Positions 1-64,000 of a DNA stretch of 64,000 nt are shown in pieces. The stretch is from NCBI RefSeq assembly GCF_007994225.1, contig NZ_VLLL01000010.1:1-64000 (forward strand), written 5' to 3'. Both the position numbers and the translations under genes were made by a program. The stretch is from Stackebrandtia albiflava (GTDB lineage: Bacteria > Actinomycetota > Actinomycetes > Mycobacteriales > Micromonosporaceae). Position 1 is the stretch's first letter; each line of letters begins with the position of its first letter. Under the pieces are notes generated by a model. The model saw only the letters and a list, made by a program, of their open reading frames with translations, ran no database searches and was not told the origin of the DNA.

Positions 1-300
1 CGCCCAGCCCTCGATCAACTTCGGCGACGACAAATCGAACTGGCGGGCAAGCTCCACCTTCGTCTCGCCCGCCAGGAACCGGCGAACGACTTCAAGCTTG
101 AACGCAAACGAGAACGACCGCTTCGTCGCCTTGGCCACCAACGCTCCTCTACCGCGCACTTGCCAACGGTGATACAACCGCTTCACCGCCCACTCACTCA
201 CCGCCAACCGTGTTGCGACAGAACGTTCACCCCAACCGGCCTCAAACAAACCTATCGCCGCGACTTGCTGCTCCTGCGACAACGAACTCTGTCCAGCCAT
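1..300 (-). CDS. IS3/IS150-type transposase orfA, N-terminal 100 residues (truncated by window edge)
   Basis: The protein starts MAGQSSLSQEQQVAAIGLF and contains two helix-turn-helix units. The first is around residues 12-45 (WGERSVATRLAVSEWAVKRLY). The second is around residues 72-98 (FKLEVVRRFLAGETKVELARQFDL). This tandem helix-turn-helix layout is the DNA-binding part of IS150-type orfA proteins, which normally join the orfB DDE catalytic product by programmed frameshifting. The reading frame is open to the window edge, so the C-terminal leucine zipper and the frameshift site cannot be checked. It probably marks a recent insertion downstream of the transglutaminase operon. Confidence 0.85.
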   Translation of the reverse strand, partial: MAGQSSLSQEQQVAAIGLFEAGWGERSVATRLAVSEWAVKRLYHRWQVRGRGALVAKATKRSFSFAFKLEVVRRFLAGETKVELARQFDLSSPKLIEGWA

Positions 301-360
301 GACACTGCTCCCCAGAAATCGGAACTGAATTTCTCAGTCCAACTTCAGGGGAGCAGTTCA
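1..360 (-). mobile_element. One end of an IS3-family (IS150-like) insertion sequence, running off the window
   Basis: Read on the minus strand from 360, the sequence begins TGAACTGCTCCCCTGAAG, which resembles the TG-starting terminal inverted repeats of IS150-group elements, and leads 60 bases later into a transposase orfA. The other end, orfB and any target duplication lie outside the window. A 10-bp inverted repeat (304-313 with 348-357) lies between the IS end and the transposase ATG and could fold if transcription enters from outside. The exact outer boundary at 360 is inferred from the TG dinucleotide. Confidence 0.75.
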
Positions 361-488
361 TACAGAGGGCGGCCCTTTCTTCGCGTGAGGTGGCGCGCGG
401 CCCGCGTGCCGCCACGGCAGCAGAACCGTCGAGGTCATCGCCGGCACCGCCGGCATTTGATGAGTCCGCCGTGATCCGAGACGTGCCG

Positions 489-526
489 GCCGGTGGGGCG
501 CCGCGTCAGGGCGACGCCCCACCGGC
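489..526 (-). terminator. Stem-loop directly after the transglutaminase gene
   Basis: A perfect 12-bp inverted repeat (489-500 with 515-526, 14-nt loop) begins one base after the stop codon of the transglutaminase gene on the minus strand. There is no T-run, which is usual for high-GC actinomycetes. It likely ends the MoxR-DUF58-transglutaminase transcript. Confidence 0.6.
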
Positions 527-2890
527 TCAGCCTGACCGGCGGCGCGTCAACCCGCTCAGTGCCGTGGGGATCCGGCTCGACCGTTCACGGAACCGGCCGA
601 CACCCGTCTGGAACCCCCGGCGCCAGCGGCTCAGGAGTGAATGCGGGAGCAGGTCGGCACGGACCCGGTTCAGGAGTGGTACGGCACGGATCATGCCGTG
701 GCGTGCCTCCCGCAACGCGGTCGCCAGCGTCGTCCCGGAGGCCGGCCGCGGTGCGTACCGGGCGCGTTCCTCGGCGGCCGCCAGATGCCGCACGCCCGCC
801 TCCGCCGCGCCGGAGAGACCGGCGGTGGTGATCAGGTCGCCCGAGGCCGCTCGGGGCGATCTGCCCGGGTCGATCGGTATCCCGAGGTCCTGGGCGGTCT
901 CCAGCAGCTCGCGCCACGCGTTGGCCGAGGCCGGTACGGGCGCGCCGTCGGCGGTGGCGACCCGCCGTCGTCGCCGGACCACTCGTGCGGTTGCGGGTGT
1001 CAGCAGGACCACGGCCACGACGCCGGCGCCGGCGGCCCACCAGTGCCACACCGTCGGCAGCGGCCGTCCCGTGAACACCGACGCGGAGGCGTTCTGGCCG
1101 TTGGGCGCGGTCGGATCGGTCGGGTTCTGGCCGGGGTTGTCGGCCGGGTCGCCGTCGGGGCCGTTGGGGTTCTCACCCGGTTCCGAACTGTCCGGACGAT
1201 CCGGGTCGGGGGCCCACTCGTAGTCGGCGGGGGTGCGGATGTTCGCCGACGGTGTCGGGTCGAACGGCACCCAGCCGTAGTCCTGGAAGTAGACCTCGAC
1301 CCAGGCGTGGAAGTTGAAGTTGGTGAGGCGGAAGCCCTCCCTGACGATGTTGCCGCGGGTCAGGCCGATCGCGACCCGCGCGGGGATGCCCGCCTCGCGG
1401 ACCATCCACGCCATGGCACCGGCGTACTGCTGGCAGAAGCCCTGCTTGTTCTCCAGGAAGTCGACGATCGCGCTGCCGCTCCAGCCGTCCTCTGTCGTCA
1501 GTTCGTACCGGAACCCGTTCGTCTGCGAGAAGTGGTTGTGGATCGCCATGACCCGGTCGTACGGGGTGTCGGCGCCCTCGGTCAGGTCCGCCACGAGTGC
1601 GGCGACCGTCTCGTTCTCGGGTACCGAGGTGTTGCTGCGGTACACCGGGCTGGAGTCGGGGACCGGTTCGGCGGTGTCGAGTAGCTCGGGGGTGTACTGG
1701 TAGTCGGTGTACTCGTACCGATAGCTCATGCCCTCGGTGGTGGAGGTGGACGAGGTCGCGGTGTTGCTCCGGGGGTCGTAGATCCACTCCTCGCCGGCCT
1801 CGATGAACACCGGGATGCCGTACAACGGCAGCGCGACGTCGGCCAGTCCGGTCGACGTGAAGGTGGCCTCCCACGTCTGGGACGGGACGTCGGCGGACAC
1901 CTCCGGGGGGTTGATGCCCACCGTCACGGGTGTCGCGTTCTCGGAACGTTGCAGGTCGGGTTGGAAGCCGTCCTCCGTCAGCACCGACGCCGACCACATC
2001 TTCATGTAGCCGGGGCTGGGGTTGTCGGTGGTGACGATGCCCAGTTCGGTGGTCTGGCTCGCCTCCAGCGCGCCCTGGAGGGCGGCCACCGGGTCGACCC
2101 GCACGGGGGTGGTGGTGCCGTTGCCTCCCGGGCCGGAACCTCCGGGACCGTTGTAGAACGCGTCGATCAGGCCGGAGGTCATCCCGGGCAGCAGTCCCGG
2201 CAGGATCAGTGCGATCGGGATCGCCACCAGGGTCAGCCAGCGGCCGGTCGTGGCCAGCGGCGAGGGTTCCCAACGGTCGATGCCCCGGCCGTCACCGGAG
2301 AAGCGGCGGCCGAAGCCGCGCACCCGTTCGACGTTGTCGGTGAGCAGGACCCACAGGTATCCGGCGGCACCGGGGATGAAGAGCATCCACGGCACCTCGT
2401 CGGGGACGGTCGCCACGACGGCGACGTACAGGATCAGCAGCGGCAGGCCCGTGAGCGCGGCACTGCGCAGGATCGACACGCACAGGTCCATGAGGATCGC
2501 GAGGACGCCGGTGCAGATGGCCAGGAGGAACACCAGGCCGTCCGAGGCGACCACGGGGATGACCTGGTCCTGGATCTCGAGTCCGGCGCTCTGCAGCAGG
2601 GCCGCGAAGTGTTCCAGGGTGGCGTCGGTGGGGATCACCAGCAGGATCTCGCCGCCGCTCTGGAACATCAGCGTCAACAGCAGGACGAACGCGATGATCA
2701 TCCCGGCCATCTGGACGACCGGCCCGCGCCGGAGCCGACGCAGTCCGTACGCGGTGCCGATGACACCGGCGACCATGATCAGGATCGGGCCGAACCACTC
2801 GAACAGCCCACGGAACAGCATGACGAGTGGTGCGGTGCCGAGCAGTAGCGCGCACCCCGCGACCAGGGCGGTGCTGCGACGGTCGGTCAT
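527..2890 (-). CDS. TgpA-like transmembrane transglutaminase-domain protein
   Basis: This is a 787-residue membrane protein. The N-terminal quarter holds about six hydrophobic segments of the DUF3488 type. An extracytoplasmic transglutaminase-like domain follows, around residues 440-560, with the Cys (KQGFCQQYAGAM), His (NFHAWVEVYF) and Asp (VPFDPTPS) of the catalytic triad all present. Another membrane segment near residue 620 (WHWWAAGAGVVAVVLL) precedes a DUF4129-like cytoplasmic tail. Its ATG overlaps the end of the DUF58 gene by 4 bases, so the two are translationally coupled. The MoxR/DUF58/TgpA trio is common in actinobacteria. The ATPase is thought to act as a chaperone for a membrane-associated complex, and the substrate is unknown. 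Confidence 0.9.
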   Translation of the reverse strand: MTDRRSTALVAGCALLLGTAPLVMLFRGLFEWFGPILIMVAGVIGTAYGLRRLRRGPVVQMAGMIIAFVLLLTLMFQSGGEILLVIPTDATLEHFAALLQSAGLEIQDQVIPVVASDGLVFLLAICTGVLAILMDLCVSILRSAALTGLPLLILYVAVVATVPDEVPWMLFIPGAAGYLWVLLTDNVERVRGFGRRFSGDGRGIDRWEPSPLATTGRWLTLVAIPIALILPGLLPGMTSGLIDAFYNGPGGSGPGGNGTTTPVRVDPVAALQGALEASQTTELGIVTTDNPSPGYMKMWSASVLTEDGFQPDLQRSENATPVTVGINPPEVSADVPSQTWEATFTSTGLADVALPLYGIPVFIEAGEEWIYDPRSNTATSSTSTTEGMSYRYEYTDYQYTPELLDTAEPVPDSSPVYRSNTSVPENETVAALVADLTEGADTPYDRVMAIHNHFSQTNGFRYELTTEDGWSGSAIVDFLENKQGFCQQYAGAMAWMVREAGIPARVAIGLTRGNIVREGFRLTNFNFHAWVEVYFQDYGWVPFDPTPSANIRTPADYEWAPDPDRPDSSEPGENPNGPDGDPADNPGQNPTDPTAPNGQNASASVFTGRPLPTVWHWWAAGAGVVAVVLLTPATARVVRRRRRVATADGAPVPASANAWRELLETAQDLGIPIDPGRSPRAASGDLITTAGLSGAAEAGVRHLAAAEERARYAPRPASGTTLATALREARHGMIRAVPLLNRVRADLLPHSLLSRWRRGFQTGVGRFRERSSRIPTALSGLTRRRSG

Positions 2891-4179
2891 CGGGGACCTC
2901 CTGAGACGGTCTCCGCCAACGCGGCGCGGTGGGTGAACCCCTGCGGCCCGTTGGCGAGGCTGCGCCAGACGTGGTCGAGCCGGTCACCGTGCCGGATCGG
3001 CACCACCCGCCACCCGGCCCGCAGCAGGTTCAGCATGCTGTCGTAGAACGCCTTGTCGGCGTCGGCGCGCGCGGCCTCCGGCAGGCTCATCCACGTGCTG
3101 GAGTCGATGAGTACCGCGACGCAGGTGGCGCCGCCGGCCCGGACGGCACCGAGCGCGGTGGCCTCCTCGGGGGTCATCATGCCGAAGACGCCCACGATCA
3201 ATCCACTGTGGTCGCCGCGCCGGATCTGCTCCACGAGCGTCTCCATCTGGCCGTGCCGGCGGCTGCGTACCCCGGCGAGATGGTCGAGCATGACCCCCGA
3301 CGAGTCGAGATCCGGTGACAGATCGACGGACTCGGACACCATCCGCATCTTGTAGCCCGACAACCGCAGGTGGTCGGTGATGCTGGCGACCGCCGCCACG
3401 GCCCACTCGAACGACGACGCCGGACCGTCACCCCGGAACCCCGCGGCCCGCAGGTCCATGACCACCGTGGCGCGTGAGTCCCACGGTTGCTCCTCCCGCC
3501 TGACCATGAGTTCGCCGGTGCGGGCGGTGGACTTCCAGTGGACCCGGCGCAGGTCGTCGCCGTGGCGGTACTCGCGGGTGGCGGCATCGTCCTCACCGTG
3601 TACCGCCACGGCCCGGGAACGGCTGTCACCGGCCCCGGCGAACTCGCCGGGCAACCGGATCGACGGCAGCGGCGTGATCGTCGGAATCACGGTGAGCCGG
3701 TCCACGCCCGGATAGGTGTGGGTCAACTCGATCAGCCCGAACGGATCGGTGATCCGGATGACGAGCGGTCCGACCTCGTATCGTCCCCGCTGTTCGGCCC
3801 GCACGGTGTAGGCGACCGCGCTCCCACCCCCGCCGGGCAGGCGTTCCAGCACCAGGCGGGGACGTTCGCCCAGCGTGTAGGGCAGCCGGTCCTCCAGCAT
3901 CATCGTGCCGGTGGAGACCCGCGACTGGTTGCGCAGCCGCAGCGTCACCCTGGCCTCCTGGCCCATCTCGACCCGCGACGGGTCGAGGACCCTGGCGGCG
4001 TTGATCTGGTATCTGGTGCGGGCCATGACGGCGGCGGCCAGCAGCGGCAGGAGCCCCACCAGCAACGCCACCCGCAGCATGTCCTTCTCACCGATGACGA
4101 AGGACACCAGCACCAGCGCCAGGCCGATGGATATCAGCGACTTGCCTCGGAGCGTGAGGCCGCGCAATGCTTCGGCCAC
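2887..4179 (-). CDS. DUF58 domain protein (MoxR-operon partner)
   Basis: This 430-residue protein has two N-terminal hydrophobic stretches (about residues 15-55, LISIGLALVLVSFVIG and LRVALLVGLLPLLAAAVMA). An immunoglobulin-like part follows, then the DUF58 signature with REYRHGDDLRRVHWKSTARTGEL near residue 200. The rest resembles a von Willebrand factor A fold, with VVMDLRA at the position of the metal-binding strand. It begins 7 bases after the MoxR gene and overlaps the transglutaminase gene by 4 bases, so the three form one operon. The biochemical role is not established; in the family it is a partner of the MoxR ATPase. Confidence 0.88.
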   Translation of the reverse strand: MAEALRGLTLRGKSLISIGLALVLVSFVIGEKDMLRVALLVGLLPLLAAAVMARTRYQINAARVLDPSRVEMGQEARVTLRLRNQSRVSTGTMMLEDRLPYTLGERPRLVLERLPGGGGSAVAYTVRAEQRGRYEVGPLVIRITDPFGLIELTHTYPGVDRLTVIPTITPLPSIRLPGEFAGAGDSRSRAVAVHGEDDAATREYRHGDDLRRVHWKSTARTGELMVRREEQPWDSRATVVMDLRAAGFRGDGPASSFEWAVAAVASITDHLRLSGYKMRMVSESVDLSPDLDSSGVMLDHLAGVRSRRHGQMETLVEQIRRGDHSGLIVGVFGMMTPEEATALGAVRAGGATCVAVLIDSSTWMSLPEAARADADKAFYDSMLNLLRAGWRVVPIRHGDRLDHVWRSLANGPQGFTHRAALAETVSGGPR

Positions 4180-4186
4180 GGCGGCC

Positions 4187-5188
4187 TCAGCGCCCCGGCT
4201 CGGCGTTCACGGGCAGTCGACGGACCACGTCGGCGATGATCGCGTCGGTGGTGCGGCGTGCCAACTGCGCGTCCGACGTGGGGATGACCCGGTGTGCCAG
4301 CACCGGGACCGCCAGGTGCTGGATGTCGTCGGGTAGCACGAAGTCGCGGTGTTCGAAGGCGGCGACGGCCCGCGCGGTGCGGAGCAGTTGGAGGGCGGCG
4401 CGGGGGCTGGCCCCCAACCGCAGGTCCGGTGCCTGGCGGGTGGCGGTGACCAACGCGACCGCGTACTGCTTGATCGCCTCGGAGACGTGGATGCCCCGGA
4501 CGGTCTGGATCATGCGCGCGACGGTGTGGGCGTCCACGACGGCCCCCAGGCCGTCGAGCGGGTCGGAGGCACCGTGGACGTCGAGCATCGCCAGCTCGGC
4601 CTTGGCGTCGGGGTAGCCGATGGCGACCCTGGCGGTGAAGCGGTCCCGTTGCGCCTCCGGCAGCGGGTAGGTGCCCTCCATCTCGATGGGGTTCTGGGTG
4701 GCGATCACCATGAACGGCGTCTGGAGGCGGTAGGTCTCACCGTCCACGGTGACCTGTCGCTCCTCCATGCACTCCAGCAGCGCCGACTGCGTCTTGGGCG
4801 AGGCCCGGTTGATCTCGTCGCCGACCACGATGTTGGCGAAGACGGCGCCGGGCTTGAACGCGAACTCGTGACTGTCCTGATTGAAGATCGATACACCGGT
4901 GACGTCGCTGGGAAGCAGGTCCGGTGTGAACTGGATCCGGCGGACCGAGCAGTCGATCGAGGTCGCCATGGCCTTGGCCAGTTTGGTCTTGCCGACTCCC
5001 GGGACGTCCTCGATCAGCAGGTGCCCTTCCGCCAGCAGCACAGACAACGCCAGGCGGACGATGGCCGTCTTGCCCTCGATGACCCGTTCGATGTTTCCGA
5101 CGACCGCGTCGGTGGCCTCGTTGAACTCCCGGGCTGTCATCGCCGTGACGTGGGTCTGCGCCGTCGAGCCGATGGGGTGTGCTGTCAC
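4187..5188 (-). CDS. MoxR-family AAA+ ATPase
   Basis: With a GTG start at 5188 the protein is 333 residues. The start is chosen because a near-perfect Shine-Dalgarno sequence (AAGGAGG, minus strand 5201-5195) sits 6 bases upstream; a longer reading frame to 5311 lacks such a signal. It has a Walker A motif GVGKTKLA (about residues 66-73), a Walker B/sensor region VGDEINRASPKTQSALL and the MoxR signature EERQVTVDG. The C-terminal lid carries ASPRAALQLLR. As first gene of the operon with DUF58 and a transglutaminase protein, it probably remodels or assembles them. A clear promoter lies about 160 bases upstream. Confidence 0.92.
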   Translation of the reverse strand: MTAHPIGSTAQTHVTAMTAREFNEATDAVVGNIERVIEGKTAIVRLALSVLLAEGHLLIEDVPGVGKTKLAKAMATSIDCSVRRIQFTPDLLPSDVTGVSIFNQDSHEFAFKPGAVFANIVVGDEINRASPKTQSALLECMEERQVTVDGETYRLQTPFMVIATQNPIEMEGTYPLPEAQRDRFTARVAIGYPDAKAELAMLDVHGASDPLDGLGAVVDAHTVARMIQTVRGIHVSEAIKQYAVALVTATRQAPDLRLGASPRAALQLLRTARAVAAFEHRDFVLPDDIQHLAVPVLAHRVIPTSDAQLARRTTDAIIADVVRRLPVNAEPGR

Positions 5189-5347
5189 CGGCGTCCTCCT
5201 TACGAGTGTGGGGGTGGGCCGGTATGGCCCGGTGCGGGCCGGATCGGCCCTCGGGCCGCCGGGTCGGTTCGTGGTGGGTTCGCGCTTGCCGTCTGGATTT
5301 CCAACCTTCAAGACGCGTTGAGACGTGTTTCTGGTCGCACGTGGCCA

Positions 5348-5376
5348 ACATTATGGCCGGAATGGTCATTTTTCAA
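5348..5376 (-). promoter_or_regulatory. Sigma-70-type promoter of the moxR operon
   Basis: On the minus strand there is TTGAAA (5376-5371), a 17-base spacer, then TAATGT (5353-5348). It lies in an AT-rich island (5335-5382) of an otherwise GC-rich gap. The predicted transcript has an untranslated leader of about 150 bases before the GTG at 5188. The rest of the 5189-5533 gap shows no gene. Confidence 0.6.
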
Positions 5377-5533
5377 TAACGAGACGGCCGAGAGCCGGAG
5401 TAGCGGCAGGCACGATACGAACACGTTTCCGGCGTCCGCCCGCCGGACCGGCTCGTCCGCCGCGGGGTAGTGGCGTGGCCGGCGTGCCGAATCGTCGGCC
5501 GCCCGGCCGGAGGGGGTGAGGTACACTGACCCC

Positions 5534-5572
5534 ATGACCAGGCGTGTGCTGCTTCTTATCGGGCCGTGCTGA
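5534..5572 (+). CDS. leuS leader peptide [12 protein letters not shown] with three consecutive Leu codons
   Basis: A 12-codon reading frame encodes [12 protein letters not shown] and stops at 5570-5572, 92 bases before leuS. Val-Leu-Leu-Leu-Ile is a run of branched-chain residues, as expected of a leader sensing charged tRNA-Leu. A candidate -10 box TACACT (5522-5527) lies exactly 6 bases upstream of the ATG, so the leader would be the first codon of a leaderless mRNA. The stop codon lies inside the left arm of a hairpin that precedes a terminator-like structure. Assignment as a regulatory peptide is inference from codon content and position. Confidence 0.65.
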
Positions 5573-5632
5573 CGCGCAGCGTTACGGCGACAGCACGGCG
5601 ACCCCTCCTATGCGAGGGGCATTTTTATGCCC
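5564..5632 (+). promoter_or_regulatory. Attenuator-like structure in the leuS leader
   Basis: Three elements follow the leader peptide. First is a perfect 8-bp stem, 5564-5571 with 5591-5598, whose left arm overlaps the peptide stop codon. Second is a terminator-like hairpin, CCCCTC (5602-5607) with GAGGGG (5614-5619), 6-base loop, followed by a T-run at 5622-5626. Third is an alternative hairpin, GGGCAT (5617-5622) with ATGCCC (5627-5632), which competes for the terminator 3' arm and buries the T-run in its loop. A GC-stem followed by five T residues is unusual in this DNA. The switching logic is not fully clear, because no classical antiterminator pairing with the CCCCTC arm is visible. Confidence 0.6.
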
Positions 5633-5664
5633 GGAGAAGAAAACACCGACAAAGAGGACGAACG

Positions 5665-8502
5665 ATGAGTGACACACGCGATGAGGCGGTGCCGCAGTAT
5701 CGCTACGACGCGGCGATGGCGCAACGTATCGAGATCAAATGGCAGGACAAGTGGGAGCAGGCCGCGCCGTTCAACGCCTCCAACCCGGTGGGGCCGCTGG
5801 CGGCTCCGAACGCCCCCCGCGCCGACGGGCCGAAGCTGTTCGTGATGGACATGTTCCCTTATCCGTCCGGGGCGGGACTGCACGTGGGGCACCCGCTGGG
5901 CTACGTCGCGACCGACTGCTACGCCCGTTACAAGCGGATGGCGGGCTACAACGTCATGCATCCGATGGCCTACGACGCGTTCGGTCTGCCGACCGAGCAG
6001 TACGCGATCGCCACCGGTGAGCACCCCGCCAAGATCACCGAGGCCAACATCGCGACCTACCGCCGGCAACTGCGTCGCCTGGGGATGGGCTACGACACCA
6101 ACCGCACCTTCGCGACCTCGGACCCGCGGTACTTCAAATGGACTCAGTGGATCTTCCTGCAGATCTACAACTCGTGGTACGACACCGAGGCCGACCGCGC
6201 CCGCCCGATCGGGGAGCTGGTGTCGCTGTTCGAGTCCGGCGCCAGGCCGGTGCCGGACGGCCGTGACTGGGCGGCGTTGACCGATGTGGAGCGCCGCGCG
6301 GTCGTGGACGATCATCGCCTGGTGTACATCAAGGAGGCGCCGGTCAACTGGTGTCCCGGCCTGGGGACCGTCCTGTCCAGTGAGGAGGTCACCTCCGACG
6401 GGCGCAGCGAACGCGGCAACTTCCCCGTCTTCACCCGCACGATGCGGCAGTGGATGATGCGGATCACCGCCTACGCCGACCGGTTGGCGGACGACCTGGA
6501 CCTGGTCGACTGGCCCGAGTCCACGAAGCAGATGCAGCGTAACTGGATCGGCCGTTCCACCGGCGCGCACGTGGACTTCGCGACCGACGCCGGGCCGGTC
6601 CGGGTGTTCACCACCCGTCCCGACACGCTGTTCGGTGCCACGTACATGGTGCTGGCGCCGGAGCACGAACTGGTGGACCGGCTGACGCCGCAGAGCTGGC
6701 CGGCGGACGTGCCCGAGGTGTGGACCGGCGGGTACGCCACGCCCGCGGAGGCGGTTGCCGCGTACCGGGCGGAGGCCAAGTTCAAGTCCGATGTGGAACG
6801 CCAGGCCGACGCCAAGGAGAAGACCGGCGTCTTCACCGGCGCCTACGCGGTGAACCCCGCCAACGGCGAGTCGGTGCCGGTGTTCATCGCCGACTACGTG
6901 CTGGTCGGCTACGGTACCGGCGCGATCATGGCGGTACCCGGACAGGACGAGCGGGACTGGGCGTTCGCCGAGGCGTTCTCGCTGCCCGTCATACGTACGG
7001 TCGAGCCGCCGGAGGGCTTCGACGGCGGCGCCTACACCGGCGACGGCTCCGCGATCAACTCCACCGCGCCCGACGGGTTCAGCCTGAACGGCATGGCCGT
7101 GACCGAGGCCAAGGAGGCCATGATCGCGCGGCTGACCGCGCAGGGCTCGGGCGAGGGGACGGTCACCTACCGGCTGCGGGACTGGCTGTTCTCACGGCAG
7201 CGGTACTGGGGCGAACCGTTCCCGATCGTCTACGACGAGGCCGGCATGCCGGTCCCACTGCCGGAGTCGATGCTGCCGGTGGAGCTGCCGGACATGGACG
7301 ACTTCTCGCCCAAGACGTTCGCGCCCGACGCGGCGGACACCGCGCCGGAGTCGCCACTGAGCCGGGCGGTCGACTGGATCGACGTGGAACTGGACCTGGG
7401 CGACGGCGTCCGCAAGTACCGGCGTGAGACCAACACCATGCCCAACTGGGCGGGTTCGTCCTGGTACGAACTGCGGTACATCGACCCGCAGGAGGACGAC
7501 CGGATCGCCGACCCCGTCAACGAGCGGTACTGGATGGCGCCGGCCCGGCCGGGCGGCGGCGGTGGCGTCGACCTGTACGTCGGCGGCCAGGAGCACGCGG
7601 TCCTGCACCTGCTGTACGACCGGTTCTGGCACAAGGTGCTGTACGACCTGGGGCACGTCTCCAGCGTCGAGCCGTTCGGAAAGCTGTTCCACCAGGGCAT
7701 GATCGAGGCGTACGCCTACACCGACTCCCGGGGCGTGTACGTGCCCGCGGAGGAGGTGGAGGAGGTCGACGGCGGATACGTGTGGAACGGTGAGCCGGTC
7801 ACCCGTGAGTACGGGAAGATGGGCAAGTCCCAGAAGAACGTCGTCACGCCGGACCAGATGTGCGAGCGGTACGGCGCGGACACGTTCCGGCTGTACGAGA
7901 TGAGCATGGGACCGCTGGACGTGTCGCGTCCGTGGGAGACGCGCGCGGTCGTCGGTTCGCAGCGGTTCCTGCAGCGTCTGTGGCGCAACGTGGTCGACGA
8001 GCGGACCGGCGAGGTCACCGTGGTGGACGAGGCGGCCGACGAGGAGACGCTGCGCCTGCTGCACCGCACGATCCGCGACGTCCGCGAGGACATGGACGAC
8101 CTGCGGATGAACACCGCGATCGCCAAACTGATCATGTTGAACAACCACGTGGTCGGCCTGGAGCGGGTTCCCCGCGCGGTGGTGGAGCCGTTGGTCCTGA
8201 TGACCGCGCCGTTCGCCCCGCACCTGGCCGAGGAGCTGTGGCAGCGGCTGGGCCACGACGGGATGCTGGCCAACGTGGACTTCCCCGAGGCGGACCCGGC
8301 GTACCTGGTCGTGGAGACCGTCACCTACCCGGTGCAGGTCAACGGCAAGGTGCGTGACCGTGTGGAGGTCGCCGCGGAGGCGTCTCAGGAGGACGTCAAG
8401 GCCGCCGCCCTGGCGTTGGAGAAGGTCGCCAACGCCCTGAAGGGCGCGGAGCCGAGGAAGGTCATCGTGGTCCCGGGCCGGATGGTGTCCATCGTGGTGT
8501 GA
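5665..8502 (+). CDS. leuS: Leucyl-tRNA synthetase
   Basis: This 945-residue class I synthetase charges tRNA-Leu in the cytoplasm. The HIGH motif appears as HVGH in [16 protein letters not shown] (about residue 70). The CP1 editing domain contains [19 protein letters not shown] (about residues 315-335). The KMSKS loop appears as KMGKS (about residue 720). The C-terminal anticodon-binding domain and [11 protein letters not shown] close the protein. The ATG at 5665 follows a purine-rich AGAGGA site; a longer frame starting at 5566 runs through the leader region and is rejected. Expression is probably tuned by the Leu-rich leader peptide and hairpins just upstream. A strong stem-loop follows the stop. 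Confidence 0.97.
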
Positions 8503-8509
8503 ACCCGGG

Positions 8510-8539
8510 GACGGCCCGGCGGTTCGCCGCCGGGCCGTC
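8510..8539. terminator. Bidirectional stem-loop between leuS and the AA10 gene
   Basis: A perfect 13-bp stem (8510-8522 with 8527-8539) closes on a TTCG tetraloop, 8 bases after the leuS stop and 9 bases from the convergent AA10 stop. UUCG loops give very stable RNA hairpins. It can serve both genes. Confidence 0.8.
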
Positions 8540-8547
8540 GTCGTGTG

Positions 8548-9153
8548 TCAGGAGAACCGCACGTCGGAGCACTGGTAGAAGGCGTTGCCGGTGTCGGCGA
8601 TCGTCCACACCGCGAGGATCAGGTGCGTACCCGAGCGGGACGGCATGGTGCCGGAGTGCGTGATGTCGTACGCCGGGCGGCTTCCGCCGTAGGGGACGGT
8701 CAGGAACGGCGTCAGGTCCAGTGCGGACCGTGTGAGCTTCTGCGCGGGGTTCCAGCCGGGTTTGGTGATGTAGTAACGGAAGTCGGTGGTGGCGTGGTTG
8801 ACGGTCAGGTGCCACTTGAACTGGTAGGACTGGCCGCTGCGGACGCTGTTGGTGGGCCAGGCCCCGCCGCGCGGGTCGTCGAGCTGTGAGAAGCGGGAGA
8901 GTCCACCCGCGCACAGTGTGCCGTCGACCGGACCGGCGGACGGGAAGCCCTTCGGTCCCTCGACGCTCTGCGGTTCCCATTGGATCGGGCCGCAGTTGGT
9001 GACGACGCCCTGTTTGCAGAACAGTGAGCGGCTGATCGGGGCGTTGGTGTAGCCGTGTGCGGAGGCGGGGGGTGCGGCCACCAGTGCCAGGGCGGTGACC
9101 ACGACGAACGCGAGGCCGACGACTGCGAGTCGGCTCAGTCTTCTTATTGCCAT
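8548..9153 (-). CDS. Secreted lytic polysaccharide monooxygenase, family AA10
   Basis: This 201-residue precursor has a signal peptide ending in PPASA and a mature N-terminus at His33 (HGYTNAPISRSLFC). The free N-terminal His is the first ligand of the copper histidine brace. The second His is in WHLTVNHATTDF. The C-terminal half carries SGTHLILAVWTIADTGNAFYQCSD, typical of the chitin- or cellulose-oxidising AA10 enzymes. There is no carbohydrate-binding module. The ATG at 9153 has a GAGGAG site 9 bases upstream. The enzyme cleaves crystalline polysaccharide oxidatively outside the cell; chitin or cellulose preference cannot be decided here. An AT-rich block at 9246-9277 probably holds its promoter. 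Confidence 0.93.
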   Translation of the reverse strand: MAIRRLSRLAVVGLAFVVVTALALVAAPPASAHGYTNAPISRSLFCKQGVVTNCGPIQWEPQSVEGPKGFPSAGPVDGTLCAGGLSRFSQLDDPRGGAWPTNSVRSGQSYQFKWHLTVNHATTDFRYYITKPGWNPAQKLTRSALDLTPFLTVPYGGSRPAYDITHSGTMPSRSGTHLILAVWTIADTGNAFYQCSDVRFS

Positions 9154-9874
9154 GGGCGAGATCTCCTCGTCTGCGGCCGTGCGCCCGGGTGGCGCCGGCG
9201 GCTCGGGAGGCCGGTGGTCCGGATGGCGGGACACCGGCCGCCAGAGATAGATGAATGTAAAGCTACCTAAGAATAGGGGCTGCCGGCCTGGATGTCCAGG
9301 GTGTCGGTGCGCGGCGTGGCGCCCGCCGGTGTCTGATCATCCACGTGCCCGCTCGTCCGAACGGGCCGACTCTCGAATACACACGGTGACCGTATTGTCA
9401 AAACCGGTCCCGCGCTGCTTCAATGGGAACAGACGCGACGGCCGCGCCGCACCGGGGCCGCCCGGGCCCCACAGTCCAGTGGGGACCTCGTCCGGTGCCG
9501 CGGCGGGCGTTCCGGCACACCTGATCGTCGATCGGCGCACGGGACACTCCTGACACACCGTGTTCCGGCCGGCGAGGGGCGTAGAGGCTCCCGTGTGGAT
9601 GATCGGCGTCGTCCGCGTGCGAGCCCCACGGTTCCGGCCACGCCCCGAATCGGACCGATGTGTCAGGGGGGCCAGGGCGTGGCGGCGGATTCGGCACCCG
9701 CCCTGTCCAGGAGACTGCCGACCTGTGTAGGTGTGGACGGCGACGCCGTCCGGACGCACGGCGGGGCGCGACGGAGCGGTGTGCTCCCGGCCGTGTCCCA
9801 CGGTGCGAGCCGGAACGGGCCGCGCCACCGGCCGACACAGCACTCGCGCACAGGACCTAAGTGGGGTGGACCTC
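9154..9874. other. 721-bp gap between the AA10 gene and the SARP regulator
   Basis: It holds an AT-rich block (9246-9277) that probably carries the AA10 promoter, and a minus-strand stretch with a WhiB-like cysteine pattern described separately. No other convincing gene was seen. Long frames on both strands here are GC-driven. Confidence 0.4.
9337..9552 (-). pseudogene. Possible WhiB-like iron-sulfur protein remnant
   Basis: A minus-strand frame from GTG 9552 reads VCQECPVRRSTIRCAG and then, 13 residues after the last Cys, GLWGPGG. WhiB-like proteins have C-x2-C-P-V-x3-C and a G-V/I-W-G-G turn. Here the spacing between the second and third of these Cys is 8 residues rather than 5. The first Cys of the cluster and a good start are missing, although a neighbouring frame upstream has weak WhiB-like character. 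It could be a decayed gene or chance. Confidence 0.22.
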
Positions 9875-12676
9875 ATGCGTGGACCCGGACGCCCGGGCCG
9901 GGTCGGCCTGATACGGCGACGACTGCTCGACCGGATGGCCGCGTCACTCGACGGCGGTGCGGTCGTACTGTGCGCGCCGTGCGGGTTCGGCAAGACCACC
10001 CTGCTGGACCAGTACGCCTCGCTGATGGCGCAACCGGTCGCCTGGCTCGTCGCGGGTCCCCGGCACGTGGAACCCCACGGCTTCACCGTCGATCTGGTGC
10101 GCCGGCTCCGGCAGGCCCGGCCCGACCTCCCCGACACCTCCGACCTGGAGGAACTGCTCGCCGCCGACTCCGGTCCGGTGCTGCTGGTCATCGACGACGC
10201 GCACTGCCTGGGCGGCACCCCCGCCGAGGCCGTACTGGAACGACTGCTCGTCATGATGCCCGAATGGCTGCAGGTCGCCGTCGCGACCCGCCACACCCCG
10301 GGCATCAACCTGACCCGGCACGAACTGTCCGGTGTGGAGGTCATCACGTCGGAGCAGTTGCGGTTCCGGTTGTGGGAGACCGCGCAACTGCTCGACGAGG
10401 TGTACCGGGAGCCACTCCCGCCTTCGGACCTGGCGGCGCTCGACCGGCACACCGGCGGCTGGCCCGCCGGAATCCACCTGTACCACCTGTCGACCCGGGG
10501 CCGGGCGCTGCCGCAACGCCGCGCCGCCGTGGCGGCCCTGGACGGACGGGCGTCGGTGACCCGCAGCTACCTGGCCCGCAACATCCTGGCGGACCTGCCG
10601 GGACCGCTGCGGGACTTCCTGATCCGGACGAGCGTCTTCGACACGCTCACCGCGGCGCGCTGCGACCGGCTGCTGGGCGGCGACTCCAGTTGGCGGCATC
10701 TGGCGGAACTCGAACGCCGCCAGGCGTTCACCACCGGGGACGGTTGCGGCGGCTACCGCTACCACCAGGCCATGCGCTGCCACCTGCTCGCCAGCCTCGT
10801 CGAGGACCTGGGACACGAGGCGGCCCGCGCCTGGCATCGCAGGGCCGCCGAGCTGCTGCGGGAGGACGACGCGCTCGCCGAGGCCGCCCGCGCCTACGTC
10901 CGCGCCGACGACTGGGCGATGGCGCGCGCGATGCTGGAACGGATCGGCGTCGACATCGTCGTCGACGAACTCGAACCGTGGCGTGAACTGTTCCCCGACG
11001 CGCTGTTGGCGGACGACCCGTGGCTGTTGCTGGCCGAGGGCCGGCACCTGCTCGCGCAGGGGCGACTCCGCCCGGCCGTGCGCTGCCTGGAACGGGCGGC
11101 CGGACTGTTCAGCGACGAGGCGGGCCGGGCCCACTGCCACCGCAGCATCGCCACCGCGAGGATCTGGCTGCCCGGACCGTCCCGGGGCTTCGGCGAGTGG
11201 TCGGCCTGGCTGCGCGCCGCGACACAGCGGCACCCGGGCCTGATCGCCGCCCAGGCCGAACGGCTCGGCGGCGACCGGGGCCGCCTGGTGCGCGCGGTCG
11301 CCGGACTGCTGGCGGGCTCACCGGACGGCGAACGCCCGGTGCCGGACGGCGACTCCGAACCGGGGGGACCGGTCGCGTCCGCACTGCGGCTGTGCCGGTC
11401 GGTGCGGGACGTCGCGACGGGCCGGCTCCCCACCGGCACCGTACTCGCGGAACTCGCCGGTGACCTGGCTCCCCGGCTGCCCTGGCTCGCCCGGATGGCA
11501 CGGCTGGCCGCCACCGTGACCGGCACCGAGCCCGACGTCAAGGCGGCCAGGCACATCGCGGAGGAGTGCGTACGCGACGACGACGACTGGGGAGCCGCCA
11601 TCGCCATCGGAGTCGGGCTCTGGCTCGCACTACGCACCGGTACCGTGCAGCCCGACACCGACAGGTACGTCGCCGAGGACCTCGTCGCGCGATGCCGCAG
11701 GCTCGACGCGGCGGTCCTGGAGGCGTGGGCGCGGGCCCTGGAGGTGCGGGTGCTCGCGGCCGACGACGCCGACGACCTCACCGAGGCGGCGCAGTCGGCC
11801 GCCGCGTTCTGCCGGAAGGCGGGGGTGCCGGGGGCCGTGGCCCTGATCGAGGCCGTCCGCCGTCCCGAGACGGTGCCGGTCCCGGTGGTACGGGCAGCCG
11901 TGGCGCCCGCGCCCGCAGAGCCGGCGCGGAACGCCGTGTCGGTGTGGTGCCTGGGCGGTTTCCGGATGGAACGGGCCGACGGTCCACTCCGGTGGGACGC
12001 CGTGAAGCCCCGGGTGAGGGCACTGCTGCGGTTGCTGGCGTTGCACTCCCCGGGCGCGGTCCACCGTGAGGTGTTGGCGGAGGCGTTGTGGCCGGCGGCC
12101 TCCCCGCGGGTCGCCGCGCACAGTCTCCACGTGGCGTTGTCGAGCCTGCGGCAGTTCCTGGACCCCGGGGCGCCACGGGGACGATGCCGCTGGCTGGAAC
12201 GGGAGGGCGAGGCGTACCGGCTGGTGTTGCCGGGTGGTGGACGTACCGACGTCGCCGTGTTGCGCGAGGCGATGCGGGCGGCGGCGGCCTGCGGCACCGA
12301 CGCCCCGCACGCCGCCGGGCTGCAACGGGCGGTGCTCCAGGCGTACGGCGGTGATCTACTGCCCGAGGACGGTGCGGCGGAATGGGTGGTCGCGGAACGC
12401 GACCGGCTCCGGCGCGCCACGGCCGAGGCCGCGGTCACCCTGGCGCGCATCGAACTGCGCAACGGATCACCGGCGGCGGCGGCCTCGGCCGCCGGCCGGG
12501 CGGTCGCCGTCGACCGGTATCACGACGCAGCGTGGCGGTTGTTGGTCGAGGCACTGGATCGGCAGGGCGCGCACGCGGCGGCGCGGGACGCCCAGACCAG
12601 GTACCAGTCGGTGTTGGCGGAACTGGGCATCGCGTCCCCGGTCGCGGCGGGGCGCCGCCGCCCGGTCCGCGCCTGA
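9875..12676 (+). CDS. Large SARP/BTAD regulator with N-terminal STAND-type ATPase domain
   Basis: This 933-residue cytoplasmic regulator has an N-terminal MalT/STAND-like nucleotide-binding domain. Its Walker A is CGFGKTTLLDQ (about residues 36-46) and its Walker B VLLVIDDAHC (about 100-110). A long helical middle region follows. The C-terminus has a winged-helix domain (about 688-790, CLGGFRMERADGPLRW and ALWPAASPRVAAHSLHVALSSLR) and a bacterial transcriptional activator (BTAD) domain to about 925. Winged-helix plus BTAD is the SARP signature, here placed at the C-terminus. ATG 9875 is the first start in frame that does not need the low-quality upstream extension. It converges on the eCIS operon, whose promoter carries SARP-style heptamer repeats, so it is the prime candidate activator. 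Confidence 0.85.
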   Translation: MRGPGRPGRVGLIRRRLLDRMAASLDGGAVVLCAPCGFGKTTLLDQYASLMAQPVAWLVAGPRHVEPHGFTVDLVRRLRQARPDLPDTSDLEELLAADSGPVLLVIDDAHCLGGTPAEAVLERLLVMMPEWLQVAVATRHTPGINLTRHELSGVEVITSEQLRFRLWETAQLLDEVYREPLPPSDLAALDRHTGGWPAGIHLYHLSTRGRALPQRRAAVAALDGRASVTRSYLARNILADLPGPLRDFLIRTSVFDTLTAARCDRLLGGDSSWRHLAELERRQAFTTGDGCGGYRYHQAMRCHLLASLVEDLGHEAARAWHRRAAELLREDDALAEAARAYVRADDWAMARAMLERIGVDIVVDELEPWRELFPDALLADDPWLLLAEGRHLLAQGRLRPAVRCLERAAGLFSDEAGRAHCHRSIATARIWLPGPSRGFGEWSAWLRAATQRHPGLIAAQAERLGGDRGRLVRAVAGLLAGSPDGERPVPDGDSEPGGPVASALRLCRSVRDVATGRLPTGTVLAELAGDLAPRLPWLARMARLAATVTGTEPDVKAARHIAEECVRDDDDWGAAIAIGVGLWLALRTGTVQPDTDRYVAEDLVARCRRLDAAVLEAWARALEVRVLAADDADDLTEAAQSAAAFCRKAGVPGAVALIEAVRRPETVPVPVVRAAVAPAPAEPARNAVSVWCLGGFRMERADGPLRWDAVKPRVRALLRLLALHSPGAVHREVLAEALWPAASPRVAAHSLHVALSSLRQFLDPGAPRGRCRWLEREGEAYRLVLPGGGRTDVAVLREAMRAAAACGTDAPHAAGLQRAVLQAYGGDLLPEDGAAEWVVAERDRLRRATAEAAVTLARIELRNGSPAAAASAAGRAVAVDRYHDAAWRLLVEALDRQGAHAAARDAQTRYQSVLAELGIASPVAAGRRRPVRA

Positions 12677-12689
12677 ACCGGCTCACCGG

Positions 12690-13259
12690 TCACGACGGCG
12701 GGCCGGGCACCTCCGCCCGGCCGTGAGCGACGATCCGCACCCGTACCGGGACGTGCGCGGGCACGGCGTCCAGGATCGCGGCCCGCAACCGTTCGGGGTG
12801 GACCCGCGACCCCGGAGCCGGGCGCACCCGGACCTCCACACCCGGAAGTTGGTCACCCGGCGGGTCGGCGCCCGGCTCACGCGACCACGTGCAACCCCCC
12901 GAGTCGACCACCTCCACCTCTCCGCCGGTCATCAACCTCACCTGGGCGGCCAGGCCACGGGAGGTGCCGCGCCAACGGTGCAACTCGACCGCGTTGCCCA
13001 CCACCTCGCGTCGCCGCGCGTCGTCCCACGCGCCGTCCAACGGGAACGCCACCCAGCCGGCCAGCCACTCCAGGAAGTCCGGTGGGCACAGCGCCGGATC
13101 GAAGTACTGCGGCAGGCAGTCCAGGACGGTGAACAGCGGTGCCAGCACCTCGTCGAACGCCTCGGTGAACCGGGTCGTGAAGTCGTCGCCCAGGTACACC
13201 GAGGGAAGCCGGGCCGACAGTGGATGGGGCGTCGGTAGGCCCGGTATCGCGCCTCGCAC
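12690..13259 (-). CDS. eCIS baseplate protein, phage tail protein I family (gpI/Afp12-like)
   Basis: This 189-residue protein carries the tail protein I pattern: LPSVYLGDDFTTRFTEAFDEVL, then LDCLPQYFDPALCPPDFLEWLAGWV and HRWRGTSRGLAAQVRLMTG. In phage and eCIS particles this protein links the wedge proteins of the baseplate. It is the last gene of the operon, starting 1 base after the gpJ gene ends. No tail fibre or tape-measure gene follows it; the next gene is the convergent SARP regulator. Confidence 0.85.
   Translation of the reverse strand: MRGAIPGLPTPHPLSARLPSVYLGDDFTTRFTEAFDEVLAPLFTVLDCLPQYFDPALCPPDFLEWLAGWVAFPLDGAWDDARRREVVGNAVELHRWRGTSRGLAAQVRLMTGGEVEVVDSGGCTWSREPGADPPGDQLPGVEVRVRPAPGSRVHPERLRAAILDAVPAHVPVRVRIVAHGRAEVPGPPS
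12701..12722. terminator. Stem-loop between the convergent SARP and gpI genes
   Basis: An 8-bp perfect stem (12701-12708 with 12715-12722, loop ACCTCC) lies 25 bases after the SARP stop and inside the last codons of the convergent baseplate gene. No T-run. It could terminate the SARP transcript. Confidence 0.4.
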
Positions 13260-13260
13260 C

Positions 13261-15198
13261 TCAGTCCCCCTCCGCGACGCGGACCTGGTGGCCGTAGGAG
13301 AACGCGAGGGCGTGCGGCGGCAGGTCGATCCGGGGGACGTTCCCGCCGCGCCTGCCGGTGATCGGGTCGGCGCCGAACAACTTGAGGTCCTCCACCAGGT
13401 CCACGCCCGGAACCCGTTGCAGCACCGCGTACACCTCGCCGGCCTGTACCGGCCGGCCGAACGGCCACCCGGCGTCGTCGGGTCCGCCGACCAGCGGGTT
13501 CAGGTACCGGTACAGGGCCGTCGTCGCCTGTTCCTCCAGCGACTCCGGGGACGTCCTGGGACGTGGGCGGAGCCTCGCCACCACCGTCACCCCCTGGTAG
13601 AAGGGCGGTTCCACACTGATCCGCGCCCCGAGGCAACGCCGCGCGTCGAGGTGTTCGGCGATCCGGGCGAGTGTGTCCTCGCGCGGGTCCAGTTCGGCGA
13701 ACCGCGCCCGCACCGGATCGGCCACCGCGGGGACCACCAGCAGCCGCACCGCGCCCGGTTCGGCCTCGATCGGTACACACCTGACCCGGGCCGCGTCGGG
13801 CGCGGCGGCACGGGCGAGCTGTTCGTAGTCCTCCACGGTCACGGCGCGGTCCTTGGACCGCAGCACCAGGGGGCCGCGGATCGCCGCGTCCCGGACCGTC
13901 TCGCCGTCCACTCCGCCGGTCGCCGGCCTGCGGTTCGTGACGGCGGTGACGAAGGTGACCGGGTCGCGCTGCACCCGCAACCGGCCGCGCGCGACGTTGC
14001 CCGCCCGACCGCCGCCGACCCGGTACGCCACCACCCTGACCGGGGAACCCTTGGGCGGCACGGCACCGTAGTACCGCAGCGCGCCGTCGGGTTGACGCAC
14101 CGCCGGACCGAACACCAGTTCACCGGCGACCCGGTCGACGGTGAAGTGACGGTCGTCCGGACCGGAGTCGGTGAAGCCGTCCACCTCCGACCACGCCTGC
14201 CGGCCGTCACCACCGGCGACCTCGACCACCGGCGAGTCCGCGGCGATCACCGGCCGATGCGCCAACCGGAACCGCTGACCGGGAACCCCCTCGGACAGTC
14301 CCACCACCTCGTCGGTGACCAGGCGGCAGTGTGTCGCCGGAACGGATCCGCCGATGACGGTCGCCGACGCGGAGGTCAGTCGCGGCGGCGCCTGGTAGAA
14401 CGGCTGCCCCTCGGCCGGTTCGGCGAGTACACACCGGATCCAGCCCGCGCGGTGCCGGTCGACCAGGGAACCGGTGTGGCCGCCGGGAAGGTGCACGACG
14501 ACGTCGCCCGGCCGGTTGAAGCCGCCGGTGGTGTCCCGGTCCAGTTCGCAGTCGCGCCACTCCTCACCGGTCCACGCCTGCCACCGCCACGGCGGATCCC
14601 GAGGATCGACGCCGACCCCCTCGACCCGGCAGTCGACCTGCAACAGCACGGCACAGCGCGGCGCCGCGTCGTCCAGACCGAAGTAGACGGCGTCCCCGGG
14701 GGCGGGGGTCTCGGCGAAGCAGGTGACGCCGGCCCGATCGGTCAGCGCCTCGGTCTGGTCGGTCGGGCGGCCACCCGAGGCGGCGGTCACCAACCGGGTC
14801 AGGGACCGCGGCGGTATGACCAGTTCACGGTCGGTCTGGAACACCTGCGGCGGCACCGCCCCGGACGCCTCCGAGGCGATCTGGCTGCCCTCGGGCACCG
14901 TGACCGGGGTCGGCTGCGGTGCCGAGAGCCAGTAGGTGACCTCGGTACGCGCGGCGGTGGGTGGGTACAGCCGTACACCGATCAGGTCGAGGAACCGCAG
15001 GTAGTTCGACTCGGGGATCCGGTTGACGCGGTACGTCAACTGATCGACCATCATCGCGAAGGTCTCGATGAGCGTCACCCCCGGATCGGAGACGTTGTGG
15101 TCCGTCCATTCCGGGCACTTCTGCTGCACGAGGCGTTTGGCCTCGTCCACCAGGTCCTGGAACCGGCGGTCGTCGAGGTTGGGCACCGGCAGGCTCAC
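13261..15198 (-). CDS. eCIS baseplate assembly protein, gpJ-like
   Basis: This 645-residue protein starts at GTG 15198, which overlaps the gp25 stop (GTGA) and follows AAGGAGG by 7 bases. The N-terminus MSLPVPNLDDRRFQDLVDEA and the segment WTDHNVSDPGVTLIETFAMM are typical of the TIGR02243-type putative baseplate assembly proteins found in eCIS loci. The central part contains RSKDRAVTVEDYEQLARAA, as in baseplate J proteins. It would form the wedge around the spike hub in the assembled particle. Confidence 0.88.
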   Translation of the reverse strand: MSLPVPNLDDRRFQDLVDEAKRLVQQKCPEWTDHNVSDPGVTLIETFAMMVDQLTYRVNRIPESNYLRFLDLIGVRLYPPTAARTEVTYWLSAPQPTPVTVPEGSQIASEASGAVPPQVFQTDRELVIPPRSLTRLVTAASGGRPTDQTEALTDRAGVTCFAETPAPGDAVYFGLDDAAPRCAVLLQVDCRVEGVGVDPRDPPWRWQAWTGEEWRDCELDRDTTGGFNRPGDVVVHLPGGHTGSLVDRHRAGWIRCVLAEPAEGQPFYQAPPRLTSASATVIGGSVPATHCRLVTDEVVGLSEGVPGQRFRLAHRPVIAADSPVVEVAGGDGRQAWSEVDGFTDSGPDDRHFTVDRVAGELVFGPAVRQPDGALRYYGAVPPKGSPVRVVAYRVGGGRAGNVARGRLRVQRDPVTFVTAVTNRRPATGGVDGETVRDAAIRGPLVLRSKDRAVTVEDYEQLARAAAPDAARVRCVPIEAEPGAVRLLVVPAVADPVRARFAELDPREDTLARIAEHLDARRCLGARISVEPPFYQGVTVVARLRPRPRTSPESLEEQATTALYRYLNPLVGGPDDAGWPFGRPVQAGEVYAVLQRVPGVDLVEDLKLFGADPITGRRGGNVPRIDLPPHALAFSYGHQVRVAEGD

Positions 15199-15617
15199 GT
15201 CGCGGCCTCCTTGTCGGGGGTGTCGTGGGAGGGGATCACGTAGAACGGGAACACCAGGTTCCGGCGGTCGTTGCCGCCGCGCACCGTGTACTCGACGTCG
15301 ATGAACAGACAGCCGTCGGCGACCGCGTCGAACCGGACGACGACGTCGGTGACGGTGATCCGCGGTTCCCAGCGGTCGAGGGCACGGCGCACCTCGTAGG
15401 CGATCCGTCCGGCGGTGGCCGCGTCGGCGGGCGCGAACACCAGATCCGCGAGCGCGCAACCGAACTCCGGTCGCATCGGCCGCTCACCGGGGTTGGTGGC
15501 CAGGATCAGGTGCATGCTCTCCACCAGTTCCCGGTGCCCGGCGACCAGCGCGATGGAACCGGTCGAGTCGGTGCGCATCGGGAACGCCCAACCGGCGCCG
15601 ACGAACTCCTCCGCCAT
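15195..15617 (-). CDS. eCIS baseplate protein, gp25/GPW family
   Basis: This 140-residue protein contains ESMHLILATNPGERPMRPEFGC, the gp25 core in which the NPGER motif and downstream residues sit at the sheath-baseplate junction. A C-terminal extension of about 40 residues (VEYTVRGGNDRRNLVFPFYV) is normal for eCIS versions. AGGAGG lies 5 bases before the ATG, and the end overlaps the gpJ start by 4 bases. Known role in the family: initiates sheath polymerisation on the baseplate. Confidence 0.92.
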   Translation of the reverse strand: MAEEFVGAGWAFPMRTDSTGSIALVAGHRELVESMHLILATNPGERPMRPEFGCALADLVFAPADAATAGRIAYEVRRALDRWEPRITVTDVVVRFDAVADGCLFIDVEYTVRGGNDRRNLVFPFYVIPSHDTPDKEAAT

Positions 15618-15618
15618 G

Positions 15619-15900
15619 TCAGCCTCCTATCAAGACGGTCGGGCAGCCGGACAGGATCGGTGCGCCGCAACCGGACATGTCGCCCATCCTGGCCGCCGGC
15701 TTCCCGCCGACGAGTACCGTCGGGCAGCCCGGCGGCACGATCGGTGTCGGTGGATGCGGTGGCGTACCGGGGAACCCGCACGCGTGCATGTCGCCGACCG
15801 TGGCGGCGGGCATCCCACCGATGAGCACGGTCGGGACGCCCGGCCCGGTCACGTTTCCCGGGTGTCCGGTGGGGTCTCCGACCCTGGCGGCCGCCGGCAT
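15619..15900 (-). CDS. PAAR-domain spike tip protein
   Basis: This 93-residue protein shows the repeated PAAR pattern: MPAAARVGDPTGHPG, then PTVLIGGMPAATVGDMHACG, PTVLVGGKPAARMGDMSGCG and a final PTVLIGG. His and Cys residues (H13, H39, C41, C76) are placed to bind a metal at the tip. It caps the VgrG-like spike to sharpen it. No toxin extension is present, so any cargo is carried elsewhere. It lies between the spike gene (12 bases) and gp25 (1 base). Confidence 0.93.
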   Translation of the reverse strand: MPAAARVGDPTGHPGNVTGPGVPTVLIGGMPAATVGDMHACGFPGTPPHPPTPIVPPGCPTVLVGGKPAARMGDMSGCGAPILSGCPTVLIGG

Positions 15901-15912
15901 GGACTACACCTC

Positions 15913-17703
15913 TCAGTTGATCTTGACGATTCCGCCGCGCACGGTGAGCTGCCCGCTCGCGGACACCTCGCCGGTGGCCTGCGCGGCGACCTTGACCTGT
16001 TGGCCCGACACCTCGACCGACGTCTGGCCGGTCAGCTTCACCGACTGCCCCTTCAGTTCCAGCACACCGGTTCCGGCGTCCACCGTGACACCGACACCGG
16101 TCACCTTCACCGGTCCGTCGCCGAGCAGTTCGATCGTCTTGCCGGCCGGGTCCAGTCGCAGCTTCAGACCGCCGTCACCGGTGGCGACGAGCACCCCCGC
16201 GCCGTCCGGCGCGTCGACCAGCTCGACCCGGTGGCCGGTGCGGGACACCCAGCCGCGTACCGCGATCCGGCCGTCGCCCCCGTCCACGACCGGCACCCCC
16301 AGCGCGGGCGGCGCGTCCTCGCCGTTGTACAGGCCGCCCAGTACGTAGGGGCTGTTCAGGTCGCCCATGGCGAAGCCCGCCAGGACCTCGTCGCCCACCT
16401 CGGGGAGCAGCAGCGCACCCCGGTCGGCCCCCGCGCCCTGCTGCACCGTCCGTGCCCAGCCGGAGGTGAAGTCCTCCGCCAGCCAGGGGAACGTCAACTT
16501 GACGCGGCCCAGTGCCAGCGGATCCCGCACGTCGGTCACCACCGCCGGGACGAGACCCGTGAACGGCGCGGCCGGCACCGGCCGGTCCCCGTCGGTGATG
16601 CCGGTCAGTGACCGCACCCGGCGGCCCGACACCGTGAACGCCGTCGTGTACCCGTCCAGTTCACCGAACACGTGGCGACAGGTGGCCAGGGTGTACTTGC
16701 CGGTGAACGGTTCCCCCACCCCCGAGAGCGCCACGGCCGCCCCGGGAAGGAGCCGCGGGTTGCCGCGCGCGACACCGTCCAGCTCCACCGCGGCGTCCCC
16801 GATGAGTTCCGCGAGCCCGTCGGCGGTCGCCTGCAGGGTCTTGGGATCGTGCCGGGCCGGGTCGGCGTCTCGCAGCGGCGCCGCCCCGAACCGGTTCGCC
16901 AGCCCGACCGGGTCGGCCGCCGGCACCTCCGAGGACACCGCCGCGGGCACCGCGGTCGCCGAGAGCGGCTGCTTGTGCTCGTAGTCCCAGCCGCGCACCT
17001 CCACCTGCGGTACCTGCGCGGTGGCGGTCATGCTGGCCCGCAGCGAGATCAGGTTTCGGCCCTCCTCCAGCACCAGCGGGTCCGACGTGGCCGAGGCCGA
17101 GCGGCCGGGCGCGGCGGCGGGCGACCGGGGGAGCCGGAAGTGGAGCCTGCCCTCCGAGGCGGTGACCTGGGCGCCCACCGTGTCGGCCAGGTCGGTCAGG
17201 AACTCCCAGTCGCTCTGGTTCCGTTGGCTCAGTTGGGTGTGCGGGCGGCCGCCACCGGGAACCGGATCGACGGTCCCGACGGTCAGCCCGGCGCGGGAGC
17301 ACACCTTCCGTACCACGTCGGGTATCGACATGTCCGGATACGCGGCGGTGCGCCTGCCCCGGCACAGCCGGTGCGCCAGGTCGAGTCCGCGCACCTCGGT
17401 GACGCTGCCGTGGACGTCGATGTCGAGTTCCACGGCGGTGATCTCGCCGGTCATTAGCGTCACCGGTGCCCCCGGTTCGGAGGTGTTGACCTTCACCGTC
17501 ACGGTCGCGCCGATCTCGATCCCGGCGTCGGCGAGCACCCCGCGGTGGGGGTCGCGGAACCGCAGCAGGCACGAGTCCGGCAGGTTCAGGCTGCCCTCCA
17601 CCCGGGTGTAGGCCAGTTGGTGGGCGACCGGAGCGGACAGCGGCCGTCCGCCGATCTCCACCAGGGGCGCGTTGGCGAAACTCTCGTTGGGCACCGGGCT
17701 CAC
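15913..17703 (-). CDS. eCIS spike protein, VgrG/gpV-like
   Basis: This 596-residue protein begins at GTG 17703, overlapping the LysM gene stop as GTGA. The N-terminal gp27-like hub (EIGGRPLSAPVAHQLAYTRVEG to about residue 370) is followed by an OB-fold of the gpV type (VVTDVRDPLALGRVKLTFPWL, GEDAPPALGVPV). A C-terminal beta-helix ends GQLTVRGGIVKIN. Together these form the trimeric spike under the tube, tipped by the PAAR protein. No C-terminal effector domain is attached. Confidence 0.92.
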   Translation of the reverse strand: MSPVPNESFANAPLVEIGGRPLSAPVAHQLAYTRVEGSLNLPDSCLLRFRDPHRGVLADAGIEIGATVTVKVNTSEPGAPVTLMTGEITAVELDIDVHGSVTEVRGLDLAHRLCRGRRTAAYPDMSIPDVVRKVCSRAGLTVGTVDPVPGGGRPHTQLSQRNQSDWEFLTDLADTVGAQVTASEGRLHFRLPRSPAAAPGRSASATSDPLVLEEGRNLISLRASMTATAQVPQVEVRGWDYEHKQPLSATAVPAAVSSEVPAADPVGLANRFGAAPLRDADPARHDPKTLQATADGLAELIGDAAVELDGVARGNPRLLPGAAVALSGVGEPFTGKYTLATCRHVFGELDGYTTAFTVSGRRVRSLTGITDGDRPVPAAPFTGLVPAVVTDVRDPLALGRVKLTFPWLAEDFTSGWARTVQQGAGADRGALLLPEVGDEVLAGFAMGDLNSPYVLGGLYNGEDAPPALGVPVVDGGDGRIAVRGWVSRTGHRVELVDAPDGAGVLVATGDGGLKLRLDPAGKTIELLGDGPVKVTGVGVTVDAGTGVLELKGQSVKLTGQTSVEVSGQQVKVAAQATGEVSASGQLTVRGGIVKIN

Positions 17704-18443
17704 TCCTCGGAGTCGTCGGCGGCCGGGATGAGCAGCCTGGTGCCGGTCGGCAACCGCAGCGGGTCGTCGATGTCGTTGAACACGGCGATGCGCCGCCACG
17801 CGCCGGCGTCGCCGTACGCCTGGTACGCCAGCGAGGGCAGCGTGTCCCCGGCGACCAGCACGTGCGACCGGCTCGCCACCCGGGATCCCGAGGTGGGGTT
17901 CTGTCCGGCGGTCTCGCCGGATATCTCCTCCAACGTGACGGTGCACAACGCCCGCACCGGGGTCCCGCCCGGGGTGAACAACGTGTACTTCGCGGTCACC
18001 TTCGACACGTAGGACGGGAAACCCGTCATCCCTCCCCAGTGGAATATCACCCAGGGCGGGACGCCGTTGCGGTCCTGGAGGCTCTTGGCGGTCGGGACGC
18101 AGCAGGCGAAGAGACGTTCGACGGTCTTGACGACCGTGTCGTCCATCCGTTCGGTGGCGTCGAGGAACATCTCCAGGTTCAGCTTCGACGGATCCGAACC
18201 GGTGAACTGCGGCGGTCCGCTGGAGGACGCGTTGCGCTGCGCGTCGCGCTGCCACTTCGCGTTCTTCTCCAGCGTCAACTCCTTGGGGTTGAACTGGAAC
18301 TCGATCACGCCGAGGGAGCCGCCGGGCTGCGCGGCCGCCGAGCCGCCCGGCGGCGGCTCCAGCAGTTCCAGGTACGCCTTCTGCAGGCTCGCCTGCGCGT
18401 CCCCGCCACCTCCGGCGGCGGTGAAGGTCACCGGTGAGGTCAT
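17700..18443 (-). CDS. LysM-domain tube-baseplate adaptor (Afp7-like)
   Basis: This 247-residue protein has an N-terminal domain with VIEFQFNPKELTLEKNAKWQ, diagnostic of the eCIS adaptor that joins inner tube to spike. Its C-terminal LysM motif is HVLVAGDTLPSLAYQAYGDAGAWRRIAVFN (about residues 190-225), followed by PTGTRLLIP. LysM here is structural, as in phage gp53-like proteins, and need not bind cell wall. It overlaps the spike gene by 4 bases and starts 4 bases after the second tube gene. Confidence 0.93.
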   Translation of the reverse strand: MTSPVTFTAAGGGGDAQASLQKAYLELLEPPPGGSAAAQPGGSLGVIEFQFNPKELTLEKNAKWQRDAQRNASSSGPPQFTGSDPSKLNLEMFLDATERMDDTVVKTVERLFACCVPTAKSLQDRNGVPPWVIFHWGGMTGFPSYVSKVTAKYTLFTPGGTPVRALCTVTLEEISGETAGQNPTSGSRVASRSHVLVAGDTLPSLAYQAYGDAGAWRRIAVFNDIDDPLRLPTGTRLLIPAADDSEE

Positions 18444-18447
18444 CGCG

Positions 18448-18888
18448 TCAGCCGCCCGCCCCGGGCGCCAGGAAGCCGTGATGTGCCAGTTCCAGGGTCT
18501 CGGTGGCGACCTTGGCCGACTCCGCCGACAACTGCGGACCGGTCCAGCGCACCGGCACCACGTCCACCAGCGACCACCGGGCGATCACGGTGCCCTCCAG
18601 GTTACGGGCCTCGATGGTGGCCGTCTTGCGGGTGACACCGGACGCCAGGGCCGCGAACCACCCCGTGATCCGGGAGCTGGCCTGGGTGACCGGCCGGGAC
18701 AGTTTCACGTTGGAGTACTTGATCCGGGTCGGCAGTTGCCACACGGCCCCGTTGTTGCCGCCCTCCTCCCGCTGCTCCATGACGAACTCGCATCCGAGTC
18801 CGTCGCAGCTGTTGAAGGCGCCGAGGCTCTCGTCGTCGATGCTCACGACGAAACTCACCGCGACGGCGTCGGTGTCGACGTATCCCAT
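18448..18888 (-). CDS. Second inner-tube protein (Afp5-like tube initiator)
   Basis: This 146-residue protein belongs to the T4-like tail tube/Hcp fold seen in eCIS (MGYVDTDAVAVSFVVSID start; DGLGCEFVMEQREEGGN; VKLSRPVTQASSRITGWF). ATG 18888 has AGGAGG 5 bases upstream, while an upstream frame to 18933 has none. The sequence differs from the major tube protein at 21785-22228, and its place next to the LysM adaptor matches the initiator ring at the base of the tube. Confidence 0.88.
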   Translation of the reverse strand: MGYVDTDAVAVSFVVSIDDESLGAFNSCDGLGCEFVMEQREEGGNNGAVWQLPTRIKYSNVKLSRPVTQASSRITGWFAALASGVTRKTATIEARNLEGTVIARWSLVDVVPVRWTGPQLSAESAKVATETLELAHHGFLAPGAGG

Positions 18889-18907
18889 GTGTCCTCCTGT
18901 CCCACGG

Positions 18908-21181
18908 TCAACCGAGTCGGCCGTGACGTTCACGTTCCTGTCGAAGTTCGACGCGCAGCCGCCGCAGCAGCGGCTCGAACAGTCCCGCCAGCAGCGCGGC
19001 CGTGTCCGGTGGCGACCCGCCGCCCGGCGCCGGGACCGCGTGGGTGTCTCCCGGTGCCGTGGCCGACCGGCCGGTGGTGTCGATCGGTGGCGACGCCGAC
19101 GTCTCGCGCTGCACCGTCACCTCGACCGGCACGGCCGGGGTCACCGTGGCCGTACCGGCGACCGGTGGAGCGGGTGCCGGTGCCGGGAGCACGAGCGGCG
19201 TCGGCGGTGGAGCCGTCACGGGCGGCGAGGCCGCCGTCCTCGTGGCGGTGGCGGCCAGCAGCGACACCGAGACCGGGGGACCCGGCGTGATCGGCGGCCC
19301 GGCGGTCGGGCGGGCCGCGCCGGTGACCGCGCCGGGGGCGTGCCCGTATCGCTGTTCCCCGCCGGCGCCCGGCGTGTCCGGGCCGGAACGGCCGGTGGGA
19401 GGTGCGGCGGGCCACCCGATGACGGGTGCGGGATGCGGGGTGAGCGCGGGATGCGTCATCGCACGGTTCACCGACAGCAGCGGTGCCACCGGGCGGGGCG
19501 GCGGGGGGCTCGTGACGACGGCGGCCGGATCCGGTGCCCGGTCTGCGGTGACCGTCGTGACGGGCGGTGGGGCGCCGGCCGACCCGGCGCTCCCCGGCGC
19601 CTCCGCTGGGACGACCGGGGGCGGTGAGGCCATGACGAACGCGGCCGGTGCCTCCGCCGACATCGTCACGCCGCGTGGCGGATCCGGCGGGTCGGCGGCG
19701 GTGGTGGGTGGCGCGATCGACGACTCGCCGGGGGTGAGCGGTGGCGTGTCCATGACGCGTGAGATCACCGTCATCGGCGCGGCCTCGGCGACCGCACCGG
19801 TGCCTGGTGCGTCCGGCGGCGTGGTGGTGGTCGGGTCGTTCCCCCGGCGCAGCCGTTGCACCACCGGTGGTGCGGTGACCGGCGTCGGCGTCGGCGGTGC
19901 GCTGCCGGTCACCGGCTCGCTCACGAGCGCCGGATCCACTGCCGCACCGTCGATGCCGGAGCGGTGGCCGGGCGGCGTCGTGGTGAGTGGGACGACCGTC
20001 TCGGGGGCGGCGGGCGGTGAGGCGAGTGGTTTCGGCGCGACGGACACGGTCGGGTCGGTGAAGACCGGAGGGCCGATGCCGAGCCGGTGGGGGGTGGCCC
20101 GTTGCACGGCCGTCGGTGGGCGCGACGGTTCGGGGACGGGCCGGGGTGGCGCGGGGCGATTCGCCGGCCGTGGGACCGGCGGCGGCTCCGGTATCCGATG
20201 GACCGTCACCGGACGGTCCGGCGAGCTGGGGCGCGGAGTCGCGGCGGTCTCGGGCGGACCGAGCCCGGTGGACCCGATCGAGGGTGCCGGGGGTGGCGCC
20301 GGCGGCGTCGGGGAGACGACCGGTGTGGCCTCGGTCGGCGCGACCTCCGGAACAGACCGGCCACTTCGGACGGTCGGGGCGGTGGGCGTCGGCGGTACCG
20401 GTGGCGGCGGAACTGGAACTGGTGGGCCACCGACGTTCCGTTGCGCGACGGCGGGGACGGACGGCATCGCGGTGAGCGGGACGCCGTCCGTGGCCGGCGG
20501 CATCGCGGTGTGGTCGCGCGTCGTGCCGGGCGCCGTCTCGGTGGCGGCGGGCTCGTCGGCCGTGGGGGCGGCCGGTACCGGGGCGGGAACGCCCGCCGAC
20601 ACCGGCGGCACCGGCGTCACCGTCCCGCGCGACTCCGGCGCCGCCGGGCGCCGTACATCCGCAGTGGACGCCGGGTGTCGCGATACGACGACGGGACGCC
20701 CGGCCGGACCGGCCACCGGAACCGGCGGCGACGGCACCGTGCCGGACTCCCCGGCGGCGACGTGCGGCGGCTCCGGCTCCGTCGCCGTCGCGCCGTGGGG
20801 GCCCGGGGTGGCCGGCGACAGTACGGAACGGATCCTGCCCAGCAGTCCGGCGCCACTGCGCTGCACCGGGGTCCTGCGGGGCGGGACCGCCAGCGGGAGC
20901 GCGGGCGCGGGTTCGGCCGGTGTCCCGGTGCCCTCGGCGGGCGCGATCACACCGGAGGGCCCGTCGGGATCGCGGTCGTGCCCGAGCGGGGCGAGGTAGG
21001 CGGGTGATCGCCAACTGGCAAGCGAGTCGGTCATCCGCTGCACCGGATTGACCACCGGGTGGGCTCCCAGTACCGGGGTGATCGGGGGCAGGCCACGCCA
21101 CTCACCCCGGTGCACCGGAAGCGGATCCGGTGCGGCACCGTCCTCACCGGAACGCCGGAACGGCCACCATGCCGGTGCCAT
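18908..21181 (-). CDS. Very proline-rich eCIS-locus protein of unknown function
   Basis: This 757-residue protein is dominated by Pro, Ala, Thr, Val and Gly and looks largely disordered. Only the ends look ordered: MAPAWWPFRRSGEDGAAPDPLPVHRGEWRGL at the start, and LLAGLFEPLLRRLRVELRQERERHGRLG, a charged amphipathic helix, at the end. VQR motifs recur along it (NPVQRMTD, TPVQRSGA, TAVQRATP, PVVQRLRR, VTVQRETS), and the adjacent DUF4157 protein also contains VQRE. It starts 3 bases after the DUF6760 gene, so it is an integral operon member. It lies where other eCIS loci encode structural or tape-measure proteins, but it has none of their helical character. No function is assigned. Confidence 0.8.
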   Translation of the reverse strand: MAPAWWPFRRSGEDGAAPDPLPVHRGEWRGLPPITPVLGAHPVVNPVQRMTDSLASWRSPAYLAPLGHDRDPDGPSGVIAPAEGTGTPAEPAPALPLAVPPRRTPVQRSGAGLLGRIRSVLSPATPGPHGATATEPEPPHVAAGESGTVPSPPVPVAGPAGRPVVVSRHPASTADVRRPAAPESRGTVTPVPPVSAGVPAPVPAAPTADEPAATETAPGTTRDHTAMPPATDGVPLTAMPSVPAVAQRNVGGPPVPVPPPPVPPTPTAPTVRSGRSVPEVAPTEATPVVSPTPPAPPPAPSIGSTGLGPPETAATPRPSSPDRPVTVHRIPEPPPVPRPANRPAPPRPVPEPSRPPTAVQRATPHRLGIGPPVFTDPTVSVAPKPLASPPAAPETVVPLTTTPPGHRSGIDGAAVDPALVSEPVTGSAPPTPTPVTAPPVVQRLRRGNDPTTTTPPDAPGTGAVAEAAPMTVISRVMDTPPLTPGESSIAPPTTAADPPDPPRGVTMSAEAPAAFVMASPPPVVPAEAPGSAGSAGAPPPVTTVTADRAPDPAAVVTSPPPPRPVAPLLSVNRAMTHPALTPHPAPVIGWPAAPPTGRSGPDTPGAGGEQRYGHAPGAVTGAARPTAGPPITPGPPVSVSLLAATATRTAASPPVTAPPPTPLVLPAPAPAPPVAGTATVTPAVPVEVTVQRETSASPPIDTTGRSATAPGDTHAVPAPGGGSPPDTAALLAGLFEPLLRRLRVELRQERERHGRLG

Positions 21182-21184
21182 GAC

Positions 21185-21343
21185 TCACCTCCCCTCGCTG
21201 ATGCGGGTGTTGATCCTGCCGATCTCGGTGACGTACCTGAGCCGGTCGGCGTGCTCCATGTCGAGGATCTCGTCGAGTCCCCAGTGGAAGTGGTAGGCGA
21301 CGTACGCGATCTCCTCGTGCAGTCGGTCGCTCGCGTACGTCAC
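21185..21343 (-). CDS. DUF6760 family small eCIS protein
   Basis: This 52-residue protein starts at GTG 21343, overlapping the upstream gene stop as GTGA. It reads MTYASDRLHEEIAYVAYHFHWGLDEILDMEHADRLRYV and ends in NTRISEGR. Short proteins of this kind follow a tail-assembly-chaperone-like protein in contractile tail loci, in the position of the second chaperone of phages (often made by frameshift there). A role in tube assembly is inferred from position. Confidence 0.8.
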   Translation of the reverse strand: MTYASDRLHEEIAYVAYHFHWGLDEILDMEHADRLRYVTEIGRINTRISEGR

Positions 21344-21780
21344 GATTCCCCCAGGCGACCGCCCGACACGTCCACGTGGAAGCGGTGGCGGCACTCGGGG
21401 CAGTCGACGGCCGCCCGGGTGTGGCCCTCGGAGTTGATCCGCCGGTACATGTCCTGCAGGAACGCCAGGTCCGAGGCGAACAGGTTCTCGATCACGCCGA
21501 CGTGCACGTCGGAGACGCCGCCGATGCGGGTCACCACCCTCGCCAGGAGGACCACGGTCAGATACGCGGAGTTCTCCCGGACCCGGTCGTCTCGCAACGG
21601 GACGAGTTCGTCGCGGGCGGTCGCCAGCCGCATCACGCCGTCACGGTGCAGCCTGCCGGTGTCGTCCACATAGCCGCGTGGCAGGACGAACCCGAACTCC
21701 GTGCGCATCGGCTCGGCCGGTGCGGCGGCGTCCGGGACGGAGGAGGCGGGTTCGTCCCTGACCGTCATGGTGCGCCGCAT
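21340..21780 (-). CDS. eCIS assembly protein with C-terminal zinc ribbon half (tail-assembly-chaperone-like)
   Basis: This 146-residue protein has a charged, mostly helical body (ARDELVPLRDDRVRENSAYLTVVLLARVV) and ends with CPECRHRFHVDVSGG, a CxxC plus His that could bind metal. Such proteins occupy the slot after the major tube gene in actinobacterial eCIS operons and in contractile phages. ATG 21780 is used; ATG 21768 is an alternative, and neither has a strong ribosome site. It lies 4 bases after the tube gene and overlaps the DUF6760 gene. Confidence 0.72.
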   Translation of the reverse strand: MRRTMTVRDEPASSVPDAAAPAEPMRTEFGFVLPRGYVDDTGRLHRDGVMRLATARDELVPLRDDRVRENSAYLTVVLLARVVTRIGGVSDVHVGVIENLFASDLAFLQDMYRRINSEGHTRAAVDCPECRHRFHVDVSGGRLGES

Positions 21781-21784
21781 CGGC

Positions 21785-22228
21785 CTACTCGACTTCCATC
21801 ATCTCGTAGGTGATGACCAGCTTCTCCGTCAGGACGCTGGTGTCGCCGGCCTTCAACGCCCCGATCTCCAGGCTCTTCGGCCAGGCGTTGGTCAGCTTGT
21901 AGCGTTTGAGCGGGTTGCCCTCGTAGTCGTAGACGATGACGGCGCCGCCCTTGCGGGCACTGGACATCTTGCCGAACTGGGAGTCCTGGACCCACTTCTC
22001 GAAGCTGGTGTCCTCGGTGAGGCCCCGCGTGAGGGTCACCTCACCGGCCTTGGGGCGGCCGGGCAGCTTCTTGAGCATGTACTTGCCGTCGGGGGAGTTC
22101 TGCTTGAGTTCGATGACGTCCTGTTCCATCTTCAAGCCGCTGACCTCGGAGATCTGCTTGATGACGATGCCATCCATCTCCAGTCCGAAGGAGTGGCCGA
22201 CCGACGTGTCGAGTTCGGGGAGTGCCAT
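21785..22228 (-). CDS. Major inner-tube protein (T4-like tail tube / Hcp fold)
   Basis: This 147-residue protein, MALPELDTSVGHSFGLEMDG, then VSGLKMEQDVIELKQNSPDGK and LTRGLTEDTSFEKWV, ending TEKLVITYEMMEVE, is a canonical eCIS/phage tail tube protein that stacks as hexameric rings inside the sheath. AAGGTG lies 7 bases before the ATG. The 71-bp gap from the sheath gene contains GGCGGC/GCCGCC pairing that may let part of the transcript terminate. Confidence 0.93.
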   Translation of the reverse strand: MALPELDTSVGHSFGLEMDGIVIKQISEVSGLKMEQDVIELKQNSPDGKYMLKKLPGRPKAGEVTLTRGLTEDTSFEKWVQDSQFGKMSSARKGGAVIVYDYEGNPLKRYKLTNAWPKSLEIGALKAGDTSVLTEKLVITYEMMEVE

Positions 22229-22299
22229 TCGTTGTCACCTTTCGGGTGTGAGTCGGGCCGCCCGCGGCGGCTTCCGGGCGCCGCCGGTTACCGGGCGGG

Positions 22300-23811
22300 T
22301 CATTCGCTGACGAGGCTGGTGCCGCCGGACATCTGGGAGAGCCGGAAGATCACGAACTCGGCGGGCTTGACCGGTGCCACCCCGATCTCGCAGATGACCT
22401 GACCGGCGTCGATGCTCTCGGCGGGATTGGTGTCCCGGTCGCACTTGACGAAGTACGCCTCGTCGGGAGTGAGACCGAACAGGGATCCCTTCCGCCACTC
22501 CATGACCAGGAAGGCACTGATCGTGCGGCGGATCTTCGCCCACAACGCGTCGTCGTTCGGTTCGAACACCACCCACTGCGTGCCGCTGAGGATCGACTCC
22601 TCCAGGTAGTTGAACAGCCGTCGCACGTTGAGGTACCGCCACGCCGGGTCGCTCGACAGGGTCCGCGCGCCCCACACCCGGATGCCCCGGCCCGGGAACG
22701 CCCGGACGCAGTTGACGCCCAACGGGTTCAGCAGTTCCTGCTCCGCGCGGGTCAACTGGCTCTGCAACGCGATGGCGCCCCGCACCACCTCGTTGGCGGG
22801 TGCCTTGTGGACGCCGCGCTGCGCGTCGTTGCGCGCCCACACCCCGGCCATGTGGCCGCTGGGCGGTACGAACTCGTTGCCACCGGCGGCGGGGTCGAAG
22901 ACCTTGACCCACGGGTAGTAGAGCGCGGCGTACTTGGAGTCGTAGCCGGCCAGGTCCACCCGCCAGTCCTTGACCTGCTGCGGCGACATGTCCGGCGGGG
23001 GGTCGAGGATCGCCATCCGGTCGCCCATGAGTTCACAGTGGGCGATCACGGCGAGTTGCACGGCCTTGACGGTCTCCAGGTCCACGGTACCGCGCTCGTA
23101 GGCGCTCATGAGGTCGGGGACGGCGACCATGGTGATCTCGTCGATCACCTCGAGTCCACTGAGGCCGGTGCGGTCGCCGACGTCCCCCACGTAGTCCTCC
23201 GGTTGGATCCGGCTCGGGGCGGCGGGTACGGGCGCCGGCGCGGCGAGCACCACGGTGCCCTTCTGCGGCGGGGTCGCCTGCCCGATCTCGGTGAGGGTGA
23301 TCAGTTTGGACTTCTCCGCCACGACCTTGACCGCGTTGTCCTTGCCGCGCTTGGCGGCCGACACGCCCTCGAAGGACTCGGCGACCTTCCCGTCGCGCTT
23401 CACGAGCAGCGTGAACCGGTCGGCCGGGTCGTCCTTGCCGACGGTCACCTCGACGCTGAGTTCGCCCTCGGCCGACGGCAGGGCCGCCACCCGGTATCCG
23501 CCGAGTTCCGCCTGCGGCCCCCGATGGGAGGTCTCGCCGTTGCCGCGCGATCCGCCGACCCTGACGATGTAGCAGTTGCCGCCGCCGTTGAGGAAGTAGC
23601 CGTACACCGCGTGGGCGAGATAGCAGTCCTCGGTGAAGTCCCCGAAGGTCTGGCTGAACTGCGCCCAGTTGCCGACCAGGGTCGGCGTGTGGAACGGCCC
23701 CTGCGGGGCGAACCCCACGAACGCGGCCACCGCGGTGCCGACGCCCTCGATGGGCCGGGATCCGCTCTCGACCTCTTCGACGTACACCCCGGGCGACAAA
23801 TAGCTTGGCAT
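22300..23811 (-). CDS. Contractile sheath protein
   Basis: This 503-residue protein has the sheath N-terminus MPSYLSPGVYVEEVESGSRPIEGVGTAVAAFVG, and the C-terminal core GIRVWGARTLSSDPAWRYLNVRRLFNYLEESI ending in PAEFVIFRLSQMSGG. The terminal arms of sheath proteins interlock subunits, and both ends are intact, so contraction should be possible. The central domain (about 90-330) is variable between systems. GAGGAG lies 5 bases before the ATG. The 119-bp gap upstream contains a cccggg-type hairpin and may carry its own promoter, but none is convincing. Confidence 0.96.
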   Translation of the reverse strand: MPSYLSPGVYVEEVESGSRPIEGVGTAVAAFVGFAPQGPFHTPTLVGNWAQFSQTFGDFTEDCYLAHAVYGYFLNGGGNCYIVRVGGSRGNGETSHRGPQAELGGYRVAALPSAEGELSVEVTVGKDDPADRFTLLVKRDGKVAESFEGVSAAKRGKDNAVKVVAEKSKLITLTEIGQATPPQKGTVVLAAPAPVPAAPSRIQPEDYVGDVGDRTGLSGLEVIDEITMVAVPDLMSAYERGTVDLETVKAVQLAVIAHCELMGDRMAILDPPPDMSPQQVKDWRVDLAGYDSKYAALYYPWVKVFDPAAGGNEFVPPSGHMAGVWARNDAQRGVHKAPANEVVRGAIALQSQLTRAEQELLNPLGVNCVRAFPGRGIRVWGARTLSSDPAWRYLNVRRLFNYLEESILSGTQWVVFEPNDDALWAKIRRTISAFLVMEWRKGSLFGLTPDEAYFVKCDRDTNPAESIDAGQVICEIGVAPVKPAEFVIFRLSQMSGGTSLVSE

Positions 23812-23930
23812 GCTGGCTCCTCGGTATCACTGTGGGATTCGATCGTGCGGCGTACCGCGCCGCCCGGCCACGGCCGTCGGGCTGGAACCCGGGGAAGCCC
23901 GGGCTGCCTGTTGGGGCACCGGAGCCGGGG

Positions 23931-24638
23931 TCAGGCGGACTCCTCGTCCAGGTCCTCGGTCTCGCGCTGCACCGCTTGCACCGCGGCCTCCTCGGGTTCC
24001 TCTTCGGGCACGCGCTGCACACCCGCCGGGGCCGCGGTCGCGGCGGAGGGGACGACCGGTGCGGGAGCCGACATCACCGCGTCGGCGGTCTGGGCGGCCT
24101 CCCGTTCGAACCGGTCACCGGGGTCGCTCACCTGGACTCCGCCGCCGACGTCCGTGCCGTCGACGGGACCGCTGCGCTGCTGCACCACGTGGGTGAGTTC
24201 GTGCGCCAGGACGTGGCGGCCGGAGTCCGAGCCGGGGGAGTAACCGCCGTCGCGGAACACGATGTCGGTGCCCACGGTGTACGCCTGGGCGTTGAGGGAC
24301 CGCGCCGACCGGTCGGCCTCCGGCCCGGTGTGGATCCGCACGTCGCCGAAGTCGTGGCCGAACCGCTGCTCCATGTCGGTGCGGGTGGTGTCGTCGATGG
24401 CGGATCCGCCCGAGCCGATCACCCGGTGGACCAGTCCGGTGTCGGACTCGCCCTCGGCCATCGACGCGGTACCGGCGTTGCCGGCGACGCGTTGCATCCG
24501 CAGCATCCCGGCCGGGCCGAGCACCTCCGGGCGACCCGCGGCGGCAGCCGGGAAGTCCTGTGGCCCGGCGGATTCCGCCCGTGCGGCGCCGCGCCGGTCG
24601 GCGGCCTCGTCGAGGGCCGGATTGTCACGGTCCCGCAT
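23931..24638 (-). CDS. DUF4157 (eCIS core) putative metalloprotease/effector-associated protein
   Basis: This 235-residue protein carries the DUF4157 core: MEQRFGHDFGDVRIHTGPEADRSARSLNAQAYTVGTDIVF and then HVLAHELTHVVQQ (about residues 148-160), whose HExxH is a zinc-protease motif. The acidic tail carries VQRVPEEEPEEAA and VQRETEDLDEES. ATG 24638 has GGGAGGT 6 bases upstream; the longer frame to 24749 runs through a noncoding hairpin. DUF4157 proteins are strongly associated with eCIS loci and several are cargo or cargo-processing proteins. No separate toxin domain is attached here, so it may process or mark cargo rather than be a toxin. Confidence 0.85.
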   Translation of the reverse strand: MRDRDNPALDEAADRRGAARAESAGPQDFPAAAAGRPEVLGPAGMLRMQRVAGNAGTASMAEGESDTGLVHRVIGSGGSAIDDTTRTDMEQRFGHDFGDVRIHTGPEADRSARSLNAQAYTVGTDIVFRDGGYSPGSDSGRHVLAHELTHVVQQRSGPVDGTDVGGGVQVSDPGDRFEREAAQTADAVMSAPAPVVPSAATAAPAGVQRVPEEEPEEAAVQAVQRETEDLDEESA

Positions 24639-24650
24639 GATCGGTACCTC

Positions 24651-24758
24651 CCGAGGACGCTCTGGGCCTCCAGGGTGGAGCGTCCTCGGCGGCGCCGCCA
24701 GTGCCGGGGCGGCAGCGGGTGAGGCAGCGGCGGCGGCCCGTTGGGGCACCGCCGCCGC
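24651..24758 (-). promoter_or_regulatory. Two strong hairpins between the AAA ATPase and DUF4157 genes
   Basis: A 10-bp GC stem (24727-24736 with 24749-24758) is followed on the minus strand by a perfect 12-bp stem (24651-24662 with 24678-24689, 15-base loop). The second stem abuts and by two bases covers the DUF4157 ribosome-binding site. They could be a partial terminator, a processing site or a translation block separating the ATPase part of the operon from the structural part. Confidence 0.45.
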
Positions 24759-24777
24759 CCGCCGGTGGGCCGGGACG

Positions 24778-26775
24778 TCAACCGGTCAGTTGCAGATAGG
24801 GACCGAACTCGCGTTCCAGGCACAGCCGGCCGAGCTTCTGGTACTCCCTCGCGACCGCCTTCACCAGGTCCGGCATGGTGACGGGGCGGCGGCCGGCGGC
24901 CGCCAGGTACGCGGCCGTCACCGCCGCCGATCGGATGTGCCCGCCCGCCAGGTCGAAGGAGGCCGCCAGGAAGTCCAGGTCGACGCCCTCGTCGCGGGGG
25001 AGCCGGTCTCCGAGGCAGCGGTCCCACAACCGGCGGCGGTCGGGTTCGCCCGGCAGTGGGAAGTCCGCGACCACGTCGAGCCTGCGGGTGAAGGCGTCGT
25101 CGAGGTTGGCGCGGAGGTTCGTCGCCAGGATCGCCAGCCCGTCGAAGGTCTCCATGCGCTGCAACAGGTACGCGCTCTCCACATTGGCGTAACGGTCGCG
25201 GGCGTCGCGCACCTCCGAGCGCTTCCCGAAGATCGCGTCCGCCTCGTCGAAGAGCAGCACGCCGTTGACGCCGACCGCCTCGGTGAAGATGCGTTCCAGG
25301 TTCTTCTCGGTCTCACCGATGTACTTGTCCACCACCGTCGCGAGGTTCACCGTGTACAGGTCCATGCCGAGCTGGTGCGCGATCACCTCGGCCGACATCG
25401 TCTTGCCCGTGCCGGAGTCGCCCGCGAACAGGGCCGTGACGCCTCGTCCCCGGCCCGCGCCGGGCCGCATCCGCCACCGGTCGAGGACCTGGTCCCGGTA
25501 CCGGGCGCGGTCGGCGAGTTCCCGCAGTGACTCCATCACCGGCTCGGGGAGTACGAGGTCGTCCCAGCCGACCGACGGGGTCACGCGGCGGGCCAACCGT
25601 TCCAGGCTCGCGGAGTTCTGCGAGCGCGCCCCGTCGCGCAGGTCCGCGCCCGTGACGTCCCCACCTCTGGCGCGCGCGGTGAGCACCGCCGCCCGCGCCG
25701 CGCGCCGGATCTGCGGACCCGAGAGCTGGAAGTGCGCGCACACCGCGACCGGATCCACCCGGCCGGCGTCCCCGCCGAGGGCGTCACGCCACACCGCCGC
25801 GCGGCGGGCCGGCGACATGGCGGAGGCGGCGGCCCGCAGTACCGGCCGGTCGCTCCACGACGGGTCCCACTCGCGGCGGCCGGAGAGGATCACCGCCACA
25901 CCGGGGTGCCGCCACGTCCGCACCCACGTCGCCACCGGCGCGGTGTCGACCGGACCCGCCACCAGGACCGCGTCGCGCAACACCGCCTCCCGGAGCACCG
26001 CCACGACCTCGTCGGGGGCCGTGACCAGGCCCGCGACGTCGACCCGCAGCACCCGCCGGCCGAGCCGCGCGGCGGTGGCCTCGCCGACGTCCACTCCCGC
26101 ACCGGGTTGCCGCTCGGTCAGGTAGGCGAGTCCGGCGCCTTCGGCCACGGCGGCCGCCACCCGTACCGACTCCTCGTCGTCGGGAGTCGCGACGCCGACG
26201 ACCTCCACGGCCGGCAGCGACGGCGGGGGCGTGTCGTCGCCCAGCAGGTGCGCCACCACCCGGTCGGGCACCCTGAGCAGGCGGGACAGTTCCGGCCGGT
26301 CGAGGTCGGTCACCTCCACGAGTCCCGCCGTCACCAGCGGCGCCGACCCGTGAAGCCGAGAACGGGCGGTCATGTCGGCCTCGGGGAGACCGCACAGCCG
26401 CAGCGCGAGTCCGACCGAGACGCGCCGACGGGTGACGTCGTCGTTGAGGTAGCCGTAGAACTGTTCGAAACGTCCGTCCACATCGGGTGCCAGAGCCAGT
26501 AGCAACAGCTCGGCGTCCAGATCGGACAGGCGCGCGGTGCGCACCAGGGCGTCGAATCGCTCACCGGAGGGCTCGGGCGCGGCCGGCGCAGCCCACGGAC
26601 TGCGGCGGTGCGCCAGCAACGCCTCCACCGTCTCGTCGGACAGGTAGAGCCCCCGGAACGGGTCGTCCGGGGCCGGATCGGTGCCGCGACGCTCCGCGAC
26701 CGCCACCCGGATCCGTCGCTCGACCCCGGCCAGTCGCCGCAGCAGCGCGGGGACACCCGCGTCGCCGCCGTTCAC
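24778..26775 (-). CDS. eCIS AAA+ ATPase (Afp15-like)
   Basis: This 665-residue protein starts at GTG 26775, overlapping the DUF4255 gene as GTGA. The N-terminal half is divergent, with a degenerate first ATPase-like module. The C-terminal module has Walker A GDSGTGKTMSAEV (about residues 470-480), Walker B GVLLFDEADAIFGKR, sensor 1 LAILATNLRANLD and arginine finger region FTRRLDVVADFPLP. ATPases of this type are universal in eCIS operons and are needed for assembly in characterised systems. It sits between the tail terminator and the DUF4157 gene. Confidence 0.92.
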   Translation of the reverse strand: MNGGDAGVPALLRRLAGVERRIRVAVAERRGTDPAPDDPFRGLYLSDETVEALLAHRRSPWAAPAAPEPSGERFDALVRTARLSDLDAELLLLALAPDVDGRFEQFYGYLNDDVTRRRVSVGLALRLCGLPEADMTARSRLHGSAPLVTAGLVEVTDLDRPELSRLLRVPDRVVAHLLGDDTPPPSLPAVEVVGVATPDDEESVRVAAAVAEGAGLAYLTERQPGAGVDVGEATAARLGRRVLRVDVAGLVTAPDEVVAVLREAVLRDAVLVAGPVDTAPVATWVRTWRHPGVAVILSGRREWDPSWSDRPVLRAAASAMSPARRAAVWRDALGGDAGRVDPVAVCAHFQLSGPQIRRAARAAVLTARARGGDVTGADLRDGARSQNSASLERLARRVTPSVGWDDLVLPEPVMESLRELADRARYRDQVLDRWRMRPGAGRGRGVTALFAGDSGTGKTMSAEVIAHQLGMDLYTVNLATVVDKYIGETEKNLERIFTEAVGVNGVLLFDEADAIFGKRSEVRDARDRYANVESAYLLQRMETFDGLAILATNLRANLDDAFTRRLDVVADFPLPGEPDRRRLWDRCLGDRLPRDEGVDLDFLAASFDLAGGHIRSAAVTAAYLAAAGRRPVTMPDLVKAVAREYQKLGRLCLEREFGPYLQLTG

Positions 26776-27431
26776 CGGTGCGTCCGCCGTCTCACCATGG
26801 CGACCCGCGGCGGTGCGCCGTCCCGCGCCGCGTCCGGCGGCACCAGGTGGCCCACCGGTTCGTCGTCGCCCACCGTGATGCGCATGCCCTCGGTCGCCGG
26901 AGGTCCGGCGGCGACCCGGCGCGCGGCGTCCAGCGGCGACGACACCACCACGTCCAGGGAGGGTTTCAGCTCCCCGCCGAGCGCGGTCCAGACGTCGGCG
27001 AACGACCTGTCCTGCGGCGGCGGCAACGCCACACTCAACGGCACCGGTAGCCCCAGGGCCGCAAGCGATCCGGTGAGCATGGCGGGTGGCAGCGCCTCGT
27101 GCCGGATGATGCCGGTCAACAGGTTCGACAGCAGCCGGTGCTCGTCCTCGGGGCGCTGCGTCCACGCCGTCAACAGGTACGACAGCTTCACGTGGCGGGG
27201 CGGCGCGTACCTGGCGGTGACGGCGCCCTCGGCGTCGTAGGCGTTGACCAGGCCGCGTTGCCGCCGTTGCATGTCCTCGCGGATGTCGTACAGGTACAGG
27301 TTCACCGTCGGGGCGTTGCGGCGCGCCGCCCAGTCCTTCGTGGGCGCCTCGAAGGAGACCTCGACGGCCGGTTCGCCCAACGCCTCGTCGCGCACCAGGC
27401 GCCGCAGCGCCTCGTCGACCTCGTGGATCAT
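26772..27431 (-). CDS. DUF4255 protein, tail terminator (Afp16-like)
   Basis: This 219-residue protein has MIHEVDEALRRLVRDEAL, NAPTVNLYLYDIREDMQRR and VKLSYLLTAWTQRPEDEHRLLS, the DUF4255 signature. The Afp16-type protein caps the top of the tube and sheath and sets the end of polymerisation. The Ala/Pro/Arg-rich tail after residue 190 is poorly conserved. Its ATG shares one base with the LuxR gene stop. Confidence 0.9.
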   Translation of the reverse strand: MIHEVDEALRRLVRDEALGEPAVEVSFEAPTKDWAARRNAPTVNLYLYDIREDMQRRQRGLVNAYDAEGAVTARYAPPRHVKLSYLLTAWTQRPEDEHRLLSNLLTGIIRHEALPPAMLTGSLAALGLPVPLSVALPPPQDRSFADVWTALGGELKPSLDVVVSSPLDAARRVAAGPPATEGMRITVGDDEPVGHLVPPDAARDGAPPRVAMVRRRTHR

Positions 27432-28054
27432 CAGATCAGCCCGTTCCGCAGCGCGTAGGCCACCGCGTGCGCCCGGTTGCGCAGTTGCAGGCGAGAGGTC
27501 ACGTCGTGGAGGACGTTCTTGATCGTCCGTTCCGAGTAGGCGAGTTTGCGGGCGATCTCGGCGGTGTCGAAGCCCTCCGCGACCAGTTTGAGGACCTCCA
27601 CCTCACGGTCGGCGAGACCGGAGAACCCCAGGCCGCGCGGGGCCAGCACCTGACGCTGCAACCTGCCGATCTGGCTCAGCAGCCGCCCCAACAGGTCCGG
27701 TGGTACGGTCCCCTCCCCGTTGGCGGCGGCGGAGATGACCGACACCAGCCGATCGGCGGTCGCCTCACCGCGACGCACCACACCAGACACACCGACCTCC
27801 ATGATGGTCGCCAGGTCGGAGTCGTCGATCCTGCCCGCGACCATCACCAGGTGCGGTATCCCGCCGCAGCGGAGGGCGCGCAACGCCTGGACCGCCATGG
27901 CGTCGACGGTGTCGCTGACCACCAGGGCCACCGCCGCCTGGTCGCGGGCGTCGGGTTCCAGCACCAGCACCTCGGGGCGGGGCCGGAGCTGGCTCGCCAG
28001 TCCGGCGTGACAGATCGGGTCGTGGGCGTGCAGGTACACCGGAATGCGGTTCAT
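27431..28054 (-). CDS. LuxR-family regulator with degenerate receiver, first gene of the eCIS operon
   Basis: This 207-residue protein has an N-terminal receiver-like domain (about 5-125) and a C-terminal LuxR helix-turn-helix (about 145-205: LADREVEVLKLVAEGFDTAEIARKLAYSERTIKNVLHDV). The receiver lacks a clear phosphoacceptor pocket: the expected acidic cluster at the N-terminus is HAHD, and the strand 3 region reads VALVVSDTVDA, so phosphorylation is doubtful. Actinobacterial eCIS operons often begin with such a regulator. The gene lies about 130 bases downstream of a predicted promoter with SARP-type repeats. Confidence 0.88.
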   Translation of the reverse strand: MNRIPVYLHAHDPICHAGLASQLRPRPEVLVLEPDARDQAAVALVVSDTVDAMAVQALRALRCGGIPHLVMVAGRIDDSDLATIMEVGVSGVVRRGEATADRLVSVISAAANGEGTVPPDLLGRLLSQIGRLQRQVLAPRGLGFSGLADREVEVLKLVAEGFDTAEIARKLAYSERTIKNVLHDVTSRLQLRNRAHAVAYALRNGLI

Positions 28055-28183
28055 CTCGTCTCCCCAGGGCGGCCGTGTGGCGGGTCGGGCGGCGCCGCCC
28101 CACCGGCGGCGTGGGCGGCGAAACCGGGCCCCCCGTTGCCTTCACGGTCGAGGTGGACCGGTCCGCCGCCAGCATCGCGGTCG

Positions 28184-28225
28184 AGAACATCCCGGCAGTC
28201 AACGCCGAGTCAACCCGCAGTCAAC
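28184..28225 (-). promoter_or_regulatory. Three SARP-type heptamer direct repeats and -10 box of the eCIS operon
   Basis: On the minus strand GTTGACT occurs at 28225-28219, 28214-28208 and 28203-28197, each separated by 4 bases, giving an exact 11-bp period. A -10-like TGTTCT (28189-28184) starts 7 bases after the last repeat. SARP activators are known to bind heptamer direct repeats at 11-bp (one helical turn) period whose last copy takes the place of the -35 box, close to this distance from the -10. The rest of 28055-28466 shows no gene. Confidence 0.7.
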
Positions 28226-28466
28226 GGGACGGTCCGTCACACTCCGAACGGCCGGTCTCACCGGCCGCTCATCCTCCGTTCGGACGCGATCCCGGAGGCG
28301 AACGGTTCAGACCTCTCGGATCTCTTTACCGTCCGGCTCGGAACGCTCAGGCGGCGACCGGCGGCGTCGCCGGGCTTCCCGCGCACCACACCGGTACGCA
28401 CAAGACCCTTGTCGTTCATCCACCCGATACGCCCTCCCGGATGAGACGCCGATGATTCGGGAGCTC

Positions 28467-30629
28467 TCAATCCCGGCCGAGGACCGGTGGCTCCTGGTTT
28501 CCGGGCTGTACGAGGTATCCGGTGGTGACCGGTCCGAACAGGTCGCCGCTCACCGGTGCGGCCGTGAGCGTCCGGGTCCCGAGCCGGTCCCGGTAGAAGA
28601 CCAGCAGCGGCAGCCGGAACGTCCCGTCGGCGCCGACCGTCACCGTGGAGGCCGCCGCCGGTATGCCCCGGTCCCAGGTCAACCGCACCTCCACGCCCGG
28701 TGGGAAGTCGGTCCCCGTCGCCGTGGTGACCCTTCCGGGCGGCCCGACGGCGGGGTTGACCCGCAGCACCGGCTGCTTCACCGTGACCACCGCGGTGGCG
28801 GTGTCGGCGATCGACAACGGGCCGGCCGGACCGGTGGAGGGGTCGTCGGCCGGCACCGGGGAGGATGGATCGGTGGAGGGGGTGTCGGTCGGCACCGGGG
28901 CGGGTGGATCGGTGGCCACCGTCGCGGTGGCGGTCTCGCGGTAGGCGTGCGACGTGGCCAGGGTGAGACGCACGACCGTCTGCCCGCCGCCGGGGATGTC
29001 GGCGAGCACGCACCCGGTGGGTTCCAGGCAGTCGCCGGGTTCGGTGACCGCGCCGGCCCGCAACGCCTCCGGCAGTGTCAAGGTCAGGACGACACCAGAC
29101 GCGACCCGTGCGGAACCGTTGCGCACCACCACGTCGAGCACCACGTCCGGACCGCCCACATAGGCGGTCGTCGTCTCGGGGGCGATCGCCACCGCGACGT
29201 CGGTGGTGTCGTGGACCTCGATCGCGGCGACGGCGGTGTTGTCCTCGACGTCGGTGTCGGTGGTGAACGACCACACCTCCGCCGTGATCTTCCCGGCGCC
29301 CGGTGCGACGGCCGTGACGTCGACCTCCAGGATCCACTCGGCCCCCGGCGGCAGCGGTTCGCCCTGGCACTCGGTCCCCTCCGGAGTGCAACCGCCGGTC
29401 GGTGTCTTGACCTCGGTTATCGCGACCTGTTCCCCGACCGACAGGTCGAGCATCGGCACCGCCGTCACCACCCCCTCGTTGACCACGGTGACCAGCACCG
29501 TGGCGGACTCCCCGAACGCCAGTTCGGGTGGCGCGGTGACGGTCACTGCGAGGTCGGCGAACGGCTGCCAGGTCGGCTCGACCGCCAGGCCCGACGACAC
29601 CAGCCGGGCCCGGGACACCTCGCCGGGCGGTGGATTCGGGTACACCCAGATCCCCGACGCGTCGGCGGCGTCGGACAGTCCGTGGAACGCGACGGCGGTG
29701 CCGTCGGGCGACCAGGCGGGCCGGCCCACGTCGTTCCAGGTCCCCGCCAGCGGCACCGGTGTCGACTCCGAGGTGTCGAGTGTCAGCAGCCGCAGCGACT
29801 CGCCGTCGCGGGCGTACAGCAACGCGTTCGGGTCCACGGGGGACCATGCGGGGGCACGGTCGTCCACCGGGAAGCACATTTCCCCGTTGCACTCGTTGAA
29901 GCTGAGCTGCGTCACCGGTTCGTCGCCGGTGAAGGGGAACCCGAAGTCGACGGCGTAGACGTGGCTCGACTCGGGGTCGGCCAGTGGCGCGAACCCGATG
30001 ACGATCTCCTGCACCCGCGCCAACTCGCGCACGAAGGCGATGCGGGTCCCGTCGGGTGAGAACGTCGGCTCCGTGTCGTACGTGTAGTAGTCGGTCTCGT
30101 CCACGGTCTGGGGGAACGGCCCGTAACCGGTGTACTCGCCGGACTCCAGATCGACGACCATGATGGACGACACGTCCGCCCACCGGTCGGGTTCCACGGT
30201 GATCCGTTCTTGGAAGCTGACCGCCACGTACCGGCCGTCCGGGGAGAACACCGGGTCCCGGTAATGCTGGTTGTATCCGGGTGCGGGCAGCGGAAGGTCC
30301 GCGACCACACCGGGATCGGAGACGTCGGCGACGCTCACCGTCGTCGACGTCCCGGTCCGTCGCGTGTACGCCAGCCGGGTCCCGTCGGGCGAGAACGCCG
30401 GCCGGCCGAGGGCCGCCTCCGGTTCGTCCCGGAACAACGCGTCCCCGGTGCCGTCGGTGCGGATGGTCCGTATGTCGGCGGCACCCCCGGCGACGGCGTA
30501 GCCCAGCAGCCCCGGAGCCGCGACCAGCGGCACCGGGTCGGCGTGTGTGGGGATGCTCGACACCAGCAGCGTCGACACCATGACCAGCACCGCCGCCACT
30601 GCGGTGGCGGAGTAGAGCCGTCGTGGCAC
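28467..30629 (-). CDS. Secreted beta-propeller (PD40) protein with CARDB/DUF11-like and C-terminal Ig-like domains
   Basis: This 720-residue protein starts at GTG 30629 with GGAAAGGA upstream. A signal peptide or N-terminal anchor (LYSATAVAAVLVMVSTLLVSSIPTHAD) leads into a propeller of PD40/TolB-type blades: FSPDGTRLAYTRR, FSPDGRYVAVSF, FSPDGTRIAFVR, WSPVDPNALLY and WSPDGTAVAFHG (to about residue 340). Two CARDB or DUF11-like beta domains follow (DLAVTVTAPPELAFGESATVLVT; DVAVAIAPETTTAYVG). A final domain begins NPAVGPPGRVTTATGTDFPPG. No enzymatic residues are evident. It is divergent from the next gene and 413 bases upstream of the eCIS operon start. An accessory or binding role for the injection system is inference from location only. 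Confidence 0.78.
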   Translation of the reverse strand: MPRRLYSATAVAAVLVMVSTLLVSSIPTHADPVPLVAAPGLLGYAVAGGAADIRTIRTDGTGDALFRDEPEAALGRPAFSPDGTRLAYTRRTGTSTTVSVADVSDPGVVADLPLPAPGYNQHYRDPVFSPDGRYVAVSFQERITVEPDRWADVSSIMVVDLESGEYTGYGPFPQTVDETDYYTYDTEPTFSPDGTRIAFVRELARVQEIVIGFAPLADPESSHVYAVDFGFPFTGDEPVTQLSFNECNGEMCFPVDDRAPAWSPVDPNALLYARDGESLRLLTLDTSESTPVPLAGTWNDVGRPAWSPDGTAVAFHGLSDAADASGIWVYPNPPPGEVSRARLVSSGLAVEPTWQPFADLAVTVTAPPELAFGESATVLVTVVNEGVVTAVPMLDLSVGEQVAITEVKTPTGGCTPEGTECQGEPLPPGAEWILEVDVTAVAPGAGKITAEVWSFTTDTDVEDNTAVAAIEVHDTTDVAVAIAPETTTAYVGGPDVVLDVVVRNGSARVASGVVLTLTLPEALRAGAVTEPGDCLEPTGCVLADIPGGGQTVVRLTLATSHAYRETATATVATDPPAPVPTDTPSTDPSSPVPADDPSTGPAGPLSIADTATAVVTVKQPVLRVNPAVGPPGRVTTATGTDFPPGVEVRLTWDRGIPAAASTVTVGADGTFRLPLLVFYRDRLGTRTLTAAPVSGDLFGPVTTGYLVQPGNQEPPVLGRD

Positions 30630-30785
30630 AGCACGTCCTTTCCCCGGTGGGCACTACGCTCGACTGTCACCCCGCCGCCGGCCCATCACCAGCGAACCCG
30701 GGAATCCGGCGGGGCATCAACCGGTGCCTGAAAGGCTTCCCGCGCTCCCCGTGTCCTTTCCGCCGCCGGCCTTAACTTCGGTGCC

Positions 30786-32069
30786 ATGACCCATGCCATG
30801 CTCGGACGGCCCCTCGTCCACGCCGTACCGGGGGAGACGGCCGACACCACGTTGTCGCTGCGCAACACGACCGACGTCGTGGACACCTACCGGCTCTCCG
30901 TCGTGGGAGCGGCGGCCGGCTGGACGACGGTGGAACCCGCCGAGGTCTCGCTCTACCCCGGCGCGGAAGCCGAAATCCTGGTCACCTTCGGCCCGCCCCG
31001 TTCCTCGGAGGTGCCCGCGGGTGAACACGGCTACGCCGTCCGCGTCATGCCGCAGGAACGCCCCGACTCCGCGGTCGCCGTCGAGGGCCGCGTCGACGTC
31101 GCACCGTTCACGCGGACCACGGCCGACGTGGTGCCACGCACCTCGCACGCGGTGCGCACCGGTCGCCACGAGATCGCCGTCGACAACCGGGGGAACGTGC
31201 CGGTGGAGGTCGAGGTCTCCGGAAGCGACCCCGACGACCGCCTGGACTGCGACGCCAGGCCCGACACCCACGTGATCCCGCCCGGCCAGGCCGTCTTCAC
31301 CCGCCTCCACGTGCGGGCGCGGAAACGACTGTGGCGGGGCCGGCCGGTCACCCACCCGTTCACGGCCGTCGTGACGGCACCCGATCCGGTGGGCGGGGAA
31401 CCCGACCGGATACCCCTCGACGGTGCGCTCGTGCAGCGGCCGTTGATCCCCCGGAACGCGCCGCGCTGGCTGGCCGCGTTGCTGGCGCTCGCGGTGGCCC
31501 TGGTCGCCGTGTGGTTCCTCCTCCTGAAACCCGCCGTGGAGACCGCCGCCACCGAGGCCGTCGAGTCACCCATGCAGGAGTTGGCCGAGGAGATGGAGGC
31601 CGTGGGGGACAAGGCCGACGACGCCAAGACCGCCGCCGAGGAGGCGGAGGCCGCCGTCGAGGGCACCGAGGGTGAGGAGGAGCCCGCCGCCCCCGAGACG
31701 GTGGAGACCCCCGTGACGGTCAGGCTGGAGACCACCGTCCCCGACAACGGCACCGGCACCGCCACGCACACCGTCCCCGCCGAGACCGTCCTCGCCGTCA
31801 CCGACCTGTTCCTGGAGAACCCGCAGGGCGACGCCGGGAAGTTGGAGGTACTGATCGGCGGGAAGGTGTGGCGGACCTTCGCCCTCGCCAACTTCCGTGA
31901 CCTCGACTTCCACCACGTGACGCCGATCGAGGTGCCCGCGGGGCAGCCGGTCCAACTCCGGGTGACCTGTGAGACGCCCGGAGACCGGCTCGCGGGCGTC
32001 CCCGCCGACCGGTGCTTCACCGCCATCGCGCTCAGCGGCGTCAACCGGACCCGGACGGACGAGGAATGA
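30786..32069 (+). CDS. Single-pass membrane protein with NEW3/COG1470-type Ig-like domains
   Basis: This 427-residue protein has no signal peptide. Residues 5-210 form two Ig-like units (VPGETADTTLSLRNTTDVVDTYRLSV; GRHEIAVDNRGNVPVEVEVSG), predicted cytoplasmic. One membrane span (WLAALLALAVALVAVWFLLL, about 224-243) leads to an acidic heptad-like coil (about 250-295) and a C-terminal beta domain that would be outside. A -10 box TAACTT lies 7 bases before the ATG, suggesting a leaderless mRNA. The next gene has the same one-span plan, so the pair probably forms a membrane complex. Confidence 0.72.
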   Translation: MTHAMLGRPLVHAVPGETADTTLSLRNTTDVVDTYRLSVVGAAAGWTTVEPAEVSLYPGAEAEILVTFGPPRSSEVPAGEHGYAVRVMPQERPDSAVAVEGRVDVAPFTRTTADVVPRTSHAVRTGRHEIAVDNRGNVPVEVEVSGSDPDDRLDCDARPDTHVIPPGQAVFTRLHVRARKRLWRGRPVTHPFTAVVTAPDPVGGEPDRIPLDGALVQRPLIPRNAPRWLAALLALAVALVAVWFLLLKPAVETAATEAVESPMQELAEEMEAVGDKADDAKTAAEEAEAAVEGTEGEEEPAAPETVETPVTVRLETTVPDNGTGTATHTVPAETVLAVTDLFLENPQGDAGKLEVLIGGKVWRTFALANFRDLDFHHVTPIEVPAGQPVQLRVTCETPGDRLAGVPADRCFTAIALSGVNRTRTDEE

Positions 32070-32083
32070 GACGAGAGGCCGCC

Positions 32084-33082
32084 ATGCTGTGTGAACGCTG
32101 CGGAACCCGGGCGAACGCCGACGAGCAGTTCTGCGGGGACTGCGGTGAGTACCTCGACTGGGACGCCGCCCGCGCCGATGAGCCGGCGCCCCCCGAACCG
32201 TCGGAGCCACCCGCCGCCGAGGAGGCCGCGGATCCGGAGCAGCCGGGACCGGTCGCGGTGCAGCCGGCTCCGGTGAAACCCGGGGAGGCGGTGAACCGTC
32301 CGACGTCGCCGGCGCCGGCCGCGTCGCGTCCGGAGGAGACCGGCGCCTCGTGCCGTTCCTGCGGAACCGGCAACGCCACGCATCGGCGGTACTGCCGTCG
32401 CTGCGGCACGGAACTGACGGCCCCCGCCGAACCCGAACGCACCACCTGGTGGGGGCGGCTGCTGGCCTGGTGGCGTGCCCGGCGGACCCACCCGGCGGGG
32501 CACCGCCGCAGGTTGACCCCCCGGCGGTGGGGCCGCGTGGTGGTCGTGACGTTGCTGATCGCCGCCGTCGTCGGCGTCATCGCGGCGTTCCCCGGCCGCC
32601 CGGTGGTCGACTGGGCGGTGAACTCGGTCATGGACCGGTTCTCCGACCGGGCGCCCGTCGTCCCCGTCGAGGTGACCGCGTCCAGTGTGGTCGGTGGCTT
32701 CGGGGCGGACGACGCCTTCGACGGCGTGTCCAACGAGTACTGGGCGCCGGATCCGGCGTCGGACGGCGTCGGGGAGTGGATCGAGGCACGGTTCGCCGAG
32801 CCGGTGCGGCTGGTCGACGTGTTGGTGTCGTCGGGGGCGTCCCGGGTGCAGGAGGACTTCCTCGGCCAGGCCCGGCCGGCCGGCCTGGAGATCACCTTCA
32901 CCGACGTCGAGGGCGAGACCACGGTGGCGGAGGTGTCGTTGCAGGATTCCGCCGAGCCCCAGAAGTTCGGCTTCGGCGTGTCCGACGTGGTGTCGGTGCG
33001 GTTCACCATCACGTCGATGTACGGCCATGAACCTGGCAGGCACGTCGCGGTGGGTGAGGTGGAGTTCTTCACGCGAGCGTAG
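32084..33082 (+). CDS. Double zinc-ribbon membrane protein with C-terminal discoidin-like domain
   Basis: This 332-residue protein has zinc ribbons at the N-terminus (CERCGTRANADEQFCGDCG) and about residues 89-107 (CRSCGTGNATHRRYCRRCG). A single span follows (VVVVTLLIAAVVGVIAAF, about 152-170). An extracellular F5/8-type C-terminal domain (DDAFDGVSNEYWAP, EWIEARFAEPVRLVDVLVSSGA, ending VAVGEVEFFTR) resembles the glycan-binding domains annotated near NADase effectors. ATG 32084 has GAGAGG 5 bases upstream; ATG 32066 overlapping the previous stop is an alternative. The 3' end of the gene is formed by the first copy of a 35-bp tandem repeat. Confidence 0.78.
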   Translation: MLCERCGTRANADEQFCGDCGEYLDWDAARADEPAPPEPSEPPAAEEAADPEQPGPVAVQPAPVKPGEAVNRPTSPAPAASRPEETGASCRSCGTGNATHRRYCRRCGTELTAPAEPERTTWWGRLLAWWRARRTHPAGHRRRLTPRRWGRVVVVTLLIAAVVGVIAAFPGRPVVDWAVNSVMDRFSDRAPVVPVEVTASSVVGGFGADDAFDGVSNEYWAPDPASDGVGEWIEARFAEPVRLVDVLVSSGASRVQEDFLGQARPAGLEITFTDVEGETTVAEVSLQDSAEPQKFGFGVSDVVSVRFTITSMYGHEPGRHVAVGEVEFFTRA

Positions 33083-33201
33083 CGAGGGTGAAGCGGAGGT
33101 GTGGCACGCGAGCGTAGCGAGGGTGAAGCGGAGGTGTGGCACGCGAGCATGGCGGGCGTGAAGCGGAGGTGTGGCACGCGAGCATGGCGGGCGTGAAGCG
33201 G
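33071..33201. repeat. 35-bp tandem repeat, about 3.7 copies
   Basis: Copies lie at 33071-33105, 33106-33140, 33141-33175 and a partial 33176-33201. The first two are identical; the last two share the change from GCGTAGCGAGGG to GCATGGCGGGCG. Copy 1 supplies the final codons and TAG stop of the zinc-ribbon gene. It shows direct-repeat expansion at a gene end; function, if any, is unknown. Confidence 0.9.
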
Positions 33202-33293
33202 CCCTCGCCGCGTCTCCGGTCGCACCGGAACTCCGAGCCGGCGGGGGCGATGCGCGATTCGTTCGGGAATTCGAATGGGCGACTCGCCCGGTT

Positions 33294-33322
33294 TTGCATT
33301 CGCCCTATTCGGGGGCTAGATT
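33294..33322 (+). promoter_or_regulatory. Sigma-70-type promoter of the HelR-like gene
   Basis: TTGCAT (33294-33299), 17-base spacer, TAGATT (33317-33322), in an AT-rich island, about 95 bases before the ATG at 33418. I looked for the inverted-repeat rifampicin-associated element reported for some HelR genes and did not find it. The remainder of 33202-33417 contains no gene. Confidence 0.55.
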
Positions 33323-33417
33323 GAACAGTTCGCGTCAGCGCGAACATGGAGCGCTGCGCCATTACCGCGAGTATGGGATAACGGTGAGAGAATGCCGTTC
33401 CCGGTTCATTCTAGCAG

Positions 33418-35778
33418 ATGGGAAATCGATTGTCGCACCGGCCCGCCGACGCGCTGCATCCGGACCTGCCCGCCGAGCAGCGGTACGTGTCCATGTTGTA
33501 CTCACGGCTCGACGACCTGCGGGAACGCCTGTCCGCGCGGCGTGACACCGCGCGAATGGAGGAGGACGAGACCCCGGGAAGGCTGACTCACCGGGACAAT
33601 CTCACCGCCCTCTACAATCGGCGGCTCCGGCAACTCGACGCCGTGGAGAACGGATTGTGTTTCGGGCGGTTGGACACCGCCGACACACACCGGTACATAG
33701 GCCGTATCGGAATCTTCGACACCGCGCGGGAACCGCTGTTGATCGATTGGCGAGCCGACGCGGCCCGCCCGTTCTACACCGCCACGGCCGCCAGGCCCGG
33801 CGACGTGACGCGGCGCCGCCACATCCGCACCACCGGCCGCCGCGTCACCGAACTCACCGACGAGGTCCTCGACCTGGCCGCACCCCAGGACGGCCGCCGC
33901 ACGATCGCGGGAGAGGCGGCCCTGCTGGCGGCACTGGAATCCGAACGCACCGGCCGGATGCGGGACATCGTCGAGACGATCCAGGGCGAGCAGGACGAGA
34001 TCATCCGTGACGGGCTCGACGGCGTCCTCATCGTCGAGGGTGGCCCCGGCACCGGCAAGACGGCGGTCGCGCTGCACCGGGCCGCCTACCTGCTGTACGA
34101 ACACCGCGCCCGGCTCGCGAGCCGCGGTGTCCTGCTCATCGGCCCCAACCAGACCTTCCTCGACTACATCTCCGAGGTGCTGCCGGGCCTCGCCGAGACC
34201 GACGTCCTGTTGCGGACGGTCGGGACGCTCTACCCGGGTGTGACCGCCGACCGGGCGGAGAACCCCGAGGCGGTGGCGGTCAAGGGGGACGTCCGGATGA
34301 TCGAGGTGATGGCGGCGGCCGTCGCCGACCGACAGCGGCTCCCGGTGGAACCGGTGGAGATGGACACCGAGTACGGCACGCTGTCCCTGGACCGGGAGAC
34401 GTGCGCGGTGGCGAGGGACAAGGCCCGTGCCACCGGACGGCGGCACAACGCGGCCCGCCCGGTCTTCGCGAAGGCGCTCGTCGCCGCGCTCGCCGAACAG
34501 GTCGCCGAGCGGATCGGCACCGACCCGCTCGGCGGCGACAACCTCCTGGACGCCGCCGACGTCGACGAGATCGCCGCGGAACTGGCCGGGGAGTCCGACG
34601 TGCAGGCGGTGCTGGACTGGCTGTGGCCCGTGCTGACGCCGCAGCAGTTGCTGGCGGGACTGCTCGGCGGCGAGGAGCGGTTGAGGACCGCGGCGCCCCA
34701 CCTGTCAGCGGCGCAACGGGAGTCGCTGCGTCGTGAGCCCCACAGTGGATGGACCGTCGCGGACGTCCCGTTGCTGGACGAGGCCGCCGAACTGCTCGGC
34801 CTGCCCGACGACCGGGAACGGCGGGACGCCGATCGCAGGCGCGCCGAGGAACGCGCCGCGTACGCGCAGGGCGTCCTGGACATCGCCATGGGCTCCCGTT
34901 CCATCGACATGGAGGACGAGGACGACCCGGAGATCCTGATGGCCACCGACCTGTTGGACGCCGCGCTGCTCGGTGAGCGGCACACCGACACCGGACATCT
35001 CACGACGGCCGAACGTGCCGCCGCCGACCGCACCTGGACCTTCGGGCACATCGTGGTCGACGAGGCGCAGGAGTTGTCCGCGATGGCCTGGCGCATGCTG
35101 ATGCGCCGCAGCGTCGCCCGCTCGATGACGATCGTCGGCGACCTGGCGCAGTCGGGTTCACCCGCCGGGACCACCTCGTGGCGGAAGGTGCTGGAACCAT
35201 ACGCGGAGGGACGGATCCGGCACCGGCGGCTGACCGTCGGCTACCGCACGCCCGCCGAGATCATGGCCGAGGCGGCGGTGGTGCTGGCCGAGATCGACCC
35301 GGCGTTGCGCGCGCCCGAGGCCGTGCGGTCCACCGGGGTGCCGCCGTGGCGCCGGACGGTGGACGCCGACCGGTTGCCCGCCGAGGTCGCCGGCCTTGCG
35401 ACGGAGGAGGCCGCGCGAGCCGGCCGGGGCTCGGTGGGGGTGATCGCGTCGAGGCGTTTCACGCCGGGGGTCGCCGAGGCGGTGGCGGCGGCCGGCGACG
35501 CCGACCGGGTCACCGTCACCGCGGTGGACGGCGCCAAGGGCCTTGAGTTCGACGCCGTGGTGGTCGTCGACCCGGCGGGCATCGTGGCGGAGTCGGTGCG
35601 GGGTCGCAACGACCTGTACGTGGCACTCACCCGGGCGACCCAGCGGTTGGGCGTCGTCGACGTCGTCTTACCCGCCGAAGCGCGGACCGGTCACCGGGGC
35701 GGGAACGGGTCGCCGGTGACCGGTGGCCGACCGGTCGACAACCGCAGTAACGCGAAACCGCCGGGCGGCACCCGGTAG
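33418..35778 (+). CDS. helR: HelD/HelR-type superfamily 1 helicase-like RNA polymerase recycling ATPase
   Basis: This 786-residue protein begins MGNRLSHRPADALHPDLPAEQ and continues into a coiled N-terminal arm (YVSMLYSRLDDLRERL), as in HelD proteins that insert into RNA polymerase channels. Walker A is EGGPGTGKTAVALHR (about residues 208-220), Walker B IVVDEAQELSAMAW, motif III GDLAQSG and the C-terminal helicase motif VDGAKGLEFDAVVVVDP, followed by YVALTRATQRL. The architecture fits actinobacterial HelR, which dislodges stalled or drug-bound RNA polymerase. An in-frame TAG at 33412 forces the start to 33418 or later. The last 88 bases overlap the convergent GH42 gene. Confidence 0.82.
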   Translation: MGNRLSHRPADALHPDLPAEQRYVSMLYSRLDDLRERLSARRDTARMEEDETPGRLTHRDNLTALYNRRLRQLDAVENGLCFGRLDTADTHRYIGRIGIFDTAREPLLIDWRADAARPFYTATAARPGDVTRRRHIRTTGRRVTELTDEVLDLAAPQDGRRTIAGEAALLAALESERTGRMRDIVETIQGEQDEIIRDGLDGVLIVEGGPGTGKTAVALHRAAYLLYEHRARLASRGVLLIGPNQTFLDYISEVLPGLAETDVLLRTVGTLYPGVTADRAENPEAVAVKGDVRMIEVMAAAVADRQRLPVEPVEMDTEYGTLSLDRETCAVARDKARATGRRHNAARPVFAKALVAALAEQVAERIGTDPLGGDNLLDAADVDEIAAELAGESDVQAVLDWLWPVLTPQQLLAGLLGGEERLRTAAPHLSAAQRESLRREPHSGWTVADVPLLDEAAELLGLPDDRERRDADRRRAEERAAYAQGVLDIAMGSRSIDMEDEDDPEILMATDLLDAALLGERHTDTGHLTTAERAAADRTWTFGHIVVDEAQELSAMAWRMLMRRSVARSMTIVGDLAQSGSPAGTTSWRKVLEPYAEGRIRHRRLTVGYRTPAEIMAEAAVVLAEIDPALRAPEAVRSTGVPPWRRTVDADRLPAEVAGLATEEAARAGRGSVGVIASRRFTPGVAEAVAAAGDADRVTVTAVDGAKGLEFDAVVVVDPAGIVAESVRGRNDLYVALTRATQRLGVVDVVLPAEARTGHRGGNGSPVTGGRPVDNRSNAKPPGGTR

Positions 35779-37712
35779 TCGCCCTCGGCGGTCTTGCCGG
35801 TCACCAGGTCGGTGCCGTATCCGCCGACCTCGGTCGGCTTGTCGCCGTGGTTGATCACGATCCGGTAGGTGTCGTCCTCGGTCTCCCGCACGATCGTCTC
35901 GATGTCCGGGTCCGCTACGGACGGGAGGATCCCCGTCTCCGCCAACAGGTCGGTGAAGTCGCCGTCGTCGAGCTGAGTGGACACGTACCACGCCCTGCCC
36001 GAACCGTACAGATGGCGGGTGATGGCGGGACGGCGGTCGAGCACCCCGCCGCGGTAGCCGCACAGCACCTCGGCGCCGTCGGTGTGGAGGTGCTCGGCCC
36101 ACACCCGGCCGGTCGCGCCGTTCGACAGCCGTACCGCCTCACCCGGGGGCAGCGGATGGGGTTCCTCGCTGTGGACGCCGAGGACGGCGTGCAGCGCGCC
36201 GGGCCATCGACCGGACCGGATGTTGCCGTCGGGGTCGGCGACCCCGCTGAGGTACGTGACGACCGCGTCGCCGCCCTCGGACACCCAGCCGGTCAGGTTG
36301 TCGGCGGCGGCGTCGTCGGTCAGGTACAGCTGTGGCACGACGATCAGGCGGTATCCCGACCAGTCGGCGTCGGGGCGGACGAAGTCGGCGAGGACGTCGT
36401 GCCGCCACAACACCCGGTGGACCTGCCGCACCGCCTCCAGGTAGTCGAGGTGCGGGGTGGGCGCGCCGGGACCGGACAGGGCCCACATCGACGGCTCGTC
36501 CCACACGATGCCCACCGGCGCCCGGACCCCGGCGCCGTCCAGTTCCGCGAGACCCGGCAGCATCTCGCCGAGTCGGCACACCTCGCGGAACACCCGGGTG
36601 TCGCTGCCGGCGTGGGGGAGCATCGCCGAACGCCAGGCGGTGGCTCCGCCGCGAGGCGCCCGCCACTGCGCGAACATGACGCCGCGGGACCCGCGGGCGA
36701 TGTGGGCCATGCTGTGTCGTTCCAGCCGTCCGGGTTCGATGTTGCGTGGTCCCCGCGGTGTGTGGAACAGCCCGGTCGACTGCTCCTTGAGTAGCCACGG
36801 CCCGCCGCCCGCCCACGAGCGGGCGAGGTCGGCGACGAAGGCGGTCTGTTCCTCGGCGCCGCGATCGTAGCGGTCGGGGAAGCTCGCCACCGTGACGACG
36901 TCGACCTCGGCGGACCATCTCCAGTGATCGGCCGGGACGGTCGTGCCGAGTTCGAAGGTGGTCGTGACGGGGACGTCGGGGCTGTACTGGCGCAGGATGG
37001 TCCGCTGTTCGGCGAAGTGGGCCAGCATCTCGTCGGACTGGAATCGCCGGAAGTCCAGCAGTTGCGCGGGGTTGGGCGTGTCGGTGGTCGCCTGCGGCGG
37101 CCGGACCTGCGGCCAGTCCGAGTAGTGCTGGCCCCACACGGAGGTGGACCAGGCGGCGTTCAGTCCGTCGAGGTCGCCGTGCCGTTCCCGCAACCACTCC
37201 TGGAAGGTGCGGGCGACGTGGGGGCAGTGGCAGACCGTCCGATATCCGTTGTGGACTGTCCACATGGTCAGTGCGGGGTGGTGCCGGTAGCGCGCCGCCA
37301 GTTCCCGGGTCAGTCGTGCCGACACCGTGCGGAACGCGGGCGCGGCGACGCAGTGCGCGTCGCGGCTGGCGTGGCCGTACCGGATCCCGTCGGGCCCCAC
37401 CGGAAGCGCGTCGGGGTGCCGCATGCCGAACCAGGGCGGCGGGGAACCGGTGGGGATCGCCAAGATGACGTGGACCCCGTTGTCCACCAGCAGATCGAGC
37501 ACCGTGTCGAGCCAGCCGAAGTCGTACTCGGCCTCGGCCGGTTCCAGGCGTGACCACGCCGACCCGCCGACGGTGACGAGGTTGACACCCGCCTGCCGCA
37601 TGAGCGACATGTCCTCGTGCCACACGTGTTCGGGCCACTGTTCCGGGTGATAGTCGCCCCCGAAGCACAACCCGGCCACCCCGCGTGGCCACCGTGCCGC
37701 TGACTGGTTCAC
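35691..37712 (-). CDS. GH42 beta-galactosidase-like protein lacking the acid/base glutamate
   Basis: This 673-residue protein follows GH42 organisation throughout: GGDYHPEQWPEHVWHEDMSLM, a TIM barrel, and the nucleophile Glu at about residue 310 (WLLKEQSTG). A trimerisation domain and C-terminal beta domain complete it. At the acid/base position, where GH42 enzymes read W-H-x-x-N-E-Y-G, this protein reads MWTVHNGYRT, so residue 156 (codon 37247-37245, GGA) is Gly instead of Glu. A single base change would restore Glu. As read, retaining hydrolysis should be badly impaired. GTG 37712 has a -10 box TAGCAT 7 bases upstream, suggesting a leaderless mRNA. Confidence 0.85.
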   Translation of the reverse strand: MNQSAARWPRGVAGLCFGGDYHPEQWPEHVWHEDMSLMRQAGVNLVTVGGSAWSRLEPAEAEYDFGWLDTVLDLLVDNGVHVILAIPTGSPPPWFGMRHPDALPVGPDGIRYGHASRDAHCVAAPAFRTVSARLTRELAARYRHHPALTMWTVHNGYRTVCHCPHVARTFQEWLRERHGDLDGLNAAWSTSVWGQHYSDWPQVRPPQATTDTPNPAQLLDFRRFQSDEMLAHFAEQRTILRQYSPDVPVTTTFELGTTVPADHWRWSAEVDVVTVASFPDRYDRGAEEQTAFVADLARSWAGGGPWLLKEQSTGLFHTPRGPRNIEPGRLERHSMAHIARGSRGVMFAQWRAPRGGATAWRSAMLPHAGSDTRVFREVCRLGEMLPGLAELDGAGVRAPVGIVWDEPSMWALSGPGAPTPHLDYLEAVRQVHRVLWRHDVLADFVRPDADWSGYRLIVVPQLYLTDDAAADNLTGWVSEGGDAVVTYLSGVADPDGNIRSGRWPGALHAVLGVHSEEPHPLPPGEAVRLSNGATGRVWAEHLHTDGAEVLCGYRGGVLDRRPAITRHLYGSGRAWYVSTQLDDGDFTDLLAETGILPSVADPDIETIVRETEDDTYRIVINHGDKPTEVGGYGTDLVTGKTAEGDYRVPPGGFALLRLSTGRPPVTGDPFPPR

Positions 37713-37761
37713 CGCACGAATGCTAATCGGGGGGCCGGGTGTGCCGCAATGGTGAGATCGG

Positions 37762-38496
37762 CTATTCGGCGTTCCGCCGGGCGGCGAGCCAGGACGCCAG
37801 CAGTCGTGTCACCTCGGCCTTGGCGGTGGTGTGGTCGATGCCGAGGTCCACCAGTGCCCGGGCGCCCGGATTGTCCGGTGCGGAGAGTGTCGCCAGCAGC
37901 AGGTGCTCGGTACCGACGTAGTTGTGCCCCATGCCGAGGGCTTCACGCAGGGTGCGGGTGGAGACGATGTCCAACGCCTCGGGGGACAGCGGCAGTACCT
38001 CGGAGGTGGGTTCGCCGTCCGGGGGCAGCGTCTCGCGGACCGCCCGCACCGCCTGTTCCAGGGTCACGTCTCCGGCGGTCACCACCCTGGTGGCCAACGC
38101 GTCGGCGTCGGCGAGGACGCCCAGCAGCAGGTGCGAGGGTTCCACGGCGGTGTGTCCCGCGTTCGCGGCGGACCGCTGCGCGGTTTCGAGTGCCGTGCGG
38201 GTGCGGTCGGTGAACCTGGTGAACATTGCCGGGTCGAGGGTCTCGGGCCGGTTGGCGACGAAACGTTTCTGGACCGCCTGCTTGGAGACGCCCATGTGTT
38301 GACCGATCTGGGTCCAGGAGGCTCCGGAGCGGCGTGCCCGGTCGACGAAGTGGCCGATGAGGTGGTCGGCCTGTTCGCCGAGCCGGTCGGCCAGCAGTAC
38401 GGCGTCTGACAGGTGTTGGAGGGCGTCGCCGTCGGGTTGGCCCCCGGTCACGTGGTGGATGAGGTCGTCGAGTTTGACGGGAAGTGGTTCGCTCAT
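37762..38496 (-). CDS. Helix-turn-helix protein with Clp N-terminal (double Clp-N) domain
   Basis: This 244-residue protein has an N-terminal DNA-binding segment (SGASWTQIGQHMGVSKQAVQKRFVAN, about residues 58-83) and two Clp-N repeats (about 90-240: TAVEPSHLLLGVLADADALA and NYVGTEHLLLATLSAPDNPGARAL). There is no ATPase module, so it is not a Clp chaperone. It is best read as a transcription regulator whose Clp-N part may sense a protein or peptide, as in other actinobacterial proteins of this type. Two palindromes in its own promoter point to autorepression. Confidence 0.82.
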   Translation of the reverse strand: MSEPLPVKLDDLIHHVTGGQPDGDALQHLSDAVLLADRLGEQADHLIGHFVDRARRSGASWTQIGQHMGVSKQAVQKRFVANRPETLDPAMFTRFTDRTRTALETAQRSAANAGHTAVEPSHLLLGVLADADALATRVVTAGDVTLEQAVRAVRETLPPDGEPTSEVLPLSPEALDIVSTRTLREALGMGHNYVGTEHLLLATLSAPDNPGARALVDLGIDHTTAKAEVTRLLASWLAARRNAE

Positions 38497-38543
38497 GCGT
38501 CAACCATAGGTTGACGGCGCCGATTCGTCAATCGTCGGTTGAC
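38497..38543 (-). promoter_or_regulatory. Promoter and two palindromic operators of the Clp-N/HTH gene
   Basis: On the minus strand TTGACG (38531-38526), a 17-base spacer and TATGGT (38508-38503) form a promoter with the ATG 6 bases after the -10, so the mRNA is probably leaderless. The -10 lies inside the perfect palindrome GTCAACCTATGGTTGAC (38515-38499). The -35 lies inside a second, imperfect copy (38543-38527) whose centre is 28 bp away. Occupancy of both would block polymerase. The second copy also overlaps the BCCT gene stop. Confidence 0.75.
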
Positions 38544-40231
38544 GATGAGTCGTCGGGCCGCCCCTTGATCCGGAAGTGCGGCCGCGCGCCACCCAACCGG
38601 ATCCGGGGGCGCTGCGACGCCCCCAGCGCCTCACCCACCGCCGCCCGCACCGCGTCCGCCAGGCCGTGCGCGCCACGCCAACCCGCCGGACCCGCCCCCG
38701 GATCGGTGCGCAACTGCCGCATCAGCGACCAGCACAACAACAGCATGACCACGACGAACGGCAACGCCACCAGGATCGTGGCCTGCTGCAACGCCTCCAG
38801 GCCGCCCGCCACCAGCAGCACCGCCGCCACCGCGCCGATCAGCACACCCCAGACCACGACGAGCCACCGCCGAGGCTGCAACGCGCCCCCCGACGACAAC
38901 GAACCCAGCACCAGCGACGCCGAGTCGGCACCGGTGACGAAGTACAGGGCGACCAGGACTATGCACACCACCGACGTCACCACATAGGCGGGCAGCGAAT
39001 CGAGCAACCCGAACAGGGCCGCCTCCTCACCCTGTTCGAGGGTCGCGACCAGATCCGCCCGGCCCGTGGACTGAGTGCGGATCGCCGCTCCGCCCATGAC
39101 CGCGAACCACACGGCACTGGCGCCACTGGGGACCAGTAGGACACCCACCACGAACTGACGGATGGTGCGGCCCCGGGAGATCCGCGCGATGAACGTGCCG
39201 ACGAACGGCGCCCACGACAGCCACCACGCCCAGTAGAAGATCGTCCACGTCCCCAGCCAGTCCCCGTCCGAGAACGCCCCCGTCCGCGACGACATCCCGA
39301 TCAGGTTGTTCAGATACCCGCCGACGCTGGCCGGCAACACGTCCAGGATGTACACGGTCGGGCCGAGCAGGAACACGAACACCATGATGAGGACGGCGAG
39401 CACCACGTTCGCGGTGCTGAGCCACTTGATCCCGCGGTGGACGCCGGACACCGCCGACACCACGAAGGCCGCCGTCAACGCGCCGATCAGCACCAACTCC
39501 AGTTGCCGGCTGTCCGGAACCCCGGCCACCAGATTCAACCCGGCGCCCATCTGCAACGCGCCCAGGCCCAGGCTGGTCGCCGAGCCGAAGACGGTCGCGA
39601 ACACCGCCAGCAGGTCGATCGCCCGCGCCAACGCGCCGTTGGCGTGCCGTTCGCCCAGCAACGGCACGAACGCCGCCGACATCCGGTTGCCGAGCCGTTT
39701 CCGGAACGTCGCGTACGCCAGGGCCAGACCTACCACGGCGTAGATCGCCCACGGGTGAAGGGTCCAGTGGAAGAGGGTGTACTCCATGGCCGCCTCCGCG
39801 ACCGCGCCCCGCTGCTCCGGGGACACCCCCGGCGGCGGCTCGGCGAAGTGCGTCAACGGTTCGGCGACACCGTAGAACATCAGCCCGATGCCCATTCCCG
39901 CCGAGAACATCATCGCCGTCCACGCCAGTGTGGAGAACTCCGGTCGTTCGTCGTCCTCGCCCAACCGGATGGCGCCGTACCGGCCGACGGCCATCACGAC
40001 CGCCAGGACGAGGAACAGGTCGGCCGAGACGACGAACAGCCAACTGAAGTTCGCGATCACCCAGTCGAGGGCGGCACCGGCGGCGGTGTTCAACGAATCG
40101 GGAGACACGACGCCCCAGCCCACCACGGCCAGGATCAGTACCACCGACAGGCCGAAGATCACCTTGTCCGGAGACGGTGCGTCCTCGGGGGGACGCGCCG
40201 CCGCGTCCGGTTCGGTCGTCTGCTCGCTCAT
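38528..40231 (-). CDS. BCCT-family betaine/choline/carnitine transporter
   Basis: This 567-residue, 12-helix secondary transporter has the BCCT signature GMGIGLMFYGVAEPLTHFAEPP near helix 3. The Trp-rich segment is TIFYWAWWLSWAPFVGTFIARISRGRT around helix 8. It likely imports a quaternary-ammonium compatible solute with sodium or protons during osmotic stress; the exact substrate cannot be told. The C-terminal tail of about 60 residues is Arg- and Pro-rich, as in osmosensing members. ATG 40231 has GGGGGA upstream. Confidence 0.93.
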   Translation of the reverse strand: MSEQTTEPDAAARPPEDAPSPDKVIFGLSVVLILAVVGWGVVSPDSLNTAAGAALDWVIANFSWLFVVSADLFLVLAVVMAVGRYGAIRLGEDDERPEFSTLAWTAMMFSAGMGIGLMFYGVAEPLTHFAEPPPGVSPEQRGAVAEAAMEYTLFHWTLHPWAIYAVVGLALAYATFRKRLGNRMSAAFVPLLGERHANGALARAIDLLAVFATVFGSATSLGLGALQMGAGLNLVAGVPDSRQLELVLIGALTAAFVVSAVSGVHRGIKWLSTANVVLAVLIMVFVFLLGPTVYILDVLPASVGGYLNNLIGMSSRTGAFSDGDWLGTWTIFYWAWWLSWAPFVGTFIARISRGRTIRQFVVGVLLVPSGASAVWFAVMGGAAIRTQSTGRADLVATLEQGEEAALFGLLDSLPAYVVTSVVCIVLVALYFVTGADSASLVLGSLSSGGALQPRRWLVVVWGVLIGAVAAVLLVAGGLEALQQATILVALPFVVVMLLLCWSLMRQLRTDPGAGPAGWRGAHGLADAVRAAVGEALGASQRPRIRLGGARPHFRIKGRPDDSSSTDD

Positions 40232-40458
40232 CGTCCCCCGCCATCCGGCGCCCACGGCGGGCTGCCGTCGCGCCCACTATGTCCAATCGCGCGACGAACG
40301 GGCAAGCGACGCGCCGGGGCGCGGCGTGGAGGCGGGTTCGTGGATTCGGCGCCGTCCCGGGTTCAGGCGACGAACCCGGGACGGCGGAGGCCCGCCGCCG
40401 GGAGGAATTGGGAACGGGCCGCTTTCGGTCGGTAGCGAAGCCGTGTGGCTCCTGGCTG

Positions 40459-40659
40459 CTACCGGCCGTGGTCGGGGGGACGGGCGACGGCCGCCGTGCC
40501 GGTGGCACGACGGAACGGCCGCACCGTCGCGAACGGGACGAAGCCGTCGCCGTCGCAGTGATGGCAGTCGATCGTCTCGAGGGGGAGGGAGTCCGCCTCA
40601 CCGTCGAGAGGGGTCTTCTTGTGCCCCCGGCACAGGGGACACTGCACGCTGATGCTCAC
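40459..40659 (-). CDS. Small zinc-binding protein with DnaJ-like CxxCxGxG motif
   Basis: This 66-residue protein begins at GTG 40659, overlapping the previous stop as GTGA. It reads MSISVQCPLCRGHKKTP, and later DCHHCDGDGFVPF. The two CxxC pairs, the second as CxxCxGxG, match one zinc module of DnaJ-type cysteine-rich domains. The Arg/Ala-rich tail has no recognisable feature. Function unknown; it is coupled to the gene before it. Confidence 0.6.
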   Translation of the reverse strand: MSISVQCPLCRGHKKTPLDGEADSLPLETIDCHHCDGDGFVPFATVRPFRRATGTAAVARPPDHGR

Positions 40660-40925
40660 CGCTCGACTGCCCGTCCGTCGCAGGTCGCCCCGCGATACGT
40701 GTCCAGGGCACGTCGCTGCATCGCGTCGTACCACTCGGCGGAGCAGTGCAGCCACGTCACACCCCACGACGCGGTCGGGGTACCGGTGATGCCGCTGATG
40801 GTGCACAACATGGACCGGTCTCCGGGACCTTCGGCGTACACCCGGATGGTGTTGGGGGCGGCCGAACTGGCCACCGAGTATGTGCCGGAGGAATCCGAGA
40901 ACCGGCCGTACTCGATCTCACGCAT
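40656..40925 (-). CDS. Hypothetical protein, upstream partner of the small zinc protein
   Basis: This 89-residue protein begins MREIEYGRFSDSSGTYSVASS and contains TISGITGTPTASWGVTWLHCSAEWYDAMQRRALDTYRG. I do not recognise a named family. The sequence looks like a compact soluble domain with conserved Trp and Cys residues. It is translationally coupled to the zinc protein and lies head-to-head with the XRE/DUF397 pair. A longer frame to 41174 includes unlikely N-terminal sequence. Confidence 0.55.
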   Translation of the reverse strand: MREIEYGRFSDSSGTYSVASSAAPNTIRVYAEGPGDRSMLCTISGITGTPTASWGVTWLHCSAEWYDAMQRRALDTYRGATCDGRAVER

Positions 40926-41269
40926 AACCGGAATCGCCGCCTGGGTTGTCGATCGGTGGATGAGGGGGACGGAGGTCGTACCGCGGAACGGGACGTCGGG
41001 GCCGGTTGCGTCATCTGAAAATCCGCACGGCTGAAACCGTGGCAGGCGGCGACCCCGACACCTACGCTGGTGAGACCATCCATGGCAACTCCTATCGTCA
41101 GTGGATGGCAGGGCGGTCGGCCATTTGGGTGGCGGACCGCCCGTCGTCGTCATGTGGACTTCCGCTCCGTCCACGTCCCGACGTTATGTGGCGACTGGCA
41201 CAATGTGAAGCCGATACGACGTTTCCGTTGCGGAAGTGCCGTGACGGAAGTCTTGTGGCGGAAGGCTTC
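40926..41269. other. 344-bp divergent gap upstream of the XRE gene
   Basis: No gene is seen. Just before the XRE ATG three CGGAAG copies occur at 41231, 41245 and 41259, an exact 14-bp period; the third serves as the GGAAGG ribosome-binding site. No clear -35/-10 pair was found. Confidence 0.4.
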
Positions 41270-42082
41270 ATGTCATTCATGCAACCCACTGTGGCGCGAC
41301 GGGCGCTGGGCGCCTCGTTGCGGAAACTTCGCGAGGCGGCCGGATTCACCCGTACCCAGGCGGCACAGGCGATCGGATACAGTCCACAGACGATCCAGCG
41401 GATCGAGGAGGGCACCCAGGCCACACGGGACCATCAGGTCGAACGGCTCGGCAGGCTCTACGGCGCGCCACCGGCCCTGATGAGCGAGATGTACCGGTAC
41501 GCCCTCGACGGGAACCGGCGGGGTTGGTGGCAGGCCCACAAGGAGGGCATCCCCTCCGAGTTCCCGCTGTTCCTGGAGGCCGAGCACGACGCCGAACGCA
41601 TCTGGGTGCTGGAGACCGAGTACGTCCCCGGACTGCTCCAGACCCCCGAGTACCTGATGGCCGTCCAGGCGGCGCAGCCGCCGTTGCCGGCCGGCAAGGC
41701 CGCGGCGGTGCGGGAACTGCGATCCCAACGTCAGGGACTCCTGTTCGGTCGTGAGGAGCTTCCCGAGATCCGTTTCGTCATCGGACGGTCCGCGCTGGAC
41801 TATCTGGACGGTCTCCCGGACGTGCGGAAGGGGCAGGTGGAACGCCTCGTCGAGATGTCGAGGCATCCCGAGATCGACATCCGGGTAATCACGGGACTCC
41901 ACGCGGCGATGGCCGGATCATTCAATATTCTGACCCCGAAGGGAATCCCACAACCGTTCGCCTACGTCGATTCCGTGGACGGGTGTCGCTATATCGAAGA
42001 CCACGCCGTAGTGTCGCTATACGAGCGAACATTTCGTCATGTCCGCTCGTCCGCAATCACACTGGAGGAATACCTGAGATGA
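41270..42082 (+). CDS. XRE-family regulator of the Scr1/DUF5753 type
   Basis: This 270-residue protein has an N-terminal helix-turn-helix (LRKLREAAGFTRTQAAQAIGYSPQTIQRIEEGT, about residues 16-48). The long C-terminal domain contains VLETEYVPGLLQTPEYLMAVQ and LPEIRFVIGRSALDYL, typical of the Scr1-type proteins that pair with DUF397 proteins in actinomycetes. ATG 41270 has GGAAGG 4 bases upstream. It overlaps the DUF397 gene by 4 bases (ATGA). These pairs are reported to affect development and antibiotic production; whether they are toxin-antitoxin systems is unsettled. Confidence 0.88.
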   Translation: MSFMQPTVARRALGASLRKLREAAGFTRTQAAQAIGYSPQTIQRIEEGTQATRDHQVERLGRLYGAPPALMSEMYRYALDGNRRGWWQAHKEGIPSEFPLFLEAEHDAERIWVLETEYVPGLLQTPEYLMAVQAAQPPLPAGKAAAVRELRSQRQGLLFGREELPEIRFVIGRSALDYLDGLPDVRKGQVERLVEMSRHPEIDIRVITGLHAAMAGSFNILTPKGIPQPFAYVDSVDGCRYIEDHAVVSLYERTFRHVRSSAITLEEYLR

Positions 42083-42255
42083 AGCCAGGGAAGTGGCGCA
42101 AGTCCAGTCGTAGTGGTGGTTCCGGTGGCAGCTGTGTCGAGGCTCGCCTCAATGCAGGGGGTCCGGAGGTCCGCGACAGCAAACTCGGTGACGATTCACC
42201 GATCCTGAGCCTCAACCGCTCAGACTTTCTCGCGTTGCTCGACAGCGTGAGGTAA
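42079..42255 (+). CDS. DUF397 protein
   Basis: This 58-residue protein reads MKPGKWRKSSRSGGSGGSCVEARLN, then VRDSKLGDDSPILSLNRSDFLALLDSVR. The W-R-K-S-S-R-S start, CVE and VRDSK are the DUF397 signature. GGAGGA lies 9 bases upstream and the ATG overlaps the XRE stop, so production is coupled to its partner. A strong terminator follows. Confidence 0.9.
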   Translation: MKPGKWRKSSRSGGSGGSCVEARLNAGGPEVRDSKLGDDSPILSLNRSDFLALLDSVR

Positions 42256-42267
42256 CGCCCCGATTGC

Positions 42268-42303
42268 GAAACCGGTCCGCACTGGACGGTGCGGACCGGT
42301 TTC
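42268..42303 (+). terminator. Terminator after the XRE/DUF397 pair
   Basis: A perfect 15-bp stem (42268-42282 with 42289-42303, loop TGGACG) starts 12 bases after the DUF397 stop. The right arm ends in GGTTTC. The rest of the 42304-42505 gap shows nothing else. Confidence 0.82.
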
Positions 42304-42505
42304 CGTGAGCGGTCCGCCACTCGAAAGATCGCAGCCGCAAACGGAATCGTCGCGTTAGGTGGACGCCCGGTTTCGGATTGTGGAGGCAATAGCGTCATCG
42401 ACGGCACAACGCGTCAACCCGGATACCGAACGTCATTTCCGGGAACCGCCACAAACGTCACTGTGGGGAATCACCGACGCACCGTGCGGCCGTGGACGGC
42501 CGAGA

Positions 42506-44053
42506 TCAGTCGGCCGCCACGGCGCCGATGACCGCACGCGGATCGGCCGCACCGCCGCGCATCTCGTCGTCCGACACCTCGATCAGGTGGGCATGACCGA
42601 ACTGGCTCCCGGTCCGTTCGAGCCGGTGACCCAGATCCGCCAGGCCGTCCCACGCCTGCGGCGCACCCGTCTCCAGACAGGTCGGATTCGCGGTGGGCAT
42701 GGTCCAGGTGTCGAAGCCGTTCAGGTTGCCCAGCCGGAACCTCGGCGCGCCGATCGCCTCACCCGGGGTCTGGCCGTGCCGCAGCAACCGGGTCAACACC
42801 TGCAGCAGGATCTGCGGCTGCGTGTCGCCGCCCATCGTCCCCGCCACGGCCCGCAACGTGCCGTCGGGACGCGTGACGACCGCCGGCACCAGGGTGTGCG
42901 GCGGCCGCATTCCCGGCCGGTACTCGGCGGGGTGACCGGGAGACAGATGGAAACCGAGCCCCCGGTTGTGGAGACCGATCCCGGTCGACGGCTCGAAGAT
43001 CCCCGAACCGAAACCGGCCGCGTTCGACTGGATGAGGGACACCCCCATACCGGAGCCGTCGACCGCGCACAGATACGTGGTGTCACCGGGATCCGCCGGT
43101 GCCGACACCGTCCCGGCCCTCCCCGGGTCCACCCGCGCGGCACGCGCACCCACCTCACCCTCGGTGAGCAGCCCCGACACGTCGGCGCCGTCGAACAACC
43201 GGTCCGGCCGGTCGTACCCGGCCTGCCGGCTCGCCTCGATCAACAGGTGCGCCCACGCCGGGTCCGCCGGGTCGTCGGGCAACTCCAGGCGCTCGGCTAT
43301 CGCCATGCTCAGCAACAGCAGGTAACCCTGCGAGTTGGGCGGCGCCGTCCACACGTCGTGGCCGAACACCCGCACCGACAGCGGCGTCGTCCACTCGGCG
43401 TTGTCCCGCGCCAGATCCTCCGGCGTGAACAGTCCCGGTGCGATCCGCGACAGTCCCCGCCCGAAGTCACCCCCGTAGAAACCCGACCGCCCGTCCGAGG
43501 CCACCGCGCGCAGCGCCCGCGCCACCCCCGGGCGGCGCACCCGGGCACCCTGGTGACGCGCCGCCACCAGGTCCTCGGCGCCCACGACGCCCTCCAGGGC
43601 GACCGACGACTGCGCCAGCAGCGGTGAGGCGCCGAAACCGTCCTCGGCGTATCCGGCGGCGGGCGCCAACACCTCCTCCAACGGCAGCCTCCCGTACCGG
43701 GCGTGCAACGCCAGCCAGCCGTCCACGCAACCGGGCACCGTCACCGACGCGACGTCGCCCCGCAACGGCATGGTGGTGTGACCGGCGGCCCGCAGGGCGT
43801 CGGGATCGGCACCCGAACCGGCAGGCCCGGACGCGTTCAACGCCGCGAGCGGCCGCCCCGGCACGTGCACCAGCGCGAACAGGTCACCACCCATCCCACA
43901 CATGTGCGGTGCCGTCACGGCCAGTACGGCGTTGGTCGCGACGGCCGCGTCCACGGCCGAACCGCCCCGCCGCAGCATCGCCAGCCCGGTCGACGACGCC
44001 AGTTGATCGACCGAACACACCATTCCCGAAGTGCCGTAATACGTCGCAGTCAC
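42506..44053 (-). CDS. ggt: Gamma-glutamyltransferase family protein
   Basis: This 515-residue Ntn-hydrolase precursor has an N-terminal subunit containing LASSTGLAMLRRGGSAVDAAVATNAVLAV and MCGMGGDLFALVH. Autoprocessing is expected before a Thr at DTTYLCAVDGSGMGVSLIQSN (about residue 325). MGGDTQPQILLQV near the C-terminus matches the MGGxxQP pocket. No signal peptide is evident, so it appears cytoplasmic, unlike secreted GGTs. GTG 44053 is supported by a -10-like TAACGT 7 bases upstream (leaderless); the longer frame is rejected. Confidence 0.88.
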   Translation of the reverse strand: MTATYYGTSGMVCSVDQLASSTGLAMLRRGGSAVDAAVATNAVLAVTAPHMCGMGGDLFALVHVPGRPLAALNASGPAGSGADPDALRAAGHTTMPLRGDVASVTVPGCVDGWLALHARYGRLPLEEVLAPAAGYAEDGFGASPLLAQSSVALEGVVGAEDLVAARHQGARVRRPGVARALRAVASDGRSGFYGGDFGRGLSRIAPGLFTPEDLARDNAEWTTPLSVRVFGHDVWTAPPNSQGYLLLLSMAIAERLELPDDPADPAWAHLLIEASRQAGYDRPDRLFDGADVSGLLTEGEVGARAARVDPGRAGTVSAPADPGDTTYLCAVDGSGMGVSLIQSNAAGFGSGIFEPSTGIGLHNRGLGFHLSPGHPAEYRPGMRPPHTLVPAVVTRPDGTLRAVAGTMGGDTQPQILLQVLTRLLRHGQTPGEAIGAPRFRLGNLNGFDTWTMPTANPTCLETGAPQAWDGLADLGHRLERTGSQFGHAHLIEVSDDEMRGGAADPRAVIGAVAAD

Positions 44054-44210
44054 GCCACAGACGTTAGTTGCCGTTGCCGGGAGTCGGCGTCCGTGAAGAT
44101 CACGGTTGTAGAACGATGCGGAGGCGGTACGACCGCCCGTGTCCGGCCCGGCGCGAACCGTGTCCGATCCGTGGAACCGGGTCACGCTCCGGACGTTCTA
44201 CCGTTACCGC

Positions 44211-45014
44211 ATGACGCCGCCCCGCCTGATCGCGACCGACCTCGACGGCACCCTCATCCGCGACGACCACTCGCTGTCGGCCCGCACCGCCGACGCCCTG
44301 GAGGTGGTGCGCGCCGCCGGGATCGGGATCGTCGCCGTCACCGCCCGGCCGCCCCGGGTGTTCGAGGAGCTGTCCGCCCTGCCGCACCTGCTCGACGCCG
44401 CGATCTGCGTCAACGGCGCGATGGTCGTCGCGACCGGCACGGGCGGGGTGCTGCGCGCCTCGGCGATCCCGGTGCCCTCGGCGAGGAAGACGGCCGCCGA
44501 GCTGCGTGCCGCGATCCCCGACATCACCTTCGGTGTCGAGACCGGCCGGGAGGTGGTCGCCGAGGCCGTGTACCGCAGGGTAGACCGGGTCGCCGACCGG
44601 CGGGTCATCCTCCCCACCCTCGACGAGGTGTTCGCCCGGGCCGACCCGATCCTGAAGCTGCTGGCCCACTGTCCCGGCCGGCACGCCGACACCCTGTTGA
44701 CGGTGGCGCGCGGCATCGACGCACCGGGTGTGGAGTTCAGCCACTCCGGTGGCCGCGGGCTGCTCGAGATCAGCGCGGCCGGAGTCACCAAGGCCGAGGC
44801 GCTCGCGTGGTACTGCCGCTCCATCGGCGTGTCCGCCGCCGACGTCGTCGCCTTCGGGGACATGCCCAACGACGTCCCCATGCTGGTCTGGGCGGGAACG
44901 TCCTACGCGATGGGCGGTGCCCATCCCGAGGCGGTCGCGGCGGCCACCGGCCGCACCACCGGCAACGAGGACCACGGCGTCGCCCGGGTCCTGGAGAGGC
45001 TGCTCGCCCCATGA
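44211..45014 (+). CDS. HAD-superfamily Cof-type phosphatase
   Basis: This 267-residue protein has motif I ATDLDGTL (residues 8-15) with the nucleophile Asp, motif II VTAR, motif III Lys in GVTKAEAL and motif IV FGDMPNDVPML, with a C2B-type cap between motifs II and III. These enzymes dephosphorylate sugar phosphates, FMN or similar metabolites; the substrate is unknown. A -10 TACCGT lies 6 bases before the ATG (leaderless). It overlaps the next gene by 4 bases. Confidence 0.9.
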   Translation: MTPPRLIATDLDGTLIRDDHSLSARTADALEVVRAAGIGIVAVTARPPRVFEELSALPHLLDAAICVNGAMVVATGTGGVLRASAIPVPSARKTAAELRAAIPDITFGVETGREVVAEAVYRRVDRVADRRVILPTLDEVFARADPILKLLAHCPGRHADTLLTVARGIDAPGVEFSHSGGRGLLEISAAGVTKAEALAWYCRSIGVSAADVVAFGDMPNDVPMLVWAGTSYAMGGAHPEAVAAATGRTTGNEDHGVARVLERLLAP

Positions 45015-45508
45015 CCGACGTCGCGTGGATCCGGTGGTGGCATTCGCTGCCGGCCCCCGACCGGGAACACATCGACCGGCTGGTGACCGAGGGACGGATG
45101 ATCCACGCGATCACGGCGATCCGTTACGCGACGTCGCCGAAGACACCGCTGTCCGAGGCCGTGGACCTGCTCGACTGGCGGTACCGGCGCCTGGACGTGC
45201 GGGCACCGGCCGGCGGAAGTCGAGAGCTCACCGTCCTGGAGAGGCCGATCCGCGACCACCCCGGACGGTTGACCGGCGTCGAGGCCGAATGGGACGCCGA
45301 CACCACCGGTTGGTTCGTCACGCTCGTCGCCGTCATGGCCGACCCGGCGGACCGGCTGAGACTGACCGTGATCCGGGAGGGCGACGACCTGCGCCTCCTC
45401 GAATCCGAGGTCCCGCCGTGGCCGGAGCACGGCATCGCCGTCGATGTGGGGTCCCGGTTGGCGCACCGGTGGATCGTGCCGTTCCGGGCCCCACCACCGG
45501 GACCGTGA
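45011..45508 (+). CDS. Hypothetical protein coupled to the HAD phosphatase
   Basis: This 165-residue protein begins MTDVAWIRWWHSLPAPDREHIDRLV and contains MIHAITAIRYATSPKTPLSEAVDLLDWRY. No recognised family. It looks soluble, with an N-terminal helical part and a C-terminal beta-rich part. The ATGA overlap with the HAD gene suggests joint regulation. It converges on the phosphotransferase gene 9 bases away. Confidence 0.75.
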   Translation: MTDVAWIRWWHSLPAPDREHIDRLVTEGRMIHAITAIRYATSPKTPLSEAVDLLDWRYRRLDVRAPAGGSRELTVLERPIRDHPGRLTGVEAEWDADTTGWFVTLVAVMADPADRLRLTVIREGDDLRLLESEVPPWPEHGIAVDVGSRLAHRWIVPFRAPPPGP

Positions 45509-45517
45509 GGCCGCGGT

Positions 45518-46240
45518 TCAGTCCAGCTCCGCCAGCCAGTCCCGCAGCCGCCGCGACTCCGCCGCGGTCACATACGGATTCGCGAGCCGTTCCCGGATCG
45601 CCACCCGCAACACCGGTTCCGGGTCGTGGTCGGTGGCCGCCAGGAACCCCTCGATCAACGGTGCACGTGCCGCGTCGATCAACGCCGGGTCCACCTCCGG
45701 TGGAGCCGCCACCCGTAGCAGTACCACGGTGTCGGCGACGTCCAGGGCCGGGTCACCGGCGGTCGCGTTGCTCCAGTCGAACACGACCGGTCCGCGGTCG
45801 GTCAGCATGACGTTGCCCGGGTGGAGGTCCAGGTGCAGTACGGCCCCCTCGCCCAGCCACTCCGGAGCCGGAACCGCGTGCAGCCGGTTGTGCAACGCGG
45901 CCAGTGCCGCACCGTGACCGGCGGGGTCGCCGCCGGCCAGCATGGCCGCCATCATCGGTTCACCGGTCAACCGTTCCATGATCAGGTCCCCGTCGGAGAC
46001 GCCGAAGACCTCCGGCACCGGATAACCCGCCTCGCGCAGGTACCGCATGATCCGCACCTCCGAATCCGGTACCGGCCGGTCACGGTACCGACGGAGCACC
46101 CGGGTCTCGTCCAGGGCATACACGTCGGCGTCGCGGCCGCGACCGAGAAGCGTTGTGCGGTCGTGGCCTGGAAGCGACGTGCGGTCGGGAAGCTCGGCGC
46201 CCGCGCGACCGGATTCTCCCGTGCCCTCGACGTGCGTCAT
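45518..46240 (-). CDS. Aminoglycoside-phosphotransferase-like kinase
   Basis: This 240-residue protein has a kinase fold: LLGRGRDADVYALDETRVLRRYR (nucleotide loop), catalytic HLDLHPGNVMLTD (about 157-169) and metal-binding VVFDWSNATAGDPALDVADT. Such small APH-fold proteins phosphorylate diverse small molecules and substrate specificity cannot be predicted; antibiotic resistance should not be assumed. The start at 46240 overlaps the GNAT stop (ATGA), so it is translated from the same message. Confidence 0.88.
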   Translation of the reverse strand: MTHVEGTGESGRAGAELPDRTSLPGHDRTTLLGRGRDADVYALDETRVLRRYRDRPVPDSEVRIMRYLREAGYPVPEVFGVSDGDLIMERLTGEPMMAAMLAGGDPAGHGAALAALHNRLHAVPAPEWLGEGAVLHLDLHPGNVMLTDRGPVVFDWSNATAGDPALDVADTVVLLRVAAPPEVDPALIDAARAPLIEGFLAATDHDPEPVLRVAIRERLANPYVTAAESRRLRDWLAELD

Positions 46241-46725
46241 CGCCGTGCCGTCCCGGTGGTGAGCCGCATGCGCATCGACGGGTCCGTGGTCCGGGTGAAG
46301 CCCAGCGCGGTGTACATCGGTTCGGCCTCCGCCGACGCCCGCAGGTCGAGCCGGTCCACGCCTCTCCCCGCGAACCAGTCCATGAGCGCCAGCATGCAGG
46401 CCCGCGCGTGGCCTCGGCGGCGGTACGGCACGTCGGTGCAGACGTTCGACACGTAGCCCACCAGCCCGGAAGGGTTGCCGGGAGCCGGAAGCCGCTGCTG
46501 GATCGTCCCGGTGGCGCAGGCGGCCAGGGCGGCGTCGCCGGCGTCGACGACGAACACCATGATCCGCGGTTCCGGCTCGGCCAGTTCTCTGCGCAGCATC
46601 CGTGCCGCCGCGTCCCGCCACTCCTGCTCGGCGATCCCGTCGGATCCCATCGAGTGGTGCATCAACGCCCGCAACCGGACGATCTCGCCGGCGTCGTCCG
46701 GCGACGCGGCACGTACCTGTGTCAT
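46237..46725 (-). CDS. GNAT-family N-acetyltransferase
   Basis: This 162-residue protein has the GNAT core: MTQVRAASPDDAGEIVRL, then VGYVSNVCTDVPYRRRGHARACMLALMDWF with the acetyl-CoA loop (R-R-R-G-H-A), and LDLRASAEAEPMYTALGFTRT. Substrate unknown. A -10 box TAGACT lies 7 bases before the ATG, consistent with a leaderless mRNA that continues into the kinase gene. Confidence 0.9.
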   Translation of the reverse strand: MTQVRAASPDDAGEIVRLRALMHHSMGSDGIAEQEWRDAAARMLRRELAEPEPRIMVFVVDAGDAALAACATGTIQQRLPAPGNPSGLVGYVSNVCTDVPYRRRGHARACMLALMDWFAGRGVDRLDLRASAEAEPMYTALGFTRTTDPSMRMRLTTGTARR

Positions 46726-46888
46726 GCCGAAGAGTCTACGGCCGCCGCCACGGCACCCCTCGTCCCTTGTGGTCGACGCCGGATGCACGAGAACGTGGAT
46801 CTCGTCGTCACCTCGCCGACGTGTGAGCCCCGGACCGACTTCACCGGTGTGGGGCCGCGCTCTCGACCCGCGCACCTATGGTGGTGCG

Positions 46889-48937
46889 GTGGCCAGAAGC
46901 GTCTACATCGCGGCACTGGATGTCGCCAGCGGTAAGTCCCTGATCGCGTTGGGCGTCACCGAACTGTTGACCCGGCAGACCGGCACGGTCGGGGTGTTCC
47001 GTCCGGTGGTGCGCGACCGTGACCGCCCCGACCGGCTCCTCGGGCTGCTGCGGGAACGCTTCAGCCTCGCCGGAGAACCCGGCGACGGTGTCGGCGTCGA
47101 CTACGCCCGGCTGCGCGCCGACCCCGACGCCGCGCTCGCCGAGATCGTCGACCGGTACCACGCCCTGGCGGACCGTTGCGACGCCGTCCTCGTCGTCGGC
47201 ACCGACTACACCGACGTCGCCTCACCCACCGAGTTCGAGTACAACCTGAAGATCGCCGCGAACCTCGCCGCGCCGGTCCTACTGGTGGTCACCGGAACCG
47301 GCCGCAACCCCGCCGCGATCGCGGCGGCGGCCCGGCTGGGGCGCGCGGAGGCGGCGGCCGCCCACACGACCGTGTGCGGCGTCATCGTCAACCGGGTCGC
47401 GCCCGCCGACGTCGCGGCCGTCAGGAAGGCCGACCCGGACCTGTGGGCGTTGCCGGAGACACCCGCGCTCACCGCACCGACCGTCGGCGAGTTCGCCGCC
47501 GAGATCGGTGCGGAACTCCTGCTGGGCGACCCGGAACTGTTGGGGCGGACCGCCACCGGCCTGCTCGTCGCCGCCATGACCCTCCCCAACATGCTCGACC
47601 ACCTGATGCCCGGCGCCGTCGTCATCACCCCCGGCGACCGCGCCGAACTGCTGCTGGGAATCCTCGCGTCGCACCACAGCGCCACCGGAGCGGTCAGCAC
47701 CGGCGTCGTACTGACCGGCGGGCTGCGACCTCCCGCGCAGGTGACCCGCCTGATCGCCGACAGCACGCTCCCCGTCCTGTCCACCGACCTGGACACCTTC
47801 GAGACCGCGGCCCGGCTGTCCGACGTCCGGGGACGCATCACCGCGTCCTCGCCCGCCAAGGTCGCCACCGCACTCGGCCTGTTCGCCGACAACGTCGACA
47901 CCGACGTCCTCGCCGAACGGATGCGGCTGGCGAGGTCGGCGGCGGTGACCCCGTTGATGTTCGAACACGGACTCATGGAACGCGCTCGCGCCCACCGCCG
48001 CCGGATCGTCCTCCCCGAAGGCACCGAACCCCGGATCCTGCGGGCCGCCGACACGATCCTGCGGCGCGGCGTCGCCGACCTCACGCTGCTCGGCGACCCC
48101 GACGAGATCCGCGCCGCCGCCGCGGTCCTGGGAGCCGACGTCTCGGCGGCCGACCTGCTCGACCCGGCCGAGCCCACGTTGCGGCGACGCTTCGCCGACG
48201 AGTACCACCGGTTGCGCGCCCACAGGGGAGTGAGCCCGGAACAGGCGTACGACACCGTCGTCGACGTGTCCTACTTCGGAACCATGATGGTCCACGAGGG
48301 ACTGGCCGACGGCATGGTGTCGGGCGCCGCGCACACCACCGCGCACACCATCCGGCCCTCCTTCGAGATCATCAAGACCGTCCCCGGCACCGACGTCGTG
48401 TCCAGCGTCTTCTTCATGTGCCTCGCCGAACGGGTCCTGGTGTACGGCGACTGCGCCGTCATCCCCGAACCCACCGCCGCGCAACTGGCCGACATCGCGG
48501 TGTCCTCCGCCGCGTCGGCGGCGGCGTTCGGGGTCGAGCCCCGCATCGCGATGCTGTCCTACTCCACCGGCGACTCCGGCGCGGGCGCGGACGTCGAACG
48601 GGTCAGGGAGGCCACCGCCCTCGTCGCCGCCAGACGGCCCGACCTGCCCGTGGAGGGACCGATCCAGTACGACGCCGCCATCGACGCCGAGGTGGCGTCC
48701 GCGAAGCTGCCGCACAGCGCCGTCGCGGGCCGCGCCACCGTGTTCGTCGTGCCCGACCTCAACACCGGAAACAACCTGTACAAGGCGGTGCAGCGCACCG
48801 CTGGCGCGGTCGCGGTCGGACCGGTCCTGCAGGGACTGCGCAAACCGGTCAACGACCTCTCACGGGGCGCGACCGTGCACGACATCGTCAACACGGTGGC
48901 GCTGACCGCCGTACAGGCACAGGAGGCCGCCGAATGA
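46889..48937 (+). CDS. pta: Phosphate acetyltransferase, long form with N-terminal DRTGG-type domains
   Basis: This 682-residue enzyme interconverts acetyl-CoA and acetyl phosphate. The N-terminal 360 residues comprise a BioD-like P-loop domain (YIAALDVASGKSLIALGV) and a DRTGG domain (MPGAVVITPGDRAELLLGIL). The C-terminal catalytic domain carries RRIVLPEGTEPRILRAAD, DGMVSGAAHTTAHTIRPSFEIIKT and LNTGNNLYKAVQRTAGAVAVGP. GTG 46889 has TATGGT 6 bases upstream (leaderless). Its stop overlaps the ackA start. The pair forms the acetate overflow/assimilation pathway. Confidence 0.96.
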   Translation: MARSVYIAALDVASGKSLIALGVTELLTRQTGTVGVFRPVVRDRDRPDRLLGLLRERFSLAGEPGDGVGVDYARLRADPDAALAEIVDRYHALADRCDAVLVVGTDYTDVASPTEFEYNLKIAANLAAPVLLVVTGTGRNPAAIAAAARLGRAEAAAAHTTVCGVIVNRVAPADVAAVRKADPDLWALPETPALTAPTVGEFAAEIGAELLLGDPELLGRTATGLLVAAMTLPNMLDHLMPGAVVITPGDRAELLLGILASHHSATGAVSTGVVLTGGLRPPAQVTRLIADSTLPVLSTDLDTFETAARLSDVRGRITASSPAKVATALGLFADNVDTDVLAERMRLARSAAVTPLMFEHGLMERARAHRRRIVLPEGTEPRILRAADTILRRGVADLTLLGDPDEIRAAAAVLGADVSAADLLDPAEPTLRRRFADEYHRLRAHRGVSPEQAYDTVVDVSYFGTMMVHEGLADGMVSGAAHTTAHTIRPSFEIIKTVPGTDVVSSVFFMCLAERVLVYGDCAVIPEPTAAQLADIAVSSAASAAAFGVEPRIAMLSYSTGDSGAGADVERVREATALVAARRPDLPVEGPIQYDAAIDAEVASAKLPHSAVAGRATVFVVPDLNTGNNLYKAVQRTAGAVAVGPVLQGLRKPVNDLSRGATVHDIVNTVALTAVQAQEAAE

Positions 48938-50151
48938 ACCGTCGCGTGCTCGTGCTCAACTCCGGATCCTCGTCGGTGAAGTACCGGCTCCTGGACCCCG
49001 CCGACGGCGGCATCGTCGCCGGCGGAATCGCCGAGGGCATCGGTGAGCCCACCGGACGCCTCACCCACCAACACGGCGGCACCGAGGCCGTCGACGACGA
49101 CCCGATCCCCGACCACGAACAGGCACTGCGGCGCGTACTCACCGCGTTCCGGGACCACGGACCGGACCTGGAGTCCGTGCCGCCCGCCGCCGTCGGCCAC
49201 CGGGTCGTCCACGGCGGCCGGCGATTCAGCGACCCCACCGTCGTCACCGACGAGGTGTGCGCCGCCATCGACCGGCTCACCCCGCTGGCGCCACTGCACA
49301 ACCCCGCCAACCTCACCGGCATCGAGGTGGCGCGCAAACTCTTCCCCGACGTGCCGCACGTGGCCGTGTTCGACACCGCGTTCCACGCCACGATCCCCGC
49401 CGCCGCTCACACCTACGCCGTGCCACCGGAGTGGCGTGACCGGCACGGCGTCCGCCGGTACGGCTTCCACGGCACCTCCTACTCCCACGTCGCGCGTGCC
49501 GCCGCGGCCGAACTGGGCGCCGAGGTCACCGACGTCAACCTCATCGTGCTGCACCTGGGCAACGGCGCCAGCGCGTGCGCGATACGCGGCGGCGTCTCGG
49601 TGGACACCTCGATGGGCCTGACACCGTTGGAGGGCCTGGTGATGGGCACCCGCAGCGGCGACCTCGACCCGGCGGTCATGATGCACATGCACCGCGCCGC
49701 CGGAATGTCGGCGGTCGAACTCGACCACGCCCTGAACCACGAGTCCGGCCTGCGGGGCCTGGCCGGCGACAACGACATGCGGCGGCTGCGGGCGCGCGCC
49801 GATCGGGGCGACCGGGCCGCCCGGCTGGCCCGCGACGTCTACTGCCACCGGATCCGCAAGTACGTGGGGGCCTACCTGGCGGTGCTGGGACACGTCGACG
49901 CGATCGTGTTCACCGGCGGGGTGGGGGAGAACGACGACGGGATCCGGGCGGGCGGCCTCGCCGGGCTGCACCACCTCGGAATCGCACTCGACGCCGAACG
50001 CAACGCCCGGGGCGAGACCCGGGTCTCGACCGTCGCCTCACCGGTGGCGGTGCTGGTCGTGCCCACCGACGAGGAGCTGGAGATCGCCCGGCAGTCACTC
50101 GCGGTCCTCGACGCCCGGAACCGACCCGGCGACGCCGCGCCACCGGAGTGA
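48934..50151 (+). CDS. ackA: Acetate kinase
   Basis: This 405-residue enzyme converts acetyl phosphate and ADP to acetate and ATP. Signatures are VLVLNSGSSSVKYRLL at the start, AVFDTAFHATIP, YGFHGTSYSHVA, HLGNGASACAIRGG and the C-terminal FTGGVGENDDGIR. The usual FHGTSH motif has Tyr instead of the second His, while the FHGTS His needed for transition-state stabilisation is kept. AGGAGG is 7 bases before the ATG, which overlaps the pta stop. Confidence 0.96.
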   Translation: MNRRVLVLNSGSSSVKYRLLDPADGGIVAGGIAEGIGEPTGRLTHQHGGTEAVDDDPIPDHEQALRRVLTAFRDHGPDLESVPPAAVGHRVVHGGRRFSDPTVVTDEVCAAIDRLTPLAPLHNPANLTGIEVARKLFPDVPHVAVFDTAFHATIPAAAHTYAVPPEWRDRHGVRRYGFHGTSYSHVARAAAAELGAEVTDVNLIVLHLGNGASACAIRGGVSVDTSMGLTPLEGLVMGTRSGDLDPAVMMHMHRAAGMSAVELDHALNHESGLRGLAGDNDMRRLRARADRGDRAARLARDVYCHRIRKYVGAYLAVLGHVDAIVFTGGVGENDDGIRAGGLAGLHHLGIALDAERNARGETRVSTVASPVAVLVVPTDEELEIARQSLAVLDARNRPGDAAPPE

Positions 50152-50155
50152 ACCC

Positions 50156-50175
50156 GCCGCGGGCCGGCCCGCGGC
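50156..50175 (+). terminator. GC-palindrome after ackA
   Basis: A perfect 20-bp palindrome starts 4 bases after the ackA stop; it would fold with a 4-base loop. No T-run. The rest of the 50176-50470 gap shows no gene, only a -10-like TATGTT (50457-50462) 8 bases before the next ATG. Confidence 0.5.
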
Positions 50176-50470
50176 CGGCGAGGTGAGGGCTTTCCCACAA
50201 CCGGGCACCGGTATCCCGACGCTCACACGCGCCGGCGGCGAGCCGTTCCCACCGCCACGGCGGACACGGCCCCGTCGCGCCGTCGCACACCCGGCGACGG
50301 CGACATGCGTTGGCGTCCCGCCGGATCGGGCCGACGCGCCGGGCACCGGCCCGGGTCCACGGCACGGCATCCGGTGACGGCCGAGCCGCCTCCGCGGGCG
50401 TCAACCGGATTTCCCGGGGCGGTCGCCGACGGGCGGACGCCCGCCGTTCCAGCGGCTATGTTCGGTTGTC

Positions 50471-51268
50471 ATGAACGTGACGATCACCCGGCTGTCGCAG
50501 TCCCCGGACCTGGCGACCCCGATGTGGCAGATGCCCGACACCTGGCCCGCCTTCGTCGCGGAGGACCTGGTCGGCTGGTCGTACTTCACGAGGATCCCCA
50601 CCACCTTCGCGGACTTCGTGCTGGTCGCCACCGACGACACCGACGGCGAGGTGGTGGCGCGCGCGTTCAGCGTCCCCTTCGCGCTGCACGTCCCGGGCAG
50701 GCAGACCCTCCCCAGCGGTGGTTGGGGCCGGGTCATCCAGTGGGCGTTCTCCGACGCACTCCGCGGCCGCGACACCGACACCGTCAGCGCCATCGAGATC
50801 ACGGTGCGACCGGACCGGCAGGGCCGCGGGCTCGCCGGCCGCATGCTCGCCGCGATGCGCGACAACGCCACCGACCTCGGGTACACCGAACTCGTGGCGC
50901 CGCTGCGGCCCACCCTCAAACACCTCGAACCGCACGTCCCGATGCCCGAGTACGCCTACCGGGCCGACGACGAGGGCATCCCCTTCGACCCGTGGATCCG
51001 CACCCACCTGCGCGCGGGCGCGGTCATCGACTCGGTGGCGACGCACTCGATGGTCGTGGCGGGTTCCCTCGCCCAGTGGCGGGAGTGGACCGGGCAGCCG
51101 TTCGACACCGACGGACCGCAGGTCGTCCCGCAGGCGCTCAGCCCGGTGAGGTGCGACCTCGCCGAAGGGTACGCCGTGTACGTCGAACCGAACGTGTGGG
51201 TCCGGCACGCCCTCACCTCCACGGGGGACGTCCCGGAGGCGCCCGACGGCACACCGCCCGCCGCCTGA
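50471..51268 (+). CDS. GNAT-family acetyltransferase
   Basis: This 265-residue protein contains ISAIEITVRPDRQGRGLAGRMLAAMRDNATDLGYTELVAPLRP in spirit: the stretch TVRPDRQGRGLAGRML (about residues 113-128) is the acetyl-CoA pyrophosphate loop. The flanking domains are longer than in minimal GNATs. Substrate unknown. The gene ends 4 bases from the convergent CitE-like gene. Confidence 0.82.
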   Translation: MNVTITRLSQSPDLATPMWQMPDTWPAFVAEDLVGWSYFTRIPTTFADFVLVATDDTDGEVVARAFSVPFALHVPGRQTLPSGGWGRVIQWAFSDALRGRDTDTVSAIEITVRPDRQGRGLAGRMLAAMRDNATDLGYTELVAPLRPTLKHLEPHVPMPEYAYRADDEGIPFDPWIRTHLRAGAVIDSVATHSMVVAGSLAQWREWTGQPFDTDGPQVVPQALSPVRCDLAEGYAVYVEPNVWVRHALTSTGDVPEAPDGTPPAA

Positions 51269-51272
51269 CCGG

Positions 51273-52232
51273 TCACCGCGGCGGCGTGAACACCGAACGC
51301 CGCCGCAACCCCGCCCGCCGGCCCTTGGCCGCCACCACCAGCGCCATCTTGCGGGACGCCTCGTCGATCATCTCGTCGCCCAGCATCACCGCTCCGCGTC
51401 GGCCGCCGGCGTCGGAGGTGTGCCACTCGTAGGCGTCCAGGATGAGTTCCGCGTGGTCGTAGTCGTCCTGGCCCGGGGAGTAGACCTCGTTGGCGGCGTC
51501 GACCTGTGCCGGATGCAGCACCCACTTGCCGTCGAAACCCAGCGCCGCCGAGCGGGCCGCCGACTCCCGGAACCCCTCGACGTCACGGACCTGCAGGAAC
51601 GGCCCGTCGATCGCCTGGACGTCGTTGGCGCGGGCCGCCGTCAGGATCCGCATCAGCACGTAGTGGAATGCGTCGGCCGAGTAACCGGGCGGCTGCTGTC
51701 CCACCGCGAGCGACTTCATGTTGATCGACGCCATGAAGTCCGCCGGTCCGAACACCAGTGCCTCCAGCCGGGGTGACGCCGCCGCGATCTCGTCCACCCT
51801 GGACAGGCCCGCGGCGTCCTCGATCTGCGCCTCGATGCCGATGCGGCCCACCGGCAGCCCGACCGCCTGTTCGATCTGGGTGAGCAGCACGTCGAGCCAC
51901 CGCACGTGCCCGGCGTCGCGCACCTTCGGCAGTAGCAGGCAGTCGAGGTTCGCGCCCGCGCCCTCCACGACGGTGACGACGTCCCGGTAAGTCCACTGTG
52001 TGGTGACGTCGTTGACCCGTACCGCACGCACCCCCGCCCGCCAGCCGCCTCCGTTGAGGGCCTCGACGATCCGCGACCGGGCCGCCTCCTTCTCCAACGG
52101 CGCGCAGGCGTCCTCCAGGTCCAGGAACACCTCGTCCACCGGAAGACCCCGCGCCTTCTCGATGAACCGGGCACTGGAACCCGGCACCGCCAGGCACGAA
52201 CGCCTCGACCGCCACCGGTCCACCGTCGACAT
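51273..52232 (-). CDS. HpcH/HpaI-type aldolase, CitE/malyl-CoA lyase-like
   Basis: This 319-residue TIM-barrel lyase has RSCLAVPGSSARFIEKARGLPVDEVFLDLEDACAP with the metal-ligand acidic pair, IGIEAQIEDAAGL with a conserved Glu, and FDGKWVLHPAQVDAANEVYSP near the C-terminus. It resembles the L-malyl-CoA or beta-methylmalyl-CoA lyase and CitE-like groups. No citrate lyase alpha/gamma genes are nearby, so it is not part of citrate lyase. ATG 52232 has GAGGAG 5 bases upstream. A TetR regulator lies directly upstream on the same strand. Confidence 0.88.
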   Translation of the reverse strand: MSTVDRWRSRRSCLAVPGSSARFIEKARGLPVDEVFLDLEDACAPLEKEAARSRIVEALNGGGWRAGVRAVRVNDVTTQWTYRDVVTVVEGAGANLDCLLLPKVRDAGHVRWLDVLLTQIEQAVGLPVGRIGIEAQIEDAAGLSRVDEIAAASPRLEALVFGPADFMASINMKSLAVGQQPPGYSADAFHYVLMRILTAARANDVQAIDGPFLQVRDVEGFRESAARSAALGFDGKWVLHPAQVDAANEVYSPGQDDYDHAELILDAYEWHTSDAGGRRGAVMLGDEMIDEASRKMALVVAAKGRRAGLRRRSVFTPPR

Positions 52233-52264
52233 ACTCACTCCTCACCCCGGCCGTGTCACGGAAC

Positions 52265-52960
52265 TCAGTTCAGGGCGTGCCGGACCGCGTCCAGCACCTC
52301 GTCCACACCCGACCCCGCCTGCGTCACCGTCACCACGACCCGGCGGTCCGACATCCGGCGACGCGGATCCACCAGACCGTCCCGCACCGCCCGCAGCGCG
52401 TGATCCAACTGCGCCATCGCGTCACCGGTGCCGCCGCCGCGCAGCCACCGTCGCAACACGTGGTTGTGCGCCGCGACCACCGCCGCCGCCGACACCTCCG
52501 CCATCAACGGCGCGTCCGGGGAATCCGGGCTCGCCGAAGCCGACGGGTGCGCCAGCAGGTACTTCGTGAACAGCCGCTCGTAACGCGACACCACGGCGAT
52601 CTCCCGTTCCCGCAACGCCGGTACCTGCCGCAGCAACCGGTAACGTGCCACCGAGACCTCCGCCTCGGCCGCGTACATGCGCAACACCTCGCGGATCGCC
52701 CGGCACACCACGGTGATCGGTTCCTCGCCGTCGCCCTCGGCCTCCAACACCAGCGACACCTTCACCAGGGTGCTGTCGTGGTCGGGGAAGACCGCGTCCT
52801 CCTTGGTGGGGAAGTAGCGGAAGAACGTCCGCCGCGCCACCCCGGCCGCCGCCGCGATCTGATCCACAGTGGTCGAATCGTAGCCGTTCTCCGCGAACAG
52901 GCTCAACGCCGCAGCCGACAGAAGCCGCCGGGTCCGAGCCCGACCCGATACACCCACCAT
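52265..52960 (-). CDS. TetR-family transcription regulator
   Basis: This 231-residue protein has the N-terminal helix-turn-helix TVDQIAAAAGVARRTFFRYFPTKEDAVF (about residues 30-57) and an alpha-helical ligand-binding C-terminus. It lies 32 bases upstream of the CitE-like gene on the same strand, and divergent from the DMT-type transporter, so either may be its target. A -10-like TAGCCT lies 8 bases before the ATG. No clear palindromic operator was found. Confidence 0.9.
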   Translation of the reverse strand: MVGVSGRARTRRLLSAAALSLFAENGYDSTTVDQIAAAAGVARRTFFRYFPTKEDAVFPDHDSTLVKVSLVLEAEGDGEEPITVVCRAIREVLRMYAAEAEVSVARYRLLRQVPALREREIAVVSRYERLFTKYLLAHPSASASPDSPDAPLMAEVSAAAVVAAHNHVLRRWLRGGGTGDAMAQLDHALRAVRDGLVDPRRRMSDRRVVVTVTQAGSGVDEVLDAVRHALN

Positions 52961-53201
52961 GGGTCACCAGGCTACCGCCCGGCGACCGCGTCACCGCCAC
53001 CCCCCGGGGGTGCCCACCCGAGACCCGAAACCCCCCGTGACCTGCGGGCATCAGGGGCGACTCAGGGACACGTCAGGGTCACCGGTTCAGGGCCGCGACC
53101 GGGACGTTCCCCGATGTGCCGCGTCCCGATTTCGCCGAGGCTAACTGGCAGACACCCGAAGCCGACACGCTGTCGGCGGAGCCTCGACAAGGAGCCCACA
53201 G

Positions 53202-53240
53202 ATGCACCGCTCACCGCACTCGTCACGGCGGACACCGTGA
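53202..53240 (+). CDS. Short upstream reading frame (12 codons) coupled to the DMT-type gene
   Basis: ATG 53202 is preceded by AAGGAG at 7 bases, the best ribosome site in the region, and reads MHRSPHSSRRTP before TGA at 53238-53240. That stop overlaps the GTG start (53237) of the membrane protein as GTGA. It may be a translated leader that loads ribosomes onto the downstream gene. Alternatively the DNA has a frameshift and ATG 53202 is the ancestral start. Confidence 0.4.
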   Translation: MHRSPHSSRRTP

Positions 53241-54307
53241 CCTGGCAGGTGGTGGCCGCCGTCGTGGGAGCCTGGGCCATCGCCATCGGCGCCGCCGCCC
53301 AGGAACAACCCGCCACCGCCGCCTCCGGCCACGCCGTCGGAAGGCTCGGACTGGTGACCCAACTGCTCCGCAGCCCCCGCTGGCTGTGGGGCGGCGCGAT
53401 CACCGTCGCAGGGATGATCCTCCACCTGGCCGCCCTCACCAACGCACCACTGACCGTCATCCAACCACTGGGAATCAGCGGACTGCTGGTGGCGGTGTGG
53501 GTGTCGGCGCGGTGGCGGGCACGCCGCCTCACCCGCCTGGAGATCGCCGGAGCGATCGCCGTCACCGCCGGACTCACCGGACTCGTCGGCGCGCTCCCGC
53601 ACGACACCTCCACCGCGCCACGCATCGGCGACACCGAACTGCTGTGGCTGTCGGCGGTCATCGTGCCACTGTCACTGGTCACCACACTGTCGGCGGCACG
53701 CATGAGCCCACGCTGGCGGGCCGGGATCCTGGCCGCCGTCGCGGGCACCTGCTTCGGCGTCACCGCGGCACTGGTCAGGGTCGTCGCACACCGGCTCCCC
53801 GAAGACCCCGCACAACTGTGGCACTGGCGGACCGCCGTGGCGGTCTACCTGCTGTGCGTGGGCGGACTCCTCCTGCAGAACGCCTACCGCGCCGGCCACT
53901 TCGGAATGTCCTACTCACTGCTGTTGATCTCCGACCCCGTCGTGGCCGCGGCCGTCGGCGTCGTGTTCCTCGGCGAGGCACTTCCCGGCACCGTCCCCGG
54001 CGCCGTGGTCGCGACCGTCTCGGCGGTCGTGACCGCCGCGGGCGTCGCGGTGCTGGCCCGCCGGGCACGCGCACCCGGCGACCGGCCACTCGACCCGACC
54101 CACGTTCCCACCGATCCGTCCGTCAAGGAGTACCACGATGTTCGACCAGATGTCCCCAGTGCTGGACCAGCCCGTCCCGTCGTACCCGGCGCCGCCGACC
54201 GGAGGACGCCGAATCCTCATCGGCACCGACACCTACCCGCCGGACGTCAACGGCGCGGGCTACTTCACGCACCGGCTCGCCACCGGACTGGCGGAACGTG
54301 GCAATGA
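53237..54307 (+). CDS. DMT/EamA-type multi-pass membrane protein
   Basis: This protein is 356 residues as read, with about nine or ten hydrophobic helices: WQVVAAVVGAWAIAIGAAA, WLWGGAITVAGMILHLAAL, LLWLSAVIVPLSLVTTL, then AVVATVSAVVTAAGVAVLA. NAPLTVIQPLGISGLLVAV resembles drug/metabolite transporter homologues. The membrane part ends near residue 275. The frame then runs on without a stop for about 75 residues, 170 bases into the glycosyltransferase gene, as low-complexity Arg/His/Pro sequence. That tail is probably not conserved. Substrate unknown. Confidence 0.7.
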   Translation: MTWQVVAAVVGAWAIAIGAAAQEQPATAASGHAVGRLGLVTQLLRSPRWLWGGAITVAGMILHLAALTNAPLTVIQPLGISGLLVAVWVSARWRARRLTRLEIAGAIAVTAGLTGLVGALPHDTSTAPRIGDTELLWLSAVIVPLSLVTTLSAARMSPRWRAGILAAVAGTCFGVTAALVRVVAHRLPEDPAQLWHWRTAVAVYLLCVGGLLLQNAYRAGHFGMSYSLLLISDPVVAAAVGVVFLGEALPGTVPGAVVATVSAVVTAAGVAVLARRARAPGDRPLDPTHVPTDPSVKEYHDVRPDVPSAGPARPVVPGAADRRTPNPHRHRHLPAGRQRRGLLHAPARHRTGGTWQ

Positions 54308-55376
54308 CGTCCACGTCGTCGCGGTGTCCGACACCGGGAAGCCGTACCGGCACGACATGGACGGCGTCACCGTCCACCGGCTCCGCTCCCGTTCGGTCGT
54401 GGTCTACCCCGACCAGCGCGCGGTCCTGCCCGGCGGTACCTCCACGGCGGTGCAACGGATCTTCGACGAGGTGAAACCCGACGTCGCCCACCTGCAGTCC
54501 CACTTCGTGGTCGGACGCGCCTGCATGCGGGTCGCGCACCGCTCCGGCGTCCCCGTCGTCGCCACCAACCACTTCATGCCGGAGCCCCTGCTGTTCCACG
54601 TCCCGGTCCCGCAGCGGGTCCGCGACTGGGCGGCCACCCGGGCCTGGCACGACGCCGCCCGCTTCTTCGCCCGCGCCGACCACGTCACCACACCGACCCC
54701 GCTGGCGGCCAAGACCTTCGCCGACCGCGGCTTCGACGGAGACATCGACGCCGTCTCCTGCGGCATCGACCTCACCCGCTTCCGTCCCCGCGACACCGAC
54801 GCCGCCACCGCGCGCGCCCACTTCGGGCTGCCGGACCGCGCCACCGTCGTGTTCGTCGGGCGGCTCGACCAGGAGAAGCGCATCGACCAGCTCATCCGGG
54901 CGATGCCCGCGCTGCGCCGCCGCCACGACGTACAACTGGTGGTCGCCGGAGTCGGGCCCGCCCGCGAGAACCTGCTCGCGCTGGCCGCCGACCTCGGAGT
55001 GTCCCCCTACGTGCGGCTGCTCGGCTTCGTCCCCGACGAGGACCTGCCCCGCGTCTACCACACCGGCGACGTGTTCGCGATCGCCAGCGTCGCCGAACTC
55101 CAGTCGATCGTCACCCTGGAGGCGATGTCGTCCGGCCTGCCGGTCGTCGCCGCCGACGCCGTGGCCCTACCCCACCTCGTCACCGAGGGACACAACGGGC
55201 ACCTCTTCCCACCCGGCGACGTCGACGCACTCGGCCGCCACATCGACCGGATCCTCTCCGACCCGGCGACCGCCGCCGCCATGTCCGTCGCCGCGCGCCG
55301 CATGGCGTCCCGGCACGAGATCGCCGCGTCCCTGGCCCGCTTCGAAGCCATCTACGACGGACTGACGGGGCGGTGA
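54138..55376 (+). CDS. Group 1/family 4 glycosyltransferase
   Basis: This 412-residue GT-B enzyme has the N-terminal domain RRILIGTDTYPPDVNGAGYFTHRLATGLAERG and the C-terminal nucleotide-sugar domain VVFVGRLDQEKRIDQLIRAMP, VRLLGFVPDEDLP and LEAMSSGLPVVAADAVALPHLV (E-x7-E region). It resembles lipid or phosphatidylinositol mannosyltransferases. ATG 54138 has AAGGAG 7 bases upstream. The first 170 bases overlap the preceding membrane protein frame. The following DUF998 gene overlaps it by 4 bases. Confidence 0.9.
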   Translation: MFDQMSPVLDQPVPSYPAPPTGGRRILIGTDTYPPDVNGAGYFTHRLATGLAERGNDVHVVAVSDTGKPYRHDMDGVTVHRLRSRSVVVYPDQRAVLPGGTSTAVQRIFDEVKPDVAHLQSHFVVGRACMRVAHRSGVPVVATNHFMPEPLLFHVPVPQRVRDWAATRAWHDAARFFARADHVTTPTPLAAKTFADRGFDGDIDAVSCGIDLTRFRPRDTDAATARAHFGLPDRATVVFVGRLDQEKRIDQLIRAMPALRRRHDVQLVVAGVGPARENLLALAADLGVSPYVRLLGFVPDEDLPRVYHTGDVFAIASVAELQSIVTLEAMSSGLPVVAADAVALPHLVTEGHNGHLFPPGDVDALGRHIDRILSDPATAAAMSVAARRMASRHEIAASLARFEAIYDGLTGR

Positions 55377-56095
55377 CGGACATGACCGCACCACAACCGG
55401 CGGCACCGTGGCAGACCGTCGTCGCGGCGGTCGGCGGTGCCGCCGCGGCGGTCGGATTCCTCCTACTCCACCTCGTCATGGCCGACAGCGTCGACCCGAT
55501 GGTGCAACCCGTCAGCAGCTACGCGCTGCGGGCCCCCGGCTCGATCCTGTTCCCCCTGGGCACCCTCGGGCTGGCCGCGGGCTGCGCGGCACTGGCGGCC
55601 GCCGGCCTCGGACTCCCACGCCAGCGCCCGGTACGCGCACTACTGGGCCTCGCCGCCGTCCTACTGGTCCTCGTCGTGGTGTTCCGCACCGACACCGGAG
55701 ACACCGTCACCTCGACGGCGGGGGAGATACACCGCTGGTCGGCCGGAGCCGCGTTCGGCGCGCTGCTCCTGGCGGGACTGGCCGCCGACCGCGCGATGCG
55801 TTACACGACCGTGGACCCGTTCCTGCGGCGCCTGTCACGGGTGCTGGCGGGACTCAGCCTCGTCGCCCTGGCCCTGACCGCCCTCAACACCTTCCTACCG
55901 GAGTTCGCCGACGGCGCGAGCTGGCGGGGACTGCCGCAGCGGATACTGCTGGCCGTCGAGACCGGGCTCGTACTGTTGTTGGCCCGCCTACCGATGGCCG
56001 CCGAACCGCCGCCCCGGCCGCTCTCCTGGCTGCCGGAAGCCACCCCCGACGCCCGCCCCGTGGCCGTGGCACCGCGCGTCCCCGTCCGATCCTGA
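55373..56095 (+). CDS. DUF998 multi-pass membrane protein
   Basis: This 240-residue protein with about six membrane helices contains HLVMADSVDPMVQPVSSYALRAPGSILFPLG, the DUF998 pattern with conserved polar residues near helix 1, and DTGDTVTSTAGEIHRWSAGAAFG. GTG 55373 overlaps the glycosyltransferase stop (GTGA); ATG 55382 is an alternative. Function unknown; the operon context suggests a role with a membrane glycolipid. Confidence 0.82.
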   Translation: MTDMTAPQPAAPWQTVVAAVGGAAAAVGFLLLHLVMADSVDPMVQPVSSYALRAPGSILFPLGTLGLAAGCAALAAAGLGLPRQRPVRALLGLAAVLLVLVVVFRTDTGDTVTSTAGEIHRWSAGAAFGALLLAGLAADRAMRYTTVDPFLRRLSRVLAGLSLVALALTALNTFLPEFADGASWRGLPQRILLAVETGLVLLLARLPMAAEPPPRPLSWLPEATPDARPVAVAPRVPVRS

Positions 56096-56203
56096 CCCCG
56101 CCGGCCCGACCGCCGGCGGGGCAGGTCACCGCCGGTCACTCTGATGCGAAAGTGTGGCTGTTCCAGCGTGGCGGCCCCGCCACCGGCGCATTACCATCAG
56201 GCA

Positions 56204-57160
56204 ATGGCCTCCGACCCCGCACTCCATGTCGTCAGTGACGTGCACGGGCACTACGACGCGCTCGTGGCGGCGCTGGGCGACGCCGGCCTCGTCGACGGCT
56301 CCGGTCACTGGAGCGGCGGCAACGCCCGGCTGTGGTTCCTGGGCGACCTGTTCGACCGGGGCACCGACGGTACCGCGGTCGTCGACCTGATCATGCGGCT
56401 CGCCGACGAGGCCGAGGGCGACGGCGGGCTGGTCGACAGCCTGCTCGGCAACCACGAGGTCCTCATGCTGGGGGCGCGCCGGTTCGGCGACGACGACTTC
56501 GCCGACGAGGACGGCAACTCCCGCAACTTCATGATGTGGTGGCATCTCAACGGAGGTCAGGACGACGACGTCGCCCGCCTGACCGACAAGCAGATCAACT
56601 GGCTCCAGAACCGCAAGGTCATGACCTACGCCGCCGACCACCTGCTCGTGCACACCGACACGGTGGAGTACGCCGCGTACGGCCGCAGCATCACGGCGGT
56701 CAATCGCGCCGTCCGCAAGATCGTCAAGTCAGCCGACCACGAGAAGTGGTGGATGCTGTTCCGGAGGCTGACGATCCGTCACCGCTACGAGGCCGAGGAC
56801 GGTGCCGTGCAGGCCGCCGCCATGCTCGACTGCTTCGGCGGCAGCCAGATCGTCCACGGCCACAGCACCATCCCCGACCGGCTGGGGATCCCCGGCGACC
56901 AGGTCGTGGGACCCCGCCGGTACTGCGAGGCCCTGGCGCTGTGCGTCGACGGCGGCATATACCAGGGCGGCCCCTGCCTGGTGGTGTCGCTCCCGGTCGA
57001 TCCCGCGCTGCTGCAACCCGACCCGTCACCGACGTCGCCCGACACCGCCGCGGAGCCGGAAGGGGAGACCCGCCGGTCGAACTTCGAGGGTGAGGGCGGG
57101 GCCGACACCGACGCCGTCACCGCGGCGGCGTTGGAGGTGGCGACCTCCGACGCCGATTGA
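56204..57160 (+). CDS. Calcineurin-like metallophosphoesterase
   Basis: This 318-residue protein has the four metallophosphatase blocks: VVSDVHGHYDALVAAL (residues 9-24), WFLGDLFDRGTDG, SLLGNHEVLML and IVHGHSTI. This arrangement matches the PPP-type serine/threonine phosphatase or bis-tetraphosphatase branch. The tail after residue 285 is acidic and disordered. A -10-like TACCAT lies 6 bases before the ATG (leaderless). Confidence 0.92.
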   Translation: MASDPALHVVSDVHGHYDALVAALGDAGLVDGSGHWSGGNARLWFLGDLFDRGTDGTAVVDLIMRLADEAEGDGGLVDSLLGNHEVLMLGARRFGDDDFADEDGNSRNFMMWWHLNGGQDDDVARLTDKQINWLQNRKVMTYAADHLLVHTDTVEYAAYGRSITAVNRAVRKIVKSADHEKWWMLFRRLTIRHRYEAEDGAVQAAAMLDCFGGSQIVHGHSTIPDRLGIPGDQVVGPRRYCEALALCVDGGIYQGGPCLVVSLPVDPALLQPDPSPTSPDTAAEPEGETRRSNFEGEGGADTDAVTAAALEVATSDAD

Positions 57161-57163
57161 GAT

Positions 57164-57187
57164 GTCGCCCCGCCGTGGCGGGGCGAC
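57164..57187 (+). terminator. Terminator after the metallophosphoesterase gene
   Basis: A 10-bp perfect stem (57164-57173 with 57178-57187, loop CGTG) begins 3 bases after the stop codon. Confidence 0.8.
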
Positions 57188-57432
57188 GTGTCCGTTCAGA
57201 GGCCGTCTTCGACCTTGCTGTCCTGCTGTGCGTCGCCCGATCGGCGCCTCGCGGCGTTGTCGCAGGCAGCGCCGCTGAAAGACCGGTGCATACAACACCG
57301 GTATGTACGGACCCTCCAGAGCATTGCGTCCTCCGCTTGCGAACGCACTCGACCAGACACCGCTCGCGACGAACGAGGACCAGAGACAGCCTCTGCGACA
57401 CCCGCCCGGTGTCGCCGCGCGACGTTAGTCTG
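57188..57432. other. Gap between the terminator and the hairpin array
   Basis: No supported gene. A minus-strand frame 57196-57450 ends in SKVEDGL but has no ribosome site or recognisable domain. TAGTCT at 57426-57431 could be a -10 box for the array, but no -35 is visible. Confidence 0.35.
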
Positions 57433-57691
57433 GACGGGGGAAGCCCCCACCGGCTTCCCCCGTCACTCTCATCCGGTGACGGATCGGGGAGACCCCCACC
57501 GGTCTCCCCGATCACCCCACCCGGAGCACCCCTCCCGGTCCCACCGACCGGAGCGATGCTCCATCGGTCGGAGAAGGCGGTCCCACCTGCCTTCCCGACC
57601 GTCCCACCCGGAGAGTCCCGCGCGGCCCCCACCGGCCGCCGGACCCTCCCCGGCGGATCGGGGGAGTCCCCACCGGCTGCCCCGGTCCGCC
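57433..57691. ncRNA. Array of six hairpins with invariant CCCACC apical loop
   Basis: CCCACC lies at the tip of six consecutive stems, at 57446, 57495, 57540, 57582, 57628 and 57669 (spacing 41-49). Stem A pairs 57433-57445 with 57452-57464 (13 perfect bp). Stem B pairs 57482-57494 with 57501-57513 (13 perfect bp). Stem C pairs 57535-57540 with 57546-57551, plus an outer 57523-57528 with 57557-57562. Stem D pairs 57566-57571 and 57573-57578 with 57589-57600. Stem E pairs 57622-57627 with 57634-57639, with an imperfect outer part. Stem F pairs 57652-57663 with 57680-57691, including one G-T pair. Stem sequences differ while pairing is kept. Two more CCCACC copies (57516, 57603) lie in linkers and continue as CGGAG. 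Strand and transcription are unknown; read from the other strand the loops are GGTGGG. Confidence 0.65.
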
Positions 57692-57718
57692 AGTCGAGCG
57701 AAGTCCTCGCGCGCGATG

Positions 57719-58027
57719 TCAGTAGAACCGCGCGGTGTAGATCCTCCCGTTCCGCACCCACGCCAGGTGCAACGCGGCGAACATGTCACCGAGTATGTCC
57801 TCATCGGACAGGCCGTACGTCTTGGCGACGCAGCTGCCCCGGTAGTGCCACAACAGGCCGGCACGAACCTCGTCGGCGCCGGCGGTGTGCCTTCCACACG
57901 GGAGGCCACACCGGTAGACCGGGCCGTCCGGAGCCGTGTCGATCGACATCGTCTGGTGGCAGGAGGAACTCCACAACTTGTCCGCGGTGGCCAAGTCCAG
58001 CAATGCCGGGGAGTGTCGTTCGACCAT
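57719..58027 (-). CDS. Hypothetical protein
   Basis: This 102-residue protein, MVERHSPALLDLATADKLWSSSC at the start and DEDILGDMFAALHLAWVRNGRIYTARFY at the end, has five Cys residues but no recognised domain. Starts at 58042 or 58150 are possible; 58027 gives the most protein-like N-terminus. On the minus strand its 3' side runs straight into the CCCACC hairpin array, which could be its 3' untranslated region. Confidence 0.5.
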   Translation of the reverse strand: MVERHSPALLDLATADKLWSSSCHQTMSIDTAPDGPVYRCGLPCGRHTAGADEVRAGLLWHYRGSCVAKTYGLSDEDILGDMFAALHLAWVRNGRIYTARFY

Positions 58028-58487
58028 GGCACCAAATCCCATCTGGTCAGGCGCGGAACCCGTCGGCCGGAGCCGACCGGTCGCTGAGAAACGGCGAAAC
58101 GGTGAATCTGTCCGGGTGCCGCGCCGCGCCGAAGAGCCGTGGGATCGCATCAGGACGATGCGGAACCGGCCGGCTCAGTGGACGAACGCCGCCGCACGAA
58201 TCGGTATATGCGGATCGTAGTCAACTGTTCCTTCACTTGTCGTGCATTGTCACACCCATCATACTATGCATCGACGCCGGGCAGATGCACGTGCATGGGC
58301 GCGTGCAGGCGCACAATCGCGATATGCCACTCTAATGGGTGACCAGAGATGGGACGTCGCCCGGCGCCACCAGGTCACCGCGGCCGTGAGCCTGCCCTTC
58401 CCGCCCGGAAGGGCCACGGCGGCAACGACTCCGGCGCGACCGGGCGACGTGGCTGGTCAACCGCATCTCAATTGGAAGGAACCACCG
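58028..58487. other. Gap upstream of the DUF397 gene with promoter-like and palindromic DNA
   Basis: An AT-rich island (58200-58275) contains TTGTCG, 17 bases, CATACT on the plus strand as a candidate promoter for the DUF397 gene. A perfect 12-bp palindrome ATGCACGTGCAT lies at 58285-58296, just downstream of it, and could be an operator. No gene seen. Confidence 0.4.
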
Positions 58488-58730
58488 ATGAGCGAGTTCT
58501 ACAACGGCATCCCGGCGGGCGACCTGCCGTCCACCGTGGTCTGGCAGAAGAGCGGCCGCAGCAACCCCAGCGGCAACTGCGTCGAGATGACCGCGCTGCC
58601 CACCGAAGGCACCGTCGCGGTCCGCAACTCCCGCGACCCGCACGGGCCCGCCCTCGTCTACACCGTCGACGAGATCACCGCGTTCGTCCAGGGCGCCAAG
58701 GACGGCGACTTCGACAACCTGATCCGCTGA
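58488..58730 (+). CDS. DUF397 protein
   Basis: This 80-residue protein begins MSEFYNGIPAGDLPSTVVWQKSGRSNPSGNCVEM, with the DUF397 motifs W-x-K-S, G-N-C-V-E, VAVRNSRDPHGPAL and a final ITAFVQGAKDGDFDN. AAGGA lies 7 bases upstream of the ATG. It is followed by an XRE/Scr1-type gene in the same direction, the reverse order of the pair at 41-42 kb. Confidence 0.9.
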   Translation: MSEFYNGIPAGDLPSTVVWQKSGRSNPSGNCVEMTALPTEGTVAVRNSRDPHGPALVYTVDEITAFVQGAKDGDFDNLIR

Positions 58731-58967
58731 CCCGACCCGGCCGGCCGGTCAGGTGGGACGGTCGGCCGGGCCACCGCCCGGGTTCCGAGGCGCCCGCGAC
58801 GCCTCGGAATCCGGGCGCAACCCTCCGCAGGCTCCCGTCGGTCCGATGAAGCACGGTTCGGTTACCTTTGGTCTGAAACGTCAGACGTCCCGGATAGCCT
58901 GTCGGCGTGACATGCTTGATCGAGGAAGTACACATTCAGGGATAGCCGAAACTCCGGAGGTCGGGAA

Positions 58968-59852
58968 GTGACAACGCCTTCTCCAGGGAGCGCCACTCCC
59001 GGAGGGCCGACCGCGCTGCGGATGTTGCTGGGCGCCCACCTCCGCAGGCTCCGCGAGGAGAAGGGCATCACCCGGGGAGAGGCCGGTTGGGAGATCCGGT
59101 CGTCCGAATCAAAGATCAGCCGCCTGGAACTGGGCCGGGTCAGCTTCAAGGTCCGCGACGTCGAGGACCTGCTCACCCTCTACGGCGTCGAGGAACCCGC
59201 CGAACGCTTCCGCTGGATCGAACTGGCAAAAGAGGCCAACAACCCCGGCTGGTGGCACCGCTTCGGCGACGTCCTGCCCAACTGGTTCCAGTCCTATCTC
59301 GGCCTGGAGGCCACCGCCACACTCATCCGCACGTACGAGTTCCAGTTCATCCCCGGACTCCTCCAGACCAAGGACTACGCGCGCGGCGTCGTCCTACTCG
59401 GCCACGGCTACGCCGGACGCGCCGAGATCGATCACCGGGTGGAACTGCGCGAATCCCGGCAGAAGATCCTCACCCGCGTGGATCCGCCCCGGTTCTGGTG
59501 TGTCGTCGACGAAGCCGCCCTGCGCCGCCCGATCGGGGGGCGCGCCGTCATGCGCGCCCAACTCCAGTCGCTCATCGAGCACTGCTCACTGCCCAACGTC
59601 CGCATCCAGGTCATCCCGTTCTCGGCGGGCGGCCACTCGGCGGCGGGCGGCGCGTACACGATCCTGCGGTTCGCCGACCCGGACCTGCCGGACATCGTGT
59701 ACCTCGAACAGCTCACCAGCGCGCTCTACCTCGACAAGCCCGACGACGTCGACGAGTACACCGCCTCGATGGAGTCGCTGTGCGTGCAGGCGACCGAGCC
59801 GGACCAGACGCCGGCCATCCTGCGCGGCATCATCGACGAGCTGTACAGCTGA
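58968..59852 (+). CDS. XRE-family regulator of the Scr1/DUF5753 type
   Basis: This 294-residue protein has helix-turn-helix LRRLREEKGITRGEAGWEIRSSESKISRLELGR (about residues 25-57) and the C-terminal domain with YEFQFIPGLLQTKDYARGVV, then FRFADPDLP-type sequence LRFADPDLPDIVYLEQLTSALYL. GTG 58968 follows a GGGAAG-type site. It presumably works with the DUF397 protein immediately upstream, and lies tail-to-tail with a PF04672 methyltransferase. Confidence 0.88.
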   Translation: MTTPSPGSATPGGPTALRMLLGAHLRRLREEKGITRGEAGWEIRSSESKISRLELGRVSFKVRDVEDLLTLYGVEEPAERFRWIELAKEANNPGWWHRFGDVLPNWFQSYLGLEATATLIRTYEFQFIPGLLQTKDYARGVVLLGHGYAGRAEIDHRVELRESRQKILTRVDPPRFWCVVDEAALRRPIGGRAVMRAQLQSLIEHCSLPNVRIQVIPFSAGGHSAAGGAYTILRFADPDLPDIVYLEQLTSALYLDKPDDVDEYTASMESLCVQATEPDQTPAILRGIIDELYS

Positions 59853-59960
59853 CCCGATCCCGCATCCCGCGGCCGTGCCCGCGCACCGGCCACACCACCG
59901 GATCCCGGAGCACACGAAGGGTGGGTACGCGGCCCGACCGCGCACCCACCCCCACTCGAA

Positions 59961-60806
59961 TCACGCCTTGTAGGCGATGCCCGCCATCATGATCCGCTGG
60001 TACGGTTCCAGTTCGGTCAACTCCGGCACCCTCCGGTCCGGCTCCTCGGGGAACCAGCGCGACACGAAGTCCAGGCCCGGGGGGATGAGCGGTAGACCGA
60101 GGAAGTGCTGCTCGATACGTTCCGGCGTGCGCACCCACCCGTTGCCGAGGCTCTCCAGGCCGGCGCGTTCGATCGCCTTCTGGTGCGGCTCGCCGGTGTC
60201 ACCGAAGTCGGTGATGAACAGGTAGCTGCCGGGCGCGGTGGCGTCCATCAGGGTCCGGACCCACTCGTCCGGCTGCTCGTCGTCGTGGAAGTGCATGTGG
60301 AGTCCGACGACCATCAACGCCATCGGGCGGTCGAAGTCGAGCACCCGCCGCACCTCGTCGTCGGCCAGGATCTCCTCCGGCCGCCGCAGGTCGGCCGTGA
60401 TCACCGTCGTGGATTCGTTGGTGGCCAACAGGGCCCGGCCGTGGGCCAAGACGATGGGGTCGTTGTCGACGTACACGACCTTGGCGTCCGGGTTGATCTC
60501 CTGGGCGGCCTCATGGGTGTTCTTCACCGTCGGCAGGCCACTGCCGATGTCGAGGAACTGGTCTATACCGGCCTTCCGGGCCAGGTACTGCACGCCGCGG
60601 ACCAGGCCGGCCCGGTTGTCGAGCGCGACCTTCCCGGCCTCGGGCACGTGCTTGAGGTAGATGTCGGCGCCGACCCGGTCGGCCGCGAAGTTGTCCTTGC
60701 CCCCGAGCAAGGCGTCGTACACCCGCGCGATCGTCGGTTGCGAGATGTCGAAGTCCGGTTTGTAGCCCGGGTCGCCTACTGGCGTCGTCCCTTCGGTTGC
60801 GGTCAT
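59961..60806 (-). CDS. SAM-dependent methyltransferase of the PF04672 family
   Basis: This 281-residue protein has DISQPTIARVYDALLGGKDNFAADR at the N-terminus. The SAM site is FLDIGSGLPTVKNTHEAAQ (about residues 78-96) with the acidic ribose-binding VVYVDNDPIVLAHGRALL. This actinobacterial family is frequently found beside XRE/DUF397 genes; its substrate is unknown. AGAGGG lies 6 bases before the ATG at 60806. Confidence 0.9.
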   Translation of the reverse strand: MTATEGTTPVGDPGYKPDFDISQPTIARVYDALLGGKDNFAADRVGADIYLKHVPEAGKVALDNRAGLVRGVQYLARKAGIDQFLDIGSGLPTVKNTHEAAQEINPDAKVVYVDNDPIVLAHGRALLATNESTTVITADLRRPEEILADDEVRRVLDFDRPMALMVVGLHMHFHDDEQPDEWVRTLMDATAPGSYLFITDFGDTGEPHQKAIERAGLESLGNGWVRTPERIEQHFLGLPLIPPGLDFVSRWFPEEPDRRVPELTELEPYQRIMMAGIAYKA

Positions 60807-61268
60807 GGCGCACCCTCTTCTAGTAGGGAAGTCGTGACCGACATGGTACGTCACCCGGAGACGTTGCGCCCGACCGGATGCACGGTATTCGGAACGTGCA
60901 TGCGCACGGCCGCAACCGATGCCGGTCACTCGCACGAGTGGTCGTCCCCAGGCACAACGAGCCGTCCGGCGAATGGTTATGGGCGCACACGATCGACGAC
61001 ACCGGTTCACCGGCGTGCTGTCCTCTATGGTGTGTTCACGGTCGCGGTTCCGTCGCCGCCGCGCGCGACGGTTCACATCGGCACAGGTCGATGCGGACGG
61101 TCCTCGGTGGTGGACAGCCGTGAGCCGGGCGGCGCCACTCCGGTGCGTACCTCCTCGCCGAGGAAACCGTCGCGGATGTGACCCCGCGCGGCGGGTGCCG
61201 TCGCCGTCGATTCGGGTCCGACCACCCGTGTCGACCTCGCCCCTGTCGATCCCGCCTTTCGGGGGCCG
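60807..61268. other. Gap upstream of the cysteine-rich peptide genes
   Basis: No supported gene on either strand. Long frames here are Arg/Pro-rich without ribosome sites. TACTAG-like sequence near 60820-60826 may be the -10 of the methyltransferase gene. Confidence 0.35.
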
Positions 61269-61295
61269 TCATCCACAACCGGGCGATTATCCACA
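61269..61295 (+). promoter_or_regulatory. Two DnaA-box-like sequences
   Basis: TTATCCACA (61287-61295) is an exact match to the classical DnaA box, and TCATCCACA (61269-61277) differs at one position. They lie 18 bp apart in the same orientation, about 20-50 bases upstream of a promoter. They could be a regulatory DnaA site; two boxes are too few for an origin. Confidence 0.35.
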
Positions 61296-61312
61296 GGCGG
61301 ACCGCCGACGAC

Positions 61313-61342
61313 TCGACAACCCACCATGATCGGAACTACGCT
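61313..61342 (+). promoter_or_regulatory. Promoter upstream of the cysteine-rich peptide genes
   Basis: TCGACA (61313-61318), 18-base spacer, TACGCT (61337-61342). An ATG at 61349 lies 6 bases downstream and opens an 84-codon Arg/Pro-rich frame (61349-61603) that overlaps the first peptide gene. The frame could be a leaderless leader ORF, but I do not call it as a gene. Confidence 0.5.
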
Positions 61343-61577
61343 CGAAGTATGGGGCGGAGGTTGGAGGCCCCCATCCGCGCACCGGGAGGACCGCCGGACG
61401 CCGCCTCGTGCCGTCCCCGCTCTCCCCACGCGCACCCGCACGCCGCGCGCCGCCGCGTCATGCCGGCGCGATCGACTTTCCGGAACTCGTACGGAATCCG
61501 TGCCGTTTCCGTGGCGACCGGCGCCATCCTGGTCTCCGGCGGCCACGAGGCCGTCCCGTACCGACAAGGAGACACGG

Positions 61578-61775
61578 ATGCGGATCGTCCACCGGCTCGG
61601 TGACCTGCTGCTCGATCGGGTCCTCATCGGAGTGCCCGCCTCGGCGGGTTGCCCGACCGAGACCTACACCGACTGGGACTGCTACTACGGCAGGATGCGG
61701 AAACGCACCTGCACGGTCATGGGTAACTGCACCACGTCCTGTGGTTCGTGGACCCAGACCCCACTCGCCTGCTGA
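61578..61775 (+). CDS. Six-cysteine small peptide 1 (putative RiPP/bacteriocin-like precursor)
   Basis: This 65-residue peptide has an amphipathic N-terminal segment (MRIVHRLGDLLLDRVLIGVP), then ASAGCP, and a core with six Cys at 25, 35, 45, 51, 55 and 65. The last residue is Cys. AAGGAG lies 6 bases before the ATG. It is paralogous to the peptide at 61944-62138, sharing GD near residue 8, AGCPxETY, RTCTV and NCTxSCGxW. No lanthionine, radical SAM or transporter genes are adjacent, so disulfide-bonded secreted peptide and modified peptide are both open. No classical signal peptide is apparent. Confidence 0.75.
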   Translation: MRIVHRLGDLLLDRVLIGVPASAGCPTETYTDWDCYYGRMRKRTCTVMGNCTTSCGSWTQTPLAC

Positions 61776-61943
61776 TCCACCCACCCGGCGCCGTCGACAA
61801 CAGCCGGATCCGGTGGGCGGTCGCGCCGCGCGGCGTCCACCGAGGGCGACCACCGATCACACGTATCCACGGCGGTACGTGTACGGACGTCTCGACATCC
61901 GTGATCGTCCCGCCACATCTCGAAACCCCGGAAGGAACCACTC

Positions 61944-62138
61944 ATGAGTCTGTTCGAGAAGTTCGGCGACGGCATGCTCGCCCGTCTGGTGCCCACACGC
62001 CAGGCGGCGGCCGGCTGTCCGCACGAGACCTACTACGAGTACCGGTGCAATCAGGGAAAGCGACAGATCCGGACCTGCACGGTGCTGTTGAACTGCACCT
62101 CGTCGTGCGGCACCTGGCGCACCTTCGACCTCTGCTGA
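61944..62138 (+). CDS. Six-cysteine small peptide 2 (paralogue)
   Basis: This 64-residue peptide begins MSLFEKFGDGMLARLVP, then AAAGCPHETY, and has Cys at 25, 35, 45, 51, 55 and 64. Cys spacing is identical to peptide 1 except for one residue less before the terminal Cys. The N-terminal 24 residues diverge more than the core, whose RTCTV, NCT and SCGxW segments are nearly the same. GGAAGGA lies 7 bases before the ATG. It lies 168 bases after peptide 1 and ends just before the convergent ArsR gene. Duplicate precursors with conserved Cys frames suggest selection on the folded core. Confidence 0.75.
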   Translation: MSLFEKFGDGMLARLVPTRQAAAGCPHETYYEYRCNQGKRQIRTCTVLLNCTSSCGTWRTFDLC

Positions 62139-62186
62139 GGTGATGCGGCCGTGGGACGTGTCTCCTCGTCCCACGGCCTCCGGCGC

Positions 62187-62687
62187 TCATCCGGTGGCGT
62201 CGTGGTTCTCCTGGTACATGGCGACCAGCACGCCGTGGCGTTGCGGTTCTCCGTCGTCGGAGGACAGTTCCTCGGTGATGCGGTGGAGTTCCTCGCGAAG
62301 CCGCCGGGCGTTCTCCGGGCTGAGCCGGACGTGACGCAGGACCAGGAGCGGTTCCTCGGTGGCGCGGCTGAGTTCGGTGGCGACGCCGCCGAGCAGCGCT
62401 GCCGTGGCGTCGGTGGCCGACGGTGTCAGGTCGATGCGGGCGGCGGCGCGGCGGTAGTACTGCTCGGTGCCGCCCCGTACTCGCCGGCTCTCGCCCGGAG
62501 TCACCAGTCCCGCGTCCTTCAGCACCTTGAGGTGGTGGGCGATGGTGCCTTTTCCGGTGCCGAGCCGGGCGGCCAGTTGACTGAGGGTCGCCGGTTCTCC
62601 CAGTTGGAACAGGATCCGTTGCCGCAGCGGGTTTCCCATCGCCTTGTACTGCTCGGGGGTGGTGATCTCCAGGTGACTGTGACTCAT
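62187..62687 (-). CDS. ArsR-family winged-helix regulator
   Basis: This 166-residue protein begins MSHSHLEITTPEQYKAMGNPLRQRILFQLG, with winged helix TLSQLAARLGTGKGTIAHHLKVLKDAGLV (about residues 35-63). The C-terminal part contains REELHRITEELSSDDGEPQRHGVLVAMYQ, as in helix-turn-helix domain regulators of the ArsR/HTH-20 group. No metal-binding CxC is present, so it is not a metal sensor. It is divergent from the S41 peptidase gene, 51 bases away, and probably controls it. It converges on peptide 2. Confidence 0.88.
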   Translation of the reverse strand: MSHSHLEITTPEQYKAMGNPLRQRILFQLGEPATLSQLAARLGTGKGTIAHHLKVLKDAGLVTPGESRRVRGGTEQYYRRAAARIDLTPSATDATAALLGGVATELSRATEEPLLVLRHVRLSPENARRLREELHRITEELSSDDGEPQRHGVLVAMYQENHDATG

Positions 62688-62703
62688 TAAGCGTCCAATC
62701 TTC

Positions 62704-62732
62704 TTGACTCTTCCGGCTCTGGCTGCTGTACT
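62704..62732 (+). promoter_or_regulatory. Promoter of the S41 peptidase gene
   Basis: TTGACT (62704-62709), 17-base spacer, TGTACT (62727-62732), then 6 bases to the ATG at 62739, giving a leaderless mRNA. The promoter occupies most of the 51-bp divergent gap shared with the ArsR gene. Confidence 0.72.
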
Positions 62733-62738
62733 GACCGC

Positions 62739-63653
62739 ATGGAGCAGAATCTCATCACGCAGCTGACCGCCGAGGCCGCCGGCCTGATCCGCAAGCACTA
62801 CGTCTTCCCCGACATCGGGGAACAGGTGGCCCGCGTACTGGAGACCGCCGACTACGGGCAGGCCACCGGGCCCGAAGACCTGGGAAGCCGGGTCACCGCC
62901 GACCTCCAGTCGATCAACGGAGACAAGCACCTCCGCCTGAAGTTCCACGCCGAAGAACTGCCGGACCTGCCGAGCGAGGAACTCATGTGGAACCAGCTCC
63001 AACGGGAGGCGGCCCGCGACCTCGACGGCATCGCACGCCTGGAACGACTCGACGGCGGTATCGCCCTGCTCGAACTCGGCCCGCTACTGTTCCCGCCGCC
63101 GCTCACGGGCGCCGCCGTCTGCGCCGCGATGAACCTCGTGGCGGGCGCACGCGCACTGATCCTCGACCTGCGGAACACCCTCGGAGGTAGCCCCACCGCC
63201 GTCGCACTGATCTGCAGTTACCTGTTCGGCGACGAACCCGTGCACATCAACGACTGCTACGACCGCAGCACCGACCGGATCAGCCAGTTCTGGACCCAGC
63301 CCTTCGTGCCCGGCCCGAAATTCGGCGGCGACAAGCCGCTGTGGGTGCTGACGAGCGGACGCACGTTCTCCGGGGGAGAGGAACTCGCCTACGACCTCCA
63401 GCAACTCGGTCGTGCCGTGATCGCCGGTGAACGCACCGGCGGCGGCGCACACCCCCGCATCGGAATCCGGGTGCATCCGCATCTGGAACTGACCGTGCCG
63501 ACCGGCCGCTCGATCAACCCGGTATCGGGGACGAACTGGGAGGGGACGGGCGTCGTACCGGACGTCGAGGTCGCCGCCGCCGACGCGGAGGAACTGGCCA
63601 AGACCCGGCTGCGCGAGGAGCTGTCACAAGGCGCCGAGGCGGGCACGCCCTGA
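62739..63653 (+). CDS. S41-family (IRBP/tricorn-core-like) peptidase
   Basis: This 304-residue protein lacks a signal peptide. The N-terminal helical part (NLITQLTAEAAGLIRKHYVFPDIGEQVARVLE) is the S41 N-terminal domain, and GDKHLRLKF provides the conserved His. The core has LILDLRNTLGGSPTAVAL and the catalytic Ser in SGRTFSGGEELAYDLQQLGRA. GERTGGGAHPR occupies the place where CtpA-type enzymes have a catalytic Lys, so it is of the IRBP/tricorn type, not Ctp. There is no PDZ domain. The divergent ArsR gene likely regulates it. A role towards the nearby cysteine-rich peptides is only a possibility. Confidence 0.85.
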   Translation: MEQNLITQLTAEAAGLIRKHYVFPDIGEQVARVLETADYGQATGPEDLGSRVTADLQSINGDKHLRLKFHAEELPDLPSEELMWNQLQREAARDLDGIARLERLDGGIALLELGPLLFPPPLTGAAVCAAMNLVAGARALILDLRNTLGGSPTAVALICSYLFGDEPVHINDCYDRSTDRISQFWTQPFVPGPKFGGDKPLWVLTSGRTFSGGEELAYDLQQLGRAVIAGERTGGGAHPRIGIRVHPHLELTVPTGRSINPVSGTNWEGTGVVPDVEVAAADAEELAKTRLREELSQGAEAGTP

Positions 63654-63693
63654 CGCACCGGCCGTGAGGCCGGGGACGACGGCCCCGAAACAC

Positions 63694-63737
63694 CACGCCG
63701 GGCGCGGCCTCCCGTTTCGGGGGCCATGCCCGGCGTG
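63694..63737 (+). terminator. Inverted repeat after the S41 gene
   Basis: A 10-bp perfect inverted repeat (63694-63703 with 63728-63737, 24-base loop) lies 40 bases after the stop. A competing repeat (63681-63691 with 63714-63725) overlaps it. Confidence 0.45.
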
Positions 63738-64000
63738 AGGACGCTTCCCCGAAACAGGGGGTGTGAAGGGATCGGGCGCCCCGGTGATGGCCCTGGGGAT
63801 CTCGCGGTGACGACGTCACACGACGTGCGGTGGCCGGTCGTCCGACCGGCCACCATTCGCGCAAGGGCTACGTCACCTCGGCGTAATCCGTGGTCCTTCC
63901 GGTCCACCACCGCCACCGCGTCACGGATGGCGTCCGACGGGGCGGGGCGAAGGCGACCGCCGCGACCGGACGGTAATATGGCGCAGCGAGGGGCGGTAGC
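63738..64000. other. Window end without a supported gene
   Basis: No coding region is supported. TAATAT at about 63975-63980, followed by a purine-rich stretch at the very edge, may be the -10 box of a gene that starts outside the window. Confidence 0.3.

Follow-up and report, generated by a model that had tools for sequence, protein, structure and literature searches.

The question raised by this locus is whether a series of hairpins with C-rich tips belongs to an RNA molecule and, if so, to what kind of RNA, or whether it is a palindromic repeat of the DNA. The hairpins lie in a window of 64,000 nucleotides from Stackebrandtia albiflava (contig NZ_VLLL01000010.1, positions 1 to 64,000), which is the whole stretch analysed here. 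The initial annotation of positions 57433-57691 described six hairpins presenting CCCACC at 41-49 base spacing, two of them with 13 perfect pairs, and read them as a structured RNA of no known class with several identical binding tips, perhaps a decoy of a protein or of G-rich ribosome-binding sites.

Layout of the array

The array and its surroundings comprise the following features, given with their coordinates in the window.

56144..57160, + strand: metallophosphoesterase gene, the upstream neighbour of the array on the same strand
57198..57395, no strand assigned: MITE-like interspersed repeat of about 200 bases with inverted ends (AGAGGCYGTCTTCG-like), separate from the array
57433..57464, + strand: hairpin 1, 13 perfect pairs, hexaloop CCCACC
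57482..57513, + strand: hairpin 2, 13 perfect pairs, hexaloop CCCACC, of all copies the nearest to the Glycomyces hairpin
57514..57522, + strand: linker with the seventh CCCACC (57516-57521), counterpart of the second CCCACC that follows the Glycomyces hairpin, with a predicted unpaired probability of only 0.47
57523..57562, + strand: hairpin 3, CCGGTC/GACCGG enclosing CCACC, outer helix weaker
57565..57601, + strand: hairpin 4, 15 pairs and one bulge, CCCACC at 57582 in the tip
57602..57609, + strand: linker with the eighth CCCACC (57603-57608)
57610..57649, + strand: hairpin 5, GCGGCC/GGCCGC enclosing CCCACC, plus outer pairs
57652..57691, + strand: hairpin 6, 16 pairs and one mismatch, hexaloop CCCACC, at the site of the relatives' last hairpin
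57719..58150, - strand: small gene of 143 aa, convergent with the array and a syntenic landmark

The + strand of 57433-57691 contains eight copies of CCCACC and none of GGTGGG. Six copies belong to the hairpins, starting at 57446, 57495, 57540, 57582, 57628 and 57669 (spacing 49, 45, 42, 46 and 41), and two further copies, at 57516 and 57603, which the initial annotation lacks, lie outside them in linkers. When 57425-57700 was shuffled 2000 times with dinucleotides preserved, the motif count had a mean of 1.0 and a maximum of 6. With a simple stem finder, five hairpins of at least 7 pairs were observed (mean 0.11 and maximum 2 in 2000 dinucleotide shuffles) and three of at least 13 pairs (mean 0.001, maximum 1), while the fold of the + strand reached z = -10.0, with none of 200 shuffles equally good. 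The motif positions and these controls altogether bear out the six tipped hairpins and their spacing as first described, and the two stems of 13 perfect pairs are hairpins 1 and 2. In the minimum-energy fold, hairpins 1, 2, 5 and 6 present the exact CCCACC hexaloop; in hairpins 3 and 4 the stem extends over one C of the motif. Mean unpaired probabilities of the motif on the + strand ranged from 0.77 to 1.0 across the six hairpins and were 0.47 and 0.98 in the linkers. Positions 57582-57629 are a diverged duplicate of 57495-57542 (75% identity), so the array has apparently expanded through the duplication of a hairpin-linker-hairpin unit.

The protein of the convergent small gene had no Pfam or NCBIfam match; its C-terminus is conserved by eye as LAW[VI]RxGxIYTARF, together with a few shared Cys. 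Of the 44 genera sampled from the family, 2 have it; a distant relative is encoded in the window's own genome (G000:C5:145466-145858), and a query with the protein against the genome contig collection returned 68 pattern stretches, none of which was confirmed. Beyond this gene, the window encodes a DUF397 protein, a DUF5753 helix-turn-helix regulator and an S-adenosyl methyltransferase (58488-61076).

Relatives, synteny and covariation

Two genomes of the same genus (G002 and G003) carry four CCCACC hairpins and five CCCACC copies each, flanked by orthologues of the same two genes, with the metallophosphoesterase upstream; their stems are unlike those of the window in sequence, yet they are paired. 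A further genome of the genus (G004) has one hairpin and one CCCACC copy, its second motif being UCCACC. In G004 the small gene is absent, the DUF397, regulator and methyltransferase genes adjoin the element, and no metallophosphoesterase match was found within 8 kb around it. In G001 the small gene is present and the array absent. Stackebrandtia and Glycomyces are placed by NCBI in one family, and in the Glycomyces-type genus (g11) a single hairpin followed by a second CCCACC was found in all 22 loci, with a 32-base hairpin core identical across the 22. The small gene adjoins the element in every one of these loci, as it does in the window's own genome, G002 and G003. DUF397 comes next in 17 of the 22, the remaining five stretches stopping short of the gene, and the DUF397, DUF5753 regulator and S-adenosyl methyltransferase genes adjoin the element in Stackebrandtia-like and Glycomyces loci wherever the stretch extends far enough. 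An upstream motif, GTGTGTCAGCACTGTTCGC, occurs in 15 of the 22 Glycomyces loci (stretches L079-L095, L106-L110 and L163-L186). Eight of the 22 Glycomyces-type stretches also hold a tRNA-Arg(CCT) gene.

The small protein, found in 26 of 300 family genomes, had first led to the Glycomyces-type loci, a route that would bias the association with the small gene. A search blind to genes used a model (R1) made from the sequences of the window, 13 Glycomyces loci, G002 and G003. In the 300 family genomes it matched 101 at E 0.1 and only 26 at 49 bits or more (22 of genus g11 and four of genus g1), and these 26 were the small-protein set plus G004 and minus G001; 16 of the sequences recovered had served to build the model. 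G004, from outside the build set, scored 58.5 bits, and within the array hairpin 2, a copy that is itself part of the model, scored 49.4 bits and hairpin 6 scored 31.1 bits. Among the weaker family matches, none of the ten loci examined had a CCCACC loop. A 41.8-bit match in G029 (L137, about 4044-4096, - strand) consists of a GCCACC-loop hairpin followed by a weak CCCACC hairpin, and is possibly a distant relative or a chance match. In 298 genomes of the order, 18 matched at E 0.001, and one of the eight loci examined outside the family can form a CCCACC loop (L159, 24.9 bits), without a second copy. The pattern GRRAGRCCCCCACCGGYCTYYC, searched in a genome contig collection that may leave out records near the window's genome, was found in 27 stretches, namely 21 from Glycomyces, one from an actinomycete MAG and five from unrelated organisms; in these five, no second CCCACC occurs within 70 bases downstream.

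Covariation was measured on hairpins aligned in a gapless frame of 13 pairs. Since the rows were centred on CCCACC, the constant loop is partly a product of construction, which does not apply to the stems. As the Glycomyces cores are identical, two loci stand for all 22, and a 12-hairpin set leaves out five hairpins whose stems misfit the frame (window hairpins 3, 4 and 5, and hairpin 3 of G002 and of G003). In this set, 95.5% of 156 cells were paired, against a shuffled mean of 83.2% and at most 54.5% in slid versions, and both sides change in eight of the 13 pairs (21 cells vs 6.0); further pair types, one of the five measures, were not above shuffles (366 of 500 as high). With all 17 hairpins, 80.1% of cells were paired vs 64.5%, both sides change in 12 of the 13 pairs, and each of the five measures was reached by at most 2 of 500 shuffles. 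Hairpins of one array are related by duplication, so these counts are not independent events. According to the initial annotation, loss of the pairing in homologous loci, together with the lack of any transcript, would have spoken for a decaying DNA repeat; the pairing is retained in syntenic relatives, whose differing, still paired stems support a structured RNA with several identical tips.

Comparison with known RNAs and repeats

No Rfam family reached its cut-off over the element, whether in the window, where none did so at any position, or among the ten loci scanned from relatives, in line with the initial impression that the array belongs to no known class. At a permissive threshold, the rows over the array were BjrC80 (20.4 bits, cut-off 80), Scr4115 (20.7, cut-off 58) and mir-343 (15.3, cut-off 70), and in seven relatives' loci the only family at its cut-off was a neighbouring tRNA in L083. 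Among the papers listed in searches of open-licence literature on small RNAs of Stackebrandtia, noncoding RNAs of Glycomyces and CCCACC actinobacterial small RNAs, none dealt with this element.

The nearest likeness is with 6C and B11, actinobacterial RNAs in which two or more strong hairpins expose C-rich tips. The 6C RNA has two hairpins whose loops carry runs of about six C. In Mycobacterium abscessus, B11 represses a target at its G-rich ribosome-binding site, and either of its two C-rich loops is enough for this (PMC10470900); another report ascribes the effect to a single C-rich loop (PMC12395582). In contrast to these RNAs, the loop here is CCCACC and not a C-run, a further CCCACC lies in the linker, the location is another one, and four to six hairpins are found in three of the five genomes of the genus. 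The 6C model (RF01066, cut-off 47 bits) gave no row at E up to 10 in window positions 56900-58500 or in seven relatives' loci, whereas the true 6C RNA of this genome, with C-run loops, lies on another contig (L112 566-642, G000:C2; 49 bits).

ANTAR-target RNAs also present tandem hairpins with constant hexaloops in Actinobacteria, with A at position 1 and G at position 4 of the loop (PMC8164766). The array shares the tandem arrangement and the constant hexaloops; however, positions 1 and 4 are C and A in CCCACC, and G and G in the GGUGGG of the opposite strand, and this candidate was rejected. Csr-type decoy RNAs carry repeated GGA in their loops. The array resembles CsrB and RsmZ in its many hairpins, in its one repeated tip motif and in the variable copy number, but the tip motif is not GGA: the loops are CCCACC on the + strand and GGUGGG on the - strand, with no repeated GGA. 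A dispersed palindromic repeat (REP/MITE) was rejected as well, since a query of 57396-57718 against its own genome matched itself alone at E<0.001 (next match at E 0.0015; 40 of the 111 first-look candidates scored).

Strand, candidate function and rival readings

The element is probably read on the + strand. We infer this, and its status as an independent gene, from a few relatives, the strand mainly from G004, in which a promoter-like GTGACT-18-TAGAAT lies on the + strand about 35 bases before the stem, a 14-pair hairpin (-22.9 kcal/mol) with seven consecutive U at its end follows past the linker, and the upstream ORF points away from the element. On the strand that carries the tips, G002 offers only a promoter-like site and G003 only a terminator-like last hairpin (CTTTTT); the window scan gave neither kind of site for the array. 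Opposite to the tips, the four scanned regions had only two weak terminator-like sites, both in L034 and at least 137 bases outside the array. G004 also has a - strand promoter-like site that would read through the element, and the predicted fold energy is lower for the - strand (-195.2 vs -176.6 on the + strand). Tip openness is about equal on both strands, and wobble pairs and A-C mismatches are both present by eye; neither these features nor the fold energy settle the strand.

The reading that we favour, with somewhat less than even confidence, is that of an uncatalogued + strand small RNA gene of Glycomyces and Stackebrandtia-like relatives, probably acting as an antisense regulator in the manner of 6C and B11, an analogy from which both the mechanism and the kind of target are drawn. 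Its constant part would be a very stable CCCACC-hexaloop hairpin, followed in most relatives by a second CCCACC, to which the window lineage would have added hairpins, so that the RNA would bear up to eight copies of the motif. Each C-rich tip would initiate base pairing to a GGUGGG-like sequence close to a ribosome-binding site, which would block translation of the target, and more tips would serve more sites per RNA molecule. CCCACC differs from the anti-Shine-Dalgarno CCUCC. In a small count, GGTGGG preceded none of the 40 predicted gene starts in the window, where five permutations of the hexamer came to no more than 0 or 1 as well. Folding predicted an open second CCCACC in two of four Glycomyces loci (0.91 and 0.99; the others 0.20 and 0.34) and an open second motif, UCCACC, in G004 (0.79), but a mostly paired one in G002 (0.17) and G003 (0.21), so that the motifs can be counted with more certainty than the usable tips.

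Two other readings, each held to be rather unlikely, give the hairpins a role of a different kind. In a protein decoy, the identical tips would bind an RNA-binding protein, and their number would set the titration, as CsrB does for CsrA. Such a role would suit many identical tips borne on unlike stems, and CCCACC copies that vary from eight in the window to five in G002 and G003, two in Glycomyces and one in G004, and it would give a reason for a 32-base core kept identical in all 22 Glycomyces loci, beyond the needs of plain loop pairing; it sits poorly with the one or two copies of Glycomyces and G004, and the loops do not contain GGA, the CsrA motif. Terminators are a frequent identity of strong hairpins between convergent genes. 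The array could accordingly be a 3' end element of the small gene, read on the - strand, with terminator or stability hairpins bearing GGUGGG loops, and the small gene does end beside it in the 22 Glycomyces-type loci, the window's genome, G002 and G003; the - strand promoter-like site of G004 and the lower - strand fold energy point the same way. However, the element occurs without the small gene in G004 and the gene without the element in G001, and inspection by eye of the 12 bases beyond the other flank of the first hairpin showed no T-run in any of 26 loci (window, G002, G003, G004 and 22 Glycomyces-type loci). A terminator would moreover need neither a constant loop, nor a second copy, nor six hairpins.

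It is improbable that the array is a DNA-level repeat or a decaying palindrome array with no RNA role. Local duplication did build part of it, and regularity is lower in hairpins 3-5 than in 1, 2 and 6, but there is no second copy in the genome at E<0.001, and between species the stems are still paired with changes on both sides. Least probable, to a degree that makes it very doubtful, is a diverged member of the 6C family itself: C-rich loops on strong hairpins in Actinobacteria would fit, against which stand the missing 6C row at E up to 10 and the separate 49-bit 6C of the same genome.

Returning to the antisense regulator, the identical core of the 22 Glycomyces loci exceeds what loop pairing needs, and this reading leaves it unexplained. 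More tentatively, and with the odds clearly against it, the element could be a lineage-specific regulatory RNA in which evolution has adjusted the number of tips (one or two in G004 and Glycomyces, five and eight in this genus), serving as a multivalent regulator or sponge; if so, the series of tip numbers would be a natural set for measuring valency against the strength of RNA regulation. To our knowledge, understanding extends to only a few small RNAs of high-GC Actinobacteria, and no general Hfq-like chaperone is known for most of these bacteria. The C-rich loops on strong hairpins of 6C and B11 are one model of how actinobacterial small RNAs find their targets. If the antisense reading holds, a second RNA of the 6C plan, with another tip, would exist beside 6C in one genome, which would suggest that the plan arose more than once, and the variation of tip number among species would allow valency and tip specificity to be tested.

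The copy in the window may itself be silent. The regions upstream of the array in the window, G002 and G003 are unlike one another by eye, and the MITE-like repeat, whose end lies 37 bases from hairpin 1, may have displaced the promoter. This repeat has nine other copies listed at 76-90% identity in its own genome (15 matches in all), and further copies at about 70% identity occur in G003.
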